Shown here piece by piece: positions 1-64,000 of a DNA stretch of 64,000 nucleotides. Position 1 is the stretch's first letter. Each line of letters opens with the position of its first letter. The notes under the pieces are model-generated. The model saw only the letters and a program-made list of their open reading frames with translations, made no database searches and was not told the DNA's origin. This stretch comes from a candidate division WOR-3 bacterium. Lineage in GTDB: Bacteria; Hydrothermota; Hydrothermia; UBA1063. Position numbers and translations under genes: made by a program. Location: the NCBI GenBank assembly GCA_039803545.1, contig JBDRYS010000001.1, forward strand, positions 127,866-191,865, read 5' to 3'.

Positions 1-115
1 TGAACCTATCGTTACGGTTATACCTCCAAAGAGGATGGAGGAGGTAAAGGCCGAAGCACCCGCTGAGGAAGCTGCAGGAACTGAAGGTGAAGAGGAGAAG
101 AAAGAAGAAAAGTAA
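1..115 (+). CDS. rplY: 50S ribosomal protein L25 (TL5/Ctc type), C-terminal end
   Basis: Only the last 37 codons are in the window, read from base 2 to a TAA at 113-115. The visible piece contains PIVTVIPPKR and then a long acidic, Ala/Glu-rich and Lys-rich tail. This matches the end of the long (TL5/CTC) form of L25, which binds 5S rRNA in the large subunit. The call is supported by context: L25 and peptidyl-tRNA hydrolase are adjacent in a great many bacteria, and pth starts 14 bases downstream here. No catalytic role is expected. Because the 5S-binding domain lies outside the window, the identification rests on the tail and the neighbour. Confidence 0.7.
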   Translation, partial: EPIVTVIPPKRMEEVKAEAPAEEAAGTEGEEEKKEEK

Positions 116-129
116 GAAAAGCTTATTCT

Positions 130-711
130 TTGATTGTGAGAATATTTTTAGTCGGAATTGGAAACCCAGGCCGAACATATAGGTTCACGAGACACAATAT
201 AGGGCAATTGTTCGTTGATTTTGTCGCAGGAGCCCTTGATGTGAGTTTTCAGCCGGGTAAAGGTGAATATGTGTATGCAAAAAAAGGAGACCTTTTTCTA
301 TTTAAAAGTTTAACTTATATGAATCTCTCGGGACTTGCCGTTAAGAGTATTGTTGATGATTTTGAGGTTGAGATCGCTCAAGAACTTTTTGTGTGTCATG
401 ATGACCTCGATATGGAACCGTTCAATGTGAAGGTGAAGTATGACGGTGGTTCCGGTGGCCACAGGGGAATAGAATCTTGTATATATCATTTGGAGACTCT
501 CGATTTTTACAGACTAAAATTTGGAATAGGTAAGCCTAAGGGTATTGATCCGAAAGATTACGTACTTTCTCAGCTGTCTGATGATGAATTGAATAAATTC
601 AAGGATTCCTTTAAGATTGCTCTTGAAGGGATTCAGGTTATGCTGAACGAAGGGCGGGAGAAAGGTATTACCTTTATCAACACCTACGGTAGGAGAATGA
701 ATGATGGATGA
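130..711 (+). CDS. pth: peptidyl-tRNA hydrolase
   Basis: A 193-residue protein of the usual length for bacterial Pth, the cytoplasmic enzyme that cleaves the ester bond of peptidyl-tRNAs released from stalled ribosomes. The N-terminus VGIGNPGRTYRFTRHNIG contains the substrate-binding Asn and the catalytic His (RHNIG). HDDLDM and GGSGGHRGI are the other conserved blocks. The start used is TTG at 130; GTG at 136 is an alternative giving a protein two residues shorter. No strong Shine-Dalgarno site is visible, so translation may be coupled to the L25 gene 14 bases upstream. Its last 11 bases overlap the next small gene. Confidence 0.95.
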   Translation: MIVRIFLVGIGNPGRTYRFTRHNIGQLFVDFVAGALDVSFQPGKGEYVYAKKGDLFLFKSLTYMNLSGLAVKSIVDDFEVEIAQELFVCHDDLDMEPFNVKVKYDGGSGGHRGIESCIYHLETLDFYRLKFGIGKPKGIDPKDYVLSQLSDDELNKFKDSFKIALEGIQVMLNEGREKGITFINTYGRRMNDG

Positions 712-913
712 CCTCAATTTCAGGTTTTTTTACGATAAAGGCATGAAGCTTTACAAGGAAGGGAAACTTTTTGAAGCCCGTTCCTTTTTAAGGAGGGCCT
801 ATCTAATATGGCCTTGGAATCAGAAGTTAGAAAAGGTGCTAAAAGAAATTGAGGATAAGTTGCTAAATGAAAGTAAAAGCCTGATTAAACCAGGGGAGGA
901 GGATTATGCCTGA
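701..913 (+). CDS. small TPR-like protein of unknown function
   Basis: A 70-residue protein with no named family that I recognise. Residues about 8-52 look like one tetratricopeptide-type helical hairpin (YDKGMKLYKEGKLFEARSFL, then an aromatic turn and a second helix), followed by a charged helix. It overlaps pth by 11 bases and efp by 8, so it is translated within the same operon and is probably real despite its size. A single TPR hairpin usually works as a small protein-binding module; any link to translation here is inferred from position only. Confidence 0.6.
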   Translation: MMDDLNFRFFYDKGMKLYKEGKLFEARSFLRRAYLIWPWNQKLEKVLKEIEDKLLNESKSLIKPGEEDYA

Positions 914-1454
914 TTTGAGACCCGGAATGGCAATTAAGTATGAAGGAGAAATCTACCTTGTTATATCTTATCAGCATATTCATATGGGAAGGGGTGGGGC
1001 GACGATTAGAACACGCCTTAAAAACTTGAAAACTGGTCAAGTAAAAGAAGTAAGCCTTAGAGAATCTGATGAATATGAAGAGGTGACTCTCGAAAGGAAA
1101 CCGGCCCATCTTTCTTATGTAGAGGGCGATAATTATCATTTTCTCGAGGCAGAGACTTTTGAGGATATTACTTTTACCAGTGAACAATTGGGTGAAGCGG
1201 TTTACTATTTAAAGGAGGGAGAAGAGGTAACTGTTCTTTATGTGGATGGTGTCCCTATTAACATCGAGCTTCCCACCTTTGTAATTCTTGAGGTTGTTGA
1301 AACTGACCCAGGACTTAGAGGGGATACCGCATCAGGCGGTTCAAAGCCTGCTAAACTGGAGACCGGGCTTGTCGTTCAAGTTCCACTCTTTATTAAGATT
1401 GGTGACAAGGTAAAAGTGGATACAAGAACCGGGGAATACTTAGAGAGGGCATAA
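906..1454 (+). CDS. efp: elongation factor P
   Basis: A 182-residue EF-P, which enters the ribosomal E site to relieve stalling at polyproline stretches. Three beta-barrel domains are recognisable: the KOW-like N-terminal domain (1-60), the OB domain (65-125) and the C-terminal domain ending in [11 protein letters not shown]. The loop that reaches the peptidyl-transferase centre reads HMGRGGA, so its tip is Arg29 where E. coli has the modified Lys34. The start ATG at 906 is preceded by a good AGGGGAGGA-type site inside the preceding gene. It lies in the order pth-(TPR)-efp-accB. No EarP, EpmA or YmfI modification gene is visible in the window. Confidence 0.95.
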
Positions 1455-1456
1455 AA

Positions 1457-1921
1457 ATGAACCTTGAGAAATTAAAGAAACTCCTGGATTTTATGGAAGA
1501 GCATAACCTCCAGGAGATGGAACTAAAAGGGCTTTTTTACCACATAAAGCTGAAGAAGGCGAGTGAGACAAGTTATATACCCGTTGAGTCAGTTAATAAA
1601 TCAGAAAAACAGGCGACTGTTTCTGTAGCATCTACTTCTAATCAGCCTTCAGAGACTAAGAAGGAGAGTGAAAACAATTATTATCAGATTCGTTCACCTA
1701 TGGTGGGGACCTTTTACAGAAGTCCTTCTCCCGGTGCTGAACCCTATGTAAAAGAGGGTGATATTGTGAAAAAGGGGCAGGTTGTATGCATTATTGAAGC
1801 AATGAAGGTGATGAATGAAATAGAATCCGACGTCACTGGACGAATTGTGAAGGTCCTTGTTGAGAATGGAAAGCCCGTTGAATACAATCAGCCACTCTTT
1901 CTCGTAGATACAAACCTTTGA
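1457..1921 (+). CDS. accB: biotin carboxyl carrier protein of acetyl-CoA carboxylase
   Basis: A 154-residue AccB. The biotinyl domain (about 76-152) carries the EAMKVMNE motif, with Lys117 as the biotinylation site. Residues 1-32 form the conserved N-terminal helical region, and residues 38-72 are a Ser/Thr/Lys-rich linker. It carries biotin between the carboxylase and carboxyltransferase in the first step of fatty-acid synthesis. The usual partner accC does not follow; a CCA-adding enzyme gene is there instead, overlapping by four bases (TTGA). The ligase that would charge Lys117 is at 47254-47928 in this window. Confidence 0.93.
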
Positions 1922-3090
1922 AAGTAGATATTGAGAGGTTTAAAGGCAACACCCCACTTAAGTTTTTAACATTTCTCGATGGTACCAAGTTTTACTTGGT
2001 TGGGGGGTGTGTAAGAGACCTCCTGCTTAACAGGCCTTTAAAAGACATAGATATAGTTTTAGAGAGGCAGAGTTATAGTTTTATTGAAAATTTTTCTTTA
2101 ATTTTCGGTGCTCCACGAATTACCAGGAGTCAGTTTTTGACTTTAAAGATCGAGACCCCAAAGGGTACCTTTGACGTAGCAAGGGCGAGATTTGAGTTGT
2201 ACGAAGCGCCGGGTAAACTGCCAAAGGTCTATCCCGCCTACGATATCGTTAGAGACTTAAAGAGAAGGGATTTCACTATAAACTCAATGGCCATTGAATT
2301 ATGGCCACGCACCTTTGAGCTTGTTGATCCATTGGGCGGCTTCGAAGACCTGAGAGAAAGGATTTTGCGAGTTAACAAGCGGGGTAGCTTTGTCGACGAT
2401 CCAACGAGGGCCTTTAGGGCCATTCGATACAGGCACAGGTTTGGTCTTAGTTATGACCCTTCGACGGAGATGGAATTTGAGAATCTCCAGAAAAGTCTTC
2501 CAGGTATCTCTTTTAAAAGGATAAAAAACGAGATTGCGCGTATAGCCTGTGAAGAGAAAAGACTCTTGATGTTCAAGGAAATTGGTGAGAGAAGAATTTT
2601 AAAAATCTGGGATGAGAGCTTTAGTTGCTTCAATTTGGATATACTGGAAAAGTTGGATAAAGTTTTACCAAGGGCAGAGGAAAACTGGCTTTACTTCCTT
2701 ATACCCTTTGGACTTGAGAACTATTTTGAGAAGCACCCTTACAATTTTAGGGTTTACGAGCGAAGGGCACTCGAACTTTTATTTAAGCCTGTGGGTATTT
2801 CTTCATCACCACGCCTCAGTGAAATTCATTCACTATTGAAGGATGCGGATTCTGAAACGGTAAAAGTGTGGGGCATTTTGAAAGGGGTAAGTCTTGAAAC
2901 TTTAGAGGAATATCTTTCAAAGAGGGAGTTGCTGAAAAACTCGGTCAGACTAAGTGCTTTGGTTAAAAAGTTTGGTAATCCAAAAAAAGCGAAAAAGGCG
3001 TACAGTTTATTGGTTTCTGCTTTGCTGGATGGAGAAATAGAATTTGGGGAAGAAGAGCAATTTTTGAGAAAGATTTTACCCGAGTTGTAA
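1918..3090 (+). CDS. cca: CCA-adding tRNA nucleotidyltransferase / poly(A) polymerase family
   Basis: A 390-residue class II nucleotidyltransferase. The head domain shows [10 protein letters not shown] followed by the metal-binding DIDIV (D-x-D). The neck region shows [13 protein letters not shown] and [15 protein letters not shown], the nucleotide-selecting motifs of bacterial CCA and poly(A) enzymes. The C-terminal body is helical and poorly conserved. It probably repairs or adds the 3' CCA of tRNAs, which fits the tRNA-Ala at 22244-22316 that lacks an encoded CCA. The start is a TTG that overlaps the accB stop. An A-adding or poly(A) specialist cannot be excluded by eye. Its 3' end overlaps convergent kdsB by 15 bases. 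Confidence 0.85.
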
Positions 3091-3807
3091 TTTGAGCCTT
3101 CTTTCTACCTCTTCGATATCCTCAGGAGTATCCACAGGACAGGGCTTGTATTTAACCTCTAATAATTTGATTCTCATCCCATTTTCAAGGGCTCGGAGTT
3201 GTTCAAGCTTCTCCGTTTTTTCAAGAAAAGCTTGCGGGAGTGAGACGAATTTTTTTAGACTCTCTTTGGTGAATCCATAAACACCTATGTGTATTTTGAA
3301 GTTGTAGTTTTCTGTGGGTTCGCGGTAGAAGGGTATCAGACTTCTGGAAAAATAGAGGGCATAATTGTTGATATCTGATACAATTTTTACCCTGTTTGGA
3401 TTTTCCGCTTCTTCCTTGTTATTCGTTGAGTAATAGGGTGTAGCAATGTCGCAGTTTCCTTCAAAAAGGGCAATAAATATTTTATCAAGGACCTCTCCTG
3501 TGATCAGTGGCTCGTCTCCCTGAAGGTTTATCACATATTTAACATCTAAGTCTTTTATGGCGTAAAAAACCCTGTCGGTTCCTGAGGGTAATTCTGACGG
3601 GGTTAAAATGGCCTCTGCACCAAAAAGTTCCACTTGTTTTTTGACTTCCTCCGAGTCCGTCGCTATAAAAATTTTTTCGGCGTACTCTGATTTTTTTGCA
3701 CCTTCATAGACCCACTGGATCATCGGTTTACCGAGGATAGGATATAGTACTTTCTTTGGAAACCTTGTGGATCCGATTCGAGCGGGAATTACGATGGCGG
3801 TTTTCAT
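3076..3807 (-). CDS. kdsB: 3-deoxy-manno-octulosonate cytidylyltransferase (CMP-Kdo synthetase)
   Basis: A 243-residue KdsB, which activates Kdo with CTP for transfer to lipid A. The N-terminus AIVIPARIGSTRFPKKVL is the nucleotide-binding signature, and NLQGDEPLI is the metal/substrate motif. Length is normal for the family. It implies Kdo-containing LPS, in line with lpxB and lptD elsewhere in the window. The ATG at 3807 has no recognisable Shine-Dalgarno site and sits 12 bases after a strong GC hairpin, so how it is translated is unclear. Its 3' end overlaps the cca end on the opposite strand. Confidence 0.93.
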   Translation of the reverse strand: MKTAIVIPARIGSTRFPKKVLYPILGKPMIQWVYEGAKKSEYAEKIFIATDSEEVKKQVELFGAEAILTPSELPSGTDRVFYAIKDLDVKYVINLQGDEPLITGEVLDKIFIALFEGNCDIATPYYSTNNKEEAENPNRVKIVSDINNYALYFSRSLIPFYREPTENYNFKIHIGVYGFTKESLKKFVSLPQAFLEKTEKLEQLRALENGMRIKLLEVKYKPCPVDTPEDIEEVERRLKLQLG

Positions 3808-3819
3808 TAAGAAGAGTTC

Positions 3820-3846
3820 GGGGGCGTCCCCTTCGGGGACGCCCCC
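3820..3846 (-). terminator. GC-rich hairpin between esterase and kdsB genes
   Basis: A perfect 12-bp inverted repeat (GGGGGCGTCCCC and its complement) closes a three-base TTC loop. It follows the esterase stop at 3860 on the minus strand and precedes the kdsB start at 3807. The minus-strand tail is only moderately U-rich (CTCTTCTTAATG), while a T5 run lies about 8 bases beyond the hairpin on the plus strand. The most likely role is an intrinsic terminator for the esterase gene, possibly bidirectional. A leader element for kdsB is the alternative. Confidence 0.6.
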
Positions 3847-3859
3847 GTGGATTAACTTT

Positions 3860-5026
3860 TTATTCGCCCAAGAAGTATTTAAGTGATTTGAATACCCTTA
3901 TTTGTAGGTGAGTAGCGTGTCTCGGTGGAAAATCTTCGGCAGGATAACCCGGTGCATCAGTGAAAAGTTCATAGTAGTGGTCATATTGAAGTGTGCTTAA
4001 AAGGGTATGGCAAGCTATAGCGTGGGGTGCTAAGAATAGCTCGTCTTGATAGCCGCAATCTATGTAAATCTTAAGGTTGTGTTGTCTTATGTTGTTAAAA
4101 TTCGTACTTATGAGAGTGAAAACGTCATGGTTGGAGAGCCATTCGTTGAACACACTATTGGTGTCGCCATTTGGCTTCAGTGGCAATCTTACGCCAGCCC
4201 ATATGGCACCGAAGGTTCCCGGAACAGTATCAAGTGGTATTTCATAGTTTAAGGTGTCAAAAGAGGAAAATGGTCCCACTTTCGGACTGAAAGCCCCTGC
4301 CATTGCAAAGAGCATTGTAGAAAGGGGTCTTGAGGGTCCAAGATATCTTCCTGCAGTGGAGGGTATTCTGTAGCCGAAGTCTGCCCATTCGCTCAGTACA
4401 GCTTGAATCATGTTTACATTCGTACCGGGAATAGGAAGTAAAAATTGAGAGAAGGCAATGGGACCGGAGTGGGAGGCACACCCTCTAAAAATGTCCGGGT
4501 GTTTGACGCCAAGTTTCAGAGCACCGTAACCTCCCATAGAGATTCCGATAAGATAAATTTCTGAAGAATCTACAGGGTAATGGGCTTTAATATAACCAAC
4601 TACGTCATTAACTATGTAATCCTCGTATCTTCCAAATACGGAGTTTGCAAAAGGCTGGTATTCGCTATTTGTATAGAAACTCCCGCCCAGTACATTTCGA
4701 GCGTCGGGCATTACTGCAATGCAGGGTCTTATCTTTCCTGATGAGATCATATAGTCAAGAATCCCCTTTATATCTTCCACACTTTGCCAGAATAGGTAAT
4801 TACCACCAAAACCGTGAAGGAAGAGAACCACTGGATATTTTTTGGTAGAGTCATAGTCGGGTGGTAGATAGACCATTGCCTGCTTTGTACCAATATTGGC
4901 ATCTGTTGCAGGAATGTTTACAATGGAGGTTGTCCCTTCATTTATTTCTGGGCCAATAATTTCATCTACTTTTTGGCAGGAAAGGGCCAAAATTAGTAAA
5001 GGTAATAAAATAAAAAATTTCCTCAT
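3860..5026 (-). CDS. secreted esterase-family lipoprotein (alpha/beta hydrolase, esterase D / antigen 85-like)
   Basis: A 388-residue protein. The start chosen is ATG 5026, because AAAGGAGGT lies just upstream and the next residues form a lipoprotein signal with lipobox LALSC (Cys17). A longer in-frame start exists at 5056. The alpha/beta-hydrolase core shows the oxyanion block FLHGFGG, the nucleophile elbow GISMGG (Ser163) and late Asp and His candidates (DCGYQDE and HATH). The family hydrolyses carboxylic esters, such as feruloyl, acyl or S-formylglutathione esters, and the substrate cannot be told from sequence. It would be anchored in a membrane facing the periplasm or surface. It follows the FadL-like gene by 13 bases, so the two are probably co-transcribed. 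Confidence 0.8.
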   Translation of the reverse strand: MRKFFILLPLLILALSCQKVDEIIGPEINEGTTSIVNIPATDANIGTKQAMVYLPPDYDSTKKYPVVLFLHGFGGNYLFWQSVEDIKGILDYMISSGKIRPCIAVMPDARNVLGGSFYTNSEYQPFANSVFGRYEDYIVNDVVGYIKAHYPVDSSEIYLIGISMGGYGALKLGVKHPDIFRGCASHSGPIAFSQFLLPIPGTNVNMIQAVLSEWADFGYRIPSTAGRYLGPSRPLSTMLFAMAGAFSPKVGPFSSFDTLNYEIPLDTVPGTFGAIWAGVRLPLKPNGDTNSVFNEWLSNHDVFTLISTNFNNIRQHNLKIYIDCGYQDELFLAPHAIACHTLLSTLQYDHYYELFTDAPGYPAEDFPPRHATHLQIRVFKSLKYFLGE

Positions 5027-5039
5027 GTCCAAACCTCCT

Positions 5040-6476
5040 TTAGAATTTATAGACAATATTTAAACCAAGTCCATGAATATTCATCTCATAGGCCCCCGGC
5101 AGGTAAGGAGATTCGTAGCTGTAAGTGGAGTCCCTTTCGACGGTCCTTCGGGAGGGTAAAATATATTCGTAATTTAGGTTAATTTCCATATTTTTCCAAC
5201 TGTATCCAAGACCGAGGTTTACGCTATATTTGTCACCTGGATCGGGTATCAAGACGGTAATGGTGTTGTCCGGAACCGGTGATTGATCCCAGTAGAGGCC
5301 ATACCTTAGTAATAGGTCTGGCATTACCTTATATTCACCGCCAAAGCTTACTCTGTAAGTATTCTTCCAGAGAAGGGTTAGAGTGTCGGTTTTCACTGTG
5401 TCGAGAGGTATTGTATTATTTACTTTTAAAACGAGGTTTTCAAAGTCTACACCAAGCCTGTCAAGGGTGAACCACCTGGTCCAATCGACATCTAAGGCAA
5501 GGGTGAGCTTTTCAGAAGGTTTGTAAGAAATCCCTGCTCCAGCATTTGCAGGGAGGTTTAGTTTTGTTGTAAAGGTGCCTGAACCCGATGCAGTTGAGCC
5601 ATTAAACATGAATTTCTTCTCTGGTGGCATTTGTGACAAGAGATAATCGTTATAGGGGAGGTAAAGGGTCAGATCCGCAGTTCCTTCAAGTTTCACCTTT
5701 GAATAAACCCTGGCAGAGGCTCCAAGGGCGAGCTTTTCGTTTATTTTCCACATAATCCCAAGAATTCCACCAAAGCCCCAACCGGTTCCTTCAATTTTAG
5801 TATCAATAGGAAAGAGTCTGTATTGGATCGGCAAGGAATGTGCGGATGTATCGACCGTTGCAGGGTCAAAGAAGTTAACTTTCCTAAGCATTATAGACGT
5901 CCTTGTTGCACCTACAGATAGACCTATGCTGAACTTACTAAAAGATTTCGCATAAGAAAGATAGATATTGTAAACCGATAGGTCGCTCTGCCAGTCATAT
6001 TTTTCATAATTGGGCACTTTAAAAGTGGTATCCGTTGTATTGTAGTAGCCAATGGGGAAATCGTACAGGTCCCACTTTGAACCGAGCCCAAAGGGGACGG
6101 TAAAGGAGATGGCGACCCTGTTTTCTGCTATTTCAAAAGGTGTGATATATGCAAAGGAGGGGATATAGAAGTTCTGTGGATGGGCATTTACCTTTTCTCT
6201 TAGGCTATAAGGACCATCGTAGCCAAGGATGCCGGTGTTAGGCTCGTAGGAAGAAGAGGGCCTTATCCCTAAACCGTTTAGGGCAATTTGGCTCTCGTCG
6301 ATGTATGCAAGCCCCGCAGGGTTCCAAAATAGTGTGGACCAATCGTTGGCAACGGCTCTGAAGGCCCCGCCCATGGAGAGAGCTCTTGCTCCGACACCTG
6401 AGAGAGCGAATCCTCCGGCCTGAAGAGTAGCGGTTAGTAGTGCCGTTATAGTTAGGTATTTTAAAGATTTGTACAT
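5040..6476 (-). CDS. OMPP1/FadL/TodX-family outer-membrane transport protein
   Basis: A 478-residue protein starting at ATG 6476 with AAGGAGG seven bases upstream. A Sec signal peptide (about residues 1-21, ending LQAGG) is followed by LSGVGARALSMGGAF and NDWSTLFWNPAGLA, the N-terminal hatch signature of the FadL family. Many alternating beta strands then end in an aromatic final strand (LGLNIVYKF). FadL proteins let hydrophobic compounds such as fatty acids or aromatics cross the outer membrane. The co-oriented secreted esterase just downstream could supply hydrolysed acyl substrates, but that pairing is inference. Confidence 0.85.
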   Translation of the reverse strand: MYKSLKYLTITALLTATLQAGGFALSGVGARALSMGGAFRAVANDWSTLFWNPAGLAYIDESQIALNGLGIRPSSSYEPNTGILGYDGPYSLREKVNAHPQNFYIPSFAYITPFEIAENRVAISFTVPFGLGSKWDLYDFPIGYYNTTDTTFKVPNYEKYDWQSDLSVYNIYLSYAKSFSKFSIGLSVGATRTSIMLRKVNFFDPATVDTSAHSLPIQYRLFPIDTKIEGTGWGFGGILGIMWKINEKLALGASARVYSKVKLEGTADLTLYLPYNDYLLSQMPPEKKFMFNGSTASGSGTFTTKLNLPANAGAGISYKPSEKLTLALDVDWTRWFTLDRLGVDFENLVLKVNNTIPLDTVKTDTLTLLWKNTYRVSFGGEYKVMPDLLLRYGLYWDQSPVPDNTITVLIPDPGDKYSVNLGLGYSWKNMEINLNYEYILPSRRTVERDSTYSYESPYLPGAYEMNIHGLGLNIVYKF

Positions 6477-6648
6477 CAAGAAACCTCCTTTTAGTGGTGT
6501 TATTATTAACTATAATTGTTGGTTTTGCAAAAGGCGTATTGCTTTGAATATTTTTACGATTTGACTTCAATAACCCTTCATCTCAAAGAAATGACCATAT
6601 AGACTACTTCTCTAAAGTGGGGTTACCGTCTATGCCTTGATTGGGCAG

Positions 6649-8529
6649 CTAACTTTGTGGAATCATCCCTAAGGAAAATACCTTCTTACATGCCTCTACC
6701 ACTTCTGGGTCGAAGAGTTTTCCCTTGTTTTCTTCGAGGTATTTTAGAACCTCCTCAATGGGAATTGGTGGACGATAAGGCCTCCGTGCCAGCATTGCTT
6801 CCGCCACATCTGCCACTGCTAAGATCCTTGCTTCTTTGATTATTTGGTCGTTTTTCAAACCTTTTGGATAGCCAGAACCGTCCAATCTCTCATGATGTTG
6901 CCGCACAATCTCGGCGATCTCTTTTAGAGATTCTAAGGTAATGAGTGTTTCGTATCCTTTGTCTGGGTGGACTTTAACGATCTCAAATTCTAATGGAGTA
7001 AGCCTCGAGGGTTTTGTTAATATTTCTGCGGGGACATAAAGTTTTCCAATATCGTGGAGCATCCCTGCTATATAAAGTTTCCTTTGTTCATCTTGACTTA
7101 GTCCCAACTCTCTTGCTATGGCTGATGCGATTAGCGCTACTTTTCTCTGGTGTCCCGCAGTGTAAGGGTCCCTTTCTTCAACAATCCTTGAAAGTAGTGA
7201 AATAACCTCGTCAAAGTTTTCTTCCAGCTTCTTCAGATACTTTTTTACCTCTTCGTTTGCCTCAATTGTCCTGACACTCTCCATCAAATTTGCAATATAA
7301 AAGGCGAGGATGTGATTGAACCATTCATCTTGTCTATCGATATCGTGCTTTTGTTTGTATTCGCATTTTAAAACACCCCATAATTTGCCTTCCACGAATA
7401 TGGGGGTATCAATGACTGCTTTAATTTCCTCGTCTTTGAGGTATGTATCATAAAGTTCAATGAGTCTGTTGTCCTGCATAACATCCGTGGCGCAAATCTG
7501 AATGCCTTGCTTTAAGAAGTTCAAGTAACGATAATGTTCTTTTTCGTTAAAGGTCACTTTTGATGTTTCGTAAGCGTTCTTATCGCTGTTAAAGACGATC
7601 TTGTTTTCATAGACTTCATCCTTTAGTACCCAAATTCCAAACCTGTTGGCATTTAATACCTTGCAAGATTCTTTCAGGATTTCATAAAAAGCGGACTCGA
7701 GGTTTCTAATGTAAGATTCTCGGTTTTTAAAAAGGTTTATCAGGAGTAACCTCTGATTTAATGAGTTTTCGTAAAGTTTTGCCTCTTTTTCTTTAAAAAG
7801 TTTTTCATCCGTTATGTCGAAGAGAAAGCCTTCAATGTACTGAAGTGCGCCTCTCCTAAATATCCCGCGGGCATTATTTCTTATCCATTTTGTTCTACCC
7901 TTGAAAGTTTTGAGCTGAAATTCAAAGTTCTTTACAATCTTATACTTAAATATTAAGTCCAGCCATTTTTTTCGGTCTTCGGGGTAAACATAAAAGTCCC
8001 GTGCGTTCAATTTTGACAAAATCTCAAAGTTTGGAACTTCAAGGATGCTTAAAAGTTCCAGATTTCCCAGAAGAAAATTTCCTTCTGCTGTAGTTCTGTA
8101 CATACCTATTGGAAGGTTGTGTATAAGGTCTCTCTGAGTTTTCCATGTTCGAATTAGATCCCCCAGTTTCTCACTGTTTTTGTTTAAATAGTTGAGCAAA
8201 AAGAAAGATTCTGGTCTTTTAAATTCCTCTTTTTCCAGTGTTAAAAGGAACTCAGCCGGTTCAGGAGCATGCCCGGAGACCAGTGCTATGTTTATGGGAG
8301 TTCGTTCGAAATCAATTTGCAGTCTGAAGAATGTGTCCTGTTCTAATGCTGGATTGTCAAGGTCAAAAATGAAGATGGAGTAATCCTCTTTTTCGAGTAC
8401 GGTAGTGTAATCTTCTAAGGATTCTATTTTCTCGAATTTCAAGTCGAATTTCTCTGAATGGGCTTTGCAAATCTCACCAACTTCCTTGTCTTTTCCAACA
8501 TAAAAAATATTCTTACTTTTCACAGTCAA
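6649..8529 (-). CDS. receiver-like/PAS/GAF/HD-GYP signalling protein (putative cyclic-di-GMP phosphodiesterase)
   Basis: A 626-residue cytoplasmic protein with no membrane segments. Residues 1-115 resemble a degenerate response-regulator receiver fold. About 137-250 is a PAS domain with PAC motif, 270-420 is GAF-like, and 455-620 is HD-GYP. Metal and catalytic residues are present: His460, HD at 492-493, HH at 545-546 and GYP at 553-555. Such proteins hydrolyse cyclic di-GMP (or cGAMP) in response to ligand or redox input. The start is TTG 8529, preceded at nine bases by AGAGAGG; GTG 8523 is an alternative. It is 15 bases downstream of uvrC. No GGDEF synthase is in the window. Confidence 0.88.
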   Translation of the reverse strand: MTVKSKNIFYVGKDKEVGEICKAHSEKFDLKFEKIESLEDYTTVLEKEDYSIFIFDLDNPALEQDTFFRLQIDFERTPINIALVSGHAPEPAEFLLTLEKEEFKRPESFFLLNYLNKNSEKLGDLIRTWKTQRDLIHNLPIGMYRTTAEGNFLLGNLELLSILEVPNFEILSKLNARDFYVYPEDRKKWLDLIFKYKIVKNFEFQLKTFKGRTKWIRNNARGIFRRGALQYIEGFLFDITDEKLFKEKEAKLYENSLNQRLLLINLFKNRESYIRNLESAFYEILKESCKVLNANRFGIWVLKDEVYENKIVFNSDKNAYETSKVTFNEKEHYRYLNFLKQGIQICATDVMQDNRLIELYDTYLKDEEIKAVIDTPIFVEGKLWGVLKCEYKQKHDIDRQDEWFNHILAFYIANLMESVRTIEANEEVKKYLKKLEENFDEVISLLSRIVEERDPYTAGHQRKVALIASAIARELGLSQDEQRKLYIAGMLHDIGKLYVPAEILTKPSRLTPLEFEIVKVHPDKGYETLITLESLKEIAEIVRQHHERLDGSGYPKGLKNDQIIKEARILAVADVAEAMLARRPYRPPIPIEEVLKYLEENKGKLFDPEVVEACKKVFSLGMIPQS

Positions 8530-8544
8530 ATTATACTGCCTCTC

Positions 8545-10317
8545 TTATTTAGAGTCAATATCTTTTAGCGGATGGAAAAACTCGTAAATCCGTTGTGCAG
8601 TCACCTCGTTGATGTTTGCCTTTTTCAACTCTTCTAAGGATGCTTCTTTAATTTTTTTAATACTGCGAAAATAACTCAGTAGTTTTTCAATGGTTTTGGG
8701 CCCAACCCCCTTTATTTTATAAGGGAACTCTAATAGTCTTTTTGACCTGAGCTTTCTGTGGTATTGGATAGCAAACCGGTGGGCTTCGTCTCTTAAAATC
8801 TTCAAAAGTGTAAATAGGTGGCTTCTCTTGGGAACCATTATCCTCCTTCCGTCTTCAAGATATAGGTCATCGAATCTTTTTGCGAAAGCAGCCATAGGAA
8901 CGTCAATTTTTAGCTCCTCCTTAGCTCTCTTTGCAGCATTCAGCTGAGTTATTCCTCCATCGATTATAATGACATCGGGGAGTGGCTGGTCATCAAGCCG
9001 TCTTTTTACCACTTCATAAATCATTTGTGGGTCATCAATATATTCTCCTTTGATCTTATATTTTCTGTAATTTGATTTAGAAAGGCGGTTCTTCAGAAAA
9101 CAGACAAAGCTTCCCACCCTCTCATCACCAAATAGCTGGGAAATATCACAGGCTTCAACCCTTTCAGGAACCTTTAACATGTGTAAAAGTTCTGAAAGTT
9201 CGATGAGCCCTGGATGGACTTTCTTTGCCCCCTTCTTTTTAGCGATTTCTTCTTCCAGCTCTTTCTTAGCGTTTTCGTAAGCCATTTCTATGAGTTTTCT
9301 CTCTTCATCGGTGGCTGTCCGGATATTTATTTTTAAAGCAGACTTCACTGCATGTATTTCTTCAAAGTCTTTATCAATTACGACGCTATCAGGTGGGTTA
9401 CTTGCCGAGGAATAGTATTGCACAATAAATTCTTTCAGAATTTCCTCTTCTTTGTCATGTTCTAAAACTTCAAGGAAATAGGATTCCCTATCCACCAAGA
9501 TTCCTTCTCTAATTTTAAGAATGCAGGCAATGGCACTCTTACCTAATCGGTAAACCACACATACATCTTTGTTTTCGCCTCCAATTCTGGATACCGCCTG
9601 CTCTTTAGAAAGTTTAGTAATTGCCAGTAATTCGTCCCTATATATCTTTGCTTTCTCGAACTCTAATTTTGCTGCCGCCTCTTTCATTTTTTCTTCAAGT
9701 TCTTTGATAATTTCTGAGGTTTGTCCTTTTAGGAACCTTATTACATTCTGGACCATGTTATTGTAAACTTCTTCATTTACCCTGCCTTCGATACAGGGTG
9801 CCAGGCATTTTCCAATTTGGTAGTCAATGCAGGGTTTTATTTTTCTATTTGAAGGAAGTTTGTATTTACAGGTTCTAATGGGGAAAATTTTTCTTATGGC
9901 GCGGATAGTCCTCCGAACTGATTGGGCATTCACATAAGGACCAAAGATCGTAATGCCCGGCTCCTTTAGATTCCTTGTTAGCGATATGGACGGAAATCTT
10001 TCGTTGGTGATTTTTATAAATGGATATTTTTTATCGTCTTTGAGCCTGATATTATACCTTGGTTTGTGAATTTTTATCAGGTTTGCCTCAAGGAGAAGGG
10101 CTTCTTCTTCAGAATTGGTTATTATGTATTCTAAATCGTTTGCTCTCCTTAGAAGAACGGCGATTCGTGGGTCTTCGGGTGTTGTAAGGTAATTTTTTAA
10201 GCGATTTTTTAGATCTCTTGCTTTCCCTACATAAAGCACTTCTTCTCCCGATTTAAATAAATATACTCCGGGTGAGTGGGGGGCTGATTCTACCTTTTCT
10301 CTCAGCACATTGTTCAT
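8545..10317 (-). CDS. uvrC: excinuclease ABC subunit C
   Basis: A 590-residue UvrC when started at ATG 10317, the normal family length. An in-frame upstream extension to 10443 is not expected to be translated. Order of domains: GIY-YIG nuclease at the N-terminus (GVYLFKSGEEVLYVGKA), a Cys cluster (CIDYQIGKCLAPC), the UVR motif that binds UvrB (about 205-240), the RNase H-like 5' nuclease, and tandem helix-hairpin-helix motifs at the end (IKGVGPKTIEKLL). It makes both incisions in nucleotide excision repair. Upstream bases show TAAAAT seven bases before ATG, compatible with a leaderless transcript, though no clear -35 box is seen. Confidence 0.95.
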   Translation of the reverse strand: MNNVLREKVESAPHSPGVYLFKSGEEVLYVGKARDLKNRLKNYLTTPEDPRIAVLLRRANDLEYIITNSEEEALLLEANLIKIHKPRYNIRLKDDKKYPFIKITNERFPSISLTRNLKEPGITIFGPYVNAQSVRRTIRAIRKIFPIRTCKYKLPSNRKIKPCIDYQIGKCLAPCIEGRVNEEVYNNMVQNVIRFLKGQTSEIIKELEEKMKEAAAKLEFEKAKIYRDELLAITKLSKEQAVSRIGGENKDVCVVYRLGKSAIACILKIREGILVDRESYFLEVLEHDKEEEILKEFIVQYYSSASNPPDSVVIDKDFEEIHAVKSALKINIRTATDEERKLIEMAYENAKKELEEEIAKKKGAKKVHPGLIELSELLHMLKVPERVEACDISQLFGDERVGSFVCFLKNRLSKSNYRKYKIKGEYIDDPQMIYEVVKRRLDDQPLPDVIIIDGGITQLNAAKRAKEELKIDVPMAAFAKRFDDLYLEDGRRIMVPKRSHLFTLLKILRDEAHRFAIQYHRKLRSKRLLEFPYKIKGVGPKTIEKLLSYFRSIKKIKEASLEELKKANINEVTAQRIYEFFHPLKDIDSK

Positions 10318-10402
10318 TATACCTATTTTAAATCCAATTGGCTGGATTTTCTTGATTTTGTATGCATTTTTAGATTCTTTTGATCGACGGTTGTAAAACG
10401 GT

Positions 10403-10430
10403 TTGAAATTTCTGAGGAGTATATTAAAAT
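10403..10430 (+). promoter_or_regulatory. sigma-70-type promoter for the 10438 HD-GYP gene (leaderless)
   Basis: A TTGAAA -35 box at 10403-10408 and TAAAAT -10 box at 10425-10430 are separated by 16 bases. The GTG start at 10438 follows the -10 box by seven bases, so the transcript would begin at or next to the start codon. The nearest AGGAG (about 20 bases upstream of GTG) lies inside the spacer and would not be transcribed. Confidence 0.55.
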
Positions 10431-10437
10431 ATAAACC

Positions 10438-11898
10438 GTGCAAAATAGTGAAAGTGCGAAAGGGCTTATTAGGCTTATTTTACCTTCTCTGAATTTTCAG
10501 GGGTTCGCACAGAAGGTTAAAGATTTCAGCAAGGTTTTGAATCTCAGTGGTTTTGGAGTTTTTGATGATGAGTTCCGTCTCATTTTCTGTTCTGGCATAG
10601 ATAGGGCTTTTTATGAGACCTTTCCCAGAGACTTGATACGCTTACAAGGAGAAGATTACACCTGGAATCTTATTGAGTATTCTGGGATGTTTGGCCTATA
10701 CAAGCATTATAACTTTGAGGATGGGCGTACTTATACAGCATTACTTTTCTTTGTTGAGAAGCCTACTATAATCAATGATTTCCTTGATTATTTCTGTGAA
10801 TCGATAGTTAGGGAAATAATTCTTTACAGAAACATTAAGGGTGAGTTTGAGCAGGCTGTAGGCGAGTTGGAAAGGTTATCTAATCTAAACACGTTCTTTA
10901 TCAGTTCAAAGGTTTTTAGTTCTGAAGAAGGCGAAAGCAAGAGATTTTTATCTACCGTTAGAACCGATTTCCCACTTTATCTTCTAAAGCAGAGAACGGT
11001 TGAACAAATAAAACGGTTTACAGCTTTAAATTATTTTCGCAAAAGTTGTGCTGTATTTGGCAGGGTTAGCTTTTTGGGAGAGAATTATCGTATATTTTAC
11101 CGCACGGTTCATTGCCCTGTTGGCCAACTAATTAAATTTCAATTTGCAAAACAATTTAAAGAAGGACTTGAAAGAGCAAAAAAGGGAAAGATTGAAGGCG
11201 TTAAAGGAATTGCCTTTAAGCGAGAAGGGGAAACCTTTGAAGTTGACTTTTATATAAAACCTTCGCGGGAGTTGCCCGAGGAATGGAGAGAGGTATTTGC
11301 AGTAGGCAGGGACAAAATCACGGAAAATCTCATAAAAACGTTGCAACCTCTTTTGTCTATCGTGAAAAATAAAGACTTACACACATACCTTCATCTAAAG
11401 AATGTTGCGAGGTTATCTGGGATTATTGCTTTTGAGATGGGTCTTGACGAGAACGAAGTATTTTATGTCCAGCTCGCGGGACTTGTCCATGATATCGGAA
11501 AAATAGTCCTTCCCTTAGAGTTAATTACTAAACCTCAACTGTTGAGCGAAGCTGAGATGGAGATGGTTAAGCTTCATGTGAAATATTCCTGCGATATAGT
11601 TAAGGACCTTGACTTTTTACAGAAATCTACGGTTTATATAAAACAGCATCATGAAAGGCTCGATGGTTCAGGGTATCCAGAGGCTTTAAAGGGTGAAGAA
11701 ATTAAACCTGCTTCTCATGCGGTTATATTAGCAGATGTGCTGGATGCAATGTCTTCAGATAGGCCTTATAGGAGGAAGAGGAAGGCTGCAGAGATACAGG
11801 AAGAAATAGAGATCGGAAAGAATGTTAAATACGACCCTCGAGCAGCGGAGATAGCTTTAAAACTTCTTCAAAGGGGTTTAGTAATTTTTCCAAACTGA
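10438..11898 (+). CDS. HD-GYP domain protein with divergent N-terminal sensor region
   Basis: A 486-residue soluble protein. Residues 1-300 match no domain I can name. They are alpha/beta in character and probably sense or bind a partner. Residues 315-480 are HD-GYP, with His319, HD at 351-352, HH at 404-405 and GYP at 412-414 all intact, so cyclic-di-GMP phosphodiesterase activity is expected. GTG 10438 is the start, directly after a -10 box, with no Shine-Dalgarno site. It diverges from uvrC and from the other HD-GYP gene (6649-8529). It is followed at seven bases by a permease gene, so a three-gene operon with the permease and the molybdopterin oxidoreductase is likely. Confidence 0.85.
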   Translation: MQNSESAKGLIRLILPSLNFQGFAQKVKDFSKVLNLSGFGVFDDEFRLIFCSGIDRAFYETFPRDLIRLQGEDYTWNLIEYSGMFGLYKHYNFEDGRTYTALLFFVEKPTIINDFLDYFCESIVREIILYRNIKGEFEQAVGELERLSNLNTFFISSKVFSSEEGESKRFLSTVRTDFPLYLLKQRTVEQIKRFTALNYFRKSCAVFGRVSFLGENYRIFYRTVHCPVGQLIKFQFAKQFKEGLERAKKGKIEGVKGIAFKREGETFEVDFYIKPSRELPEEWREVFAVGRDKITENLIKTLQPLLSIVKNKDLHTYLHLKNVARLSGIIAFEMGLDENEVFYVQLAGLVHDIGKIVLPLELITKPQLLSEAEMEMVKLHVKYSCDIVKDLDFLQKSTVYIKQHHERLDGSGYPEALKGEEIKPASHAVILADVLDAMSSDRPYRRKRKAAEIQEEIEIGKNVKYDPRAAEIALKLLQRGLVIFPN

Positions 11899-11905
11899 TT
11901 TCCCA

Positions 11906-13171
11906 ATGCAAAAGCTGAATTTAATCGTTGGCGTTTTAGTATTCTTGCTTGTAGCGATAAGGCACTTTATCCCTTTTAAAGTGAAATACTGGCATATAAT
12001 GGCTTTTGGTGCTGTGATTTTGATTTTATCAAGCTCCGTTAGTCTTAGCGAGGCCTATAGGTCGATTGATTTCGATGTTATCATTTCCCTTTTTGGCATG
12101 TTTTCCTTGGGTTTTGCCTTGGAGGAGAGCGGTTATCTCGGGCATATTATCTACAAATATTTTAAACGCACCAGAGTTGTAAAAGAGCTTGTTTTACTTT
12201 CTGTTTTTGTCTTTGGATTTGCGTCAGCCCTGTTAATGAATGATACAATAGCGATTGTTGGAGTTCCAGTTATTTTATTGCTTGCAAAAAATTATGGCCT
12301 TGATAAAAAGTTTCTGGTTTTGCTTCTTGCCTTTTCCGTGACAACAGGAAGTGTGTTAAGTCCATTGGGAAACCCTCAAAATCTCTTAATCGGTATGAGC
12401 CCAGTTTTCACTAATCCCTTTGTGGAATTTTTCAAGTTTCTTTTTATCCCTACACTGCTAAATTTATTGATCCTTTTTCTTTTTACCACAACTGTTTTTA
12501 GGGAAGAGTTTCATTCACGACCCCTTTCCCATTCACAGGAACCCATTAGGGATAAGGAGCTTGCGAGGCTTTCTAAGGTTTCGTTATATATGTTCTTTTT
12601 TCTTATCGGCCTCAAGGTCTTGGAGTTTTTTGTGAAATTTAATTTCAAGCTAAAGATTTCTCTAATCCCAATAGTTGCAGCTATTCCTCTTTATCTATTT
12701 TGCAAAAAAAGATGGAAAATTTTGAAAGGTGTTGATTACGAGACCCTTGCCTTTTTTGTGGGAATGTTTATTGTAACGGAAGCTCTTACAAAAGATCCCC
12801 TATTCGCAAATATCACAAAGGGTGGAGGATTGAATCCCGTTAGTGACCTGGCAGTAATTATCAATAGTCTTTTTTTAAGTCAAATAATTTCTAATGTGTC
12901 CCTGACGATTTTTTACCTCAAGCTATTGAAGGTATTCTCTGCACCACAGATTTCTTACATAGTTCTGGCCTTTGCGAGCACAATTGCCGGGAATCTTACG
13001 GTCCTCGGTGCAGCCAGCAACGTTATTATCATCAGTAATGTTGAAAAAAGAACTCATAAACATATTATAAACTTTTTTGAATTCATGAAATTTGGAGTTC
13101 CTTTGACAATTCTTCAGGTGGTTGTTTTCCTTTTGTGCTTGCAATTTTATCGGCTCATTGGGTGGGTTTAA
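11906..13171 (+). CDS. anion permease of the ArsB/NhaD/SLC13 (ion transporter) superfamily
   Basis: A 421-residue integral membrane protein with about ten to eleven hydrophobic segments. The motif LLMNDTIAIVGVPVILLL near residue 115 and GSVLSPLGNPQNLLI near 155 are the re-entrant hairpin signatures of this superfamily (arsenite, citrate, dicarboxylate or sodium/proton transport). A second half-repeat contains the related GNLTVLGAASNVII near residue 365. Substrate cannot be assigned. It sits between an HD-GYP gene and a molybdopterin oxidoreductase gene with gaps of seven and nine bases. An oxyanion substrate linked to the oxidoreductase is an attractive but untested inference. Confidence 0.82.
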   Translation: MQKLNLIVGVLVFLLVAIRHFIPFKVKYWHIMAFGAVILILSSSVSLSEAYRSIDFDVIISLFGMFSLGFALEESGYLGHIIYKYFKRTRVVKELVLLSVFVFGFASALLMNDTIAIVGVPVILLLAKNYGLDKKFLVLLLAFSVTTGSVLSPLGNPQNLLIGMSPVFTNPFVEFFKFLFIPTLLNLLILFLFTTTVFREEFHSRPLSHSQEPIRDKELARLSKVSLYMFFFLIGLKVLEFFVKFNFKLKISLIPIVAAIPLYLFCKKRWKILKGVDYETLAFFVGMFIVTEALTKDPLFANITKGGGLNPVSDLAVIINSLFLSQIISNVSLTIFYLKLLKVFSAPQISYIVLAFASTIAGNLTVLGAASNVIIISNVEKRTHKHIINFFEFMKFGVPLTILQVVVFLLCLQFYRLIGWV

Positions 13172-13180
13172 AATAAGATT

Positions 13181-15103
13181 ATGAAAAGATCAGTCTGTTT
13201 GAGGGATTGCTTTGATACGTGTTTTTTCAAGACGGAGTATGATGGGAAGAGTTTAAGTTTTTTCCCTGAAAAGGACCATCCAATAACTTCGGGATTTCTT
13301 TGCTACAAGGGGATGCACATGGCTGAATGGGCACTCTCCGAAGAACGGCTGAAATATCCTTTGTTTCAACTCAAAAAAGGTTCAGGGGAGTTTCAGAATC
13401 TCTCCTGGGATAGTGCTTTTTTTATCTTTAAGAGTGCGCTTGATGAGGTTATTAAAAAATATGGGGCTGATAAGGTTGTAGTTTTCGAGTTTGCAGGAAC
13501 CAGGGGAATTATTAATCGGTTTTTTCCTTACAGGTTTTTTAACAAGTTAAATGCCACTTTTTTGCGGCACAATGTTTGCGACACTGGTGGCGATGAGGCC
13601 CTTAAGGATGTGTATGGCACTTCTGTCGGATTATCGCCTGAAGATGTGAAGGATTCGGAGTTAATCGTTTACTGGGGAATGAATCCCGTTAAGACTAACC
13701 TTCATGGCTACAATTACTTCAGGCGCAGAAATTTTGAAATATGGGTCGTTGATATAAGAAAGACTGAAACAGCAGTTCCAAACTACTTTGTTCAGATTAA
13801 GCCCGGAGCCGATATATTCCTCTCGTTACTTATAGCCAAAATTCTAATTGAACGGAAATGGTTTGATGAGGAGTTCGTTTTGCAGAATTCTGTTGGATTT
13901 CAGGAATTTAAGAAATATCTTAGTACATTATCCTTTGATTATCTGGCTCAAAGGTGTGGCGTGGGTCTTTCTTTAGCGGAAGATTTTGCAAGAAGATTTT
14001 TTGAAAAGCGCGGCATTATCCACATTGGATACGGATTTCAGCGAAGTTATGAAGGGCCTCTCTCCGTGGCCTTTGTATCTTATCTACCTTTCCTGGTTGG
14101 TAACCTACCCGGTTTTATTTACAACATGGATGTAGGCCTTAATAAAGATTACGTGAAGGGCCTTAATTTGAGAACAAAGGAGCAAAAGTTCATACACCAG
14201 TCTCAGCTTGCCGAGGCTATTGAGAATGATGAGGTAAAGTTTCTCTTTATTTATAACGCAAATCCGCTGGCTACAAACCCAAATGTAAACAGGCTGAGAA
14301 AGGCAATATTGGATAAAGGTGTCTTTGTCGTTACCCATGATCTCTTTTTGACAGATACAGCAATGTTTTCTGATTTAGTCTTTCCTGCAAAAAGCTTTTT
14401 TGAGTACTTCGATATCTCAGATTCCTATTACCATCGGTATGTTGGAATAAACGAAAAGATCTTTGAAGGATGGGGTATGAGCAATTACGAATTGATGAGA
14501 GAAATTGCTCGTTATTATGGGTTCAATGATCCGAGCCTTTTCGAATCCGAAGAAGATATTGCGAACAACGTTTTAAAGACGGCAGGAATGAGCCTTGATG
14601 AATTATCAAAATTTGGCTATATGAGGGTTGACAGGCCGTTCAAAGTAGAAACCCCTTCAGGTAAAGTTGAATTTGTTTCACAGAGAAGAAAACTAAGAGG
14701 AGTACCCGATTTCCCTGAACTTGAAAGACTTATGGTTCCTGAGCCAGAAGATAAAGGTGCCCTTAGGTTGATTTCTGTTACCTATGGTAACACTATTTCC
14801 AGCCAATATCACAATACCTTGCGGATGGATGAGAAGAGGATTTTTATAAGCCCTGGAGATGCCGAAAAAATTGGCATTAAAGAAGGGGATGAAGTCGTTG
14901 TATACAATGAAAGGGGAAAGATCTTTACGACGGTTAACATTGACAGTTCTATACCTGTAGGTTGTGCAATTATGTTCAAGGCCTTCTGGAAAACCATTGC
15001 TGGTTTTACGGTAAATGAGCTCACCAATGATGATGTTGTAAAACAATTTGGCCACCAGGCAGCCTACCATAGCACTTATGTGAAAGTGGAGAAAAGATGG
15101 TGA
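13181..15103 (+). CDS. molybdopterin (bis-MGD) oxidoreductase, catalytic subunit
   Basis: A 640-residue member of the DMSO reductase/formate dehydrogenase superfamily. Cys6, Cys10, Cys14 and Cys41 form the N-terminal [4Fe-4S] motif. The middle holds the MGD-binding domains (for example YWGMNPVKTNLHGYN), and the C-terminus holds the MGD-binding barrel (ISVTYGNTISSQYHNT, ending near HQAAYHSTYV). Cys133 in HNVCDTGG is the best candidate for the protein ligand to Mo or W. No twin-arginine signal is present, so it is probably cytoplasmic. No iron-sulphur or membrane subunit is adjacent, so it belongs to the single-subunit anaerobic dehydrogenase group with unknown substrate. Confidence 0.85.
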   Translation: MKRSVCLRDCFDTCFFKTEYDGKSLSFFPEKDHPITSGFLCYKGMHMAEWALSEERLKYPLFQLKKGSGEFQNLSWDSAFFIFKSALDEVIKKYGADKVVVFEFAGTRGIINRFFPYRFFNKLNATFLRHNVCDTGGDEALKDVYGTSVGLSPEDVKDSELIVYWGMNPVKTNLHGYNYFRRRNFEIWVVDIRKTETAVPNYFVQIKPGADIFLSLLIAKILIERKWFDEEFVLQNSVGFQEFKKYLSTLSFDYLAQRCGVGLSLAEDFARRFFEKRGIIHIGYGFQRSYEGPLSVAFVSYLPFLVGNLPGFIYNMDVGLNKDYVKGLNLRTKEQKFIHQSQLAEAIENDEVKFLFIYNANPLATNPNVNRLRKAILDKGVFVVTHDLFLTDTAMFSDLVFPAKSFFEYFDISDSYYHRYVGINEKIFEGWGMSNYELMREIARYYGFNDPSLFESEEDIANNVLKTAGMSLDELSKFGYMRVDRPFKVETPSGKVEFVSQRRKLRGVPDFPELERLMVPEPEDKGALRLISVTYGNTISSQYHNTLRMDEKRIFISPGDAEKIGIKEGDEVVVYNERGKIFTTVNIDSSIPVGCAIMFKAFWKTIAGFTVNELTNDDVVKQFGHQAAYHSTYVKVEKRW

Positions 15104-15151
15104 GTTAATTCTCTAATTTTCCTTGTTCTGTTATTAGAGGTGCCAAACTCT

Positions 15152-15180
15152 TTGACAAATTTTTCAGGTTACTGTAGATT
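15152..15180 (+). promoter_or_regulatory. promoter upstream of candidate ncRNA
   Basis: TTGACA at 15152-15157 and TAGATT at 15175-15180 are separated by exactly 17 bases. The overlapping TATAAT at 15180-15185 would be 22 bases from the -35 box and is less likely to be the element used. The predicted start point near 15187 coincides with the first base of a long hairpin. Confidence 0.55.
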
Positions 15181-15186
15181 ATAATC

Positions 15187-15350
15187 ACTATCTTAGGTTT
15201 TAGCCTGTGTTTGCGGGCTTGAGTTTAAGATAGGAAGGCAGGATGGGGTTAAAGGATCAGGCCTCTAAGGTACATGGTGTATGCGATAGCCTGAGCTAAT
15301 TTGAAGTCTTACAATTCCTGTGCGGGGCTCCTTCGGAGCCCCGCAAAATT
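15187..15350 (+). ncRNA. candidate structured non-coding RNA, family not recognised
   Basis: The gap 15104-15635 has no convincing gene but contains, in order, a promoter, a long hairpin and a strong terminator. The hairpin has 20-base arms at 15188-15207 and 15214-15233, which pair with one mismatch (counting G-U pairs) around a six-base loop. A second domain has TCAGGC (15257-15262) pairing with GCCTGA (15289-15294), and CAGGA near 15239 can pair with TCCTG before the terminator. I do not recognise 6S, SRP, tmRNA, RNase P or a known riboswitch. The transcript would end at about 15350, upstream of panD, so it could be a free small RNA. Bases 15356-15600 beyond it show nothing definite. Confidence 0.4.
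15322..15350 (+). terminator. intrinsic terminator after candidate ncRNA
   Basis: A perfect 10-bp stem (GCGGGGCTCC with its complement at 15335-15344) closes a TTC loop and is followed by AAAATTTTATT on the plus strand. It would end the RNA started near 15187, or read-through from the molybdopterin oxidoreductase gene. Confidence 0.75.
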
Positions 15351-15600
15351 TTATTAGATACTCCAAATTCAATTGAAGGAATTTAGAAAATCTATGCAAG
15401 CCATAGCTTTTGTAGGTTTTCACCGATGATTAAACTTGGCCAGTTTATGCTCAATCTTTGAGAGTTGACTCTGCCGTAATTTTAACTTCGATTTTGAACC
15501 TTCACTTTGCTGCAAGGTGTATTATATAAAACGATTATTCTCGGTGGAGAAAATGAAACTTGGGCGAGACCGGAAGATAATATTTTTATATGCCGATTCT

Positions 15601-15629
15601 TTGAACATTCACGCAGTCAGTTATAAAAT
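15601..15629 (+). promoter_or_regulatory. leaderless promoter for panD
   Basis: TTGAAC at 15601-15606 and TAAAAT at 15624-15629 have a 17-base spacer. The panD ATG at 15636 is six bases after the -10 box, so transcription should start at about the A of ATG. Confidence 0.6.
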
Positions 15630-15635
15630 TATTCT

Positions 15636-15968
15636 ATGTTCCTGACTGTTCTTAAATCGAAAATTCACCGGATTAAAGTGACGGACAAAAATCTACATTA
15701 TGAGGGGAGCATAACCATTGACGAAGATTTGATGGAAGAGGCAGGCCTTGTCCCCAACGAGAGGGTGGAGGTCTATAATATCAACAATGGGGAAAGGTTC
15801 TCTACCTATGTAATACCAGGTAAAAGGGGTTCTAAGGAATGTGTCCTCAACGGGGCAACGGCAAGAAGAGGTGAGGTTGGTGACCTTTTAATTGTGGTTG
15901 CCTTTGCAATCTTAGAGCCCGCTGAAGCGAAGGCTTTTAAACCTAAAATCGTTTACCTCAATCAATAG
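15636..15968 (+). CDS. panD: aspartate 1-decarboxylase proenzyme
   Basis: A 110-residue PanD, which makes beta-alanine for pantothenate and coenzyme A. The N-terminus FLTVLKSKIHRIKVTD and LHYEGSITID align with the family. Self-cleavage should occur at the Gly-Ser of YEGS (Ser26 in this numbering), giving the pyruvoyl cofactor. YVIPGKRGS and NGATAR are the other conserved blocks. The start agrees exactly with the family, which makes the leaderless promoter upstream meaningful. CoaX, a later step in CoA synthesis, is at 47916-48674. The gene is 28 bases before the Tricorn-like protease gene, which appears to have its own promoter. Confidence 0.95.
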   Translation: MFLTVLKSKIHRIKVTDKNLHYEGSITIDEDLMEEAGLVPNERVEVYNINNGERFSTYVIPGKRGSKECVLNGATARRGEVGDLLIVVAFAILEPAEAKAFKPKIVYLNQ

Positions 15969-15984
15969 TTCGTTTTCCTAACTA

Positions 15985-15990
15985 TATAAT
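15985..15990 (+). promoter_or_regulatory. -10 box directly before the 15997 start codon
   Basis: TATAAT at 15985-15990 is followed by six bases and ATG 15997, with no Shine-Dalgarno site. No clear -35 box is seen 16-18 bases upstream (that stretch is the end of panD), so promoter strength is uncertain. Confidence 0.4.
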
Positions 15991-15996
15991 TTTTCC

Positions 15997-18900
15997 ATGG
16001 AAAGACTTATCCTTTTATTTGTAACCTTAATTTTTTCAGGGCAACCAGCGGATTGGGCGTTAACCCCATCCCTCTCCCCCGATGGTAACTATATAGCCTT
16101 TTCCTACCACGGTGACTTGTGGGTTACAAATTCTTCAGGTGGGCTTGCGATAAGAATAACAACTTCAGAGGGGTATGAGGAAAATCCCATTTGGTCAAAG
16201 GATGGCAAGTGGATCTGTTATCTCAGTGATGAGAGCGGGAACAGCGAGATCTATCTTGTACCCTCGGATGGGAGTGCTCCTCCCAGAAGACTGACATATC
16301 ATCCTGCCTATGAAAGGATACTCATCTTTAGTGACGATTCGAAGTACATTTTCTTCTCGAGCTCGATGTATGATTTCAGGGGCGGTGTTTACAGAATTTC
16401 CATTGAGGGAGGTAATCCAGAAAAGGTCTTCGATTTTGATGTAAATAGCTTAGTTCAATTAGATAACTCAAAATTTTTGATAGAAAGGGGAAGTGAACCC
16501 TGGTACAGGAAGGGATATAGAGGACCTGCAGATAGGGAAATCTGGATCTACGATTCGGTCTCTAAAAAGTTTAATAAGCTCACAGATAACGATTTGAGAG
16601 ACACAAGACCTATGTACTCTCAAAAAATGGGCAAAATTTACTTCTTATCCAACAGGTCTCCCAACGGGATTACCAACCTTTTTGAAATGGATCTAACAGG
16701 TGGAAAGGTTAGACAGTTAACCAATTTTGACGAGGAAGTCAACTGGGCCTCCATTTCCGCGGACGGTAGCAAAATAGTTCTTGAATCTATGGGGCGTTTG
16801 TACTTGTATGATTGTGAAAAGGGCGAACTTGCAAAGCCGGATATCAGAGTCGTTGAAGATTTTGACCCCCAAAGCCTCCTTACCATGGGTATTTCTGATA
16901 ACATTACAGATTTCTCAATTTCCCCTGATGGAAAGGAGATTGCGTTCATTGCCCTTGGGGATGTCTTTGTAACATGCATCGACACCAATTCCATCGATTA
17001 CGGTAAAGTTGTCAGAGTAACTAACACCCCTGCACCAGAAAAGAATATAACTTGGGCTCCGGACGGGAAAAGTTTATACTTCAGCTCCTTAAGAAATGGC
17101 AATTATGATATATACAGAGTTCGTCCTGCGCATGAATCTAAATTTACCAAGGACTACTCCTTTTTGGAAGAATGTGTGATAAAGGGCGATGGGACGGAAA
17201 AGGAACCCCTTATATCCCCTGATGGTACGAAGATTGCCTTTAAGAGGGATAGAGGAAAGCTCTTTGTTAAGGACTTAAAAAGTGGGAAAGAATTTAGAGT
17301 TGGCAACCACAACGATGTGCTCTGGGTTTCATGGTCTCCCGATTCTCGCTGGCTGGCCTATAGCAGAACTGAGCTTGGGCCTCGAGAGGATGTCTATGTA
17401 GTGAGAGCAAAGGAGGGCGCGACTCCTATCAATGTTACAAATCATCCCAATGATGACTATAAACCTATATGGACTAAAGATGGCAAAAGGCTTTTCTTCG
17501 CTTCGAGGAACTATGAAGGGGACTGGTGGGCAAAATATGTTTTTCTCAATGAAAAGGACTACAGAAATAGGGATGAGTTCTTAAAAAATGTAAAAGAGAG
17601 TGATTCCCTCAAGGATACCCTTATTATACAATTTGACGGCATGAGGGACAGGACAGTCACCGTTTACAGGTTTAGAGCCTACTACAATTACTACACTATT
17701 TCGCCTAATGGTCTTTACATCGCAGTCCAGGCCGAAGATTTAAACGGTAATGATTTGTGGATTGTAGATCACGAAGGTAAGAGCCCTAAACAAATTACAA
17801 AGGGTAATTTAAAGCCCATTAAAATTGAATTTTCATCTGACGGTGAGTGGCTTGCCTTTCTTTCTGAAAGGGGAAGGCTTTATCTCTGTGACTTGAAGAA
17901 AGGCGATTACAGGGAGCTCAATTTGAAGGGTGATGTTTCCATAAGCTATCGGGATCTCTACTATAATTTGCTCCTTGAAGGCTGGTGGATTCTAAAGGAT
18001 GGCTTCTATGATGAAAAGATGCATGGTGTGGATTGGGGTTTGATGTTTACGAAATACTCAAAGTACCTCGGTTTTATAAAGACTTATACCGAGTTTAATA
18101 ATGTGGCATACAGGATGCTGGGAGAGCTTAACGCTTCCCACCTCGGGGTTTGGCAGGAGATGAAAGATGAGGGTGAAAATTTCGGTGACCTTGGAATCGT
18201 TCTGGATAATTCTTACAAGGGTCCAGGTGTGAAAGTCGCTAAGGTAATTAGAAAATCGCCTGCTGAAGTGGAAGGGATAAAGGTGGGTGATGTAATTCTT
18301 TCGGTGGATGGCCAAAAGGTAGAAAAGGATAAGCAGTTTACCTTCTACTTAAAGGATAAGATGGGAAAGAAAGTTGCTGTCGAATTGTTGCGAAGCAAAG
18401 GGAATAAGCGGGATACATTATTTGTTAAGCCTGTGTCCTACTGGGTTGTTAGGAACCTGATTTACAAAGAGTGGGTTGATCGAAACAGAGAGATAGTGGA
18501 TAGCCTTTCAGAAGGTAAGTTTGCCTACCTTCACATCAGAGGAATGGGCGATGAAAATTACCGGGAATTCGAAAAAGACATTTATGAGAATCGGGATAAG
18601 GTCGCTTTGGTCTTAGATATAAGGTACAACGGTGGTGGTCATATTCATGACGAGCTATTAAACTTTTTGAGGCGTACTCACTACCTTGTGGAGCGTGAAA
18701 GAGACGGCATGCCAGAATACAATAGCCTATTCCGTTGGGATAAACCGATAGTTCTTCTTATCAATGAATTTTGTTTTTCTGATGCTGAGATTTTCCCTGC
18801 AGGCTTCAAAAAATTGGGACTTGGAAAGCTCGTTGGAGTTCCAACTTTTGGAGGAGTGATTGGTACTAATGATTACACTCTCTTTGATGGGAAGACGGTC

Positions 18901-19071
18901 TTCAGGCAGCCTAATGAGGGATGGTTTTATGAACCAGACGGAGTCAGTTTAGAAAATACACCTGTTGAACCGGATATATATGTAGAAAATGAGATTAGCC
19001 AGGACAATAGTTCTTTGGATAATCAGTTGCTAAAGGCGGTGGAGGTATTAAAGGAGATGGTGGAGCATTAA
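15997..19071 (+). CDS. Tricorn-type S41 protease with N-terminal beta-propellers
   Basis: A 1024-residue protein of Tricorn-protease architecture. Residues 20-650 form WD40/TolB-like propeller repeats (repeated SPDG, W-S-K-DG and YLVPSDG blocks). The core and PDZ domain follow (about 735-810, GVKVAKVIRKSPAEVEGIKV), then the C-terminal S41 peptidase domain. His715 (NASHLGV) and Ser928 (FCFSDAE) are the expected catalytic His and nucleophile. Tricorn proteases degrade peptides of 6-12 residues produced by larger proteases. A short hydrophobic N-terminus (residues 1-15) could be a signal peptide, so the location may be periplasmic instead of cytoplasmic. Its last four bases overlap the convergent nucleotidyltransferase gene. 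Confidence 0.88.
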   Translation: MERLILLFVTLIFSGQPADWALTPSLSPDGNYIAFSYHGDLWVTNSSGGLAIRITTSEGYEENPIWSKDGKWICYLSDESGNSEIYLVPSDGSAPPRRLTYHPAYERILIFSDDSKYIFFSSSMYDFRGGVYRISIEGGNPEKVFDFDVNSLVQLDNSKFLIERGSEPWYRKGYRGPADREIWIYDSVSKKFNKLTDNDLRDTRPMYSQKMGKIYFLSNRSPNGITNLFEMDLTGGKVRQLTNFDEEVNWASISADGSKIVLESMGRLYLYDCEKGELAKPDIRVVEDFDPQSLLTMGISDNITDFSISPDGKEIAFIALGDVFVTCIDTNSIDYGKVVRVTNTPAPEKNITWAPDGKSLYFSSLRNGNYDIYRVRPAHESKFTKDYSFLEECVIKGDGTEKEPLISPDGTKIAFKRDRGKLFVKDLKSGKEFRVGNHNDVLWVSWSPDSRWLAYSRTELGPREDVYVVRAKEGATPINVTNHPNDDYKPIWTKDGKRLFFASRNYEGDWWAKYVFLNEKDYRNRDEFLKNVKESDSLKDTLIIQFDGMRDRTVTVYRFRAYYNYYTISPNGLYIAVQAEDLNGNDLWIVDHEGKSPKQITKGNLKPIKIEFSSDGEWLAFLSERGRLYLCDLKKGDYRELNLKGDVSISYRDLYYNLLLEGWWILKDGFYDEKMHGVDWGLMFTKYSKYLGFIKTYTEFNNVAYRMLGELNASHLGVWQEMKDEGENFGDLGIVLDNSYKGPGVKVAKVIRKSPAEVEGIKVGDVILSVDGQKVEKDKQFTFYLKDKMGKKVAVELLRSKGNKRDTLFVKPVSYWVVRNLIYKEWVDRNREIVDSLSEGKFAYLHIRGMGDENYREFEKDIYENRDKVALVLDIRYNGGGHIHDELLNFLRRTHYLVERERDGMPEYNSLFRWDKPIVLLINEFCFSDAEIFPAGFKKLGLGKLVGVPTFGGVIGTNDYTLFDGKTVFRQPNEGWFYEPDGVSLENTPVEPDIYVENEISQDNSSLDNQLLKAVEVLKEMVEH

Positions 19072-20045
19072 CCCTCCACCATCTCTGAGGAATCTCCAAG
19101 ATTCACTATTTTTGCGGAACCTTTGAGGTAAGATTCTTTTCCAATAATGGAAGAAGTAATTATTACGTTCTCGACCTCCGCAAATTCATTGATAATGGAG
19201 TTCTGGATGATGGAGTTAAAGATTTTTGCGCCCTTACCAATGGATACATAGGGGCCGATAAGACTATTGGCAATTTCTGCTTCGGCTTCGATATAACAAG
19301 GTGGGATTATTAAGGTGTTTGGAAAGGTCTTTTTGTTGGAGTGTTTTAAGAGTAAAAACTTGTTTGTTGCAAGGAGGGCTTCAACCGTTCCGCAGTCGTA
19401 CCATTCTTCGATGTGGATAGCCTTAGGTCTGAAACCCTTTGTGAGCATATGTTGAATTGCGTCGGTCAGTTGATATTCTCCTTTGGTTTTAATGTCATTT
19501 TTGATGACGTATTCCAATGACTCTTTAAGCATTAAGGGATTTTTGAAATAATAAATCCCCGAGATAGCAAGGTTGGAGATAAAATAAGAAGGTTTTTCTA
19601 CAACTTGAACTATATAGCCATCTTGATCCACCACTGCTACTCCAAACCTTGAAGGATTTTCGACCTCTTTTACCCCTATGAAATCCTCCTTGAAGTCTTC
19701 AGGTTTTAGTGTTACATCGATAATCGTATCGCCGAGTACTATGAGAAGTTCAGAATTAAGGGCTCTTTCTAATCCAACATAAATTGCATGCCCCAGCCCT
19801 AAGGGTTGCTCCTGAACGGTGTAGTTGACTTTTAGATTTGCATATTCGTTTTTTACTGCCCTGTAGATATTTTCACCATCGGGTGGTATGACCAGGACCA
19901 TTTCTTCTGGATTGTAAGGCAATATTCTGTCAATTATATGAAAGAGGATGGCCTTCCCTGCAACGGTTATTAGTGGCTTTGGAGTGGTGAGGGTGTGGGG
20001 TTTTAATCTTGTTCCCCTCCCACCAACGGGGATAAGGACTTTCAT
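19068..20045 (-). CDS. sugar-1-phosphate nucleotidyltransferase with C-terminal left-handed beta-helix
   Basis: A 325-residue protein. The Rossmann nucleotidyltransferase domain (1-235) begins VLIPVGGRGTRLKPHTLTTP KPL, the NTP-binding signature, and has VLGDTIID as the metal-site block. After residue 245 there are hexapeptide-like repeats (IEAEAEIANSLIGPYVSIG) of a short beta-helix. The family makes NDP-sugars (dTDP-glucose, GDP-mannose or UDP-GlcNAc type), and the exact substrate is not readable. It shares four bases with the upstream phosphoglucose/phosphomannose isomerase gene, so supplying a hexose-1-phosphate-derived precursor for envelope polysaccharide is likely. Confidence 0.82.
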   Translation of the reverse strand: MKVLIPVGGRGTRLKPHTLTTPKPLITVAGKAILFHIIDRILPYNPEEMVLVIPPDGENIYRAVKNEYANLKVNYTVQEQPLGLGHAIYVGLERALNSELLIVLGDTIIDVTLKPEDFKEDFIGVKEVENPSRFGVAVVDQDGYIVQVVEKPSYFISNLAISGIYYFKNPLMLKESLEYVIKNDIKTKGEYQLTDAIQHMLTKGFRPKAIHIEEWYDCGTVEALLATNKFLLLKHSNKKTFPNTLIIPPCYIEAEAEIANSLIGPYVSIGKGAKIFNSIIQNSIINEFAEVENVIITSSIIGKESYLKGSAKIVNLGDSSEMVEG

Positions 20046-21028
20046 TGGGAGAGCCTCCTTTTGAGCTCTGAGATTCTGGGGATTGCAATGGGGTCCTCTT
20101 TATAAAACTTCGCCAGGTAAAGGCTTACATAGTCTCCCAGATAGATAAGGTAGAAAATCCTGTGGACCCAGGAATTCCCATTGGAGTTCACAATTGAGTA
20201 CCCCTGGATGCTGTTTTCTATTAGCTCTTTTGTTATTTCAAATCTGAGTTTAATTCGAGGATGATCTTCCTCGTCTACTAAGAAGGTAACCCAAAGGTCT
20301 TCACACCTTCCAACTGGGTTCTTAATTCCGTTGATTTCGTTGTGGTTCATTTCAGGGAACTCCATAGTGTGGCAGAAGGCCTTTGAGTTCTCATTGATCT
20401 GTGCTTTCCATCTAAGGGCCACGGGATAGAGGAGAGTGGAAGTATAGATTACCAGTATTCTTTTGTAATATTTGGAAGCGAGCTCGATGGCTAAGGATTC
20501 TTCTTTTTCAAATTCGCTTTGAAGGTTTTTTAGAAATTCAGGCAACTTGCGGAAATCTTCAAAGGTTTTTTCGTCTATTATTCCGAGGTTTTTGAAAAGC
20601 TTCACAATTGGAGTCAGGAGGTATCCAAGGGCTGTTCTTGGAGGGTAACCCTGTGGTATTTTGATGTGGGGCACTCCGTATTTTTTAGCGAGGTTTTCTA
20701 ATTTTCCCCCGCTGGAAATAGCTAAAAGAATTAGCCCTTTGCTTTTACCGTCTTCAAAGGCGGAAATAGTTTCTTCGGTATCCCCTGAATAGCTGGAGGC
20801 GATAAGTAGGTCGGAAGATGAGGCGTAGGCAGGGAGAGAGTAGTCCCTTACCACTTCTATCGGAGTCTTAGGGTTCTTCGCAATGGTCTTTGCAATATCG
20901 CCTGCAATTGCAGACCCTCCCATACCGCAAAGGAAAATTCTCGATGGAATCTTAACTTCGGGCAGTTCATACTGCAGGGCCTCTTCAATTTGTTGAGGAA
21001 GGCTTCTTATAAGTTCCAGCATGTCCAT
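20042..21028 (-). CDS. bifunctional phosphoglucose/phosphomannose isomerase (SIS domains)
   Basis: A 328-residue protein with two SIS domains. The motifs LCGMGGSAIAGD near residue 35, SSYSGDTEET near 80 and MNHNEING near 225 match the archaeal/thermophile bifunctional PGI/PMI family, which interconverts fructose-6-phosphate with glucose-6-phosphate and mannose-6-phosphate. ATG 21028 was chosen because GAGGAGGT lies nine bases upstream; a TTG at 21037 is too close to that site. It overlaps the end of lpxB by 44 bases and the following nucleotidyltransferase by four, so the three genes form one transcript. Confidence 0.85.
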   Translation of the reverse strand: MDMLELIRSLPQQIEEALQYELPEVKIPSRIFLCGMGGSAIAGDIAKTIAKNPKTPIEVVRDYSLPAYASSSDLLIASSYSGDTEETISAFEDGKSKGLILLAISSGGKLENLAKKYGVPHIKIPQGYPPRTALGYLLTPIVKLFKNLGIIDEKTFEDFRKLPEFLKNLQSEFEKEESLAIELASKYYKRILVIYTSTLLYPVALRWKAQINENSKAFCHTMEFPEMNHNEINGIKNPVGRCEDLWVTFLVDEEDHPRIKLRFEITKELIENSIQGYSIVNSNGNSWVHRIFYLIYLGDYVSLYLAKFYKEDPIAIPRISELKRRLSQ

Positions 21029-22112
21029 CCTTAACAACCTCCTCGAAAATAATTTTCGCAGCCTTTGAGGCTGCGTTTGGTTTCAATTTATTTTTTACTT
21101 CTCTCAGTTTTAAAACGGTCTCCCTATAAAATTCGGGGTTATCCAAATAGGCTAAAAGCCTATCGGCAATTTCATGATTATCAATTTTTTGAACAAACTC
21201 GGGTACAACTTCTTTACCTGCGATAAGGTTAACAAGGCTTAAGTGCTTAACTTTCGCCACAAATTTACCGGCGAGGTAAGTGCCTACGGAAGTTTTATAA
21301 AAGACTACCATTGGCTTTTCAAAAATCGCAGTCTCTAAGGTAGCAGTCCCTGATGCCACCAGTAAAACATCGGCAGTTTTCATTAAACTGTAAGGGTGAC
21401 CGTCGTAAAGGAGGACATTCGCTGGACCATCGAAAGTGTATGGAATTTTTCTGGAAAGAACGAAAAGTAGGTCATTGCGTTTTTTATTCATTATCTCGAT
21501 GATAGACCTTATATGAGGAAGTAGCCTGTCTACTTCGGACCTTCTCGAACCAGGTAAAATACCTATTACTTTTTTATTTTCGGGGATTTCAATCTTTGGA
21601 AGGTGTTCTGCTTCTTGAAGCACTTTATCAAGGACCGGACTGCCAACGTAATGAACTGTAACGCCGTGTTTTTTAAAATACTCCTCTTCGAAGGGTATAA
21701 TGGAAATAAGAAGGTCAAAATTTTCTCTTAAGGTTTTTACACGGCTTTCACCCCATGCCCAGATCTGGGGAAGGATGTAATAGATGTTTTTCTTTCCCAT
21801 GCGATGGGTCCTCTTCCCAAGCTGTAAGTTGAATCCGGGATAGTCCACAAAGATGCAACAGTCACTTTCCCTTGCCTTTTCTTCCGCGAGCTTTAAATGC
21901 TTCAAAGTTTTGGGAAGGCTTTTTATTGCCTCTATTAATCCGATGACCCCCATCTCCTTAATGTCTAAAAATACCTCCACACCCTCGTTTCTGAGATTTT
22001 CTCCTCCTATGCCGGTAAAACGGGCATCAGGCATCAATTTTTTCAATTCTCTAACTAAACCGGCAGCATGAATATCCCCTGAAAGTTCCCCACAGGAAAT
22101 AAAAAATTTCAT
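20985..22112 (-). CDS. lpxB: lipid-A-disaccharide synthase
   Basis: A 375-residue GT19 enzyme that joins UDP-2,3-diacylglucosamine to lipid X in lipid A synthesis at the inner membrane. FISCGELSGDIHAAGLVREL at the start, YPGFNLQL, LPQIWAWGESR and ILPGSRRSEVDRLLP are the family signatures. ATG 22112 gives the normal N-terminus; a longer version to 22148 would run into the -35 box. The start lies seven bases after a TATACT -10 box, so the mRNA is probably leaderless. It heads a three-gene operon with sugar-phosphate genes. Confidence 0.94.
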   Translation of the reverse strand: MKFFISCGELSGDIHAAGLVRELKKLMPDARFTGIGGENLRNEGVEVFLDIKEMGVIGLIEAIKSLPKTLKHLKLAEEKARESDCCIFVDYPGFNLQLGKRTHRMGKKNIYYILPQIWAWGESRVKTLRENFDLLISIIPFEEEYFKKHGVTVHYVGSPVLDKVLQEAEHLPKIEIPENKKVIGILPGSRRSEVDRLLPHIRSIIEIMNKKRNDLLFVLSRKIPYTFDGPANVLLYDGHPYSLMKTADVLLVASGTATLETAIFEKPMVVFYKTSVGTYLAGKFVAKVKHLSLVNLIAGKEVVPEFVQKIDNHEIADRLLAYLDNPEFYRETVLKLREVKNKLKPNAASKAAKIIFEEVVKDGHAGTYKKPSSTN

Positions 22113-22119
22113 TGGTAGA

Positions 22120-22148
22120 AGTATAAGGAAAAGACGGGCTTTATTCAA
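22120..22148 (-). promoter_or_regulatory. leaderless promoter for lpxB operon
   Basis: On the minus strand, TTGAAT (22148-22143), a 17-base spacer and TATACT (22125-22120) are followed by seven bases and ATG at 22112. There is no Shine-Dalgarno site between the -10 box and the start. Confidence 0.6.
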
Positions 22149-22200
22149 GACGAGAGGGTTTGGGCAACAATTAAATTGTTTCGATTCTTGCTATTTCACT

Positions 22201-22229
22201 TTGTTAGAACGCAAAGGAGATTTTATAAT
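22201..22229 (+). promoter_or_regulatory. promoter for tRNA-Ala
   Basis: TTGTTA (22201-22206), a 17-base spacer and TATAAT (22224-22229) lie upstream of the tRNA. The predicted start near 22236 leaves about eight bases of 5' leader for RNase P to remove. Confidence 0.6.
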
Positions 22230-22243
22230 TTATCGATAACGAA

Positions 22244-22316
22244 GGGGCTGTAGCTCAGATGGGAGAGCGCCAGAATCGCACTCTGGAGGTCGGGGGTTCG
22301 AATCCCCTCAGCTCCA
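22244..22316 (+). tRNA. tRNA-Ala (anticodon CGC)
   Basis: A 73-base cloverleaf. The acceptor stem GGGGCTG/CAGCTCC contains the G3-U70 wobble pair that identifies alanine tRNAs. The anticodon stem CCAGA/TCTGG closes the loop ATCGCAC with anticodon CGC, which reads GCG codons. The T arm contains GGTTCGAATCC. The discriminator base is A and CCA is not encoded (the sequence continues TTTA), consistent with the CCA-adding enzyme gene at 1918-3090. The convergent radical SAM gene ends two bases beyond it. Confidence 0.95.
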
Positions 22317-22317
22317 T

Positions 22318-23250
22318 TTAACTTTTGTATAATTTCCCTTGGTAAGTGTTCCTTTTTTCGAGTAGATTTTCTATCGCCTGGATTCCTGCGAATTTGTTAG
22401 CAGTCCATAAGGGGGCTACTAAATTTTCTCTTGCAAATCCCTGTAAGCGGTGAACAATTATCTCGGGGTTTAGATGTTCGAGGAACTTTACTGCAACTTC
22501 GGCATACTCTTCAGGCTTTTCGTAAACTTTTACGATACCTTTCTCGTAAAGCTTTTCAAGTACCGTATCTTTTATGACATAGAGGTGATGCAATTTGACG
22601 CCGTGGACTCCCAATTTTGAGATGCCGATCGCGGTATTCAACATATCGTCTTCCGTTTCTCCGGGCAGTCCAAGGATTAGATGGGTGAGGAGCCTGATGT
22701 GCGGTCTTTTTAAGGCTCTTTTTATGGCATCAATAGTCTGTTCAACGGTATGTTTTCTGTTGAGCCTTTTCAAAACCCTTTCGTTCAGCGTTTGAACTCC
22801 CAGTTCCAACCAGAGATAAGTAGTTTTTCCAATATCTTCGAGGAGATCAAGAACCTCATCGGGGACAAGGTCAGGCCTCGTAGAAATTGAAATTCCAACT
22901 ACTTCAGGAAATTGCAATGCTTCCTTGTATATTTTCTCAAGTTTTTCGACAGGGGCGTAAGTGTTGGAAAAGGCCTGGAAGTAGGCTATAAACTTTTTCG
23001 CACCGGTATTCTTTCTCATAAGTTCGATTCCTCTTAGCATTTGTTCTTTTACAGTAAGTTCTGGTATGACATAGCCTGCCCTGGAACCCGCCGCATCGCA
23101 GAAGATGCACCCACCCCTTCCAAGGGTTCCATCTCTGTTGGGGCAGGTAAATCCCGCGTCTATGGAAACTCGATAGACTTTCTCACCAAAGGTTTTCTTC
23201 AGGTGGTAGTTAAAGTTGTTGTATCTCTTTCCGCCCCAATCTTCGAACAT
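22318..23250 (-). CDS. radical SAM protein, YhcC/TIGR01212 family
   Basis: A 310-residue radical SAM enzyme. The start chosen is ATG 23250 (MFEDWGGKRYNNF), one base after the stop of the upstream gene and matching the family N-terminus. The cluster motif is TCPNRDGTLGRGGCIFC, with the wide Cys spacing typical of the YhcC/TIGR01212 group. GISISTRPD and LWLELGVQTLNERVL are core barrel motifs. The family's reaction is unproven. It is translationally coupled to the DUF429 gene. It sits beside tRNA-Ala, which suggests nothing specific. Confidence 0.85.
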   Translation of the reverse strand: MFEDWGGKRYNNFNYHLKKTFGEKVYRVSIDAGFTCPNRDGTLGRGGCIFCDAAGSRAGYVIPELTVKEQMLRGIELMRKNTGAKKFIAYFQAFSNTYAPVEKLEKIYKEALQFPEVVGISISTRPDLVPDEVLDLLEDIGKTTYLWLELGVQTLNERVLKRLNRKHTVEQTIDAIKRALKRPHIRLLTHLILGLPGETEDDMLNTAIGISKLGVHGVKLHHLYVIKDTVLEKLYEKGIVKVYEKPEEYAEVAVKFLEHLNPEIIVHRLQGFARENLVAPLWTANKFAGIQAIENLLEKRNTYQGKLYKS

Positions 23251-23251
23251 T

Positions 23252-23869
23252 TTACTGTAAGGGTACAAATATGCAATATCCCTTTTCTTTATAAAGGGAG
23301 AACACGTCAAAATTCCACTTTATTACAAAATAGGGGAGCGTGGAGAGAATGGCGTCTATAAAGTGTGAATTTTTGAGTTTTGATAGTCCTGTAAAGCCAA
23401 AATCAAAAAGGAGTTTTTTCCAGTTTTTGAGAAAATCCGTTTTCTTCTTTACTCCAAAGACGAGCATAGCATTTCCAAAGGCATAAACTTCGTAAAAACT
23501 GTTTTCGCTAAAGGATCCGCAATATGTGAAACCCTTACTTTCAAGAAATCTTCGCAATTCTAACCCGAGAAAGGAGGAGTAAAACTTTTCCATTATTTTT
23601 TCATTAAAAGGCAGGATAGGGAGTCCCTTTTTCAGAAATTCCCTGTCACAGGCCCTTACCTTTTGTTCCTTTTCGAAATTAAGGGGTGCGTCCACGAAAA
23701 TCAATTTAATACCCGATGGGATTTCCTCTATGAGTTCTTCCAGTTCGCTGAGTTCAGTAAAGGAAAAGACTTTTTCCACAAATAAACCATCATTGACTAT
23801 CACTCCATAAGAACTGTTACCTTTTTTCCAGGCAAGGTCTAAGCCGATGATAGCTTTATCTGTAAACAA
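23252..23869 (-). CDS. DUF429-like protein (predicted RNase H-like fold)
   Basis: A 205-residue protein. IIGLDLAWKKGNSSYGV at the start and FVDAPLNF near residue 65 place acidic residues as in the DUF429 family, predicted to have an RNase H-like nuclease fold. Late in the protein FIDAILSTLPYFV resembles the family's conserved Asp-containing helix. No experimental function is known to me. The start TTG 23869 lies inside the end of the upstream gene (14-base overlap) and lacks a strong ribosome site, so coupling is expected. Confidence 0.65.
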   Translation of the reverse strand: MFTDKAIIGLDLAWKKGNSSYGVIVNDGLFVEKVFSFTELSELEELIEEIPSGIKLIFVDAPLNFEKEQKVRACDREFLKKGLPILPFNEKIMEKFYSSFLGLELRRFLESKGFTYCGSFSENSFYEVYAFGNAMLVFGVKKKTDFLKNWKKLLFDFGFTGLSKLKNSHFIDAILSTLPYFVIKWNFDVFSLYKEKGYCIFVPLQ

Positions 23870-24872
23870 GTACTGCCTTTTTCTCCCTTACACTCTCACC
23901 AGCTTTTACAACTATGATGTAGGTGCCCTGATTTACAAAATTACCGGTGAGGTCTTTTAAGTCCCAGGTAAAGGTGTATTCCTCATCGGGGTTTGCATTA
24001 AAACTGGCAAAGCGTTTTTTAAGCGAGCCTTTTTCATCATAGATGGCGATGTCCAGGTTTGAGTAGTCTGTTACAGATACCGTAATGTTAATGGTCTCTC
24101 CAATCCTTGCGGCTCTCTGGGACAAAGCAAATTTTGTTAATTTTAGTGTTTTTTCCTCGGTATAAACTGTCTCAGCCACATCTTTCGGATAAACACCTTC
24201 ATCAGGCATACTGTCATTGTTGGCGTCCAATAAAATTCGGGTTATTTTTCTAACCGAGGAGGCCTGGTACGGCCTTATCCAGGGATTATCAGGTGCAGAT
24301 TCTATCCCACCCTCGTGGTCTGAGCCTGCAATAAGGGCAACTGCCTTTATCGTCGCGCCCTTAGGGAAACCCTCCGGGTAAAGCTGGTTGAAGGGTATTG
24401 CTACTTCAATCCCGCCTGAATCTCCTGGGGTCGCGCGGTTCTGAATCATAACACCAGGAAAAGGCCTTGTTTTTATCGTATTGTTAACCACTTCGCCGGT
24501 AATCTCTCGAACACCGCCTGTTCCAAGGTCCGCGTTCCACAATGCTATGAGGATATCCGCATTCATGCCAAAGAATTGAAAGTTTCTTGGATACCAGTCG
24601 AGGTTGTTGATATCGTGTACGCCCTTTCCCGTTCCGCGGTCCAATACCACGAGAAGGGCTTTGTTCTGCAACTTATAACTTGCTCCAATGTAAAGGTAAT
24701 TTGCATCCCAGGTTAAGTAGATGCCGAAAATTTCGTTACCGGTTACCGCACAATCCGTTGGCGAATCGGGTATTACCAGTTCTTCCTGCGTCCAGTCCGA
24801 AAGGTTTCCATCAATCTGAATGGTTCTGTAAGTTTGGGAGAAAAGGAGAAGGGTTAAAAGGAAATTAACCAT
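23856..24872 (-). CDS. secreted CBM9/DOMON-like protein with FlgD-like C-terminal domain
   Basis: A 338-residue protein. A short signal peptide (about 1-14, NFLLTLLLFSQ) is followed by a beta-sandwich module, residues 18-215. IQIDGNLSDWTQEE, YLTWDANYLYIGASYKL and a calcium/carbohydrate-like loop are the signature of CBM9/glucodextranase C-terminal domains. Residues about 250-338 form an Ig-like domain like the FlgD hook-cap fold (LDIAIYDEKGSLKKRF ... TFTWDLKDLTGN). It overlaps the upstream sugar-binding lipoprotein gene at TAATG and has AAGGAGG before its ATG. It probably binds carbohydrate in the periplasm or at the surface. Confidence 0.75.
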   Translation of the reverse strand: MVNFLLTLLLFSQTYRTIQIDGNLSDWTQEELVIPDSPTDCAVTGNEIFGIYLTWDANYLYIGASYKLQNKALLVVLDRGTGKGVHDINNLDWYPRNFQFFGMNADILIALWNADLGTGGVREITGEVVNNTIKTRPFPGVMIQNRATPGDSGGIEVAIPFNQLYPEGFPKGATIKAVALIAGSDHEGGIESAPDNPWIRPYQASSVRKITRILLDANNDSMPDEGVYPKDVAETVYTEEKTLKLTKFALSQRAARIGETINITVSVTDYSNLDIAIYDEKGSLKKRFASFNANPDEEYTFTWDLKDLTGNFVNQGTYIIVVKAGESVREKKAVLVYR

Positions 24873-26089
24873 TACAATTCCTCCTTGAGAATTTTTTCAT
24901 TGACCCTCTTTGTAGCATCTTTTAATGCATCTTCCGGTGATTTCTGACCAGAGAGGGCTGCTTCCATCTCTGCGTTGAAGGTGAGTTCAATGTCAGTGTA
25001 ATTGGGAAGAGGAGGACGAGGTGTTGCGTACTTCATCTGTTCGATGAATACCTTTAAGTATGGATGCTTTATAGTGTCTACCATAGGCATTGCATCATAC
25101 CTTAAGGGAATTTGCCCAAGTTCGTTTGCCCAGAAGGCTTGAATTTCGGGGGAAAGTAGAAATTTGATAAACTTAAGAGCCAGTGGCTTAGTTTCCTTGT
25201 GGAATATAACAAGGTTTGTCCCACCTACGGTAGTAGCGGTTCCTGCTGGACCTTCCGGTATAAGTGCTACTCCAAAGTCAATTCCCGTCTCTTGCAAGGA
25301 TTTGATGGACCATGGTCCGTTGAAAATCATCGCGTATTTTCCGTTTCTAAAGCCGGCGTCGGGATTTATAGCCCCTGCCTGCCAAGCACCACCTTCAATC
25401 TTATATTTTCTGTAAAGGTCCACTTTAAAGGTGAAGGCTTTAATTCCTTCCGGTGAGTCGAGAAGACAGGTTTTTCCATCATCACTCATAAATTTAGCAC
25501 CAAAGGAGAAGAAGAAGGGGAAAGTCCACCAGAGGGAATTGTGCATTCCAAAGGCATAATTTTTTCCATCGGTTATTTTCTTGCCAATCTCCACAAACTC
25601 ATCCCAGGTTTTGGGTGGGTTTTTGATACCTTTTGCCTTGAAGATCTTTTTGTTATAGAAAAGTGCAATACATGTGGTCTGGTCGGGGACTCCGTAGAAT
25701 TTTCCCTTGTAGAAGTTGGAGTAAAGTGCCGCTTTTACGAGTTTATCTTTAATGTCGGCAATTTCCTCCTCTTCGATGGGCAGTATGGCGTTTTTGTCTG
25801 CAAGCTTTGCCACAAAGGCGTAGTCAACCCTGGCAATGTCTGGTGTAGATTTCGAAGCAAGTGCTGTAAGGACTTTTTGCTCCATTCCATCGAAGGGAAT
25901 CCTTTGAATTTCTATTTCGATGCCGGGATTCTGGGCTTTGAATTTTTCAACGATCTGGGTGAAAACCGCATGTTCTTCGTCATTATAGCTTTCCCAGATC
26001 AATAATTTGTTTGCAGGGCGTGCTTGTTTCCTGGCACAACCTGAAAGCATCAGCCCCAAAGAAAGGAATATAAGCAAAAACCTTCTCAT
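24872..26089 (-). CDS. ABC transporter sugar-binding lipoprotein (family 1 extracellular solute-binding)
   Basis: A 405-residue solute-binding protein. The lipobox LMLSGC (Cys18) would anchor it to the membrane. LLIWESYNDEEHAVFTQIVE and the SBP family 1 motif TPDIARVD near residue 80 are characteristic, as is the late GGTNLVIFHKETKP block. Such proteins deliver oligosaccharides or glycerol phosphates to ABC permeases. No permease or ATPase gene is next to it; a CBM9-like protein, a DUF429 protein and a radical SAM protein follow. ATG 26089 has a GGGAGGT site. Expression starts from a promoter at 26107-26134. Confidence 0.88.
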   Translation of the reverse strand: MRRFLLIFLSLGLMLSGCARKQARPANKLLIWESYNDEEHAVFTQIVEKFKAQNPGIEIEIQRIPFDGMEQKVLTALASKSTPDIARVDYAFVAKLADKNAILPIEEEEIADIKDKLVKAALYSNFYKGKFYGVPDQTTCIALFYNKKIFKAKGIKNPPKTWDEFVEIGKKITDGKNYAFGMHNSLWWTFPFFFSFGAKFMSDDGKTCLLDSPEGIKAFTFKVDLYRKYKIEGGAWQAGAINPDAGFRNGKYAMIFNGPWSIKSLQETGIDFGVALIPEGPAGTATTVGGTNLVIFHKETKPLALKFIKFLLSPEIQAFWANELGQIPLRYDAMPMVDTIKHPYLKVFIEQMKYATPRPPLPNYTDIELTFNAEMEAALSGQKSPEDALKDATKRVNEKILKEEL

Positions 26090-26106
26090 ATTTACCTCCC
26101 TTTAAA

Positions 26107-26134
26107 ATTATAATGAGCAGGAATTAAAATTCAA
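26107..26134 (-). promoter_or_regulatory. promoter for the sugar-binding lipoprotein operon
   Basis: On the minus strand, TTGAAT (26134-26129), a 16-base spacer and TATAAT (26112-26107) precede a GGGAGGT ribosome site and ATG 26089. Confidence 0.55.
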
Positions 26135-26159
26135 AGTTTGCAACGGTGAAGTTTAAGTT

Positions 26160-26188
26160 TTGTTGATGCTGGTTTGAGGCGTTATACT
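26160..26188 (+). promoter_or_regulatory. promoter for the SIMPL-domain gene
   Basis: TTGTTG (26160-26165), a 17-base spacer and TATACT (26183-26188) precede an AAGGAGGT site and ATG 26207. It diverges from the sugar-binding protein promoter in a 117-base gap. Confidence 0.5.
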
Positions 26189-26206
26189 TATTGTAAGGAG
26201 GTAAAA

Positions 26207-26890
26207 ATGAAGAATTTTTTAGGTGTTTTTGTTCTTTTGATGTTTTTTGGAGCTGTGTTTGCACAGTCTCAGGACACAACCCGTACCATCACTGTCAATG
26301 GCGTAGCAGAAGTTGAAGTAATCCCCGATATTTGTACAATTTCTCTGGGTGTTTTTGTTGAAGATCCGGATCCCGCCAGGGCGATGAGTGGGCTTTCGGA
26401 TAAAATGAGTTCTATCCTAAGAACCCTTGCTCAGTTGGGAATTAAAAAAGAAAAGATGAGGACTGCCAATTTGCAGCTTGAACCTATTTATGAATTTCAG
26501 AACAAAAAACAGGTTCTAAAGGGTTTCAGGGCCAGCGAAGATCTTGTAGTGAGTTCTCCAGTGAAGGACGCAGGAAAGGTCCTTGCGGCGGCTGTTAAGG
26601 CGGGGGTCAACAGGATTGGTGGGATTTTATTTGATTATTCAGGGAAGGATTCGTTGCAACTTACCGCAATTGAACTTGCAATGAAAGATGCAAGAGTCAA
26701 AGCAGAGAGAGCTCTTGCAGGAAGCGGATATAATATAAAGGGTATTAAAACCATAAATATCCAGTCGAGTATACCCTCTGTTCCTTTATACAGAGCCGAG
26801 GCCTTTGCAAAATCTTTAAATGAAGTTCCTATTGAACAGGGGACAATGAAGATCAGTGTGAGTGTTTTTGTTGTGTTTAATTTCGAGTGA
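26207..26890 (+). CDS. periplasmic SIMPL (DUF541) domain protein
   Basis: A 227-residue protein starting at ATG 26207, which is preceded by AAGGAGGTAAAA; an in-frame start at 26174 is discarded. A signal peptide (1-20, ending GAVFAQ) is followed by RTITVNGVAEVEVIPDICTI, the opening strand of SIMPL domains, and by MKDARVKAERAL, the conserved late helix. Homologues include BP26/OMP28 and E. coli YggE, and are linked to oxidative-stress tolerance by uncertain means. It stands alone, between a divergent sugar-binding protein gene and the convergent serA terminator. Confidence 0.85.
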   Translation: MKNFLGVFVLLMFFGAVFAQSQDTTRTITVNGVAEVEVIPDICTISLGVFVEDPDPARAMSGLSDKMSSILRTLAQLGIKKEKMRTANLQLEPIYEFQNKKQVLKGFRASEDLVVSSPVKDAGKVLAAAVKAGVNRIGGILFDYSGKDSLQLTAIELAMKDARVKAERALAGSGYNIKGIKTINIQSSIPSVPLYRAEAFAKSLNEVPIEQGTMKISVSVFVVFNFE

Positions 26891-26911
26891 GGTCTATTTT
26901 TAAATAAAAAA

Positions 26912-26930
26912 GGCGCCCCGAAGGGGCGCC
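26912..26930 (-). terminator. intrinsic terminator of the serine operon
   Basis: An 8-bp GC stem (GGCGCCCC with its complement) closes a three-base loop. On the minus strand it is followed by TTTTTTATTTAAAAA, a good U-tract, 29 bases after the serA stop. The plus-strand side lacks a T-run, so termination of the SIMPL gene here would be weak. Confidence 0.8.
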
Positions 26931-26958
26931 ATCCCTGGGTGTGTATATCACCTGTTTT

Positions 26959-27873
26959 CTATAGTTTCCCTTCGAGAAAATCCTTTACTTTCTGAACAAG
27001 AGCCATACCTACGCGGGCCTGTCCTTCAAAAGTGCTGGCTCCAATATGAGGTGTACAAATTACATTCGGATGCTGGATCAACTCATTTTGAAGAGGGTTT
27101 TCTGGTGGTTCGACTTCAAAGACATCAAGGGCAGCACCTCTAACTTTCCCGGATTTTAGAGCCTCTAATAGGGCTTTTTCGTCCACGACCCCGCCTCTTG
27201 CAACGTTTATAATGAATACGCCGTCTTTCATTTTGTCAAAGGATTCCTTATTGACAAAGTATTTGGTCTCTGGAGTCAGAGGAAGGTGTATGGAGATGAA
27301 ATCAGATTGGGCATAAAGTTCGTCAAGGGTAACCCTTTTTGCATATTCATCTTGAAATTCATGTCTTCTGTAGGCGATAACATTCATACCGAGGGCTTTT
27401 GCCCTTTTAGCCAGTTCTTGTCCTATTCTCCCATAGCCCAAAATTCCAAGGGTCTTGCCTCCCAGTTCCCAACCTTCAAGTTCCTTCTTTTCCCAGAGGC
27501 CGTTTTTGATTCCTACGGTTCCACGGACAATGTGTCTTGCGAGGGCGAACATTAATCCGAGGGCAAGCTCCGCCACAGACGCAGAAGCTGCTTCCGGAGT
27601 ATTATCAACTTTGATTCCCTTCGCCTTTGCACCTTCCACATCTATGTTATCGAGACCGACACCGCCCCTCAGAATCAGCTTGCAGTTTTTCAGGGCTTCA
27701 AGGACTGGACCCTTTACCTTGGTGGCACTTCTGACGATTACGATGTCGGCGTAACCGAGATGAGCAGGGAGTTCTTCCTTAGGAAGGGAACTTAAATCGG
27801 CAACTTCGACGCCAAGTTTCTTCAGTTCTTCAATGGCACTTTTTTCCATTTTGTCGCAAATCGCGACCTTCAT
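26959..27873 (-). CDS. serA: D-3-phosphoglycerate dehydrogenase, short form
   Basis: A 304-residue 2-hydroxyacid dehydrogenase. GILGYGRIGQELAKRAKALG is the NAD-binding loop. NVARGGVVDEKALLEAL carries the substrate Arg, and CTPHIGAS carries the catalytic His. It ends soon after the catalytic core, so the ACT and intervening regulatory domains of long SerA are absent and serine feedback through ACT is not expected. It follows a class V aminotransferase gene by ten bases; together they would turn 3-phosphoglycerate into phosphoserine or a related product. Other 2-hydroxyacid substrates (such as glyoxylate) are possible. Confidence 0.85.
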   Translation of the reverse strand: MKVAICDKMEKSAIEELKKLGVEVADLSSLPKEELPAHLGYADIVIVRSATKVKGPVLEALKNCKLILRGGVGLDNIDVEGAKAKGIKVDNTPEAASASVAELALGLMFALARHIVRGTVGIKNGLWEKKELEGWELGGKTLGILGYGRIGQELAKRAKALGMNVIAYRRHEFQDEYAKRVTLDELYAQSDFISIHLPLTPETKYFVNKESFDKMKDGVFIINVARGGVVDEKALLEALKSGKVRGAALDVFEVEPPENPLQNELIQHPNVICTPHIGASTFEGQARVGMALVQKVKDFLEGKL

Positions 27874-27883
27874 CTTTCACCCC

Positions 27884-28957
27884 CTATTTGAGTCCCCAGA
27901 TCTCATCAATGGCTGCAAGGAGTCCCTTCGTTTCTTCGGGTGTTAGGTCGCCCATATGGCCGATTCTGAAGGTAACGTCCTTAAGCTTACCATAACCATT
28001 GGCTATTCTATATCCTTTTGCCTCGAGCTGCTTGTTGAGGTCTGATATGGAATATCCCTTAGGATTGTTAACAACAGATACTGTTTGAGACCAATATCCT
28101 TCTTCTGGGAACATACCAAATCCTCTTTCAATTGCCCATTCTTGAGCAAGTTTTGCCATTTCCTTATGTCTGTTAATTCTGTTTTCCACACCTTCCTTCA
28201 GTATTCGGTCAAGCTGGAAGTCGAGGGCATAAAGCAGTGAGACCGCAGGAGTTGGTGGGGTTTCCCTCGATTCCTCGTACTTCTTAACGTAGGCAACAAA
28301 ATCAAAATAGTGTCCTCTGCCTTTTACGGTCTTTGCTCTTTCCAGGGCCTTTTCACTTATTACAGTAACCGTTAAGCCTGGTGGTAAGGCAAAGCATTTT
28401 TGAACACTTGCGAAGACTACGTCAATACCCCATTCGTCTATGTTAAGCGGTGCTCCCATCATTGCACTCACAGCATCGACGGCAAAAATAACGTCAGGGT
28501 ATTTTTTCATAACTTCAGCAATTTCAGGAAGAGGATTCATAACACCTGTGGATGTTTCGTTATAGGTGAGGAGGAAGGTATCGTATTTACCTGTTTTCAG
28601 CATTTCGTCTACCATTTCCGGTTTTATTGCCTTTCCCCAATCGACGGTTATGGCGTCCGCTTCTTTTCCGCATTCTCCAACGATCTTGTACCACCTTTCG
28701 GAAAAGGCACCGCATACGTTAGCCAAGGCCCTCTCTTTTACGCAATTTCTTACGGTTCCCTCCATAACACCTGTGGCTGAGGAGGTGAAGACGATCACAT
28801 GATTTTTTGTGTTCAGAGCTTTTTTAAGTTTTTCGATGATTCCCTCATACAGGGTCTGGAATTCCTTACCCCTGTGGGAAATCATTGGTCTAACTTGTGC
28901 CTTAAGCACTTCTTCCCTGACCTCTGTGGGGCCGGGGTTGAAAAGGAGTCTTCCCAT
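27884..28957 (-). CDS. class V aminotransferase (serine-pyruvate/alanine-glyoxylate type), likely serine pathway
   Basis: A 357-residue PLP enzyme. LFNPGPTEVREEVL at the start, SSATGVMEG near residue 60, DAVSAMMGAP near 162 and SVQKCFALPPG with the PLP Lys187 are the family marks. In organisms lacking classical SerC, members of this group perform phosphoserine transamination, and the adjacent serA supports that role. Alanine-glyoxylate or serine-pyruvate transamination is the alternative. The ATG at 28957 has a GGGGGA site. The two-gene operon has its own promoter at 28989-29017 and a terminator at 26912-26930. Confidence 0.85.
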   Translation of the reverse strand: MGRLLFNPGPTEVREEVLKAQVRPMISHRGKEFQTLYEGIIEKLKKALNTKNHVIVFTSSATGVMEGTVRNCVKERALANVCGAFSERWYKIVGECGKEADAITVDWGKAIKPEMVDEMLKTGKYDTFLLTYNETSTGVMNPLPEIAEVMKKYPDVIFAVDAVSAMMGAPLNIDEWGIDVVFASVQKCFALPPGLTVTVISEKALERAKTVKGRGHYFDFVAYVKKYEESRETPPTPAVSLLYALDFQLDRILKEGVENRINRHKEMAKLAQEWAIERGFGMFPEEGYWSQTVSVVNNPKGYSISDLNKQLEAKGYRIANGYGKLKDVTFRIGHMGDLTPEETKGLLAAIDEIWGLK

Positions 28958-28988
28958 AAATTCCCCCTTTTTTGGTTTAGTTTTAATT

Positions 28989-29017
28989 ATGATAAAGCTT
29001 TAGCTTTAAATAGTCAA
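28989..29017 (-). promoter_or_regulatory. promoter of the aminotransferase-serA operon
   Basis: On the minus strand, TTGACT (29017-29012), a 17-base spacer and TATCAT (28994-28989) precede the aminotransferase start by about 30 bases. Confidence 0.6.
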
Positions 29018-29095
29018 GTGATCATTTGCACAAGTAAAGCTCTGGCTTTTATTAAAATAAAGGTTTACAATTAAACCTAAGCATCGGAGGTAAAG

Positions 29096-30295
29096 TTGTT
29101 TAAGAGCGGCATTGGACTTTTCAAGGGGAATGAAGGAAGAGAGAAGGCCCTTCCGAAAACTTACCTGGCCTTCTTTCTAATTGTGATGTTATATTTACTC
29201 ACATATATGGCGCCATCTCTTATTATGAAATTTGGGTTAGCCATTACGGGGCTTGTAGTGTCTTGGTTTGTATCGATTTCAGAGGACAATTACTCCTTCC
29301 TTTTCTCTTACTTCTCGGTATTGCCTATTCTAATTTTCAGGGCAATTTTCCCGGTGCCCGGTTTGCTCATTCTTTCGGGAATCGCTGTCGCCTTAGCTTT
29401 CTGGATTTCTTCAAGTCCTCGTTACCTTTCTTTAGTGGTGGACTATAGAATTCCGGAAGAGGCTACGCCTGCGGAGGCCTCTTTTCTCCTTTCTAAGGAT
29501 ATTGGTCCGCAGGAGCTAATTTCTACCCTTTACAGTTTATCTTTGAGAGGGTACCTTGATGTCCTGGAGGAAGGTGGTAGGTTAATGTTTCACAGAAAGA
29601 GGGAGTACGAAGACGATACTACTTTGCTCTCCTACGAAAAATTTTTACTGGATAAGGTCTTCTTCGTTCCAAATATTGAAATAATGGAAAAAACAGGGGT
29701 GATTTTCAGTCCCGGAAGTTTCCCCGAAAAGATTGACAGCGAACTTGTACTCCAGAATCTTCCAAACTGGGTAGACAATTTTAGAAATAGACTTCTTGAA
29801 AGTCTCAGGTACGAAAAACCTATTATTAAGAAGTATGCTTTTGAAACAAAACCAGCTTTTTTACTTACCGCTTTCACGTATTTTGTGCTGGGACTAATTG
29901 AAATAAAGAATCTCGAAGCTGAATTAATGGTTGAAGGGTTGCAAAAGTTTGTTATGGAGGTAGAACCCTTCATTGTGGGGCTTTCCTTTTTATGGCTTTC
30001 CTTTTCTCACTCTCTTCCACTGACCCCTTTGGGTAGGGAGGTGTATTCTAAGGTGCTTGGTTTTAGAGAGTTTATGAGGAGGGTTGAAAGGCCTCGGCTT
30101 TTATGGCTTGTAAAGGAGAAGAAACTGGAAATTTTTAATCTTCTAAACTATCTTTATGCTCTGAATCTTCTCAATCCTTTAAACTGGGTTCTGGAAATGC
30201 TCAAGGAACGAGAGGCGAGTGAAGAGGCATTGCTTTTTACGAAGCTCTTGAAAGAGGTTCAGGTAAATTGGTACAAGGGGAAAGAGCTAAGGTAG
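29096..30295 (+). CDS. DUF2207-like membrane protein (C-terminal part of the family)
   Basis: A 399-residue membrane protein. Hydrophobic segments lie near residues 22-65, 72-105 and 250-305. Between them, a soluble part contains winged-helix-like sequence (EATPAEASFLLSKDIGPQELISTLYSLSLRGYLDV split over residues 120-160). The late block PLGREVYSKVLGFREFMRRVE matches the end of DUF2207/YciQ-type proteins. The N-terminal beta domain usual in that family is missing, so this is a shortened relative. Function is unknown. Start TTG 29096 has CGGAGGT four bases upstream. The 3' end overlaps convergent lptD by nine bases. Confidence 0.6.
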   Translation: MFKSGIGLFKGNEGREKALPKTYLAFFLIVMLYLLTYMAPSLIMKFGLAITGLVVSWFVSISEDNYSFLFSYFSVLPILIFRAIFPVPGLLILSGIAVALAFWISSSPRYLSLVVDYRIPEEATPAEASFLLSKDIGPQELISTLYSLSLRGYLDVLEEGGRLMFHRKREYEDDTTLLSYEKFLLDKVFFVPNIEIMEKTGVIFSPGSFPEKIDSELVLQNLPNWVDNFRNRLLESLRYEKPIIKKYAFETKPAFLLTAFTYFVLGLIEIKNLEAELMVEGLQKFVMEVEPFIVGLSFLWLSFSHSLPLTPLGREVYSKVLGFREFMRRVERPRLLWLVKEKKLEIFNLLNYLYALNLLNPLNWVLEMLKEREASEEALLFTKLLKEVQVNWYKGKELR

Positions 30296-32308
30296 GAATA
30301 GGTCGAAGATAGATTTTTCGATTTTAACATCGGGTAATTTCTTAATGTAGATTCTAAAATTGTAATCCCACCTGTCTCCAAAACCATTATAGGTGAAATT
30401 GGCTTCCCAGCAATGCAGGTCCTTAGTGATGGAAAAACTTCTTGAAACCACCTCTTTTTTATTGAAGTCGTAACTTCCTGAGAAGTTTACCCTGAAACTT
30501 TTACCGAAGTCGAAGTTTCCACTCGCATAGACCATCTGACTTACAAAAAATCCTTTAGTTAATATGTAATTTAAATTGAGGCTTATTCTATTGCGTGTGT
30601 TAAACTCTGCTACATTGAAGCTTGGAAGGGGTAAGGTTGTTCGCAGGGCTAAGTTGATCGATGGATTCTTAAATTCTTTGGTATCCCTCACGTAAGTAGT
30701 TGTTACCCTTACACTGAAAGGTAGGAGGGTTAGGGTGTTTATGCTGATAAACCAGCTATTGAAGGGGGTTGAGGTGGTTTTTGGCAAAATTATGGTGGAA
30801 CTTGAGAGGTTTAAATTTATGATGTCGATTTTCCTCTTTTCCATCTGGGCCCCAAAACTGTTATTGAGGACAATGCTCAGGGAAGCCTGTTCCTTTGATG
30901 AATATTGTAAGAAGTAAAAATTTGTTGTAGGATTTGTTATTTTTGGCTGATAGGAAAAGGAAAGGGAGGGTTGCAGAGTGTGGGTGAAGAATTTTATTTT
31001 ACTTACTCCAAAAAGGGTTTTACCGTAAAGTACTGTTCCAAAATTTGCAGACCCCGATATCCCTTTGATAAGCGGATTTCTGGCACCGGAGGTATCATAG
31101 TCTGCAACACCTGCAAAGCCGTTTGTCGAGAGAGAGAACCGCAGGTATTTAAATAGCCTGAAATTGTAACTTGCAGAGCCGTTAAATTTAGCTCCCCACC
31201 TCAATGTATCCAGGGTATCAACTTTTGAATACTCTCGTAAAAAAGATAACCCTCCTGTGAAACTGAAGTTACCCAGTTTTAGGGGTGGCACCCCAATTTG
31301 TATTGAAGGGATACGAGTTGTTCTAAGGTTAGTTGAGAGGTTTAATCTATCATCTATGTTTCCGGAAAAGGCTATTCTTCCAAAGTTTTTTGAGAGGGAG
31401 AGATAACTGGTAAGTTCTCTTTTAAGCCAATTTTCTTTGACATCCGCGTAGTCGTTTAATACTTCATTGTCTGACAGATACTCGCCCCTTCCAGTAATCT
31501 TGAATCCCCTAAAGGGGCCAAGGGAGGTGTTTCCGTTCAGTGTCCACCTTCTCCTCCATGGGTTCCATTCCTGGGCAAGAGAGTAATTTAAATTGACAAT
31601 TCCAAATTTGTACCTATTAAAGGCGAAATCAACGTTGCCTCTAACTCCCCTTTTTTCGTAAAGGTCAAGGGAGAAGGTAAGGTCAGAATAATTGTTTATC
31701 ACTAAGTAGTAAGATAGATTTTTTAAATACTTACCATCGGTGGAATTTGTACCAAATCGGGGAACTAAGAAACCTGATTTGCGTTCCTTCGAAAGGGGGA
31801 AGATCCAAAAGGGTAACATAAATATAGGAACGTCATGCACCTCGAGGATAACAGGTTTTACTATGGCCATATCTCTCAATATAACCTTGCTTTCGCTGGA
31901 TTTGAAGTAATAGTGCGGAGTATCCGCTTCACAAGTAGTAAAGGTGCCATTTTTTACGTAGACGGTATCTGTTGAATCTTTTGCAATCTCAATTCCTTGA
32001 TAGATTCCCTTTTCCTGTCTCATTTTACCCGAGAAAGCAAAGCCGTTCTTAGTTTTGGTATCATAGTAAATGCTGTCACCAATTAGGGTATCCTTTCCGA
32101 ATACCAGGATTGCTTCTTTTCCAAAGGCCTTCAGGTTATCTTCATTTTTGAAAAATATAAGACTGTCGGCAAATAGTTCGACATTTTCTTTTTTAATTTT
32201 TACGGAATCTCGTAGAATGAAAATGGAACTGTCTGCAAAATACAGCAATTCCTTACATTCAAAGTAGAGTGGAGCAGAAGCAAAAATTAAAAAAGTTAAT
32301 AAATTCAA
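30287..32308 (-). CDS. lptD: LPS-assembly outer-membrane protein LptD (OstA/Imp)
   Basis: A 673-residue LptD. A short signal sequence (1-16) precedes the periplasmic OstA/LptA-like beta-jellyroll (about 20-135, repeated strands such as LFADSLIFF and LIGDSIYYD). The LptD barrel follows, with the conserved entry PFWIFPLSKERKSGFLVPRFG near residue 170 and many amphipathic strands. It inserts LPS into the outer leaflet together with LptE. It is shorter than E. coli LptD, as is common outside Proteobacteria. It starts inside the last four bases of manB, so the two genes are coupled. Confidence 0.85.
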   Translation of the reverse strand: MNLLTFLIFASAPLYFECKELLYFADSSIFILRDSVKIKKENVELFADSLIFFKNEDNLKAFGKEAILVFGKDTLIGDSIYYDTKTKNGFAFSGKMRQEKGIYQGIEIAKDSTDTVYVKNGTFTTCEADTPHYYFKSSESKVILRDMAIVKPVILEVHDVPIFMLPFWIFPLSKERKSGFLVPRFGTNSTDGKYLKNLSYYLVINNYSDLTFSLDLYEKRGVRGNVDFAFNRYKFGIVNLNYSLAQEWNPWRRRWTLNGNTSLGPFRGFKITGRGEYLSDNEVLNDYADVKENWLKRELTSYLSLSKNFGRIAFSGNIDDRLNLSTNLRTTRIPSIQIGVPPLKLGNFSFTGGLSFLREYSKVDTLDTLRWGAKFNGSASYNFRLFKYLRFSLSTNGFAGVADYDTSGARNPLIKGISGSANFGTVLYGKTLFGVSKIKFFTHTLQPSLSFSYQPKITNPTTNFYFLQYSSKEQASLSIVLNNSFGAQMEKRKIDIINLNLSSSTIILPKTTSTPFNSWFISINTLTLLPFSVRVTTTYVRDTKEFKNPSINLALRTTLPLPSFNVAEFNTRNRISLNLNYILTKGFFVSQMVYASGNFDFGKSFRVNFSGSYDFNKKEVVSRSFSITKDLHCWEANFTYNGFGDRWDYNFRIYIKKLPDVKIEKSIFDLFLP

Positions 32309-33687
32309 TGCACGTCCGTGTTAAGGTCTACTTCTTTAAATTTAGATAGTGCTCCGAAAATTAACTGTTTTATCTCTTCAAGCCTCTGCGGAGTTCTCCC
32401 TTCACACCTTACAACCAGTACTGGTTGGGTATTTGAGGCCCTTATGAGACCAAATCCGTCTTCGAATTCTACTCTTACACCATCGATGTCGATCACTTTG
32501 TATTGTTTCTTAAATTCCTCCACCAGTTTAGAAACCACTTCAAATTTTTTGTCATCGGGGCAACCTACTCTGATTTCCGGAGTAGAGTAATAGTAAGGAA
32601 TTTCATCAGCGAGGGCAGAAAGGCTTTTACGTTCTTCTTCTAAGATTTCAAGAAGCCTCAAAGAGGCATAAATTGCATCGTCATAACCGTAAAATCTATC
32701 ATTAAAGAAGATGTGGCCAGACATTTCACCGGCAAGGGGTGCATTTACTTCTCTTAGTTTGGCCTTGAGAAGGGCATGCCCGGTTTTCCACATTAAGGGT
32801 TTTCCACCGAGTTTCTCAATGTATTCAGTAAGCCCCTTAGAGCATTTTACATCGTGAATAATGGTGGCACCTTTATAATTCCTCAGTACCTGCTTAGAAA
32901 AAATCCCAAGAAGCCTATCTCCAAAAAGTAAAACCCCTTTTTCGGTGATTGCCCCAATTCGATCGGCATCGCCATCGTAACCAATACCCAGGTCAAATTT
33001 TTCTTTTACTACCTTTGTTTGCAGGTCTTTCATATATTTTTCTACTGTGGGGTCTGCTAAGTGATTGGGGAAGGTTCCATCGACTTCCATGTAAATTCCT
33101 TCGAAGGGGATATTTAGACTCTTAAATATTTCGGAGACAATCGGTCCAGCGGTGCCATTTCCTGGGTCGATGGCCACTTTGTATTTCCCTTCTATTTTTA
33201 CACTGTGGATCATTTCGTAAACGTATTGGTCGATTACATCTAACTTTTGAACTTTACCCCTCTCGAGCGTGTTGTAAAATTTTTCTTTTTTAATCATTTC
33301 CTTGAGTTTTTGAATATCATCACCGTAGAAGGTTTCTCTTCCTAAGGAAAGTTTGAATCCGTTGTACTCCCGTGGGTTATGGCTGGCAGTGACCTGGATT
33401 CCACCGTGAACCTCATATTTAAAGAGTGAATAGTATTGTAAAGGTGTTGGAACAAGTCCGAGGTCATAAATGGTGACTCCCGTTTTTGTAAAACCTTCCA
33501 TTAAGGCTTCTTTAAGCGGTATGGAACTTGGTCGTGCGTCCATTCCCACAGTAACCTTTGATCCACCCTTTTCTTTGATAACAGTGCCAAAGGCCCTACC
33601 AATGAGATAGGCAACCTCTTCGTCCAATTCCTTGCCATAAATACCCCTAATGTCGTACATTCTGAAGATTTCGTCTACGATCTTCAT
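32305..33687 (-). CDS. manB: phosphomannomutase/phosphoglucomutase
   Basis: A 460-residue alpha-D-phosphohexomutase. TASHNP holds the phosphorylated Ser102. GYDGDADRIG is the magnesium-binding loop, GEMSGHIFF is the sugar-binding loop, and the C-terminal phosphate-binding domain includes RASNTQPVLVVRCEG. It interconverts hexose 6- and 1-phosphates, feeding NDP-sugar synthesis. The isomerase and nucleotidyltransferase at 19068-21028 could work on either side of it. It is coupled to lptD, which links it to envelope assembly. ATG 33687 has a GGAAGGTGG site. Confidence 0.92.
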   Translation of the reverse strand: MKIVDEIFRMYDIRGIYGKELDEEVAYLIGRAFGTVIKEKGGSKVTVGMDARPSSIPLKEALMEGFTKTGVTIYDLGLVPTPLQYYSLFKYEVHGGIQVTASHNPREYNGFKLSLGRETFYGDDIQKLKEMIKKEKFYNTLERGKVQKLDVIDQYVYEMIHSVKIEGKYKVAIDPGNGTAGPIVSEIFKSLNIPFEGIYMEVDGTFPNHLADPTVEKYMKDLQTKVVKEKFDLGIGYDGDADRIGAITEKGVLLFGDRLLGIFSKQVLRNYKGATIIHDVKCSKGLTEYIEKLGGKPLMWKTGHALLKAKLREVNAPLAGEMSGHIFFNDRFYGYDDAIYASLRLLEILEEERKSLSALADEIPYYYSTPEIRVGCPDDKKFEVVSKLVEEFKKQYKVIDIDGVRVEFEDGFGLIRASNTQPVLVVRCEGRTPQRLEEIKQLIFGALSKFKEVDLNTDVH

Positions 33688-33708
33688 TGTCCACCTTCCT
33701 TTTCTTTT

Positions 33709-33737
33709 AGAATAAAGGATTTTTTAAGTACTATCAA
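33709..33737 (-). promoter_or_regulatory. promoter for manB-lptD
   Basis: On the minus strand, TTGATA (33737-33732), a 17-base spacer and TATTCT (33714-33709) lie just upstream of the manB ribosome site. Confidence 0.55.
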
Positions 33738-33760
33738 AGAAAATCAGTTTACAGATGTTT

Positions 33761-34537
33761 CTAAAGGATGTAAGGAATGAGTGCCTTTCTATTTTCAGGA
33801 TATGTGGGAAAATTCTCTTTGTACCATTTGTGGTTTGCTAATGCCCTTGGTGCAAGGTTTGCAAAGGTCCATAATGCAAAGGATAGTCCCGCCAAACTCC
33901 AGGTAGCGATTGCCCACCCAGTCCATTCTAAAATTTCTCCGAGGTAGTTGGGAGAGGATACGAAATTAAAAATCCCCCCTTCAGGAATTTTATACCCATT
34001 TTCGCCGTTTCTTCTAAGGTTTATCAACTTTGAGTCAGAGGTGTAGTGAAGAAGGAAACCCGTTATAAATAAGATCACGCCGATGATAAAGCGGGGATCT
34101 CCCACCCAGATTGGGCTGTATTTTTTGATATGGGTAATGGAAATCATATTGATGAGGCTATTTACAGTATTAAAGAAAAATCCCATTGCGACGATAGAAA
34201 GCGGGATATCCTTTTTTGAGTGCAATTTAAAGGGAAAAAGAAGAGACCGATAAAAATAGTGCATGATCCATAATGTAGCAAAGATAATCCGGGGATTTCG
34301 GCTTAGGTAGGCTCGATATTTAAAGAAATATAAGACGGGTATCAACAAGGAAGGAATTTCCATAAGAATCCAACCAATTTTGTTTGAGAGGAGAGGACCC
34401 CAGCCCTTCCTTGCATGCCTCCCGTAAGGTGCTGTGATCTTGAGCAACGAGAGGAAGATAACAATGGAAAAACCAATCCAGCACCACACAAAGATGTTAA
34501 AGATATCCGTGTTCCTTAAACCATTTATATGTATCAT
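33761..34537 (-). CDS. membrane protein of the steroid 5-alpha-reductase C-terminal / DUF1295 family
   Basis: A 258-residue integral membrane protein with about six hydrophobic segments. The C-terminal block SPNYLGEILEWTGWAIATW and the terminal KWYKENFPTYPENRKALIPYI match 3-oxo-5-alpha-steroid 4-dehydrogenase C-terminal domains, which bind NADPH and reduce enone double bonds of steroids or polyprenols. The related isoprenylcysteine methyltransferases share this fold, so the reaction is uncertain. ATG 34537 has GGAG seven bases upstream and overlaps the preceding epimerase gene by 41 bases. GTG 34489 is an alternative start. Confidence 0.75.
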   Translation of the reverse strand: MIHINGLRNTDIFNIFVWCWIGFSIVIFLSLLKITAPYGRHARKGWGPLLSNKIGWILMEIPSLLIPVLYFFKYRAYLSRNPRIIFATLWIMHYFYRSLLFPFKLHSKKDIPLSIVAMGFFFNTVNSLINMISITHIKKYSPIWVGDPRFIIGVILFITGFLLHYTSDSKLINLRRNGENGYKIPEGGIFNFVSSPNYLGEILEWTGWAIATWSLAGLSFALWTFANLAPRALANHKWYKENFPTYPENRKALIPYIL

Positions 34538-35465
34538 TTAAAGTCTCCACGATTGGTCTTGGTTTGTAATTTAAATCTTTTTCTGCTTTTTCCCGAGATA
34601 TTGGACTTTTCCAGCTTAAGGCTTTCAAGGCCTCGGGAGTAAATAAAGGTCGAAATTTGAATATCTTACTTAATGGCAAAAGAATACTTGCCCCAATTTG
34701 TGCCCATTTTAATGGGAAAACCACTTTAGGACACCTTACCTTTGATATTTCACACCAGAGTTCAGAGAGTCTTGAAACTTCTAAGTATATTCCTGACAAG
34801 ATATAAATGCCGTCTCCATTTGTAAGCGCCTTTGACACCGCCTCTGCAACATCCCTGGGATCCACCCAGTCAAAGCCCCCTTCAACTAAGGCAGGAACTC
34901 GTTTCTTAGAAAGGGAAATGAGAAACCGGCCCATTAAGGAGGGTTTGTAATCGTAAGGTCCAATGAGGGCTGTAGGACACAAGATAACTGCGTTTAGCCC
35001 CTCTGTTATCGCATCCTGTACGAGCTTTATCCCTTCTGCTTTTGAAATGTCATAGATTGAACCTGTACCGTCGACTAAAGGAGAATTTTCATTGACAGGT
35101 CTACCTTCATCCCTGAAGGCGTGAATGGATCCAATATATATAAGCCTTTCAACGTTATTCGCTTTCACTGCCTCGATAACATTCTTTGTCCCAACTACAT
35201 TTGTTTCCCATACCAATTCTTTATCGAAACTTGTTATACTGATATGGGCAGCGGAGTGGATAACAGCAAAAGCACCCTTAAAAGCGTTTAGGAGCTCGTT
35301 TTTATTCAGTAAATCTGCTTTTACGACTTCGCAGGGAAGATTTGCGACGCCTCTTGTATCACTTTTAACTACAGCTCTTACTCTATATCCCTTTTCAAGA
35401 AGGTTACGCACAATATTTGCGCCAAGGTGTCCTGATGCACCAGTAACAACCGCTAATTTACTAAT
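34497..35465 (-). CDS. NAD-dependent epimerase/dehydratase (3-beta-HSD/HpnA-like SDR), probable AUU start
   Basis: A 322-residue extended SDR. The coenzyme loop VVTGASGHLGANIV lies at residues 6-19, and YDISKAEG near residue 139 holds the catalytic Tyr and Lys. No ATG, GTG or TTG precedes the coenzyme loop in frame. The only plausible initiator is ATT at 35465, six bases after a perfect AGGAGGAGG; the first conventional start (GTG 35411) would remove the whole NAD-binding glycine motif. Relatives act on steroids, sugar nucleotides or dihydroflavonols. The 41-base overlap with a 5-alpha-reductase-like gene suggests a shared lipid substrate, which is inference. Confidence 0.8.
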   Translation of the reverse strand: MSKLAVVTGASGHLGANIVRNLLEKGYRVRAVVKSDTRGVANLPCEVVKADLLNKNELLNAFKGAFAVIHSAAHISITSFDKELVWETNVVGTKNVIEAVKANNVERLIYIGSIHAFRDEGRPVNENSPLVDGTGSIYDISKAEGIKLVQDAITEGLNAVILCPTALIGPYDYKPSLMGRFLISLSKKRVPALVEGGFDWVDPRDVAEAVSKALTNGDGIYILSGIYLEVSRLSELWCEISKVRCPKVVFPLKWAQIGASILLPLSKIFKFRPLFTPEALKALSWKSPISREKAEKDLNYKPRPIVETLNDTYKWFKEHGYL

Positions 35466-35610
35466 AAAACGCCTCCTCCTTTTTAAAAATTTTAAAGGAT
35501 ATTTGCAATCTAAGCAAAGGCTCTAACCCTGAGCGTGATGGACTTGACTTTCCGACCTAAAGATGCAACAATTATTTCAAAAATGAATTTGTTTTAAAAG
35601 GAGGTTTTTT

Positions 35611-36015
35611 ATGAAGATTGAATTTACAGATGAACCCTTAACTCACGTGCCAGAAAGGGATAATCAGCATAGAAGGTTGGTAGAATTGGTCAACAAAATA
35701 TCTGAGCTCTTGAAGGCTGGCGATACCAAGAGCGCAATGGAAGTTCTCGCAAAAGAATTGAAGGATTATGTGGATACCCATTTTGAGGCAGAAGAGAAAT
35801 TTATGGAAAGTATAGGGTTTCCAAAGTTAGAGTCCCATAAAAAAATACACGAAGCCTTTAGGAAGCAAGTTTATGAGTATGTGGAATCGTTGAAAGAGGG
35901 CGACATTGATGCCTTTAATGAAGCCCTCTCCGTCACATGGTCCTGGTTATTCAACCATATTGGCACCGTCGATAAAGATTATGGGATATTTGCTAAGGAA
36001 AAAGGGCTAATATAA
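35611..36015 (+). CDS. bacteriohemerythrin
   Basis: A 134-residue single-domain hemerythrin. The full di-iron ligand set is visible: His20, His57, Glu61, His76, His80, His116 and Asp121 (H-x3-E, H-x3-H and H-x4-D patterns). It binds oxygen reversibly in a four-helix bundle and, in anaerobes and microaerophiles, is thought to store, deliver or scavenge oxygen. The ATG has AAAAGGAGG upstream. It is transcribed alone, ending at the terminator at 36042-36070. The gap 35466-35610 carries a possible TTGACT-type -35 box but no convincing -10. Confidence 0.93.
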   Translation: MKIEFTDEPLTHVPERDNQHRRLVELVNKISELLKAGDTKSAMEVLAKELKDYVDTHFEAEEKFMESIGFPKLESHKKIHEAFRKQVYEYVESLKEGDIDAFNEALSVTWSWLFNHIGTVDKDYGIFAKEKGLI

Positions 36016-36041
36016 TCTCGTAGCTTTTTTGTTAAATAAAA

Positions 36042-36070
36042 ATGGGGGCCATATTAAGGCCCCCATTTTT
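36042..36070. terminator. bidirectional intrinsic terminator
   Basis: A 9-bp stem, ATGGGGGCC (36042-36050) with GGCCCCCAT (36058-36066), closes a seven-base loop. It is flanked by A-run and T-run sequence on both sides, so it can end the hemerythrin transcript on the plus strand and the lipoprotein transcript (stop at 36089) on the minus strand. Confidence 0.85.
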
Positions 36071-36088
36071 TAAAAGTTTTTTGTTTGC

Positions 36089-37006
36089 CTACTTTGCCCT
36101 AACTCTTATCAAAACGCCGTGGTGGACGTATGGGTAGTTGTCAGGTCTAAAGGACGGTGCTGAAATTATGCTCAGGGCAAAACCGCCTCTGGTGACATCA
36201 GTAGGCACTTCCACTATCGTGTAGAAATGAGAAGGATTTTGAGGATCTCTCATCATTCTCATCCTTCTTGGAGCGCCCCAGGTGAGAGTTTTGTAGAAAA
36301 AGGCGTGGTTAGTGGAGTCGTTTGCGTATAAGTCGAACCTTATTTCTGTTCCACATTTAACGGTTGGAATATCTTCGATGTTCATTAGCTCTGAATAGTT
36401 TGTAAATACTTTAGTTATCGTGTTGTTTAATGTGTCAACGAAAGTAATCTTAATGGAATCGATGTGGTTTTGTTCTACGGGAACATAGGTACTACCGATA
36501 AGGACTGAGTCGGGAACATCTTTGGAAGTCACTTCACCAAGAGAGACTTTCTTTAGAAGCCATCCACGATGGGGGTCGTTCATATCACCTTCCCTCACAA
36601 ATAAAGCTTTTCTTACAGCAAGGTCGTGAAAGTTTTTGCTACGAGTTAAAACTGTATCACTATCCGGATCGTAATAGACTACGTTAAAAAGCCCATATAT
36701 GTGATGGTTTATTGTTGCCCACGCTGTATCGCCTTCGATGACGATGTCTCTATTGCTGCTGACGGAGAGGATTTTCCTCCACCAGCCTACAACCAAGGCC
36801 GGGGCTTTTGTACTGGAAACGTTAAAGGTATCAGGTGTTAAGGAAGCATCCTCGTATTCTTTTTCGAAACCGAGATCAGTACTGTAGGTGGTGTTTATTA
36901 GTTCTTCGATGGCTTCTTCGTCCTTTGCTTCTTCTAATTTTGTACACGAAGAAGCCACAAGAGCTATTAATGTTATGATTGGGATAAGATACTTCAGGTT
37001 TTTCAT
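36089..37006 (-). CDS. hypothetical lipoprotein
   Basis: A 305-residue protein starting at ATG 37006, with ATAGGAGGT just upstream; GTG 37012 is the longer option. The signal peptide ends in the lipobox VASSC (Cys21). The mature part has an acidic start, then beta-rich sequence including DTAWATINHHIYG near residue 105 that resembles a SnoaL/NTF2-like or cystatin-like fold, and a C-terminal beta domain with HHGVLIRVRA. I recognise no named family. It is monocistronic and ends at the bidirectional terminator. Location is probably periplasmic, membrane-anchored. Confidence 0.65.
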   Translation of the reverse strand: MKNLKYLIPIITLIALVASSCTKLEEAKDEEAIEELINTTYSTDLGFEKEYEDASLTPDTFNVSSTKAPALVVGWWRKILSVSSNRDIVIEGDTAWATINHHIYGLFNVVYYDPDSDTVLTRSKNFHDLAVRKALFVREGDMNDPHRGWLLKKVSLGEVTSKDVPDSVLIGSTYVPVEQNHIDSIKITFVDTLNNTITKVFTNYSELMNIEDIPTVKCGTEIRFDLYANDSTNHAFFYKTLTWGAPRRMRMMRDPQNPSHFYTIVEVPTDVTRGGFALSIISAPSFRPDNYPYVHHGVLIRVRAK

Positions 37007-37049
37007 ATTCACCTCCTATAATTTTTGACGAAAAAAAACTATCACTTGT

Positions 37050-38057
37050 TCATTGCTTCTTAATCGATGCTTCTAACTTATCCTTCACGCTTCTCAAGTA
37101 TTCAAGAAGTTTATGAAAGTCCTCGGGAATGTCAACTTCGAACTCCACGTTCATACCCTTACCGGGATGATAAAAGGAGAGCTTTTTTGCGTGGAGGGCC
37201 TGTCTGTCCATTATGTCCAGAACTTTTGCGACAAACTCGTTGAGTTCTGAAGGTACGACACGGAAGATTTTTCTTACGTCCCTTCCCGAATAGACTTCAT
37301 CACCCACAACAGGATGACCGATGTATTCCATATGAACCCTAATCTGATGGGTTCTTCCTGTTTCTAAAGAAATTTCGAGTAAAGTAGCCAGGTTTCCAAA
37401 ATTTTCTAAAACTTTGTAGTGAGTTATGGCACTTCTGGAGTTGAAAAAGGTCACAGCCATTCTCGTTCTATCCACTGTGTGCCTTCCAATAGGTGCATCT
37501 ATGGTTCCTTCAGGTCCAACAATTTTGCCCCAAACAATAGCCCAGTAAATTCTTTTTGCCGTCTTTTCTTCCATTTGCCTTGCCAAACTTCTCAATGCTT
37601 TTTCGCTCTTTGCGACGACAAGGAGGCCTGTAGTATCTTTGTCGAGTCTGTGCACTATCCCCGGGCGCGTTTTGTCGTCAATTTTTGGCAATTCCTTATA
37701 CTTTGCGACAAGGGCATTAACGAGGGTCCCGGTCACATTGCCCCTTGCTGGGTGAACCACCATTCCCTTTGGTTTATTTATAACGATAATATCTTCATCC
37801 TCGTAAATTACAGGAATTGGGAGGTCCTCCGCAATCACCGGGAGTTTTTCCTGTACGGTAAATTTTGCAAAAATGTGATCGTTTGCCTTTACCTTATAGC
37901 TTGGTTTTTGAGGTTGGTTGTTGACGAGTACCTGTCCTTCTTTTATGAGTTTAATCACCTGAGAGCGGGATAGTCCAATTCCACTCACCACAAGATAAAT
38001 GTCGAGGCGTGTACCCTCCATCTTATCTGAAACAACCCTCTCGAAAACCTTCTCCAT
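37050..38057 (-). CDS. rluD: 23S rRNA pseudouridine synthase, RluD type
   Basis: A 335-residue RluA-family enzyme. The S4 RNA-binding domain lies at about 15-75 (LDIYLVVSGIGLSRSQVIKL). The catalytic domain begins with DIIVINKPKGMVVHPA. HRLDKDTTGLLVVAKS carries the catalytic Asp, and GRTHQIRVHMEYIGHPVVGD is the third motif. By length and S4 domain it fits RluD, which modifies helix 69 of 23S rRNA. The ATG at 38057 lies seven bases after a TAAAAT box, without a Shine-Dalgarno site, again suggesting a leaderless mRNA; the -35 region is weak. Confidence 0.92.
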   Translation of the reverse strand: MEKVFERVVSDKMEGTRLDIYLVVSGIGLSRSQVIKLIKEGQVLVNNQPQKPSYKVKANDHIFAKFTVQEKLPVIAEDLPIPVIYEDEDIIVINKPKGMVVHPARGNVTGTLVNALVAKYKELPKIDDKTRPGIVHRLDKDTTGLLVVAKSEKALRSLARQMEEKTAKRIYWAIVWGKIVGPEGTIDAPIGRHTVDRTRMAVTFFNSRSAITHYKVLENFGNLATLLEISLETGRTHQIRVHMEYIGHPVVGDEVYSGRDVRKIFRVVPSELNEFVAKVLDIMDRQALHAKKLSFYHPGKGMNVEFEVDIPEDFHKLLEYLRSVKDKLEASIKKQ

Positions 38058-38149
38058 TGTGAGAATTTTAAATTAACACTTGCGTTTAATCTACGAAATT
38101 ATAAAGATTTGCATGAATAAAAAATTAAACTTCTTGTAAAATTAGAGGG

Positions 38150-39406
38150 TCAGCTTACTTCTATCTTTGCACCGAGAGAAATCAGCTTTTCTCTGAAATT
38201 TTCATACCCCCTCTCCAAGTGCTCGATTCCAAAAACCGTCGTTTCTCCTTCGGCAATAAGGCCTGCAAGAACTAAAGCCGCAGCACCTCTAAGGTCGTTT
38301 CCTGTGACTTCAGCGCCTGTGAGCTTATTCACACCTTCGATGAAGGCTGTTGGTTCTACCACTTTTATGTTCGCACCAAGCCTCTGCAATTCAAAGGCGT
38401 GGGCAAATCGGTTTGGGTAAATGCCTTCTTTGATTATGCTGGTTCCCTTTGCAACTGTGAGCATACTCATAAACTGAGGTTGCATATCTGTTGGAAATCC
38501 AGGGAAAGGTTGAGTTTCAATATGAAGACTTGAAATTTCCTTAGTTCTTTTTTCTACTTCCAAAAAATCTTTGCCTCTGTTTATTAAAGCCCCCGCTTCT
38601 TTTAGTTTTAGAATGACGGGCTCTAAATGTTCGGGAATACAGCCTGTCACTTTTACCTTTCCCCCTGTCATAAACCCAGCAACGAGATAGGTTCCTGCCT
38701 CAATCCGGTCTGGTATAATTTCATATTCTGGGACAGGTTTTAGCTTTTTAGTCCCTTTTATTTTGATAACATCGGTTCCAGCCCCTTCGATTTTCACTCC
38801 TGACTTAGCGAGAAATTCTGCGGTTGCAACCACTTCAGGTTCCTGAGCAGAGTTGAGGATTGTAGTTTCTCCTTCCATCATGGCAGCGGTTGTCATGAGG
38901 TGGATTGTGGTTCCAACAGATTTAAAATCCAGCGGGATTTCGCATGGGTTTGGCTTCTTCATCGTTGCTTTTATATACCCCCGTTCAATGGTAAGTTCTG
39001 CACCCAGAAGGGATAATCCCTTGATGTGAAAGTCTACAGGTCTTGGACCAAAAGCGCATCCCCCAGGGAAAGAGACCTCAGCCCTTCCAAATTTAACAAG
39101 GAGTGGACCGAGAACATAAATAGATGCCCTCATTTTACTTACAATTTCATAAGGAGCGGTGTAACTGTTGATTGTTGTTGGGTCAACTTGAAGTTCGTTG
39201 TTACCTTTCCATTCTACCTTTGCCCCCAGAAGTTTTAAAAGCTCAATCATTGTGAAAACATCTTGAACCCTCGGTACATTCTTTAAAAGGACTGGTTGGT
39301 CGTGCAACATTATAGCTGACATTATTGGAAGAACGGCGTTTTTTGCTCCTTGAACTTGCACTTCACCTTCAAGGTAAGCAGGTCCGTACACTTTAAAATA
39401 TTTCAT
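38150..39406 (-). CDS. murA: UDP-N-acetylglucosamine 1-carboxyvinyltransferase
   Basis: A 418-residue MurA, which performs the first committed step of peptidoglycan synthesis. Lys22-Asn23 in QGAKNAVLP and the active-site loop FPGGCAFGPRPVDFH with Cys117 are intact, so normal fosfomycin sensitivity is predicted. PDRIEAGTYLVAG is the second conserved block. Length equals that of the family. The gene follows the DRG-like GTPase gene by 21 bases and shares its promoter. The upstream region has no strong ribosome site. Confidence 0.95.
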   Translation of the reverse strand: MKYFKVYGPAYLEGEVQVQGAKNAVLPIMSAIMLHDQPVLLKNVPRVQDVFTMIELLKLLGAKVEWKGNNELQVDPTTINSYTAPYEIVSKMRASIYVLGPLLVKFGRAEVSFPGGCAFGPRPVDFHIKGLSLLGAELTIERGYIKATMKKPNPCEIPLDFKSVGTTIHLMTTAAMMEGETTILNSAQEPEVVATAEFLAKSGVKIEGAGTDVIKIKGTKKLKPVPEYEIIPDRIEAGTYLVAGFMTGGKVKVTGCIPEHLEPVILKLKEAGALINRGKDFLEVEKRTKEISSLHIETQPFPGFPTDMQPQFMSMLTVAKGTSIIKEGIYPNRFAHAFELQRLGANIKVVEPTAFIEGVNKLTGAEVTGNDLRGAAALVLAGLIAEGETTVFGIEHLERGYENFREKLISLGAKIEVS

Positions 39407-39427
39407 AACGGGATAAAGTTTAAAGCT

Positions 39428-40417
39428 TTAAATATGAAATTCGACGATGTCCTTATCCTGGAGCTTGTAGTCTCTTTCTACTCTTTGACCTTCAAATTTC
39501 GTTGAACCCCAAACCTTAGCATATTTCAACTTTTGTTCAAAATCCTTATGAATTTCCCTTGCCGCATCAAGAACTGTGCTTCCCTTCTTTAAAATTAGCG
39601 GGTCTGCGAGGACCGGTGGTTTTCCAGGCTCCTTTGTATAAACCCTTATTATTTCCAGTTCCTTGAAGATCTCTTGTTTCAATTCTTCGGTCCCCGTGCC
39701 GTAGAGTGCTGAGAGGGGGAAGGCAATCAATCCAAATTTTCCCTTGAAATGGTTTTCAAGATCTTTTAGATATTGTGCATCCTTAGTAAGATCAAGCTTG
39801 TTTAAAATCAATACTGCCCGTTTTGTCACGGGCCCAAAAAGTTCATAATCTCCTGCGCCTGAACCCTTTAGGGTTATGTTTCTTTCTGAAAGTTTTTCTT
39901 GAATAAAATTAAAGTCATTAATTGGGTCGCTGTCAAGGCTTAGGACGATTGCAAGAAGATCGGCATTTCTTACAAGCTCAAAAATTTTGTAATCATTATC
40001 GTCCTTAATAGGTGGTGTATCTATGAGCTGTATTTTAATGTCTTCGAAGTCCATCATTCCTGCGTGTGGTTGCTGCGTTGTGAAAGGATAATCAGCGGTT
40101 TCAAAATTAGTATTACATAAGGTGTTCACAAGGGTGGTTTTTCCAGAATTGGGAAGTCCTAAAAGCAATACTTGACCAGCTCCCTCCTTTTTTATGTACC
40201 AATGGGCACCTGACTTTTTCCCTTTTTTCTGGTTTTCCAGTTCTTCCTGGAGTTTTGAGATTTTTGCCCTGATTTCTGCTTGAAGTTTGTCGGTACCTTT
40301 ATGCTTTGGCATTATTGCGAGCATCTTTTTTAGTGCATGGATCTTCTCCTCAATAGTTTTTGCATTCCTATATTCCTTTTCAGCTTCAAAGTATTGTGGC
40401 GGCAAATTCGCAGGCAT
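39428..40417 (-). CDS. DRG-type GTPase with C-terminal TGS domain
   Basis: A 329-residue GTPase of the OBG/DRG branch. Residues 1-70 form a charged helical region. LLLGLPNSGKTTLVNTL is the P-loop (about 85-100), DYPFTTQQPHAGMM is switch I, LIDTPPI is G3, LNKLDL is G4, and the TGS domain occupies about 245-329 (ending DIVEFHI). DRG proteins are best known from archaea and eukaryotes, where they bind ribosomes. A bacterial copy with a TGS domain and no zinc finger is less common. It is the promoter-proximal gene of a two-gene unit with murA. Confidence 0.82.
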   Translation of the reverse strand: MPANLPPQYFEAEKEYRNAKTIEEKIHALKKMLAIMPKHKGTDKLQAEIRAKISKLQEELENQKKGKKSGAHWYIKKEGAGQVLLLGLPNSGKTTLVNTLCNTNFETADYPFTTQQPHAGMMDFEDIKIQLIDTPPIKDDNDYKIFELVRNADLLAIVLSLDSDPINDFNFIQEKLSERNITLKGSGAGDYELFGPVTKRAVLILNKLDLTKDAQYLKDLENHFKGKFGLIAFPLSALYGTGTEELKQEIFKELEIIRVYTKEPGKPPVLADPLILKKGSTVLDAAREIHKDFEQKLKYAKVWGSTKFEGQRVERDYKLQDKDIVEFHI

Positions 40418-40423
40418 ATTTAA

Positions 40424-40452
40424 ATTATAAGAAAGAAGGGCGCATTTTTCAA
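40424..40452 (-). promoter_or_regulatory. leaderless promoter for the DRG GTPase-murA operon
   Basis: On the minus strand, TTGAAA (40452-40447), a 17-base spacer and a perfect TATAAT (40429-40424) are followed by six bases and ATG 40417. No Shine-Dalgarno site fits in the six bases. Confidence 0.65.
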
Positions 40453-40520
40453 GAGTTCAGAATAGTTTCTTTATTAAGTCGTCAAAAGATTCTTAATCAG
40501 AGGTTAAGTTAAGTAAAGGG

Positions 40521-40550
40521 TTGACATTTTTTAATTCATGCCCATAATAT
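40521..40550 (+). promoter_or_regulatory. promoter for the FnIII/LVIVD lipoprotein gene
   Basis: TTGACA at 40521-40526 and TAATAT at 40545-40550 (18-base spacer) lie upstream of a CGGAGGT ribosome site and ATG 40566. Confidence 0.55.
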
Positions 40551-40565
40551 AATCGGAGGTGGGTT

Positions 40566-42896
40566 ATGGATTTTAAAAAAATTATAATGGCAGGTGCCCT
40601 GATTATAACAAGCTGCAAAAAAGATTTGGGGAACCCACCGGAAATTAAATTGTACTCTATAATCAGTATTCAATCTGGTCTTCTTATTGAGTTTGAAGTT
40701 GTTGATGAAGATTTTGAAATGGCCAAATTGTATTTATCTGGAAATTTGTACAAGACCTATTCAGTTCAACACGTCCGGGACACAATATTTGGGGTCATAC
40801 CTTTTAACTCTTACAATGTAAAAATTGTAGCAAAAGACGAAAAGGGGAATGAGAGGGTAAAGGAATATTTGATAACTTACGGGCCTCCCCCATTAACTTA
40901 CACAACTGGTTATTATTACTGGTTGAATGAAACTATACGATTTATTTGGTCACCTGTTTTGAATGCAGAGAGCTACGAACTTCAGATTTCGCGCTCCTTT
41001 GACGATTGGTCTTCAAATATTGTTGTTGATACATTTGTTATTGATACAGTTTTGGTTATAACTTTAAATAATGTGGGCGGCTATTACTGGCGAGTAAGAG
41101 CATCTAAAGGTTCTCTAAGGAGTGAGTGGTCTGTTATTAATTCCCTCCATGTTGAGGATCTTTCCCCTCCCAATTTGATAGACCCCTTAAATGATACCTG
41201 CTGGATCAATGAGGTGGTTATATTCTCGTGGTATGAAAAGGCTGGAGCAAATAGGTATGAGTTTGAGCTCGCAACAAATCCCCAATTCAGTAATATTTTA
41301 ATTGATACAATTGTAAATGATCTTTCCATATCATGGCCTTCAGGCGGTAACTTAGGATGGTATTATTGGAGAGTAAGGGCTGGTAGAGATACTTTCTGGA
41401 CCCTCTGGTCCGATGCAGGATCCTTTGAGATTATCAGTGTTCCAGCGCCTCCTGTATTGCTTAGCCCGTCTAATAATAGTAGCTTTTGGAACAGTGAAAA
41501 CATCAGGTTTAGCTGGACGCATGTAAATGGGGCTCAGGGATACGAAATAGAAGTTTTTAAAGAAAGTTTTGGGAGAGTATTTTCTGCTTATACTTCGAGC
41601 GAATACTATAATTGGACACCAGGGTACTCCTTTACAGGAGGTTATTACGCCAGAGTTCGAGGAAAAAGAGAAAATATATACACTCTTTGGTCTGACTCCG
41701 TCAACTTTAGTTTAGTAAACTCCATACCCCACATCTTGTTCCCTGACAATAATTCTTCCTTTTGGAATTGTGATACATTAGTCTTTCGCTGGAATGTGGT
41801 CGAATTAGCTACTTCATACAGATTGCAAGTTTCAAGATATCAGGATTTTCGAGATTATGTTGTTGAACAGGTTATCTCTGATACAATGTTAAAATGGGTT
41901 CCATTATCCCAGAATGGGAAATTTTACTGGAGAGTAAGGGCAGAAAAAGATGGCTTTAGTGGTTATTTTTCTGACATAAGGACTCTCTATCTGTGCCCAT
42001 ATACGGTAAGCGCTTATTCTTGGCCCAATGTAGAGTTTTTTGAAGTTAAGGAAAATTCTGTTTTTGTGGTTTCCAATGGTGGAACATCATCAATTCCAAA
42101 AGGTAGGTTATCAATTATTAATTTTTCTACTCCTGAGGCCCCATCTGTCTTTGCGGATTTTTTAGAGACTTCTATCTTCCCTACTAAGTATACCTGTCTT
42201 TCTGTCTCAGGCAATTACATTTTTGTAGTAGACAGTATTTGGGGGCTAAGAGTCTTTGAAGTTTCTGGCTCCAATCTCCAAAAAATAGCGAGTTGGGATT
42301 TTTATCCAAGTTCAACCTTTTACGTTTTTGTGAAGGACAATTTCCTTTATACAATTGATGGTGGAACTACATCCAGAAGATTATCGAAATTTGATATATC
42401 GAACCCGGCTAATCCAAGGCTTTTGGGAGGTATTGACATTTCATATGCTTTGAGTATTTTTGCGGATAATAATTATGCATATATAGCGGCAGGGGTTAAT
42501 GGCGTTGTTATAGTCGACACCAGGAGTATGAACATTCAATCAAGAGTCGTTACACCAAGTGCGGCTCTAAGTTCTTGTAAACTTGGTAATTACTTAATTG
42601 TTGCTTTGGGGTCAGGTGGCCTTTGCGTAATCGATGTATCAAATCCGTCGTCGCCCCGGGTCCTTAGCACTTATTCTCGCATCAACGCAAGTTCAGTTAA
42701 TGTATTTGCTAATGAGGCCATTTGTACAGGATTGAATAATCTTATAACTGTGCTTGATTTAAACAACCCTCTGGCGCCTAAGGAGTTCGGATATTTTCGC
42801 CCTTACGGTAAAAATGGTAGGTTGATTAAAGTGTCTGAAAATTACGTTTTCGTATCAACAGAAGGTGAAATTTACGTAATTAAGATGAAATGGTGA
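40566..42896 (+). CDS. surface lipoprotein with tandem fibronectin-III-like repeats and LVIVD propeller
   Basis: A 776-residue lipoprotein. The lipobox is LIITSC (Cys17). Four beta-sandwich repeats of about 90 residues run from about residue 115 to 480, each carrying an aromatic-rich start such as SSFWN and an end motif YYWRVRA or close to it, as in fibronectin-III-like domains. The rest (about 480-776) has LVIVD-type propeller repeats (LSIINFSTPEAP, LSKFDISNPANPR, LCVIDVSNPSSPR). The combination suggests a surface adhesin or polymer-binding scaffold. It stands beside another large secreted protein. Substrate is unknown. Confidence 0.7.
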   Translation: MDFKKIIMAGALIITSCKKDLGNPPEIKLYSIISIQSGLLIEFEVVDEDFEMAKLYLSGNLYKTYSVQHVRDTIFGVIPFNSYNVKIVAKDEKGNERVKEYLITYGPPPLTYTTGYYYWLNETIRFIWSPVLNAESYELQISRSFDDWSSNIVVDTFVIDTVLVITLNNVGGYYWRVRASKGSLRSEWSVINSLHVEDLSPPNLIDPLNDTCWINEVVIFSWYEKAGANRYEFELATNPQFSNILIDTIVNDLSISWPSGGNLGWYYWRVRAGRDTFWTLWSDAGSFEIISVPAPPVLLSPSNNSSFWNSENIRFSWTHVNGAQGYEIEVFKESFGRVFSAYTSSEYYNWTPGYSFTGGYYARVRGKRENIYTLWSDSVNFSLVNSIPHILFPDNNSSFWNCDTLVFRWNVVELATSYRLQVSRYQDFRDYVVEQVISDTMLKWVPLSQNGKFYWRVRAEKDGFSGYFSDIRTLYLCPYTVSAYSWPNVEFFEVKENSVFVVSNGGTSSIPKGRLSIINFSTPEAPSVFADFLETSIFPTKYTCLSVSGNYIFVVDSIWGLRVFEVSGSNLQKIASWDFYPSSTFYVFVKDNFLYTIDGGTTSRRLSKFDISNPANPRLLGGIDISYALSIFADNNYAYIAAGVNGVVIVDTRSMNIQSRVVTPSAALSSCKLGNYLIVALGSGGLCVIDVSNPSSPRVLSTYSRINASSVNVFANEAICTGLNNLITVLDLNNPLAPKEFGYFRPYGKNGRLIKVSENYVFVSTEGEIYVIKMKW

Positions 42897-43097
42897 TTTT
42901 GTTCATGTTTTCTCGGCTCAATACCATTACCTTAAAAATAGACACTTTTAATTGGAATTGAGAAATCGTTAAAATTTTTCCTGGAACTTGAAATTGCACC
43001 TTTCGTGCAGGAAATCCCTGCAAGATGAATTACTTATCAGATTTTAGGTTAGAACAAAAACAACGGCCATTTATTTTAGGTAGTGCAGGAAAAGTAC

Positions 43098-43126
43098 TTG
43101 ACAAATTTACTTTTTCCCAATATAAT
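43098..43126 (+). promoter_or_regulatory. full-consensus promoter for the 43161 secreted protein
   Basis: A perfect TTGACA (43098-43103) and perfect TATAAT (43121-43126) are separated by 17 bases. This is the strongest promoter seen in the window, suggesting high expression of the downstream surface protein. Confidence 0.75.
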
Positions 43127-43160
43127 TTTATGGAAATCCCTTGTAGGGGAGGGGGTGGTT

Positions 43161-45602
43161 ATGAGGTATTTTGTAATCACATTGGTAGTATTAGTTACCT
43201 GCCCCTCGCTTTTGATGGGGGCTTTCCTTGTTGACCCAACTGACCCGATTTATGGGCTGTATGTGCAACAATACAGTCCAGCAATTGCAGGTGGGCGTTA
43301 TGGTTATTTTGCGGTATGGGACGACGGGAGGAATGAATCCAGAAGTGTCTATGGGACAAGAATTTCGCCTGATGGATATCCTTTAGATACTTGTGGAATC
43401 TTAATAACAACTGTTAGGGGCAGTATTTTCCCAGATATTGCTTACGGATATACCTCGTCGGGGATGGATAATTACCTGGTCGTATGGGTCGATAGCATTA
43501 ATGTAGTGAGAGCGGTGAGAATTTCTGGAGGAAATATCATAGGAGATGTTATCACTATAAGCACTGCTGAGGCCTTGCAAGCATCTGTAGCTTGCGCTCC
43601 TTCAGACGGATATATGGTCGTTTGGGCAACAATGTCAGGAGACCTTCACGGTGCAAGGATAAGTTTCAATGGCAATGTGGTAGGTTATATGACAGTTTAT
43701 GAAGGTCCTGGAACTCAAAGTATGCCCAAAATTTCGTTTGACGGTGACAAGTTCCTGGTCGTGTGGTTAGATAATAGGATTGGTGTTTGGAAACTATATG
43801 GTTCAAGGATTACCCCTTTGGGGAATATATTGGATCCTGGGGGCAGAGATCTCATAGGTAATACAATAAATATCGATTATTTTGATGTAGCTTTTGGAGG
43901 TGGTTACTGGTTTTTGGTCTGGCGATATAGCGACTCAACTTCTGTTTATGGTGCAAGGGTCGATACGAGCGGCACCTGTCGCGATATCCCGGCTTTACAT
44001 GTAATTTCAGGGGGCTCTGAGAATTACAATTACCCTGCAGTTTCTTACAGTAATGGGCACTTTATTGTCGTCTCTACGCGTGATTTGCCTTCATATACAT
44101 ACAGTTTGCAGCTAGCAGTGGTGGACACGAGTGGTTCAATTATTTCCAGTAACTACGCTTATTTACTAAATTCGCCTAAACTTTATGACCTCGACCTTGC
44201 TTTTTCAGACACTATAGCTTTTGTTCTTTGGAGACATTACCAGCCTTCATTGAAAAAATATGGAATCTGTGGGAAAAGGGTTACGATGAGCGGCAATTTT
44301 CCTGATCCTTACTATGATTTAAGAGATGTTGGTATTGTGGCTAATTCTCAAGTCTTACCCGTTGCAGAGTTTGGTGGGGATAGTATTCTTGTTATCTGGA
44401 AGGACGATTTCTACGGGTTGAATGGCGAATTGATCGACAGCGCAGGTAATCCTGTTAATTGGGTGCCCGGTGGAGGACCACTCACGGAAAGATATGCTCT
44501 TACTTTTAATGGTAATAATTATTTCTTTGTTTGGTTTGATGTGAATTCAAATACCGTAAAGGGTTTAAGAATATCAAGAGAAGGAAATGTTGTGGGTTCG
44601 GATATTAACATATCGCCAATTCTCACAGGAGCCCCATTGGTTGCCGCTGCGTCGACGCAAGACTTTTACGGTGTTTCCTGGTCCGAGTACTATCCACCTC
44701 GAGCTATGCTGTGCATATTAGATTCCAATGGGAGCATTGTAGTGGCACCTATCGATGTAAGCCACACCGTAAACACTGATGTGTATATATACGATCTGAG
44801 TGTATCAGCAGACAATGTTAATGGCAGGTTTGCAGTAGCGTGGAGTGAGTATGACATGATGACACTTACAGACAGCTGTTTTCTTTCTATTGTTTCTGAA
44901 TCAGGTAGCCTTATTATTTCAAGGATCCCTTTGGGTGAGAAAGAGTTTGTCTCATTGGTAAATAATGGAGAATCATACTTTGCAATTGCTTATAATTCAT
45001 ATCAGTATATCAAGGGAGTATGGGTTAACTACAATGGTGCCATTATAGATATTTGTGAAATTCCAGTTCGTCTCGAACGGGCTAAAATAAGCGCTTGCAA
45101 CGGTGGCTACTTTATTGCAGGAACTTCCAGAACTGGTTGGGATTCAAGAGTTCTTGGATATCATTTGAATCTGGAAGGAGAACTTATTGACTCCTTAGAT
45201 TTTGGCTCTGGTAAGGAGGCTTACGTTAGCTCAAATGGAAATAACGCTATCGTTACCTGGAGGTCCTTTACACCGTATCCCTATTCTTCCTTCCGAATCT
45301 GGGGGGAGATTATTCCCGTTGTTGCGATTTCTGAGAGCTACGATCATAAAGGCTCTTTGGCAATAAAACTTGAAAAATTAATTTTTGAGAACGAGGTTCG
45401 TGCACAAATCGAGGGCCTAAGGGATGGAGATTATTTTATTATTGAATTGTTTGATCCCTCGGGTAGAATCGTTCACAGATATACCTTTAATAAGACTATT
45501 TTCGCCTTTGGAAATGAATTGAGGAGAGGGATATATTTTGTGAGAGCAGTAGGAAGAGGATTGGGTGCCTCAACACTTCAAAAAGTTATCAAGGTGAGAT
45601 AG
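43161..45602 (+). CDS. large secreted beta-propeller-like protein with T9SS-type C-terminal sorting domain
   Basis: An 813-residue protein. ATG 43161 is preferred because a GGGGAGGGGG-type purine site precedes it and a signal peptide follows (1-21, ending LLMGA). The body has repeats of about 50 residues with FAVWDDGRNESRSVYGTRIS-like blocks (W-x-D, then a Y-G-x-R-I strand), as in predicted bladed propellers. The last 75 residues (IELFDPSGRIVHRY, GIYFVRAVGRG, KVIKVR) match the type A sorting domain of type IX secretion. It would be exported and fixed at the cell surface. Function is unknown; the strong promoter hints at abundance. Confidence 0.72.
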   Translation: MRYFVITLVVLVTCPSLLMGAFLVDPTDPIYGLYVQQYSPAIAGGRYGYFAVWDDGRNESRSVYGTRISPDGYPLDTCGILITTVRGSIFPDIAYGYTSSGMDNYLVVWVDSINVVRAVRISGGNIIGDVITISTAEALQASVACAPSDGYMVVWATMSGDLHGARISFNGNVVGYMTVYEGPGTQSMPKISFDGDKFLVVWLDNRIGVWKLYGSRITPLGNILDPGGRDLIGNTINIDYFDVAFGGGYWFLVWRYSDSTSVYGARVDTSGTCRDIPALHVISGGSENYNYPAVSYSNGHFIVVSTRDLPSYTYSLQLAVVDTSGSIISSNYAYLLNSPKLYDLDLAFSDTIAFVLWRHYQPSLKKYGICGKRVTMSGNFPDPYYDLRDVGIVANSQVLPVAEFGGDSILVIWKDDFYGLNGELIDSAGNPVNWVPGGGPLTERYALTFNGNNYFFVWFDVNSNTVKGLRISREGNVVGSDINISPILTGAPLVAAASTQDFYGVSWSEYYPPRAMLCILDSNGSIVVAPIDVSHTVNTDVYIYDLSVSADNVNGRFAVAWSEYDMMTLTDSCFLSIVSESGSLIISRIPLGEKEFVSLVNNGESYFAIAYNSYQYIKGVWVNYNGAIIDICEIPVRLERAKISACNGGYFIAGTSRTGWDSRVLGYHLNLEGELIDSLDFGSGKEAYVSSNGNNAIVTWRSFTPYPYSSFRIWGEIIPVVAISESYDHKGSLAIKLEKLIFENEVRAQIEGLRDGDYFIIELFDPSGRIVHRYTFNKTIFAFGNELRRGIYFVRAVGRGLGASTLQKVIKVR

Positions 45603-45708
45603 CAGTTGAAATTTTACATTAGCACGAAGTGGGTTTACAACTGAAATTAAATTAAAATCATAAGGTATGAAATTTACTGCAAAATTTATAAAATCTCGAA
45701 GGTTTTTA

Positions 45709-46173
45709 TCAAGATTTCTCCTCAGGGGTTTCTCTAAGGAGGATTTTGAGTCTATCCAGTTGCCATTTGATTTCTTCTTTGACTTTCTGGAAGTCCCCCC
45801 GGCTTTTAAAAAATACCGCCTTTGCAGCATACCATGCTGCGCCAAGGGCGTGTTCTTTTACATGTCCAACAGAGACTGCCTGTGCAACCGCCCTTACTGC
45901 GAAACGTGCAGGTAGATTCTCTGTTTCTCTCGCAATTCTGTGAGTTTCAAGAATTAATTTTCGAAATTCCTTGAATTTTATTTTACCGTTCAAGTAGTCC
46001 TTGAAATATTTTAACGCTAAGTGAGGGCGTCTATCATTGGGATAGAGTTCTTCATAGTAATGAAGCACCCTTTCTGCACACTCAGATGCCCATCGGGCAA
46101 GGATTTGCTTATCTGCTTTAGCTACCAATTCCCTCATTTCTTCGGGTATAGATATTTTACGATTTAATTTCAT
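45709..46173 (-). CDS. Imm-5-like putative immunity-family protein
   Basis: A 154-residue soluble, helical protein. ARWASECAERVLHYYEELYP, NDRRPHLALKYF, ARFAVRAVAQAVSVGHVKEH and ALGAAWYAAKA match, in order, the conserved helices of the group annotated as putative immunity protein/Imm-5-like. Those are predicted to neutralise contact-dependent or polymorphic toxins, but many members occur without a toxin. No toxin gene is adjacent here; the neighbours are a surface protein and ptb. The TATAAT-like box near 46205 (minus strand) may drive it. Confidence 0.65.
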   Translation of the reverse strand: MKLNRKISIPEEMRELVAKADKQILARWASECAERVLHYYEELYPNDRRPHLALKYFKDYLNGKIKFKEFRKLILETHRIARETENLPARFAVRAVAQAVSVGHVKEHALGAAWYAAKAVFFKSRGDFQKVKEEIKWQLDRLKILLRETPEEKS

Positions 46174-46367
46174 ACTTTTATTAACCTGCCAGACTTTTCC
46201 GTTTAATTATAATATTTCTTCTAAAAATTCTCGAAGAAAAAGTTGTAGCTACATGGCCTATAATCAATTTTGCTGGCTGGGAATTGATGCTTTATTTGGA
46301 GCGGAATTGCGCTACTTCCTGATTTTACTTTTCTTTTCCATTAAAATATTTTAAAAGGAGATGTATT

Positions 46368-47261
46368 ATGTTTAAAACCTTTGAGGATGTTATTGCACTT
46401 GCAAAGAGTAAAGGTAGAAAGAGGATAGCAGTGGTTGAGGGCGCTTCAGAGGAAATTGTTGAGGGGCTTAAACTGGCAAAAGACCTTGCCGTCCCCATTT
46501 TAATAGGTGATGATGAGAAGATAAGGAAATTTGCTGAAACTCACGGCATCTCAGGTTACGAAGCAATTCCTTCAACCTCACCCGTTGAATCCGCCTTTAA
46601 AGCCTGTGAACTTGTAAAAAAGGGTGAAGCGGACTTTATTATGAAAGGGAAAATTGACACACCTACCTTTCTGCGAGCTCTCTTAGATAAGGAAAAGGGG
46701 ATTAGAACAGACAAAATATTTTCCCATATAACCCTTCTCGAAATTCCCAATTATCACAAACTGGTTTTCTTAACCGATGCAGGGATGAATATAAGGCCTG
46801 ACCTGAAGATGAAGATAAGCATTCTTCAAAATGCAATAGATGTAATGAAGACCATGGGTTATAATGAGATAAAGGTAGCCTTTTTAGCATCCCTTGAAAC
46901 CCTTCATGAGGATATGCCAGAAACTATTGAGTTTGCTGCCATTTCAAAACTTCAGGATAGGAGTTTCTTCAAAGGAGTTAAAGTGTATCTTGATGGTCCA
47001 ATGGGGTTTGACATTGCTGTTTCAAAGAGGGCAGCGGAACTCAAGGGTGTAACTTCAGTCGTCAGTGGGGATGCTGATCTATGGATGGTCCCCGATGTGG
47101 CGTCAGGGAACATTTTAGCTAAAGCTTTAATATACATTGCTAAGGCAAAGGCCGGCGGACTCATTTATGGTGCAAAAGTTCCCGTGGTTTTACTCTCCCG
47201 GGCTGATGAGCCCGAATTGAAATATTATTCCATAGCCTTTGCTGTAGCAGCCTGTGGATAA
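46368..47261 (+). CDS. ptb: phosphate butyryltransferase / phosphate acetyltransferase family
   Basis: A 297-residue Ptb-type acyltransferase, which transfers acyl groups between CoA and phosphate. ADFIMKGKIDT near residue 85, the late DGPMGFDIAVSKRAAELKG block and VPDVASGNILAKALIYIAKA are the characteristic motifs. With an acyl kinase (not in the window) it would make ATP from butyryl-CoA or branched acyl-CoA. The ATG has an AAAAGGAGA site. It overlaps birA by eight bases. The gap 46174-46367 upstream shows no gene, only AT-rich promoter-like sequence. Confidence 0.85.
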   Translation: MFKTFEDVIALAKSKGRKRIAVVEGASEEIVEGLKLAKDLAVPILIGDDEKIRKFAETHGISGYEAIPSTSPVESAFKACELVKKGEADFIMKGKIDTPTFLRALLDKEKGIRTDKIFSHITLLEIPNYHKLVFLTDAGMNIRPDLKMKISILQNAIDVMKTMGYNEIKVAFLASLETLHEDMPETIEFAAISKLQDRSFFKGVKVYLDGPMGFDIAVSKRAAELKGVTSVVSGDADLWMVPDVASGNILAKALIYIAKAKAGGLIYGAKVPVVLLSRADEPELKYYSIAFAVAACG

Positions 47262-47928
47262 ATATTACATAAAAATTTGCGATTCGACTAATGATACGGC
47301 GAAGTTTTTTATTGATAGTGGTGTAAAGATTCCTTTTGTAGTTATATCCGAGGAGCAGACAAAAGGCAGGGGACAACAAGGTAGGAAGTGGATTTCTCAG
47401 AAAGGGGGGCTTTACTCCTCCTTTGTATTAGAAAAAATCGATTCGAAAAAGGCTTTAACTCTTGGAGCAGTGGCCTCTTACAGAACTCTCGTGAAATTTT
47501 TGCCAGTGAAGGTGAGATTTCCTAATGACTTACTGGTGGGGAGGAAAAAAATCGCCGGCGTACTTGTGGAACAAACGAGTGGGGCAACCATAATCGGAAT
47601 AGGTATTAATGTAAATCAACAGGAGTTTCCTGAGGCGATTAAAGAAGTTGCTACAAGTTTATTTCTTGAGACGGGTCTTCTATATTCTTTACAAGAAATT
47701 GCAGATATACTAATTAATGAAATTGAAGGACTTCAGAATTTGGATTATGAGAGGATATTTCAGGAATACTATAAACTTGTGTCATTAAGAGGAAGATGTT
47801 TTTTGCATTTCAAAGGTGGCCGAGAGGTAGTATGTGAGATTAAGGACTTTGACAAGGACTTAAATTTATTTACAACGGCGGGTAATTTTAATTTTGGTGA
47901 GGTTGTGTGGATAGAATGGGTGCAGTAA
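47254..47928 (+). CDS. birA: biotin-[acetyl-CoA-carboxylase] ligase, class I
   Basis: A 224-residue BirA without an N-terminal helix-turn-helix, so a ligase only and not a repressor. CDSTNDTAKFFI and the biotinyl-AMP loop KGRGQQGRKWIS are clear. VRFPNDLLVGRKKIAGVLVE and ATIIGIGINVNQ complete the active site, with Asn where KWPNDI is usual. It should charge Lys117 of AccB (1457-1921). The start GTG 47254 overlaps the end of ptb; it overlaps coaX at its 3' end, giving a ptb-birA-coaX operon. Confidence 0.92.
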   Translation: MDKYYIKICDSTNDTAKFFIDSGVKIPFVVISEEQTKGRGQQGRKWISQKGGLYSSFVLEKIDSKKALTLGAVASYRTLVKFLPVKVRFPNDLLVGRKKIAGVLVEQTSGATIIGIGINVNQQEFPEAIKEVATSLFLETGLLYSLQEIADILINEIEGLQNLDYERIFQEYYKLVSLRGRCFLHFKGGREVVCEIKDFDKDLNLFTTAGNFNFGEVVWIEWVQ

Positions 47929-48674
47929 TCTGCGTAGACGTTGGGAACATCAACATTCACACGGGGTTATTCCTTAATGGAAGACTCGCTGAAGCTTTTG
48001 ATGATTTACCCCGCCCTGAAGATCTGAGTAATGCCGAAGCTATCGTTTATAGTTCCGTTTCTACGAAAAATTTTAAAAAGTTGAGCCAGAGGCTTAAAGA
48101 AGTTCAATACAAGGGAAGGATTTTGCATTTATCTTCCTCCACGCAAAATCTTCTAAAGATACACTACAAAAATCCCTCTCAACTGGGTGACGATAGACTG
48201 GCTTTGGCTTATTATATCTGGAGAAGGTATGGAGAGGGTCTTGGAATTGATGCAGGAACTTTTATAAATATAGAGTGGGTAAAGGATAATACCCACTTTC
48301 CTATTTCAATATTTCCCGGTTTGAAACTAATTATCTCTAATTACAAAAAGGGCACGAGATTGAAAGATTACCCTTCTTTGATCATGTACGAGCTTAAAAA
48401 GATGAGGCAATTTCGAAGTAAGGGGAGGGCAGAGGATGCTCTACGAGTTCTTCCTGAATCTTCGATAGATTGTATAGTTAAAGGAATTGTCGATGCTTTA
48501 AAGGGTCTTGTAGATAGCGCTCTTAGGGTAACAGGTGAGGAAAGGGTGATTTTCACCGGCGGAGATGGGGAAATTTTAAGTGACCTTTTAAATATCGGAA
48601 AGTATGAGAGGCATGCGGTTTTATGTGGACTTTACTATTTTTTTGAAGTTTCTGAGAGTTCTTCTAAATTTTGA
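47916..48674 (+). CDS. coaX: type III pantothenate kinase-like protein
   Basis: A 252-residue ASKHA-fold protein at the normal place next to birA. The phosphate loop reads CVDVGNINIHTG, with Ile where the family has Thr in DVGNTN. Further motifs are NPSQLGDDRLALAYY and GIDAGTFINIEWV (DxGT), and FTGGDGEIL is the late adenosine-site block. It would phosphorylate pantothenate for coenzyme A. The Ile substitution and the loose DAGT region make it a divergent member. Start ATG 47916 gives the family N-terminus; GTG 47907 is an alternative. The 3' end overlaps convergent hflX by 40 bases. Confidence 0.78.
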   Translation: MGAVICVDVGNINIHTGLFLNGRLAEAFDDLPRPEDLSNAEAIVYSSVSTKNFKKLSQRLKEVQYKGRILHLSSSTQNLLKIHYKNPSQLGDDRLALAYYIWRRYGEGLGIDAGTFINIEWVKDNTHFPISIFPGLKLIISNYKKGTRLKDYPSLIMYELKKMRQFRSKGRAEDALRVLPESSIDCIVKGIVDALKGLVDSALRVTGEERVIFTGGDGEILSDLLNIGKYERHAVLCGLYYFFEVSESSSKF

Positions 48675-49762
48675 AACTTTCTAATTATTTCCTTTTTTAG
48701 CTCGTCGATGCCGATTTTTAATTTTGCTGAAATAAAAAGGGCGTCAGGATAATTTGAACGCAACCTTTCTATGACCTTCTTCTCGATAATTAGATCTATT
48801 TTGTTGAAAACTTTAATAGTGGGTTTGTCTCCGCATCCAATATCAGCAAGAACGGATTCAACAGTTTGTATCTTCTTTTCTACCGGCTCGTTAGTAATAT
48901 CAATTACATGGACCAGGAGGTCGGCTTCCCTTGCCACTCCTAAGGTAGCCTTGAAAGATGCTATAAGATGATGCGGAATGTCTTCAATAAATCCAACGGT
49001 GTCTGAAACAACGACGGGTTTGGGCAAGACATCCTGGTACATAATCCTTGTGGTCGCATCAAGGGTTGAGAAAGGTTTGTCTTCAACAGGAAGGTTAGAC
49101 TTTGTCAGTAGGTTCATAATAGAAGATTTTCCGGAATTAGTATATCCTACCAGGGTCACTTTAAAAATCTCTTTTCTTCTGCGATAGTGAAGTTCCCTTG
49201 TTTTTTCAATTTCTGCGAGTTCTTTTTGTAAGTGGTTTATTCTATCTTTGATCTTTCTCCTATCGACTTCGAGTTTTTTTTCACCAGGTCCTCTTGTTCC
49301 GATACCTCCTCCAAGCCTTGAAAGGTCAATGCCTTTTCCCGTTAGTCTCGGCAATCGGTAAAGCAATTGAGCCAGCTCCACCTGTATCTTTGCTTCCAAT
49401 GTCTCAGCATGTTGGGCGAAGATATCTAAAATTAATTCAGTCCGATCGATTATCTTGCATTTGATTATTTGCTCTAAATTTCTTACTTGGGAAGGTGATA
49501 AGTCTTGGTCGAAAATTACCACATCAATCCCAAATTGCTCACAGATGTTCTGAATTTCATAAGCCTTGCCTTTTCCTATGAGATAGGCAGGGTCAAAAGA
49601 GGGTCTTATCTGTAAAATTTTTTCAAAAACCGTTGCTCCTGCTGCTTCTGCGAGTTTTTGAAGTTCTTCGAGCCGGTCTAATTCGCGCCACCGTTCTTGC
49701 GAAGAAGTACAAACGCCGACGAGAAGGGCTTTTTCTGGCTTTTTTTCAGAAGTTGAATACAT
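48635..49762 (-). CDS. hflX: ribosome-associated GTPase HflX
   Basis: A 375-residue HflX. The N-terminal nucleotide-binding domain contains PAYLIGKGKAYEI and the glycine-rich LGGGIGTRGPGEKKLE. The GTPase domain has VTLVGYTNSGKSSIMN (P-loop), SDTVGFIEDIPHHL (G3) and FNKIDL (G4). HflX splits stalled or hibernating ribosomes, notably after heat stress. ATG 49762 is chosen because it lies in the end of lon (17-base overlap) and gives the usual N-terminus; 49804 is a longer in-frame option. It completes the tig-clpP-clpX-lon-hflX operon. Confidence 0.92.
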   Translation of the reverse strand: MYSTSEKKPEKALLVGVCTSSQERWRELDRLEELQKLAEAAGATVFEKILQIRPSFDPAYLIGKGKAYEIQNICEQFGIDVVIFDQDLSPSQVRNLEQIIKCKIIDRTELILDIFAQHAETLEAKIQVELAQLLYRLPRLTGKGIDLSRLGGGIGTRGPGEKKLEVDRRKIKDRINHLQKELAEIEKTRELHYRRRKEIFKVTLVGYTNSGKSSIMNLLTKSNLPVEDKPFSTLDATTRIMYQDVLPKPVVVSDTVGFIEDIPHHLIASFKATLGVAREADLLVHVIDITNEPVEKKIQTVESVLADIGCGDKPTIKVFNKIDLIIEKKVIERLRSNYPDALFISAKLKIGIDELKKEIIRKFQNLEELSETSKK

Positions 49763-52043
49763 CCTTAATGAGTTCGCTAACGTGGGAAATGTATTTGAGC
49801 TCAAGCTTCTCGGTGATCTCTTTTTTCATTTCCTCTATATCTCTCTTATTTTCTAAAGGCAAATAGACCGTCGTAATACCGTATCTTTTAGCGGCTAATA
49901 GCTTTTCTTCTAAACCACCCACGGCAAGAACTTGTCCCGTGATTGTTATCTCACCGGTCATTGCTATATTACTGGGGACTTTTTTCCCAGTTAAACTGGA
50001 AACCATGGCTGTCAATATTGTAACACCAGCGGAAGGGCCATCCTTGGGTATTGCTCCTTCAGGAACATGCAAATGGAGGTCTAACTTATTGTAAAAGTCT
50101 CTCTCGAGGCCAAATTCTTGATAGTTTGCTCTAATGTAAGTCAAGGCGGCTTTTGCGGATTCTTTCATAACATCACCCAGTTGACCTGTTAATTCGAGCT
50201 TCCCGCTACCTTCCATTTTGGCGACTTCGATTCTCAGAATGTCTCCGCCATACTCTGTCCATGCGAGTCCGTAAGCAACACCTTCTGGAAGGGTTTCGTT
50301 CAATTCCCTCATTCTGTATCTTGGTGGTCCTAAAAACTTCTCTAAATTTTTTGTGGTTACCGTAGTTTTCCTGCCTTTGTCGGCATAATTTTTTGCTGCC
50401 TTTCTTGTTATTTTTGCAATTTGCCTTTCTAACTCTCTAAGGCCCGCTTCTCGTGAATATTCATTTATGATTCGGTATATCGCGGGACGGGTGATTTTTA
50501 AGGCATCTTCAGGGAGTCCTGCGGCCTTCAACTGCTTGGGAATTAAGAACTTTTTTGCTATGTGGTATTTCTCGTTCTCTAAATATCCTCTTATGGGAAT
50601 AACCTCCATTCTATCTAAGAGAGGTTTTGGAATTGTATAGGTCGTGTTTGCTGTGGTTATAAAGAGGACCCTGGAAAGATCGAATTCAACTTCTAAGTAG
50701 TGGTCTTGGAATGACTTATTCACCTCTGGATCCAGAACCTCCATAAGGGCTGCCTGTGGATCTCCACGCCAATCTTGTCCGACTTTATCAATTTCATCTA
50801 AAAGGAATACGGGATTAGAGCTGCCTGCCCTTCTTATTTGCTGAATGATTTTACCGGGCATTGCTCCTACGTAAGTCCTTCTATGCCCTTTTATTTCCGC
50901 TTCATCCCTTAACCCGCCAAGAGAGATTCTAACAAATTTCCTGTTGAGAGCCCTTGCGATCGACTTTGCGAGAGAAGTTTTACCCACTCCTGGAGGTCCT
51001 ACAAAGCAAATGACCTGTCCCCTAATTTCTCCCTTTAACTTCAAAACTGCAAGGTATTCTAAAATCCTTTCTTTCTGTTCTTCGAGACCGTAATGGTCCT
51101 CATCGAGGATTCTTCGCGCATTGGCAATATCCAGATTGTCTTCGGTGTAAATTCCCCAGGGAAGGTTGATGAGCCAGTCAAGATAGTTTCTTATTACCGC
51201 TGCATCAGGCGAGTTAGATGGCATTCTTCTTAATTTTGCTACTTCACTTAAGGCCTTTTTCTTAACTTCTTCGGGCATCAAGGATTGTTGGATTGTCTTT
51301 TCGAGGTTTTCGTATTCGTCCTCTTCCGTTACGCCAAGCTCCTTTTGAATTTCCTTCATTTCTTGCTGGAGGAAGAACTGCTTCTGATACTTTTTGATTT
51401 CCTCCGAAACCCTTGTCTCAATGTTAATTTTGAGATTAATGAATTCAATTTCTCGTATCAGAATTTCAACGAGACGTTTGAGTAGCTCTTCAAGATCGTT
51501 GATTCTAAATAGTTCGATCTGTTCACTAAATTTAAGCCTCAGTGCGGTTAGCACTTTATATGCTATACTCCAGGGGTCCTGGGATTCATCGAAAACGTTA
51601 AAGGCAGTTTCAGGGACAGTTTTCACATATTCGATATATTTTGCGAAATAATCCCTTAAAAGTCGAGTGTATTTTTCAACTTCTGGTGTTTCTGGAATAA
51701 CCGGTTCAATCTCATCATAATAGGCGTAAAAGGTCTCATCCTGGTATATTAAATCATTGATTTTAACTTTTTTAAGACCTTCTACAACAGCTCTTATTGT
51801 TCCATCGGGAGGTGCCAGGTGTTGCAGGAAAAGCCCTATGGTTCCATATTCAAGAATATCCGAAAGCCCTGAGGGTATTTCCAGTTCAGGATTTAGTTGA
51901 GCAACAAAGATAGCCTGTTTGTTAAGTGTGAGTGCTTCTCTTGCTGCCTTGAGAGAAAAAGGCCTGCCAATAATTACCGGTGTAACAACTGTGGGATAAA
52001 CTATAAGCTCTCTCGTTATAACAACAGGTAATCTCTTTTCCAT
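49746..52043 (-). CDS. lon: ATP-dependent protease La
   Basis: A 765-residue LonA. The N-terminal LON domain (1-200) is followed by a coiled region, the AAA+ domain with GPPGVGKTSLAKSIA, VFLLDEIDKVG and sensor motifs, and the C-terminal protease with PKDGPSAGVTI. The catalytic dyad is Ser671-Lys714, with the same 43-residue spacing as the E. coli enzyme. It degrades misfolded and regulatory proteins in the cytoplasm. The gene begins five bases after clpX and overlaps hflX at the 3' end. Confidence 0.96.
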   Translation of the reverse strand: MEKRLPVVITRELIVYPTVVTPVIIGRPFSLKAAREALTLNKQAIFVAQLNPELEIPSGLSDILEYGTIGLFLQHLAPPDGTIRAVVEGLKKVKINDLIYQDETFYAYYDEIEPVIPETPEVEKYTRLLRDYFAKYIEYVKTVPETAFNVFDESQDPWSIAYKVLTALRLKFSEQIELFRINDLEELLKRLVEILIREIEFINLKINIETRVSEEIKKYQKQFFLQQEMKEIQKELGVTEEDEYENLEKTIQQSLMPEEVKKKALSEVAKLRRMPSNSPDAAVIRNYLDWLINLPWGIYTEDNLDIANARRILDEDHYGLEEQKERILEYLAVLKLKGEIRGQVICFVGPPGVGKTSLAKSIARALNRKFVRISLGGLRDEAEIKGHRRTYVGAMPGKIIQQIRRAGSSNPVFLLDEIDKVGQDWRGDPQAALMEVLDPEVNKSFQDHYLEVEFDLSRVLFITTANTTYTIPKPLLDRMEVIPIRGYLENEKYHIAKKFLIPKQLKAAGLPEDALKITRPAIYRIINEYSREAGLRELERQIAKITRKAAKNYADKGRKTTVTTKNLEKFLGPPRYRMRELNETLPEGVAYGLAWTEYGGDILRIEVAKMEGSGKLELTGQLGDVMKESAKAALTYIRANYQEFGLERDFYNKLDLHLHVPEGAIPKDGPSAGVTILTAMVSSLTGKKVPSNIAMTGEITITGQVLAVGGLEEKLLAAKRYGITTVYLPLENKRDIEEMKKEITEKLELKYISHVSELIKDVFNF

Positions 52044-52048
52044 GATTA

Positions 52049-53302
52049 TTAAATACTCTCTTTTCTCTTTTTAAATTCTGAGAAGATGATCACTGGTTCC
52101 TTGCCGGAAGTGATTACTTCCTTATCAACAATTACCTCTTCAATAGGTTTCTTTTGTCTCAAAGTTGGGAGCTTGAACATTGTATCAAGGAGCGCTTTCT
52201 CGATGATGTTTCTTAAACCTCTTGCACCAGTCTTCGTTTGTATTGCTATGTCCGCAATAGCTTCTAAGGCATCCTCCGTGAAGGTCAGTTTGACATTTTC
52301 CATTTCAAAGAATCTCTGGTATTGCTTGATAACGGCATCCCTGGGTTCTGTGAGGATTCTTATAAGTTCTTCTTTCCCAAGGGAATGAAGCGGAACAATC
52401 ACCGGTATTCTTCCAACAAATTCTGGCAGGAAACCATATTTTATGACGTCTTCCGGTTCAACCCGTGAAATTATGTCATTGTAAGTCAGTTTGCTTACAT
52501 CTCTTTGGTTTGATTTGAAGCCCATTTCTGTGGAACCGAGTCTCGCTCTTATAATATCTTCAATTCCGACAAAGGCACCGCCAAGGATGAAAAGAATGTT
52601 TGTCGTATCAATCTGGTATGTGGGCTGTTCGGACATCTTTTTATTGGATTTCATGGGAACGTTGACTACGTGTCCCTCTAAGAGTTTTAGTAACTCTTCC
52701 TGAACGCCTTCACCTGATATGTCTCTTCCGTGGGTGGGCTTGTAGGCAATTTTATCGATTTCGTCTAAATAAACAATGCCATAGGAAGCCTTCTCGGGAT
52801 CACCACCTGCATTCTGGATGAGTCTGAAGAGAATCATCTCCACATCTTCTCCAACGTATCCTGATTCCGTTAAGGAAGTTACATCAAAGATGGCAAAAGG
52901 CACATCCAGCAATTTGGCAAGGGTTTTTGCAAGAAGTGTTTTACCTGACCCGGTAGGGCCTATGAGGAGCACGTTTGTTTTTTGTAACTCAATGTCTTTC
53001 TTAGGATTTAAAATCCTTTTATAATGGTTGTAAACTGCTACCGAAAGTACTTTCTTAGCTAAATCCTGTCCGATGACGTAGTCATCGAGGTAGGCTTTAA
53101 TCTCCTCTGGCGTTGGTAATGTAAAAGTTTTAAATTCTCTTTTTGTCTTTTCTTCGTCCCTGATAATGTCATAAGCAATTTTTATGCAATCCTCACAGAT
53201 ATAAGCGTCGATACCTGCAATCATCCTTAGATTATCTGACTTTGGTCTTCCGCAGAAGGAGCAGTGAATGTGTTTGTCTTTTGTTGTCTTTTTTCGAGGC
53301 AT
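52049..53302 (-). CDS. clpX: ATP-dependent Clp protease ATP-binding subunit ClpX
   Basis: A 417-residue ClpX starting at ATG 53302 (MPRKKTTKD), one base after the clpP stop. The zinc-binding domain has CSFCGRP and CEDC. The AAA+ domain has [17 protein letters not shown] (Walker A), [11 protein letters not shown] (Walker B) and sensor/arginine motifs such as [16 protein letters not shown]. It unfolds substrates for ClpP. An upstream in-frame extension to 53341 lies wholly within clpP and is not expected to be used. Confidence 0.96.
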
Positions 53303-53303
53303 T

Positions 53304-53927
53304 TTACTTCTTTTCCTCCTTACGGCTAAAAATGACTTCATCTATAATGCCGTATTCTTTTGCCTCCTGAGCCGACATAAAGAACTCCCTATCGGTGTCT
53401 TTTTCAATTTTTTCAATGGGTTGTCCTGTATGTTTTGCCAGGATGTTGTTTAAAATATCCCTCATTCTCATTATTTCTTCAGCATGAATTTTTATGTCAA
53501 TTGCCTGACCCTCAACGCCGCCCCAGGGTTGATGGATCATAATTCTTGAGTGGGGAAGGGCGTATCTCTTCCCTTTCTTGCCCGCAGCGAGGAGGACGGC
53601 ACCCATCGATGCAGCCATTCCAACGCAAATAGTGGCTACGTCTGGTTTTATATATTGCATTGTGTCATAGATCGCAAGCCCTGCAGTAACTTCGCCTCCT
53701 GGGGAATTTATATACAAGTTTATATCTCTTTCGGGATTCTCTGCTTCAAGAAAGAGCATTTGTGCAACAACGAGGTTTGCAACGTGGCCATTTATAGGTG
53801 AACCGAGGAAAATTATTCGGTCCTTTAAAAGTCTCGAATAAATGTCATAAACTCTCTCACCTCTCCCTGTAACCTCAATAACGTAGGGAACATACTGATC
53901 AATTATTTTCTTGATGTCTATGCTCAT
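53304..53927 (-). CDS. clpP: ATP-dependent Clp protease proteolytic subunit
   Basis: A 207-residue ClpP. Ser107 in [11 protein letters not shown] and His132 in MIHQPWGG are the catalytic residues, and Asp177 in [10 protein letters not shown] is the likely third. [16 protein letters not shown] is the substrate strand. It assembles into the double-heptamer protease of ClpXP. Its start overlaps the end of tig by four bases and it ends one base before clpX, so all three are one transcript. Confidence 0.97.
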
Positions 53928-55141
53928 TCTATAATTACCTCCACTTTAACTGCATTTTTCAAATTTTCCAATGCTTTGTTTCTTAAAATTTCATCGATTA
54001 CGTCTTCCATTAGCCCCCGCTTTTCCAATTCTTTCCTGTACGCTTGAGGATCCATGCGGTAAATCTTTGCTTTTTCTTCAATAGCTTTTGCAATCTCTTC
54101 TTCTGTTGCTTCGAGGCCTTCCTGTTCGATGTAGTTCTTTAAAATTATCTCCTTCTTGACGAGGTCTTCTGCAATTCGTCTAAAGGAGTTCCTTACCTCT
54201 TCATTTTTAGGATCGTATCTAAAACTTTGTGCGATTCTGGTAATCTTTTCTTCTACCAGCGAGCGGGGGAGCTCAAACTGAACCCGATTATAGATCTCTT
54301 CTATTATCTGCCATTCCAGCTCATCTTCCGATGCTTTTTCGTTTTGCTTGATAAGGTAGTTTCTGATTTCCTCTTTCATTTTTTCAAGGTTTTCGTATCC
54401 TAAATTTTTGGCAAATTCGTCGTTCAATTCAGGCAATTGAAGTTCTGCCACTTCTTTTATTACATAAACGAGTTTTACCGGCCTATTTTTTTCTTCGTCA
54501 ACAAAATCGATTTCCACGGTGTCGCCCTTCTTTTTGTTCAGGAATCTTTCGAGAATTTCAGGGTTTATGGTTTCTTTAGAAATTTGCAGCGTCAGATTGG
54601 GTCTTGTCTTTGTGGCCTTTCCGTTCTCGAGCTCTTTGTAGTCTACAATAAGGTAGTCACCTTCTTTACTTTCTCTATCAACGGGAACCAGCTTACCGAG
54701 TTTTCTCTGATATTTTTCGATTTCATCTTCCACGTCTATTTCGGAAACTCTTTTTATTTTTTTCTGAACCTTTATTGAGCCAAGATTTGGAAAGAGGAAA
54801 GTAGGTACTGCCTCGTATTCAACGGTCACCGTAATACCGTTTTCCTCGTCTTTGCGGTCTTTAATGTAGATTTCAGAAACGACTTCTTCTTTCCTTGCCT
54901 TGATTTCGTTGTAGATTTTGCTTTTTATAGCCTCGTCTTGAGCATCCAGGAGGATTTCCTTTTCATAAACTCTTTTTACCAGCTCTAAAGGGGCTTTTCC
55001 TGGGCGGAATCCTTGAATTTTTGCTTTTTTCTGATAAATCTGGGAGATTTTGTCGAGATTGGCCCTAATTTCTTCTTCGGTAACTGTAATAGTTAATTCC
55101 CTTAAGGCTTTGGGGTTCACATTTCCAATTAATTTTGCCAT
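53924..55141 (-). CDS. tig: trigger factor
   Basis: A 405-residue ribosome-bound chaperone. The ribosome-binding domain holds the signature [12 protein letters not shown] near residue 45. A shortened FKBP-like region follows (about 150-235, [14 protein letters not shown]), and the C-terminal arms form the long helical part. It shields nascent chains at the exit tunnel. The protein is a little shorter than the E. coli one (432), mostly in the middle and at the end. ATG 55141 has TTGGAGGT upstream. It is the first gene of the proteostasis operon, driven by the promoter at 55176-55204. Confidence 0.93.
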
Positions 55142-55175
55142 TCATACCTCCAATTCGTGTTCTTTGTTTGTGTTT

Positions 55176-55204
55176 ATTATAATTCGAAAACTTCGGAAAG
55201 TAAA
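55176..55204 (-). promoter_or_regulatory. promoter of the tig-clpP-clpX-lon-hflX operon
   Basis: On the minus strand, TTTACT (55204-55199), a 17-base spacer and TATAAT (55181-55176) give a start point near 55169 and a 5' leader of about 28 bases with a GGAGG site. No CIRCE or HrcA operator is visible. Confidence 0.6.
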
Positions 55205-55219
55205 GGAATATCTTGATTT

Positions 55220-56593
55220 TTAATGAAGCATTACCGTCGCTATAGCTAAGTAAACAGCAGTACCAAGGATATCGGCTAAGGTTGTAATTAGGGGAGTGCT
55301 CGCCGATGCCGGGTCTTGTTTCAGTTTTAAGAATATAAAGGGCAGTGCAAGGCCTATTAGGGAGCCAAGTACTACATTTAAAAACATTGCTATGATTACA
55401 ACTTTTGCAATTTCTGCCCCGCCTCTAATGAATCCCATAAAGGAGATTCCTATGGCCATAGTGAGGCCTAAGAGTCCCGAAATTAAGAATTCTCTACCCA
55501 AAAGAAAGAGCCAGTCTTTTGGTTTTACCGTTCCTAAGGCGAGGGCTCTTATTAATAATGTTGCTGCCTGAGAACCTGCGTTCCCTGCTGTGTCGAGAAG
55601 AACGGGTAGGAAGGAAGCTAATATGGCATATCTTGCTATAAATTCTTGAAAGGTTGCAAGAATTCCACCGGTTACAAAATCCATAAGCAAAAGTGCAACG
55701 AGCCATTTAACCCTGCTTCGGTATATTTCAGAGATTGGTACTTCTTTTAGATGAGTGAGAAATTCTGCGCCTACTACCTCGGGGCTAACACCTGATATTT
55801 TTGCGAGGTCTTCCGTTTGCTCCTCGTCAAGGACGTCAATCATATCGTCGATCGTTACAATTCCGAGGAGTATATTTTCCTTATCAACTACTGGCAAGAC
55901 ATTAAGGTTATATTTTTTCATTATTTTGACGGCCTCTTCCTGGTCGGTGTAGGCTTCCACGTAAACCACTTGCCCGTCCATTATTCCTTCAATTTTTTCC
56001 GTTGGCTCGGCAAGTATTATATCTCTAAGAGCAATCTCATCTATTAAATGCCCCTTCTGGTCCACAACATAGATAACATCTATGGTTTCCGCTTCTCTTC
56101 CATATTTTCGTATGTGTTCTATCGCTTCTTGACATGTCCAGTGGGATCTCACAGCAACGTAGTATGGCGTCATCAATCTTCCGACGGTGTTCTCTGGATA
56201 GCCAAGGAGCTTCAGTGTAACTTTTCTTTCTTCTGGTGAAAGGAGTTGCAGAAGTTTCTGAACTATCTGCCCTGGTAATTCTTCGAAAAGTCCAGCTCTA
56301 TCGTCCGGTTCGAGTTCTTCTATAATTGATCTTACTTCTTCATCAGCGAGCTTATGGATTAATTTTTCTTGAATTTCATAATCCAATTCACTGAAAACTT
56401 CCACCTGTACATCCTTAGGGAGCAACCTAAAGACAATGATTTTGTACTCATCCCGTAAGGATTGGATAAGATATGCAAGGTCTTGGGGAGGCCATTCAGA
56501 GAGTGCAATTTTTAATTCATGCCAGTTTTTTTGCTCGATAAATTCCTCTACATCCGGCAGAATAAATTCTATGAATTCGTTCCTTTCGAGCAT
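55220..56593 (-). CDS. mgtE: magnesium transporter MgtE
   Basis: A 457-residue MgtE channel. The N-terminal helical magnesium-sensing domain (about 15-130, with repeated EELPGQIVQKLL-type helices) is followed by two CBS domains (about 135-255) and five membrane helices. The pore signature is LLDTAGNAGSQAATLLIRAL near residue 335. It admits magnesium and is gated by intracellular magnesium through the N and CBS domains. It lies downstream of a divergent promoter pair shared with the hydrogenase operon. Its ATG directly follows GGAGG, so AAGGGA further upstream is the more likely ribosome site. Confidence 0.93.
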   Translation of the reverse strand: MLERNEFIEFILPDVEEFIEQKNWHELKIALSEWPPQDLAYLIQSLRDEYKIIVFRLLPKDVQVEVFSELDYEIQEKLIHKLADEEVRSIIEELEPDDRAGLFEELPGQIVQKLLQLLSPEERKVTLKLLGYPENTVGRLMTPYYVAVRSHWTCQEAIEHIRKYGREAETIDVIYVVDQKGHLIDEIALRDIILAEPTEKIEGIMDGQVVYVEAYTDQEEAVKIMKKYNLNVLPVVDKENILLGIVTIDDMIDVLDEEQTEDLAKISGVSPEVVGAEFLTHLKEVPISEIYRSRVKWLVALLLMDFVTGGILATFQEFIARYAILASFLPVLLDTAGNAGSQAATLLIRALALGTVKPKDWLFLLGREFLISGLLGLTMAIGISFMGFIRGGAEIAKVVIIAMFLNVVLGSLIGLALPFIFLKLKQDPASASTPLITTLADILGTAVYLAIATVMLH

Positions 56594-56619
56594 CCTCCAT
56601 CGTCCCTTAGCGTACGCAA

Positions 56620-56648
56620 ATTATACTTTATTAAGGTCAAAAATTCAA
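56620..56648 (-). promoter_or_regulatory. promoter for mgtE
   Basis: On the minus strand, TTGAAT (56648-56643), a 17-base spacer and TATAAT (56625-56620) predict a start near 56613 and a leader of about 20 bases. It diverges from the hydrogenase-operon promoter 22 bases away. Confidence 0.6.
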
Positions 56649-56669
56649 ATCCTACTAATTTTATATGGC

Positions 56670-56698
56670 TTGAACGCATTTTCACAAAGTTTTATAAT
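56670..56698 (+). promoter_or_regulatory. promoter of the hydrogenase operon
   Basis: TTGAAC (56670-56675), a 17-base spacer and TATAAT (56693-56698) predict a start near 56705, only about six bases before ATG 56711. The first cistron therefore has an extremely short leader without a Shine-Dalgarno site. No inverted-repeat operator stands out between the two divergent promoters. Confidence 0.6.
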
Positions 56699-56710
56699 TT
56701 ATACGATTCT

Positions 56711-57106
56711 ATGAAGATACGTGAAATTATCGAAAAGATAGATGGTAAGATCGTTTCAGGGGAAGATAAACTGGACGTTGAGGTTGAAAGGGGTTTCGCC
56801 GCAGATCTCCTTTCAGACGTCCTTGCATTGACCGAAGAGAAAGCTTGTCTCATAACAGGAATAACAGGACCACAGGTCATAAGAGTTGCTGAGGTTTTAG
56901 ATATACCACTCATCATAATTGCGAGGGGAAAACAACCCTCAAAAGCTCTTGTAGAGGCCGCGAAACTTTCTGGTATACCTGTTGTTTTAACAAATAAAAC
57001 GGTTTTTGAGACGTGCGGGATTCTCTACACTAATGGAGTTAAGCCTTGCAAGATTAAAATAATTCAGAGCGACGAAGAAACAAACACCTGTTTAAATGCT
57101 GATTAA
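56711..57106 (+). CDS. DRTGG-domain protein 1, hydrogenase operon
   Basis: A 131-residue protein starting at ATG 56711 (MKIREIIEKIDGK), five or six bases after the predicted transcript start. An in-frame extension to 56519 runs antisense into mgtE and is rejected. The fold is that of DRTGG domains: RGFAADLLSDVLAL, TGITGPQVIRVAEVLDIPLI and IPVVLTNKTVFETCGILY. DRTGG proteins are recurrent companions of [FeFe]-hydrogenase operons in Firmicutes and Thermotogae, with unproven regulatory roles. It is the first gene of the operon; the next starts one base after its stop. Confidence 0.82.
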   Translation: MKIREIIEKIDGKIVSGEDKLDVEVERGFAADLLSDVLALTEEKACLITGITGPQVIRVAEVLDIPLIIIARGKQPSKALVEAAKLSGIPVVLTNKTVFETCGILYTNGVKPCKIKIIQSDEETNTCLNAD

Positions 57107-57553
57107 ATGGATAGCGAAAAAATTAGGCTGGTTTATAGAATTAAGCCTATGGATCTTGCAAATGCAGGCGTTGCATCTTCTCATGTGAAGGTCGAACTTC
57201 AAAGATATGGTATTGAAGAGGATGTTGTAAAACGGGTAGGTATAATTTGTTTTGAAGCAGAAATGAATATGATCCTCTATTCCGTTGGTGGGAAGCTTAA
57301 GGTTGAGGCCAATAGCGATGCTGTTGAAATCTTCGCGGAGGATAATGGACCTGGGATTGAGGACCTCGAAAAGGCGATGCAACCGGGATATTCCACTGCA
57401 CCGCCATGGGCGCAGGATTACGGCTTTGGAGCGGGTATGGGGTTTCCAAATATGAAGCAAAATTCTGATGTCTTTGAGGTGGAATCAACCCCGGGGGTGG
57501 GGACAAAAATCCACGCAATAGTTTACAGGAGAAAAAGGGATGAAACTAAGTGA
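57107..57553 (+). CDS. GHKL ATPase (anti-sigma/RsbW-like), hydrogenase operon
   Basis: A 148-residue histidine-kinase-like ATPase domain standing alone. EAEMNMILYSVGG is the N box, IFAEDNGPGIED is the G1 box, and GFGAGMGFPNMKQNSD is the G2/lid region. It has no phosphoacceptor or sensor domain. Proteins of this kind act as anti-sigma factors or serine kinases (RsbW/SpoIIAB). Here it lies between two DRTGG genes, an arrangement seen in hydrogenase operons. It overlaps the next gene by 14 bases. A regulatory role in hydrogenase expression or activity is inference. Confidence 0.82.
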   Translation: MDSEKIRLVYRIKPMDLANAGVASSHVKVELQRYGIEEDVVKRVGIICFEAEMNMILYSVGGKLKVEANSDAVEIFAEDNGPGIEDLEKAMQPGYSTAPPWAQDYGFGAGMGFPNMKQNSDVFEVESTPGVGTKIHAIVYRRKRDETK

Positions 57554-57893
57554 AGTTGTTAAGGCGTTGGAGTTGAAGGTATTTAACCCTGAAGTTGAGG
57601 GTTGGGAAATGATTGAGGTGACCTGGGGATATACTTCTGATCTTCTTTCTGACGTAATCGCCGGCCTTTCTAAGGATGAGCTCTGGATTACAATTCAAAG
57701 GCATCTCAATGTAATTGCTGTAGCAAGGTTGAAAGATGCCGCCGGAATTGTTATCACAAAGGGATTAGTCCCTGATGATGCAACTATAAAGAAGGCGACG
57801 GAAGAGGGAGTAGTTCTGCTCGGCACAGAACTCAATAGTTTCGATTTTTGTGGAAAACTTTACAATCTGCTTAGATACGGTGAAATTAAGTAG
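57540..57893 (+). CDS. DRTGG-domain protein 2, hydrogenase operon
   Basis: A 117-residue second DRTGG-type protein. WGYTSDLLSDVIAGLSKDELWIT and IVITKGLVPDDATIKKATEE parallel the first copy, with VVLLGTELNSFDFCGKLY as the final helix region. It is shorter and more diverged than its neighbour at 56711. The ATG overlaps the GHKL ATPase gene by 14 bases. Pairing of two different DRTGG proteins around one ATPase suggests that they form a complex; that is inference from gene order. Confidence 0.78.
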   Translation: MKLSEVVKALELKVFNPEVEGWEMIEVTWGYTSDLLSDVIAGLSKDELWITIQRHLNVIAVARLKDAAGIVITKGLVPDDATIKKATEEGVVLLGTELNSFDFCGKLYNLLRYGEIK

Positions 57894-58650
57894 ATTTATG
57901 GCTGATTTTCACATTCATTCTACCCTCTCGCCTTGCGGGAGCTTAGAGATGTCACCGAAAAAAATCGTTGAAACTGCAATTCAAAAAGGGATAAATTTTA
58001 TCGCTGTTACAGACCACAATGCCTACGAGAATTCAATACAGATTTCAAAGTTTGTTGAAAGGAGCTTAATCCATGCCCTCTATGGCATGGAGATACAAAC
58101 CTCGGAAGAGGTACATTTGCTCGCTCTTTTTGATTCTGTAGAAAAAATTAGAGAATTCGGGGATATTATTTACGAACATTTACCTAACGTACCCAACAAC
58201 CCGGATTACTTTGGTGATCAGGTTGTCGTTGACGAAAACGAAGAGATAATCAAATTTGAAGAGAAACTCCTTATAAACTCGATCGATTTGAATTTGGACG
58301 AGGTTTTAAACCTTGTTGAGTTTTACGAAGGCATTTCTATTCTTTCCCATGTCAATGCTGCCCATTTTAGCATTATATCCCAGTTGGGATTTATTCCAGA
58401 GGACCTAAAGGTTGAGGCCGTTGAGGTTTTGTATAATACTGAGGCTTCCAAAATAAAGGATGAGGAAATCCCTGGGGTTTCTTTGTACCCAGTGGTGACC
58501 TTTTCCGATGCCCACTATTTGGAGGAAATAGGGAGAGGTTATGTAGTTTTTAATATAGAAGAGCCTACCGTAGGAGAAATAAAAAAGGCGTTAAAAGGGT
58601 TAGAAGGGAGAAGTTACGAAGTTTATGGCGAAAAAGGGAGGATTTTATGA
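57880..58650 (+). CDS. PHP-domain phosphoesterase, hydrogenase operon
   Basis: A 256-residue PHP protein. ADFHIHSTLSPCG and VTDHNAYEN carry the first metal-binding His/Asp set, SHVNAAHF the middle His, and FSDAHYLEEIGRG the late Asp-His. The family includes histidinol phosphatase, phosphoesterases and nucleases. GTG 57880 (MKLSRFMADF) is chosen because relatives have a few residues before the first motif; ATG 57898 is an alternative. It overlaps DRTGG 2 and, by four bases, the NuoE-type gene. Its substrate in hydrogenase operons is unknown. Confidence 0.8.
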   Translation: MKLSRFMADFHIHSTLSPCGSLEMSPKKIVETAIQKGINFIAVTDHNAYENSIQISKFVERSLIHALYGMEIQTSEEVHLLALFDSVEKIREFGDIIYEHLPNVPNNPDYFGDQVVVDENEEIIKFEEKLLINSIDLNLDEVLNLVEFYEGISILSHVNAAHFSIISQLGFIPEDLKVEAVEVLYNTEASKIKDEEIPGVSLYPVVTFSDAHYLEEIGRGYVVFNIEEPTVGEIKKALKGLEGRSYEVYGEKGRIL

Positions 58651-59174
58651 AGCTTCACATACCTGAGGATAATCCGCAATATCAGATGTTAAAAAGGGAT
58701 ATCGCGAGGTATAAAAGAAAACCTGGCCCACTAATTCAGGTTTTGCACAGGGCTCAGGAAATCTTTGGTTATCTTCCACCGGAGGTTCAATATTTTGTTG
58801 CAAAGGAGCTTAATGTTCCCCTTTCTCAAGTTTACGGTGTTGTTACATTTTATAACTTCTTCCGCACCGAGCCAGTCGCTAAGCATGTGATTAACGTATG
58901 TATGGGGACGGCCTGCCATGTAAAGGGTGCCGAATCGATCCTTAAGGCAATATCCGAGGAACTCGGTATAAAAGTAGGTGAAACCACAAAAGATAAATTT
59001 TTCACCCTCTCCACTGCCAGATGTTTTGGTGCTTGCGGTCTTGCACCGGTTATAATGATTAATGAGGATGTTTTTGGTAAACTTACTCCCGAAAAGGTAA
59101 AGGAGGTTTTGAGGGAGTACAGAAAGCAAAAAGAGACTGAAGAAAAAGAGGGGCAAAGGGAAGTTGCTGGCTGA
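58647..59174 (+). CDS. hydC: NuoE/HydC-type [2Fe-2S] subunit 1
   Basis: A 175-residue 24-kDa-type subunit of NAD(P)-linked hydrogenases. After a helical N-terminal part (GPLIQVLHRAQEIFGYLP), a thioredoxin-like domain holds a [2Fe-2S] cluster through Cys85, Cys90, Cys126 and Cys130. The motif FGKLTPEKVKEVLREY follows. A charged tail (residues 150-175) extends beyond the usual end. It pairs with the NuoF-type subunit at 60078. It is separated from it by two small genes that overlap it and each other. Confidence 0.88.
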   Translation: MKLHIPEDNPQYQMLKRDIARYKRKPGPLIQVLHRAQEIFGYLPPEVQYFVAKELNVPLSQVYGVVTFYNFFRTEPVAKHVINVCMGTACHVKGAESILKAISEELGIKVGETTKDKFFTLSTARCFGACGLAPVIMINEDVFGKLTPEKVKEVLREYRKQKETEEKEGQREVAG

Positions 59175-59715
59175 ACTTTCTATGCACATAATGGATATTG
59201 TCCAGAACTCTATTAGCGCTGGTGCGAGTTTTGTACGGGTAAAAATAGAACAAAAGGAAGCTACTAACACCCTTACCATAGAAGTGGAGGATAATGGTAA
59301 AGGTATGACTGAAGAGGAGATTAAGAAGGTCCAAGACCCTTTTTATACGACCAAATCCTATAAAAAAGTGGGTCTTGGAATCCCGCTTTTCAAGCAAACT
59401 GCTGAACACTGTGATGGAAGTTTTGAAATTCTAAGTACACCGGGAAAGGGTACCTTGATTCGGGCGACTTTTAAAAGTTCTCACATCGACCTTCCTCCAA
59501 TGGGTAACCTGAAGGATACGATTTTGACCCTTATTGTCGGAAAGCCAGAGGTGGATTTTTTGTTTGAGATATACAAAGACGGGGTATCCTTTATCCTGGA
59601 TACCCGGGAAGTCAAGAAAGAGCTTCAGGATGTGCCTATTAACCATCCTGAAGTCATAAAATTTTTAGAAGAGTATATCGATACAAACTTGAAGGCAATG
59701 GAGGTAGTATCATGA
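59164..59715 (+). CDS. GHKL ATPase 2 (histidine-kinase-like), hydrogenase operon
   Basis: A 183-residue protein. Residues 1-105 form a GHKL ATPase domain: IMDIVQNSISAGAS (N box), EVEDNGKGMTEEE (G1) and KKVGLGIPLFKQTAEHC (G2), with DPFYTTK between. The C-terminal 75 residues are a separate region of unknown fold. No dimerisation/phosphoacceptor helix or sensor is present. The start used is TTG 59164, which fits the family N-terminus ELSxHIxDI; ATG 59182 is an alternative. It overlaps the preceding and following genes by 11 and four bases. Confidence 0.8.
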   Translation: MLAELSMHIMDIVQNSISAGASFVRVKIEQKEATNTLTIEVEDNGKGMTEEEIKKVQDPFYTTKSYKKVGLGIPLFKQTAEHCDGSFEILSTPGKGTLIRATFKSSHIDLPPMGNLKDTILTLIVGKPEVDFLFEIYKDGVSFILDTREVKKELQDVPINHPEVIKFLEEYIDTNLKAMEVVS

Positions 59716-60077
59716 AGCTTGAAGACCTTAGAAAAATCAGGAAAAAAGCGGAAAAAGAGCTTAAATTAAGGGAAGGCAAAGCAAGGGTAAAGATTGTTGT
59801 GGGTATGGGAACCAGCGGAATAGCCGCAGGAGCCAGAGAAGTCTTGAAGGCTTTCATTGATGAAATTGAAAAGAGGAACTTGCAGGATGTAATTGTTACT
59901 CAAAGTGGTGAAAAGGGACTTTCATCTCATGAACCAATAGCGGAGGTATGGGAAGAGGGTAAACCCGTTGTTGTCTATGGAAATCTGACTCCTGATATAG
60001 CGAGAAGAATTGTTGCGGAACACATTGTAAATGGGAACCCTGTAACGGAATATGTGATAGAAGTCAAGGAGGCATAA
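59712..60077 (+). CDS. thioredoxin-like [2Fe-2S] ferredoxin homologue lacking all cysteines
   Basis: A 121-residue protein of the small ferredoxin-like family that sits in hydrogenase operons. The fold signature is intact (VVGMGTSGIAAGAREVLKAF and VIVTQSGEKGLSSHEPIAEV, ending VNGNPVTEYVIEV). Relatives known to me read MGTCGIAAGA and TGC-x-GLC; here the positions are Ser35, Glu67 and Ser71, and the protein contains no cysteine at all. It therefore cannot hold an iron-sulphur cluster. A structural role or binding to the GHKL ATPase are possibilities. It overlaps its upstream gene by four bases and abuts the NuoF gene. Confidence 0.8.
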   Translation: MKLEDLRKIRKKAEKELKLREGKARVKIVVGMGTSGIAAGAREVLKAFIDEIEKRNLQDVIVTQSGEKGLSSHEPIAEVWEEGKPVVVYGNLTPDIARRIVAEHIVNGNPVTEYVIEVKEA

Positions 60078-61745
60078 ATGCCAAAGAGGCTTGATATACT
60101 TGTGTGTTCAGGAGCTGCCTGCATTTCCAATGACAGTACCACCATTAAAAATAAATTGCAGGCAGTTTTAAAGGAACACAATTTGGAGGATGAAGTTGCG
60201 ATAGTAGAGACTGGATGTATGGGGCCTTGTGAACTTGGCCCTGTAATGCTTGTTTATCCTGATGGTGTTTTCTACATAAGGTTGAAAGAGGGCGACGTTG
60301 AGGAAATAGTCAAGGAGCACGTAATAAAGGGAAGACCTGTAAAGCGTCTACAGTGGACTGCACCTGAGGCCAGAAAGATTGTTGAAGAGAAGAAACAAAT
60401 CCCCTTCTTTGAGAAACAACTAAAGATAGTACTTTCCAACTGTGGAAAAATTGATCCTGAAAACATTGAGGAGTATATCGCAGTCGGCGGTTACGAGGCG
60501 CTGGCAAAGGTACTTACAGAGATGACACCGGAACAGGTTATTGATGAGATGATTAAATCCGGACTTCGTGGGCGAGGGGGTGCTGGTTTCCCCACAGGTT
60601 TGAAGTGGAAGGCGACTCGGGAGGCCCCCGGTGATGAGAAGTTTGTTGTTTGTAATGGAGATGAAGGAGACCCCGGTGCCTTCATGGACAGAGCAATCCT
60701 CGAAGGTGATCCTCACTCTGTAATCGAAGGTATGGCAATTGCAGCCTATGCTATAGGGGCAAAACAGGGTTATGTTTACGTAAGAGCTGAGTATCCTTTA
60801 GCTATAAAGAGGTTGGAAAAAGCCATTCAGCAGGCGAGGAAATACGGACTTCTTGGAAACAACATCTTTGAGACTTCCTTTAGCTTTGATATAGAAATAA
60901 GGATCGGCGCTGGGGCCTTTGTGTGCGGAGAGGAAACTGCACTCCTTGCCTCTATAGAAGGTAAGAGAGGCCAGCCGAGGCCGAAGCCACCCTTCCCTGC
61001 TCAGAAGGGTTTGTGGGGTAAGCCAACATTAATTAATAATGTTGAAACCTTTGCCAATGTGAGGCACATCATTCTCAACGGTTCCAGCTGGTTTGCCAGC
61101 ATAGGAACCGAAAATAGCAAAGGTACGAAGGTATTTGCCCTTTCTGGAAAGGTAAATAACACAGGGCTCGTTGAGGTACCAATGGGGGTAACCATAAGAG
61201 AGCTGGTTTTTGACATCGGCGGTGGTATTCCCAATGGTAAAAAATTTAAAGCAGTTCAAATAGGTGGACCCTCAGGAGGTTGTGTACCCGCGGAGTATCT
61301 CGATACTCCTATTGATTATGAATCTCTTAAAAAACTTGGGACGATAATGGGTTCTGGCGGTGTAATTGTTCTTGATGAAGACACCTGTATGGTTAATCTT
61401 GCCAAATTTTTCCTTGACTTCACTGTTGATGAGTCCTGTGGCCAGTGTGTTCCATGTAGAATCGGATTGAAACATCTTTATGATATTCTTGACAGGATCA
61501 CGAAAGGCAAAGGCAAGATGGAAGATCTTGAAACCCTTGAGAAACTCGGAGAAGAAATAAAGAGAACTTCCCTTTGTGGGCTTGGTCAATCGGCACCTAA
61601 TCCTGTTCTCTCTACTTTGCGTTACTTCAGGGATGAGTACATCGAACATATAAGGGATAAGAAGTGCAGAGCTGGAGTTTGCCAGTTTGAAGAAGCAAAA
61701 GAGGAAGAGGTTTCATTGGAAGAAAAGTTAAAAGGTATCATTTAG
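60078..61745 (+). CDS. hydB: NuoF/HydB-type FMN, NAD(P) and Fe-S subunit 1
   Basis: A 555-residue diaphorase subunit. Its N-terminal thioredoxin-like domain has Cys10, Cys15, Cys47 and Cys51 for a [2Fe-2S] cluster. [18 protein letters not shown] is the NAD(P)H site and [14 protein letters not shown] the FMN site. An SLBB region follows, and [12 protein letters not shown] with the later SLCGLGQ binds a [4Fe-4S] cluster. After [13 protein letters not shown] the protein ends with about 20 charged residues. The C-terminal two-cluster ferredoxin domain found in bifurcating HydB is absent. It exchanges electrons between NAD(P)H and the hydrogenase subunit. Confidence 0.9.
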
Positions 61746-61757
61746 TTTGGGGGTGCT

Positions 61758-62219
61758 ATGACAAGGGAAGAAATCCTTAATAAATATGGAAAGTCAAAGG
61801 ATAACCTTCTTTATATCCTGCACGATATTCAGGATAACAATCCTCAGCATTATCTGACTGACGAGGACCTTAAGGCGGTCGCTAAGTGGTTGAACTTGCC
61901 ATATAGTTATGTACATGGGGTTGCAACTTTCTACAGTATGTTCAGCTTGAAGCCGCGGGGAAAGTATATTATCAGAGTTTGTGAATCACCCACATGTCAC
62001 CTTATGGGTTCCAGCGATGTAATTATCGAGCTTGCCAAAACCCTCGGTGTGGGTATCGGCGAGACTACTAAGGATGGACTCTTTACCTTAGAGTTGACTT
62101 CTTGCATTGGAGTTTGCGGTGTTGCGCCTGCTATGATGATTAACGAAGAGGTTTTTGGGAATCTAACACCAGAAAGGGTGCGGCAGATAATTGAGGAGAA
62201 AAGGAGGGAGTCGAAATGA
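61758..62219 (+). CDS. NuoE/HydC-type [2Fe-2S] subunit 2
   Basis: A 153-residue second 24-kDa-type subunit. The helical part (LLYILHDIQDNNPQHYLTDE) is followed by the thioredoxin-like domain with Cys75, Cys80, Cys116 and Cys120, all in register with subunit 1. VFGNLTPERVRQIIEEKRRE ends the protein. Compared with subunit 1 it has a different N-terminus and no long tail, so the two are old duplicates. It overlaps the second NuoF gene by four bases, forming a second complete diaphorase pair. Confidence 0.9.
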   Translation: MTREEILNKYGKSKDNLLYILHDIQDNNPQHYLTDEDLKAVAKWLNLPYSYVHGVATFYSMFSLKPRGKYIIRVCESPTCHLMGSSDVIIELAKTLGVGIGETTKDGLFTLELTSCIGVCGVAPAMMINEEVFGNLTPERVRQIIEEKRRESK

Positions 62220-63823
62220 AGATAGCGAGAATGCATGTCCTTTTACCCGTAGATCCAGATACGGTTCTTGCGGGTGTTATGGAGTTTCAGAAGACCCTCC
62301 TGGATGAGCTTAAGAAGAGGAATCTGGAAGATGAAATTAAGGTTTTGGAGACGGGGTCCATTGGGGTTACCGGCAAAGGCATTCTAATGGTGGTTTACCC
62401 TGAGGGTGTCTATTATGCCAACTTGAAAATCAGTGATATTCCTAAGATTGTGGAAGAGCACTTTTTAAAGGGAAGGCCAGTTAAGGAGTTATTACTGGGC
62501 GAAGTTCCCGCAAGGTTTGTTAAAAAGGAAAAGGTTGGACTCACAAGGGAACAGAAAAGGGTTGTTCTTGAGAATGTAGGAGTTATAGACCCTGAGAATA
62601 TTGATGACTACATCGCGGCAGGTGGCTATGAGGCACTGGAGAAGGTTCTTACCTCAATGAAGCCTGAGGATGTGATCGAGGAGATTAAGAAGTCGGGTTT
62701 GAGGGGAAGAGGAGGCGCGGGTTTCCCAACGGGAATTAAGTGGGAGTCAGCCAGAAAGGCCCCTGGAGATGAAAAATTTGTAATTTGTAACGCCGATGAA
62801 GGCGAACCTGGGACCTTTAAGGATAGATTGATCCTTGAGGGTGACCCTCACAAATTGATAGAGGGAATGATCATTGCAGGTTATGCCATTGGAGCCGAGA
62901 AAGGTTACATATATGTTAGAGGTGAATACGAACTCTCCATTAGAAGACTGCAAAAGGCTATTCAGGATGCTTACAATTACAACATCCTTGGTAAAAACAT
63001 CCTGGGAACCAATGTAAATTTTGATTTGGAGATCAAAAAAGGTGCAGGTGCTTACGTGTGTGGTGAAGAAACTGCTCTTATTGAATCTCTCGAGGGGAAG
63101 AGAGGCCAACCTCGCAATAAACCGCCTTATCCAGTAACTCACGGTTTATGGATGAAACCAACAGTCGTAAACAATGTTGAGACCCTTGCCAATGTACCTC
63201 CCATAATTAAAAACGGTGCAGATTGGTACAGAACTATGGGTACAGAAAAATGCCCTGGCACGAAGGTCTTTACCATCCTTGGACATGTAGTATATCCTGG
63301 TCTTGTGGAAGTAGAAATGGGTACTCCTCTAAGGGATATAATCTTCAATTACGGTGGCGGAATAAAAGACGGGAAGAAGTTTAAGGCAGCCCTTGTGGGT
63401 GGTGCGGCTGGAGTTTTCTTGCCCGAAAGTCTCCTTTCGGTGAAGATGGATTTTGATAATCTCAGAGAATATAAAGCAGTCCTTGGATCTGGTGCCATTC
63501 TTGTTATGAACGAAGACACCTGTATGGTTGATATGCTCTTCTCTATTATAAGATTCTTCAAGCATGAATCTTGTGGGCAATGTTCTCCTTGCAGAATCGG
63601 TACTTATGAACTTTATGCTTTAATTAACAAAGTTAGGACAGGGGAGGCAGAAGTAGGCGACCTTGATAAAATGGTTAGCCTCTCAGAAGCTATGTATAAA
63701 TCTTCTTTCTGCCCCCTTGGGCAGTCTTTAATCATGCCTGTAAAAAGTGCAATTGAGAACTTCAGGGAAGAATTTGTTGCCCATCTTGATAAAAACTATA
63801 AGTGTGAAAAATGCAGGAGGTAA
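62216..63823 (+). CDS. NuoF/HydB-type FMN, NAD(P) and Fe-S subunit 2, N-terminal cluster lost
   Basis: A 535-residue paralogue of the 60078 gene product. The NAD(P)H site [16 protein letters not shown], the FMN site CNADEGEPGTFKDR, the SLBB region and the [4Fe-4S] ligands ESCGQCSPCRIG plus SFCPLGQ are intact. The N-terminal thioredoxin-like domain is kept in sequence outline (EEIKV-type strands, MVVYPEGVYY), but its four cluster cysteines are gone; Ser48 and Thr52 stand where the last two would be. It ends at NYKCEKCRR with no ferredoxin domain. Seven bases separate it from the catalytic subunit gene. Confidence 0.9.
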   Translation: MKIARMHVLLPVDPDTVLAGVMEFQKTLLDELKKRNLEDEIKVLETGSIGVTGKGILMVVYPEGVYYANLKISDIPKIVEEHFLKGRPVKELLLGEVPARFVKKEKVGLTREQKRVVLENVGVIDPENIDDYIAAGGYEALEKVLTSMKPEDVIEEIKKSGLRGRGGAGFPTGIKWESARKAPGDEKFVICNADEGEPGTFKDRLILEGDPHKLIEGMIIAGYAIGAEKGYIYVRGEYELSIRRLQKAIQDAYNYNILGKNILGTNVNFDLEIKKGAGAYVCGEETALIESLEGKRGQPRNKPPYPVTHGLWMKPTVVNNVETLANVPPIIKNGADWYRTMGTEKCPGTKVFTILGHVVYPGLVEVEMGTPLRDIIFNYGGGIKDGKKFKAALVGGAAGVFLPESLLSVKMDFDNLREYKAVLGSGAILVMNEDTCMVDMLFSIIRFFKHESCGQCSPCRIGTYELYALINKVRTGEAEVGDLDKMVSLSEAMYKSSFCPLGQSLIMPVKSAIENFREEFVAHLDKNYKCEKCRR

Positions 63824-63829
63824 CCTTTT

Positions 63830-64000
63830 ATGGCTGAAATGATTAAATTGTATATAGACGGTAAAGAAGTAGAGATTGAACAAGGTAAAACCATTTTGGA
63901 TGCTGCAAAAAAGGCTGGAATTCATATTCCTACATTGTGTTATCATCCTGATCTACCTCCCACAGGGGCTTGTGGAGTGTGTGTTGTGGAAGTGGAGGGC
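63830..64000 (+). CDS. hydA: [FeFe]-hydrogenase/NuoG-type subunit, N-terminal fragment
   Basis: The first 57 codons of a gene that continues past the window. They encode the N-terminal plant-type [2Fe-2S] ferredoxin domain common to HydA and NuoG: IKLYIDGKEVEIEQGKTILD, then IPTLCYHPDLPPTGACGVCVVEVEG with the first three cluster cysteines. The ATG has a GCAGGAGG site. From the operon content, a HydA-type [FeFe]-hydrogenase is the best guess. A NuoG-like or formate-dehydrogenase-linked subunit remains possible, because the H-cluster domain lies outside the window. Confidence 0.75.
   Translation, partial: MAEMIKLYIDGKEVEIEQGKTILDAAKKAGIHIPTLCYHPDLPPTGACGVCVVEVEG

Follow-up and report, generated by a model that had tools for sequence, protein, structure and literature searches.

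A gene for an extended SDR enzyme in the stretch of DNA analysed here (64,000 nucleotides from a candidate division WOR-3 bacterium, hereafter the window) is almost certainly translated from an AUU codon and not from AUG, to judge from its sequence. The initial annotation had proposed AUU as the probable start, and this is now strongly supported by the anatomy of the initiation region and by its conservation in three species. We consider it likely that this codon is a deliberately weak start behind a strong Shine-Dalgarno (SD) sequence, with selection capping the output of the gene and with a probable sensitivity to IF3, and that the same holds for infC, tatD, murJ and a SpoIID-like gene of this genus. 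Features of the region are listed in Table 1.

Table 1. The SDR gene, its initiation region and its neighbours (positions in the window).
Feature	Position	Strand	Remarks
Steroid 5-alpha-reductase-like gene, downstream	33761..34537	-	PF02544, 178 bits; 41-nt overlap with the end of the SDR gene
SDR CDS	34497..35465	-	Extended SDR, NAD-dependent epimerase/3-beta-HSD-like, 322 aa, almost certainly ATT-initiated; open frame, Pfam match, alignment with the orthologues of the two sister species begins at residue 1 or 2
GTG, first conventional in-frame start	35409..35411	-	GTA in both sister species, hence not the start
NAD-binding motif VVTGASGHLG	35421..35450	-	Requires a start upstream of GTG 35411
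ATT (AUU) start codon	35463..35465	-	Right SD spacing; ATT in 3/3 species having the gene
SD-ATT spacer CGTTTT	35466..35471	-	CGTCTT in both sister species; conservation unusual
Shine-Dalgarno AGGAGGAGG	35472..35480	-	GGAGG core ends 6 nt before ATT; matches 16S 3' end CACCTCCTTT
Upstream in-frame TAG	35523..35525	-	No canonical start from there to GTG 35411
Hemerythrin gene, divergent	35611..36015	+	Upstream neighbour of the SDR gene

The SDR product matches the Pfam models PF01370 (Epimerase; 118 bits with a cut-off of 20.9, residues 6-218) and PF01073 (3Beta_HSD; 72 bits), and the Rossmann TGxxGxxG loop together with the score above the cut-off places it among the extended SDR/NAD-dependent epimerases (PF01370). 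The nearest named NCBI families are HpnA and SdmB. With 205 bits against a cut-off of 367.65 for the hopanoid-associated epimerase HpnA (TIGR03466) and 167.5 bits against 600 for the sterol demethylase protein SdmB (NF052578), the SDR is a relative of both families and a member of neither. Within 33761-35465 of the minus strand, the gene for this 3-beta-HSD-like SDR and the steroid 5-alpha-reductase-like gene thus overlap each other. The DNA match to a second genome of the genus (G001) covers both the SDR and the PF02544 gene, and in a third (G002) each of the two genes is matched, on two contigs.

On the minus strand, the start region consists of AGGAGGAGG, a 6-nt spacer and ATT, and reads ...AAAAAGGAGGAGGCGTTTT ATT AGT AAA TTA GCG GTT GTT ACT GGT GCA TCA GGA CAC CTT GGC GCA AAT ATT GTG...; the frame is open from ATT to the stop codon at 34497-34499. 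The initial annotation had stated that the NAD-binding motif is encoded upstream of GTG 35411, that no ATG, GTG or TTG precedes this codon in frame, and that ATT 35465 stands six bases after an SD. All three observations are borne out: the GTG already encodes the last residue, V, of VVTGASGHLGANIV; in-frame ATG, GTG and TTG are absent back to the TAG at 35525-35523; and six bases separate ATT from the nearest GGAGG. Initiation at GTG 35411 would use a conventional start codon and yield an N-terminally truncated SDR, but since this codon encodes the last V of the motif, both beta-1 and the GxxGxxG loop would be deleted; moreover, no SD precedes it and both sister species have GTA at this position, so that we give this reading practically no credence. 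Gene finders assume ATG, GTG or TTG, and genes of this kind are therefore truncated or missed; here truncation would remove the NAD-binding loop.

Recoding mechanisms are known, and translation might begin in another frame, or further upstream, and enter the SDR frame by readthrough or frameshifting. This is very improbable: ATG, GTG and TTG are absent in every frame between the SD and the beginning of the motif in all three species (in the window, over an interval that begins 42 nt upstream of ATT and ends 15 nt downstream of it), and the upstream in-frame stops lie at distances that differ from species to species. The upstream neighbour is divergent, so there is no co-directional ORF just upstream, which rules out readthrough of a preceding gene's stop as the source. 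As marks of a genuine AUU start we considered an SD 5-9 nt before the codon, the lack of any in-frame ATG, GTG or TTG from the upstream stop to the conserved N-terminus, and conservation of the codon among orthologues. In each of the three species that have the gene GGAGG lies 6 nt before the codon, no in-frame conventional start occurs in that interval, and the codon is ATT. One detail counts against the reading that we prefer: the longest SD match in the window, AAGGAGG, is 9 nt from ATT, and the 6-nt distance applies only to the second GGAGG.

The SDR orthologues of the two other species of the genus, G001 (locus L002) and G002 (L003), share 70% and 72% protein identity with the window's product. 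A check of sister genomes had been proposed in the initial annotation. In both, the codon corresponding to the window's start is ATT and is preceded by GGAGGCGTCTT; the frame is closed by stops 6 and 9 codons upstream, and there is no canonical start. The three upstream regions align poorly up to the SD, where GGAGGCGTYTTATTAG is nearly invariant. An ATG misread as ATT, which the initial annotation had named as the finding that would overturn its proposal, takes only a single-base change, and the assemblies are drafts, but the identical codon in two other, independent genomes and the same pattern in four further genes effectively exclude a sequencing or assembly error. Third-base identity at fourfold sites between these genomes is 0.32-0.39, which is nearly saturated, and the shared ATT is thus not due to recent ancestry. 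Outside the genus, all 28 distant relatives with a placeable start (about 26-44% identity) begin conventionally, at ATG or in a few cases GTG or TTG, near alignment residue 2-4, roughly two codons further downstream. The AUU state is therefore derived in this lineage, with the initiation point almost unchanged, and AUU is not required by the enzyme, a point that also counts against the reading that we prefer.

The spacer (CGTYTT, 35466-35471 in the window) is kept in the three species, whereas spacers usually drift, and no RNA structure accounts for its conservation. A search for a regulatory RNA hairpin over the SD and start gave no support for one, with z values of single folds from -1.9 to +0.95 and a compensatory change in no pair among the three sequences.

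The SDR gene is one of several in the genus with such a start. We surveyed 840 kb (about half) of genome G000, comprising 736 predicted genes, and for genes lacking an SD-supported canonical start collected any in-frame codon that precedes the first canonical one and has SD spacing, irrespective of codon identity. ATT or ATA accounted for five of the 50 codons collected, namely those of the SDR gene, infC, tatD (ATA), murJ and a SpoIID-like gene. A codon-blind orthologue screen of about 2000 pairs, in which a shared SD and the absence of ATG, GTG and TTG from the stop to +12 codons were required, returned the same five as credible families, with ATT or ATA in every species examined. An earlier, looser version of this screen flagged too many genes, since SD bases align. 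Three further matches were judged to be artefacts (one has a weak SD, and the other two genes are truncated at the end of a stretch or contig), and apparent swaps of a canonical start for ATT or ATA in orthologues proved to be alignment artefacts, namely internal codons or cases with a real ATG beside the codon. As a control for the single-genome survey, 200 kb of E. coli gave no candidate with the same stringency; at a laxer SD threshold infC was recovered among many chance matches and pcnB was missed, which shows that the sensitivity of this survey is limited.

All four species start infC with ATT and tatD with ATA. The murJ start is never ATG: G000 and G002 have ATT, G001 and G003 have ATA. 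In the SpoIID-like gene the start is ATA in G001 and G003, and either ATT or ATA in G000 and G002. Overall, none of the 19 gene-by-species start observations in the five families is ATG, GTG or TTG, at a saturated fourfold-site identity of 0.31-0.39, while ordinary ATG starts are still ATG in 88-93% of orthologue pairs. The identities of tatD, murJ and the SpoIID-like gene were verified against Pfam.

Several details of these loci were recorded. In all four species the ATA of tatD follows GGAGG (G000:C1:85102-85872, minus strand, L145; also L146, L147 and L148), and in G000 the gene has no in-frame ATG, GTG or TTG over its first 149 codons. Among the murJ loci (G000:C1:641696-643201, plus strand; L160-L164), the match in G002 (G002:C4:18273-19778, L161) contains one in-frame TAG, which is either an error or a sign of a broken copy; in G004, from another genus, GGAGG is followed at the corresponding position by an ACG codon, and no canonical start lies close to it. 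The SpoIID-like protein (G000:C1:80594-81595, minus strand; L152-L155) has a signal-peptide-like N-terminus.

Known systems offer several parallels. In E. coli, infC and pcnB have AUU starts with low or IF3-controlled translation, and repression by IF3 is proven for infC. The SDR gene resembles these two in its AUU start, and infC of this genus likewise starts with ATT; it differs in coding for an SDR enzyme, known from sequence, whereas infC encodes the regulator itself. The statement in the initial annotation that AUU starts are established mainly for infC and very few other genes is somewhat dated, such starts being documented in S. aureus, Listeria and E. coli pcnB and present in at least three further non-infC genes of this genus. 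The SDR gene adds a case to those already documented outside infC, and the genus-wide set is more interesting than the single gene. Our literature queries returned no report of conserved AUU/AUA starts in murJ, tatD or a SpoIID-like gene, although they did not name these genes and the absence is thus unproven.

The documented S. aureus starts are those of cvfC1 (AUU), ccpN (AUA), citZ (AUA) and infC (AUA), and AUU/AUA reporters yield about 10% of AUG output there (PMC13009471). Both there and here a single organism has a handful of conserved AUU/AUA starts, all of them preceded by a strong SD; the genes are different, however, extended start-proximal SD pairing is absent here, and the S. aureus starts were mapped by Ribo-Ret and reporters, those of this genus by comparative sequence only. 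In Listeria, non-canonical starts are fixed in 6 of 2265 conserved genes, for example infC (ATT) and rnhC (ATC), and reporters rank ATG > ATA > ATT (PMC13068326). Here too rare starts are fixed by lineage in a few core genes, although in different ones, and the proportion of five in 736 predicted genes is somewhat higher but was obtained by a different method. Streptomyces sigR starts with GTC and is repressed by IF3 (PMC5472188). It shares with the SDR gene a conserved non-canonical start proposed to hold the protein low, but its start is GUC and not AUU, it encodes a sigma factor, and the effect of IF3, proven for sigR, is an analogy for the SDR gene.

We found the translation machinery to be conventional. 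An initiator-type tRNA is present, whose anticodon stem contains three G-C pairs and whose first acceptor pair is mismatched, the 16S 3' end bears the ordinary anti-SD CACCTCC, and IF3 is intact and near solved bacterial IF3s. An abnormal initiator tRNA or anti-SD was rejected on these grounds, and reassignment of AUA to Met is ruled out, since internal AUA codons of G000 align mostly with Ile codons (70%; 1.7% with ATG). Ordinary fMet-tRNA acting at AUU with the aid of a strong SD is the simplest mechanism, there being no sign of an altered code or a specialised initiator. In the scheme that we propose, fMet-tRNA would initiate the SDR at AUU, guided by the strong SD at optimal spacing, and selection would keep this codon weak, which would hold output to a fraction of the AUG level. 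Since AUU is rejected by IF3, SDR output would, by analogy with infC, increase when there is little IF3 per 30S subunit. The same scheme would extend to infC, tatD, murJ and the SpoIID-like gene of the genus.

The retention of AUU or AUA in the SDR gene and at least four others suggests that the genus purposely retains weak starts, and from the conservation at saturation and the AUU/AUA reporters measured in other bacteria we infer that the SDR start is selectively kept weak. AUU might also be a neutral start that a strong SD makes good enough, with neither selection for weakness nor regulation. The SD is indeed strong, and AUU/AUA starts are seemingly tolerated in several genes of the genus, but an unconstrained start would be expected to have moved to ATG by the time divergence is saturated, ATG accounting for 85% of SD-supported starts here, and ATA is a single transition away from ATG, yet no conventional start appears among the 19 observations. 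Neutrality therefore seems quite unlikely to us: the interchange of ATT and ATA without ATG argues that selection keeps the start weak.

Held through saturated divergence, the AUU/AUA set can be regarded as a natural experiment, one that suggests that weak initiation is selected for. On the analogy with infC, IF3 control of the SDR gene is plausible. The wider idea that infC, SDR, tatD, murJ and the SpoIID-like gene, with their selected AUU/AUA starts, form an IF3-sensitive translational regulon in this genus is tentative and rather unlikely; if it were true, IF3 or ribosome status would co-control cell-envelope and lipid-type genes. With these conserved starts, the idea of such a gene set lends itself to a direct reporter test.

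The habit of starting at AUU or AUA may reach beyond the genus. When the single-genome screen was applied to 400 kb (375 genes) from a sister family as a control, it returned one ATA candidate, an LPG_synthase_TM gene whose apparent ATA start follows GGAGG (G005:C27:224406; L219:4406-5299). Within the genus, a possible further ATT start lies at G003:C24:17548 and in G001:C1 (L201, L111), in the context GGAGGAxGAGCTATTTTAG with the protein ILAKLLxLL...; its ATT overlaps the stop of the preceding gene and its SD doubles as coding sequence of that gene, which makes the evidence weaker. Finally, a gene at G000:C1:63757-65382 (minus strand) starts right after a stop while its G001 orthologue extends upstream, which probably reflects a premature stop or frameshift in G000.
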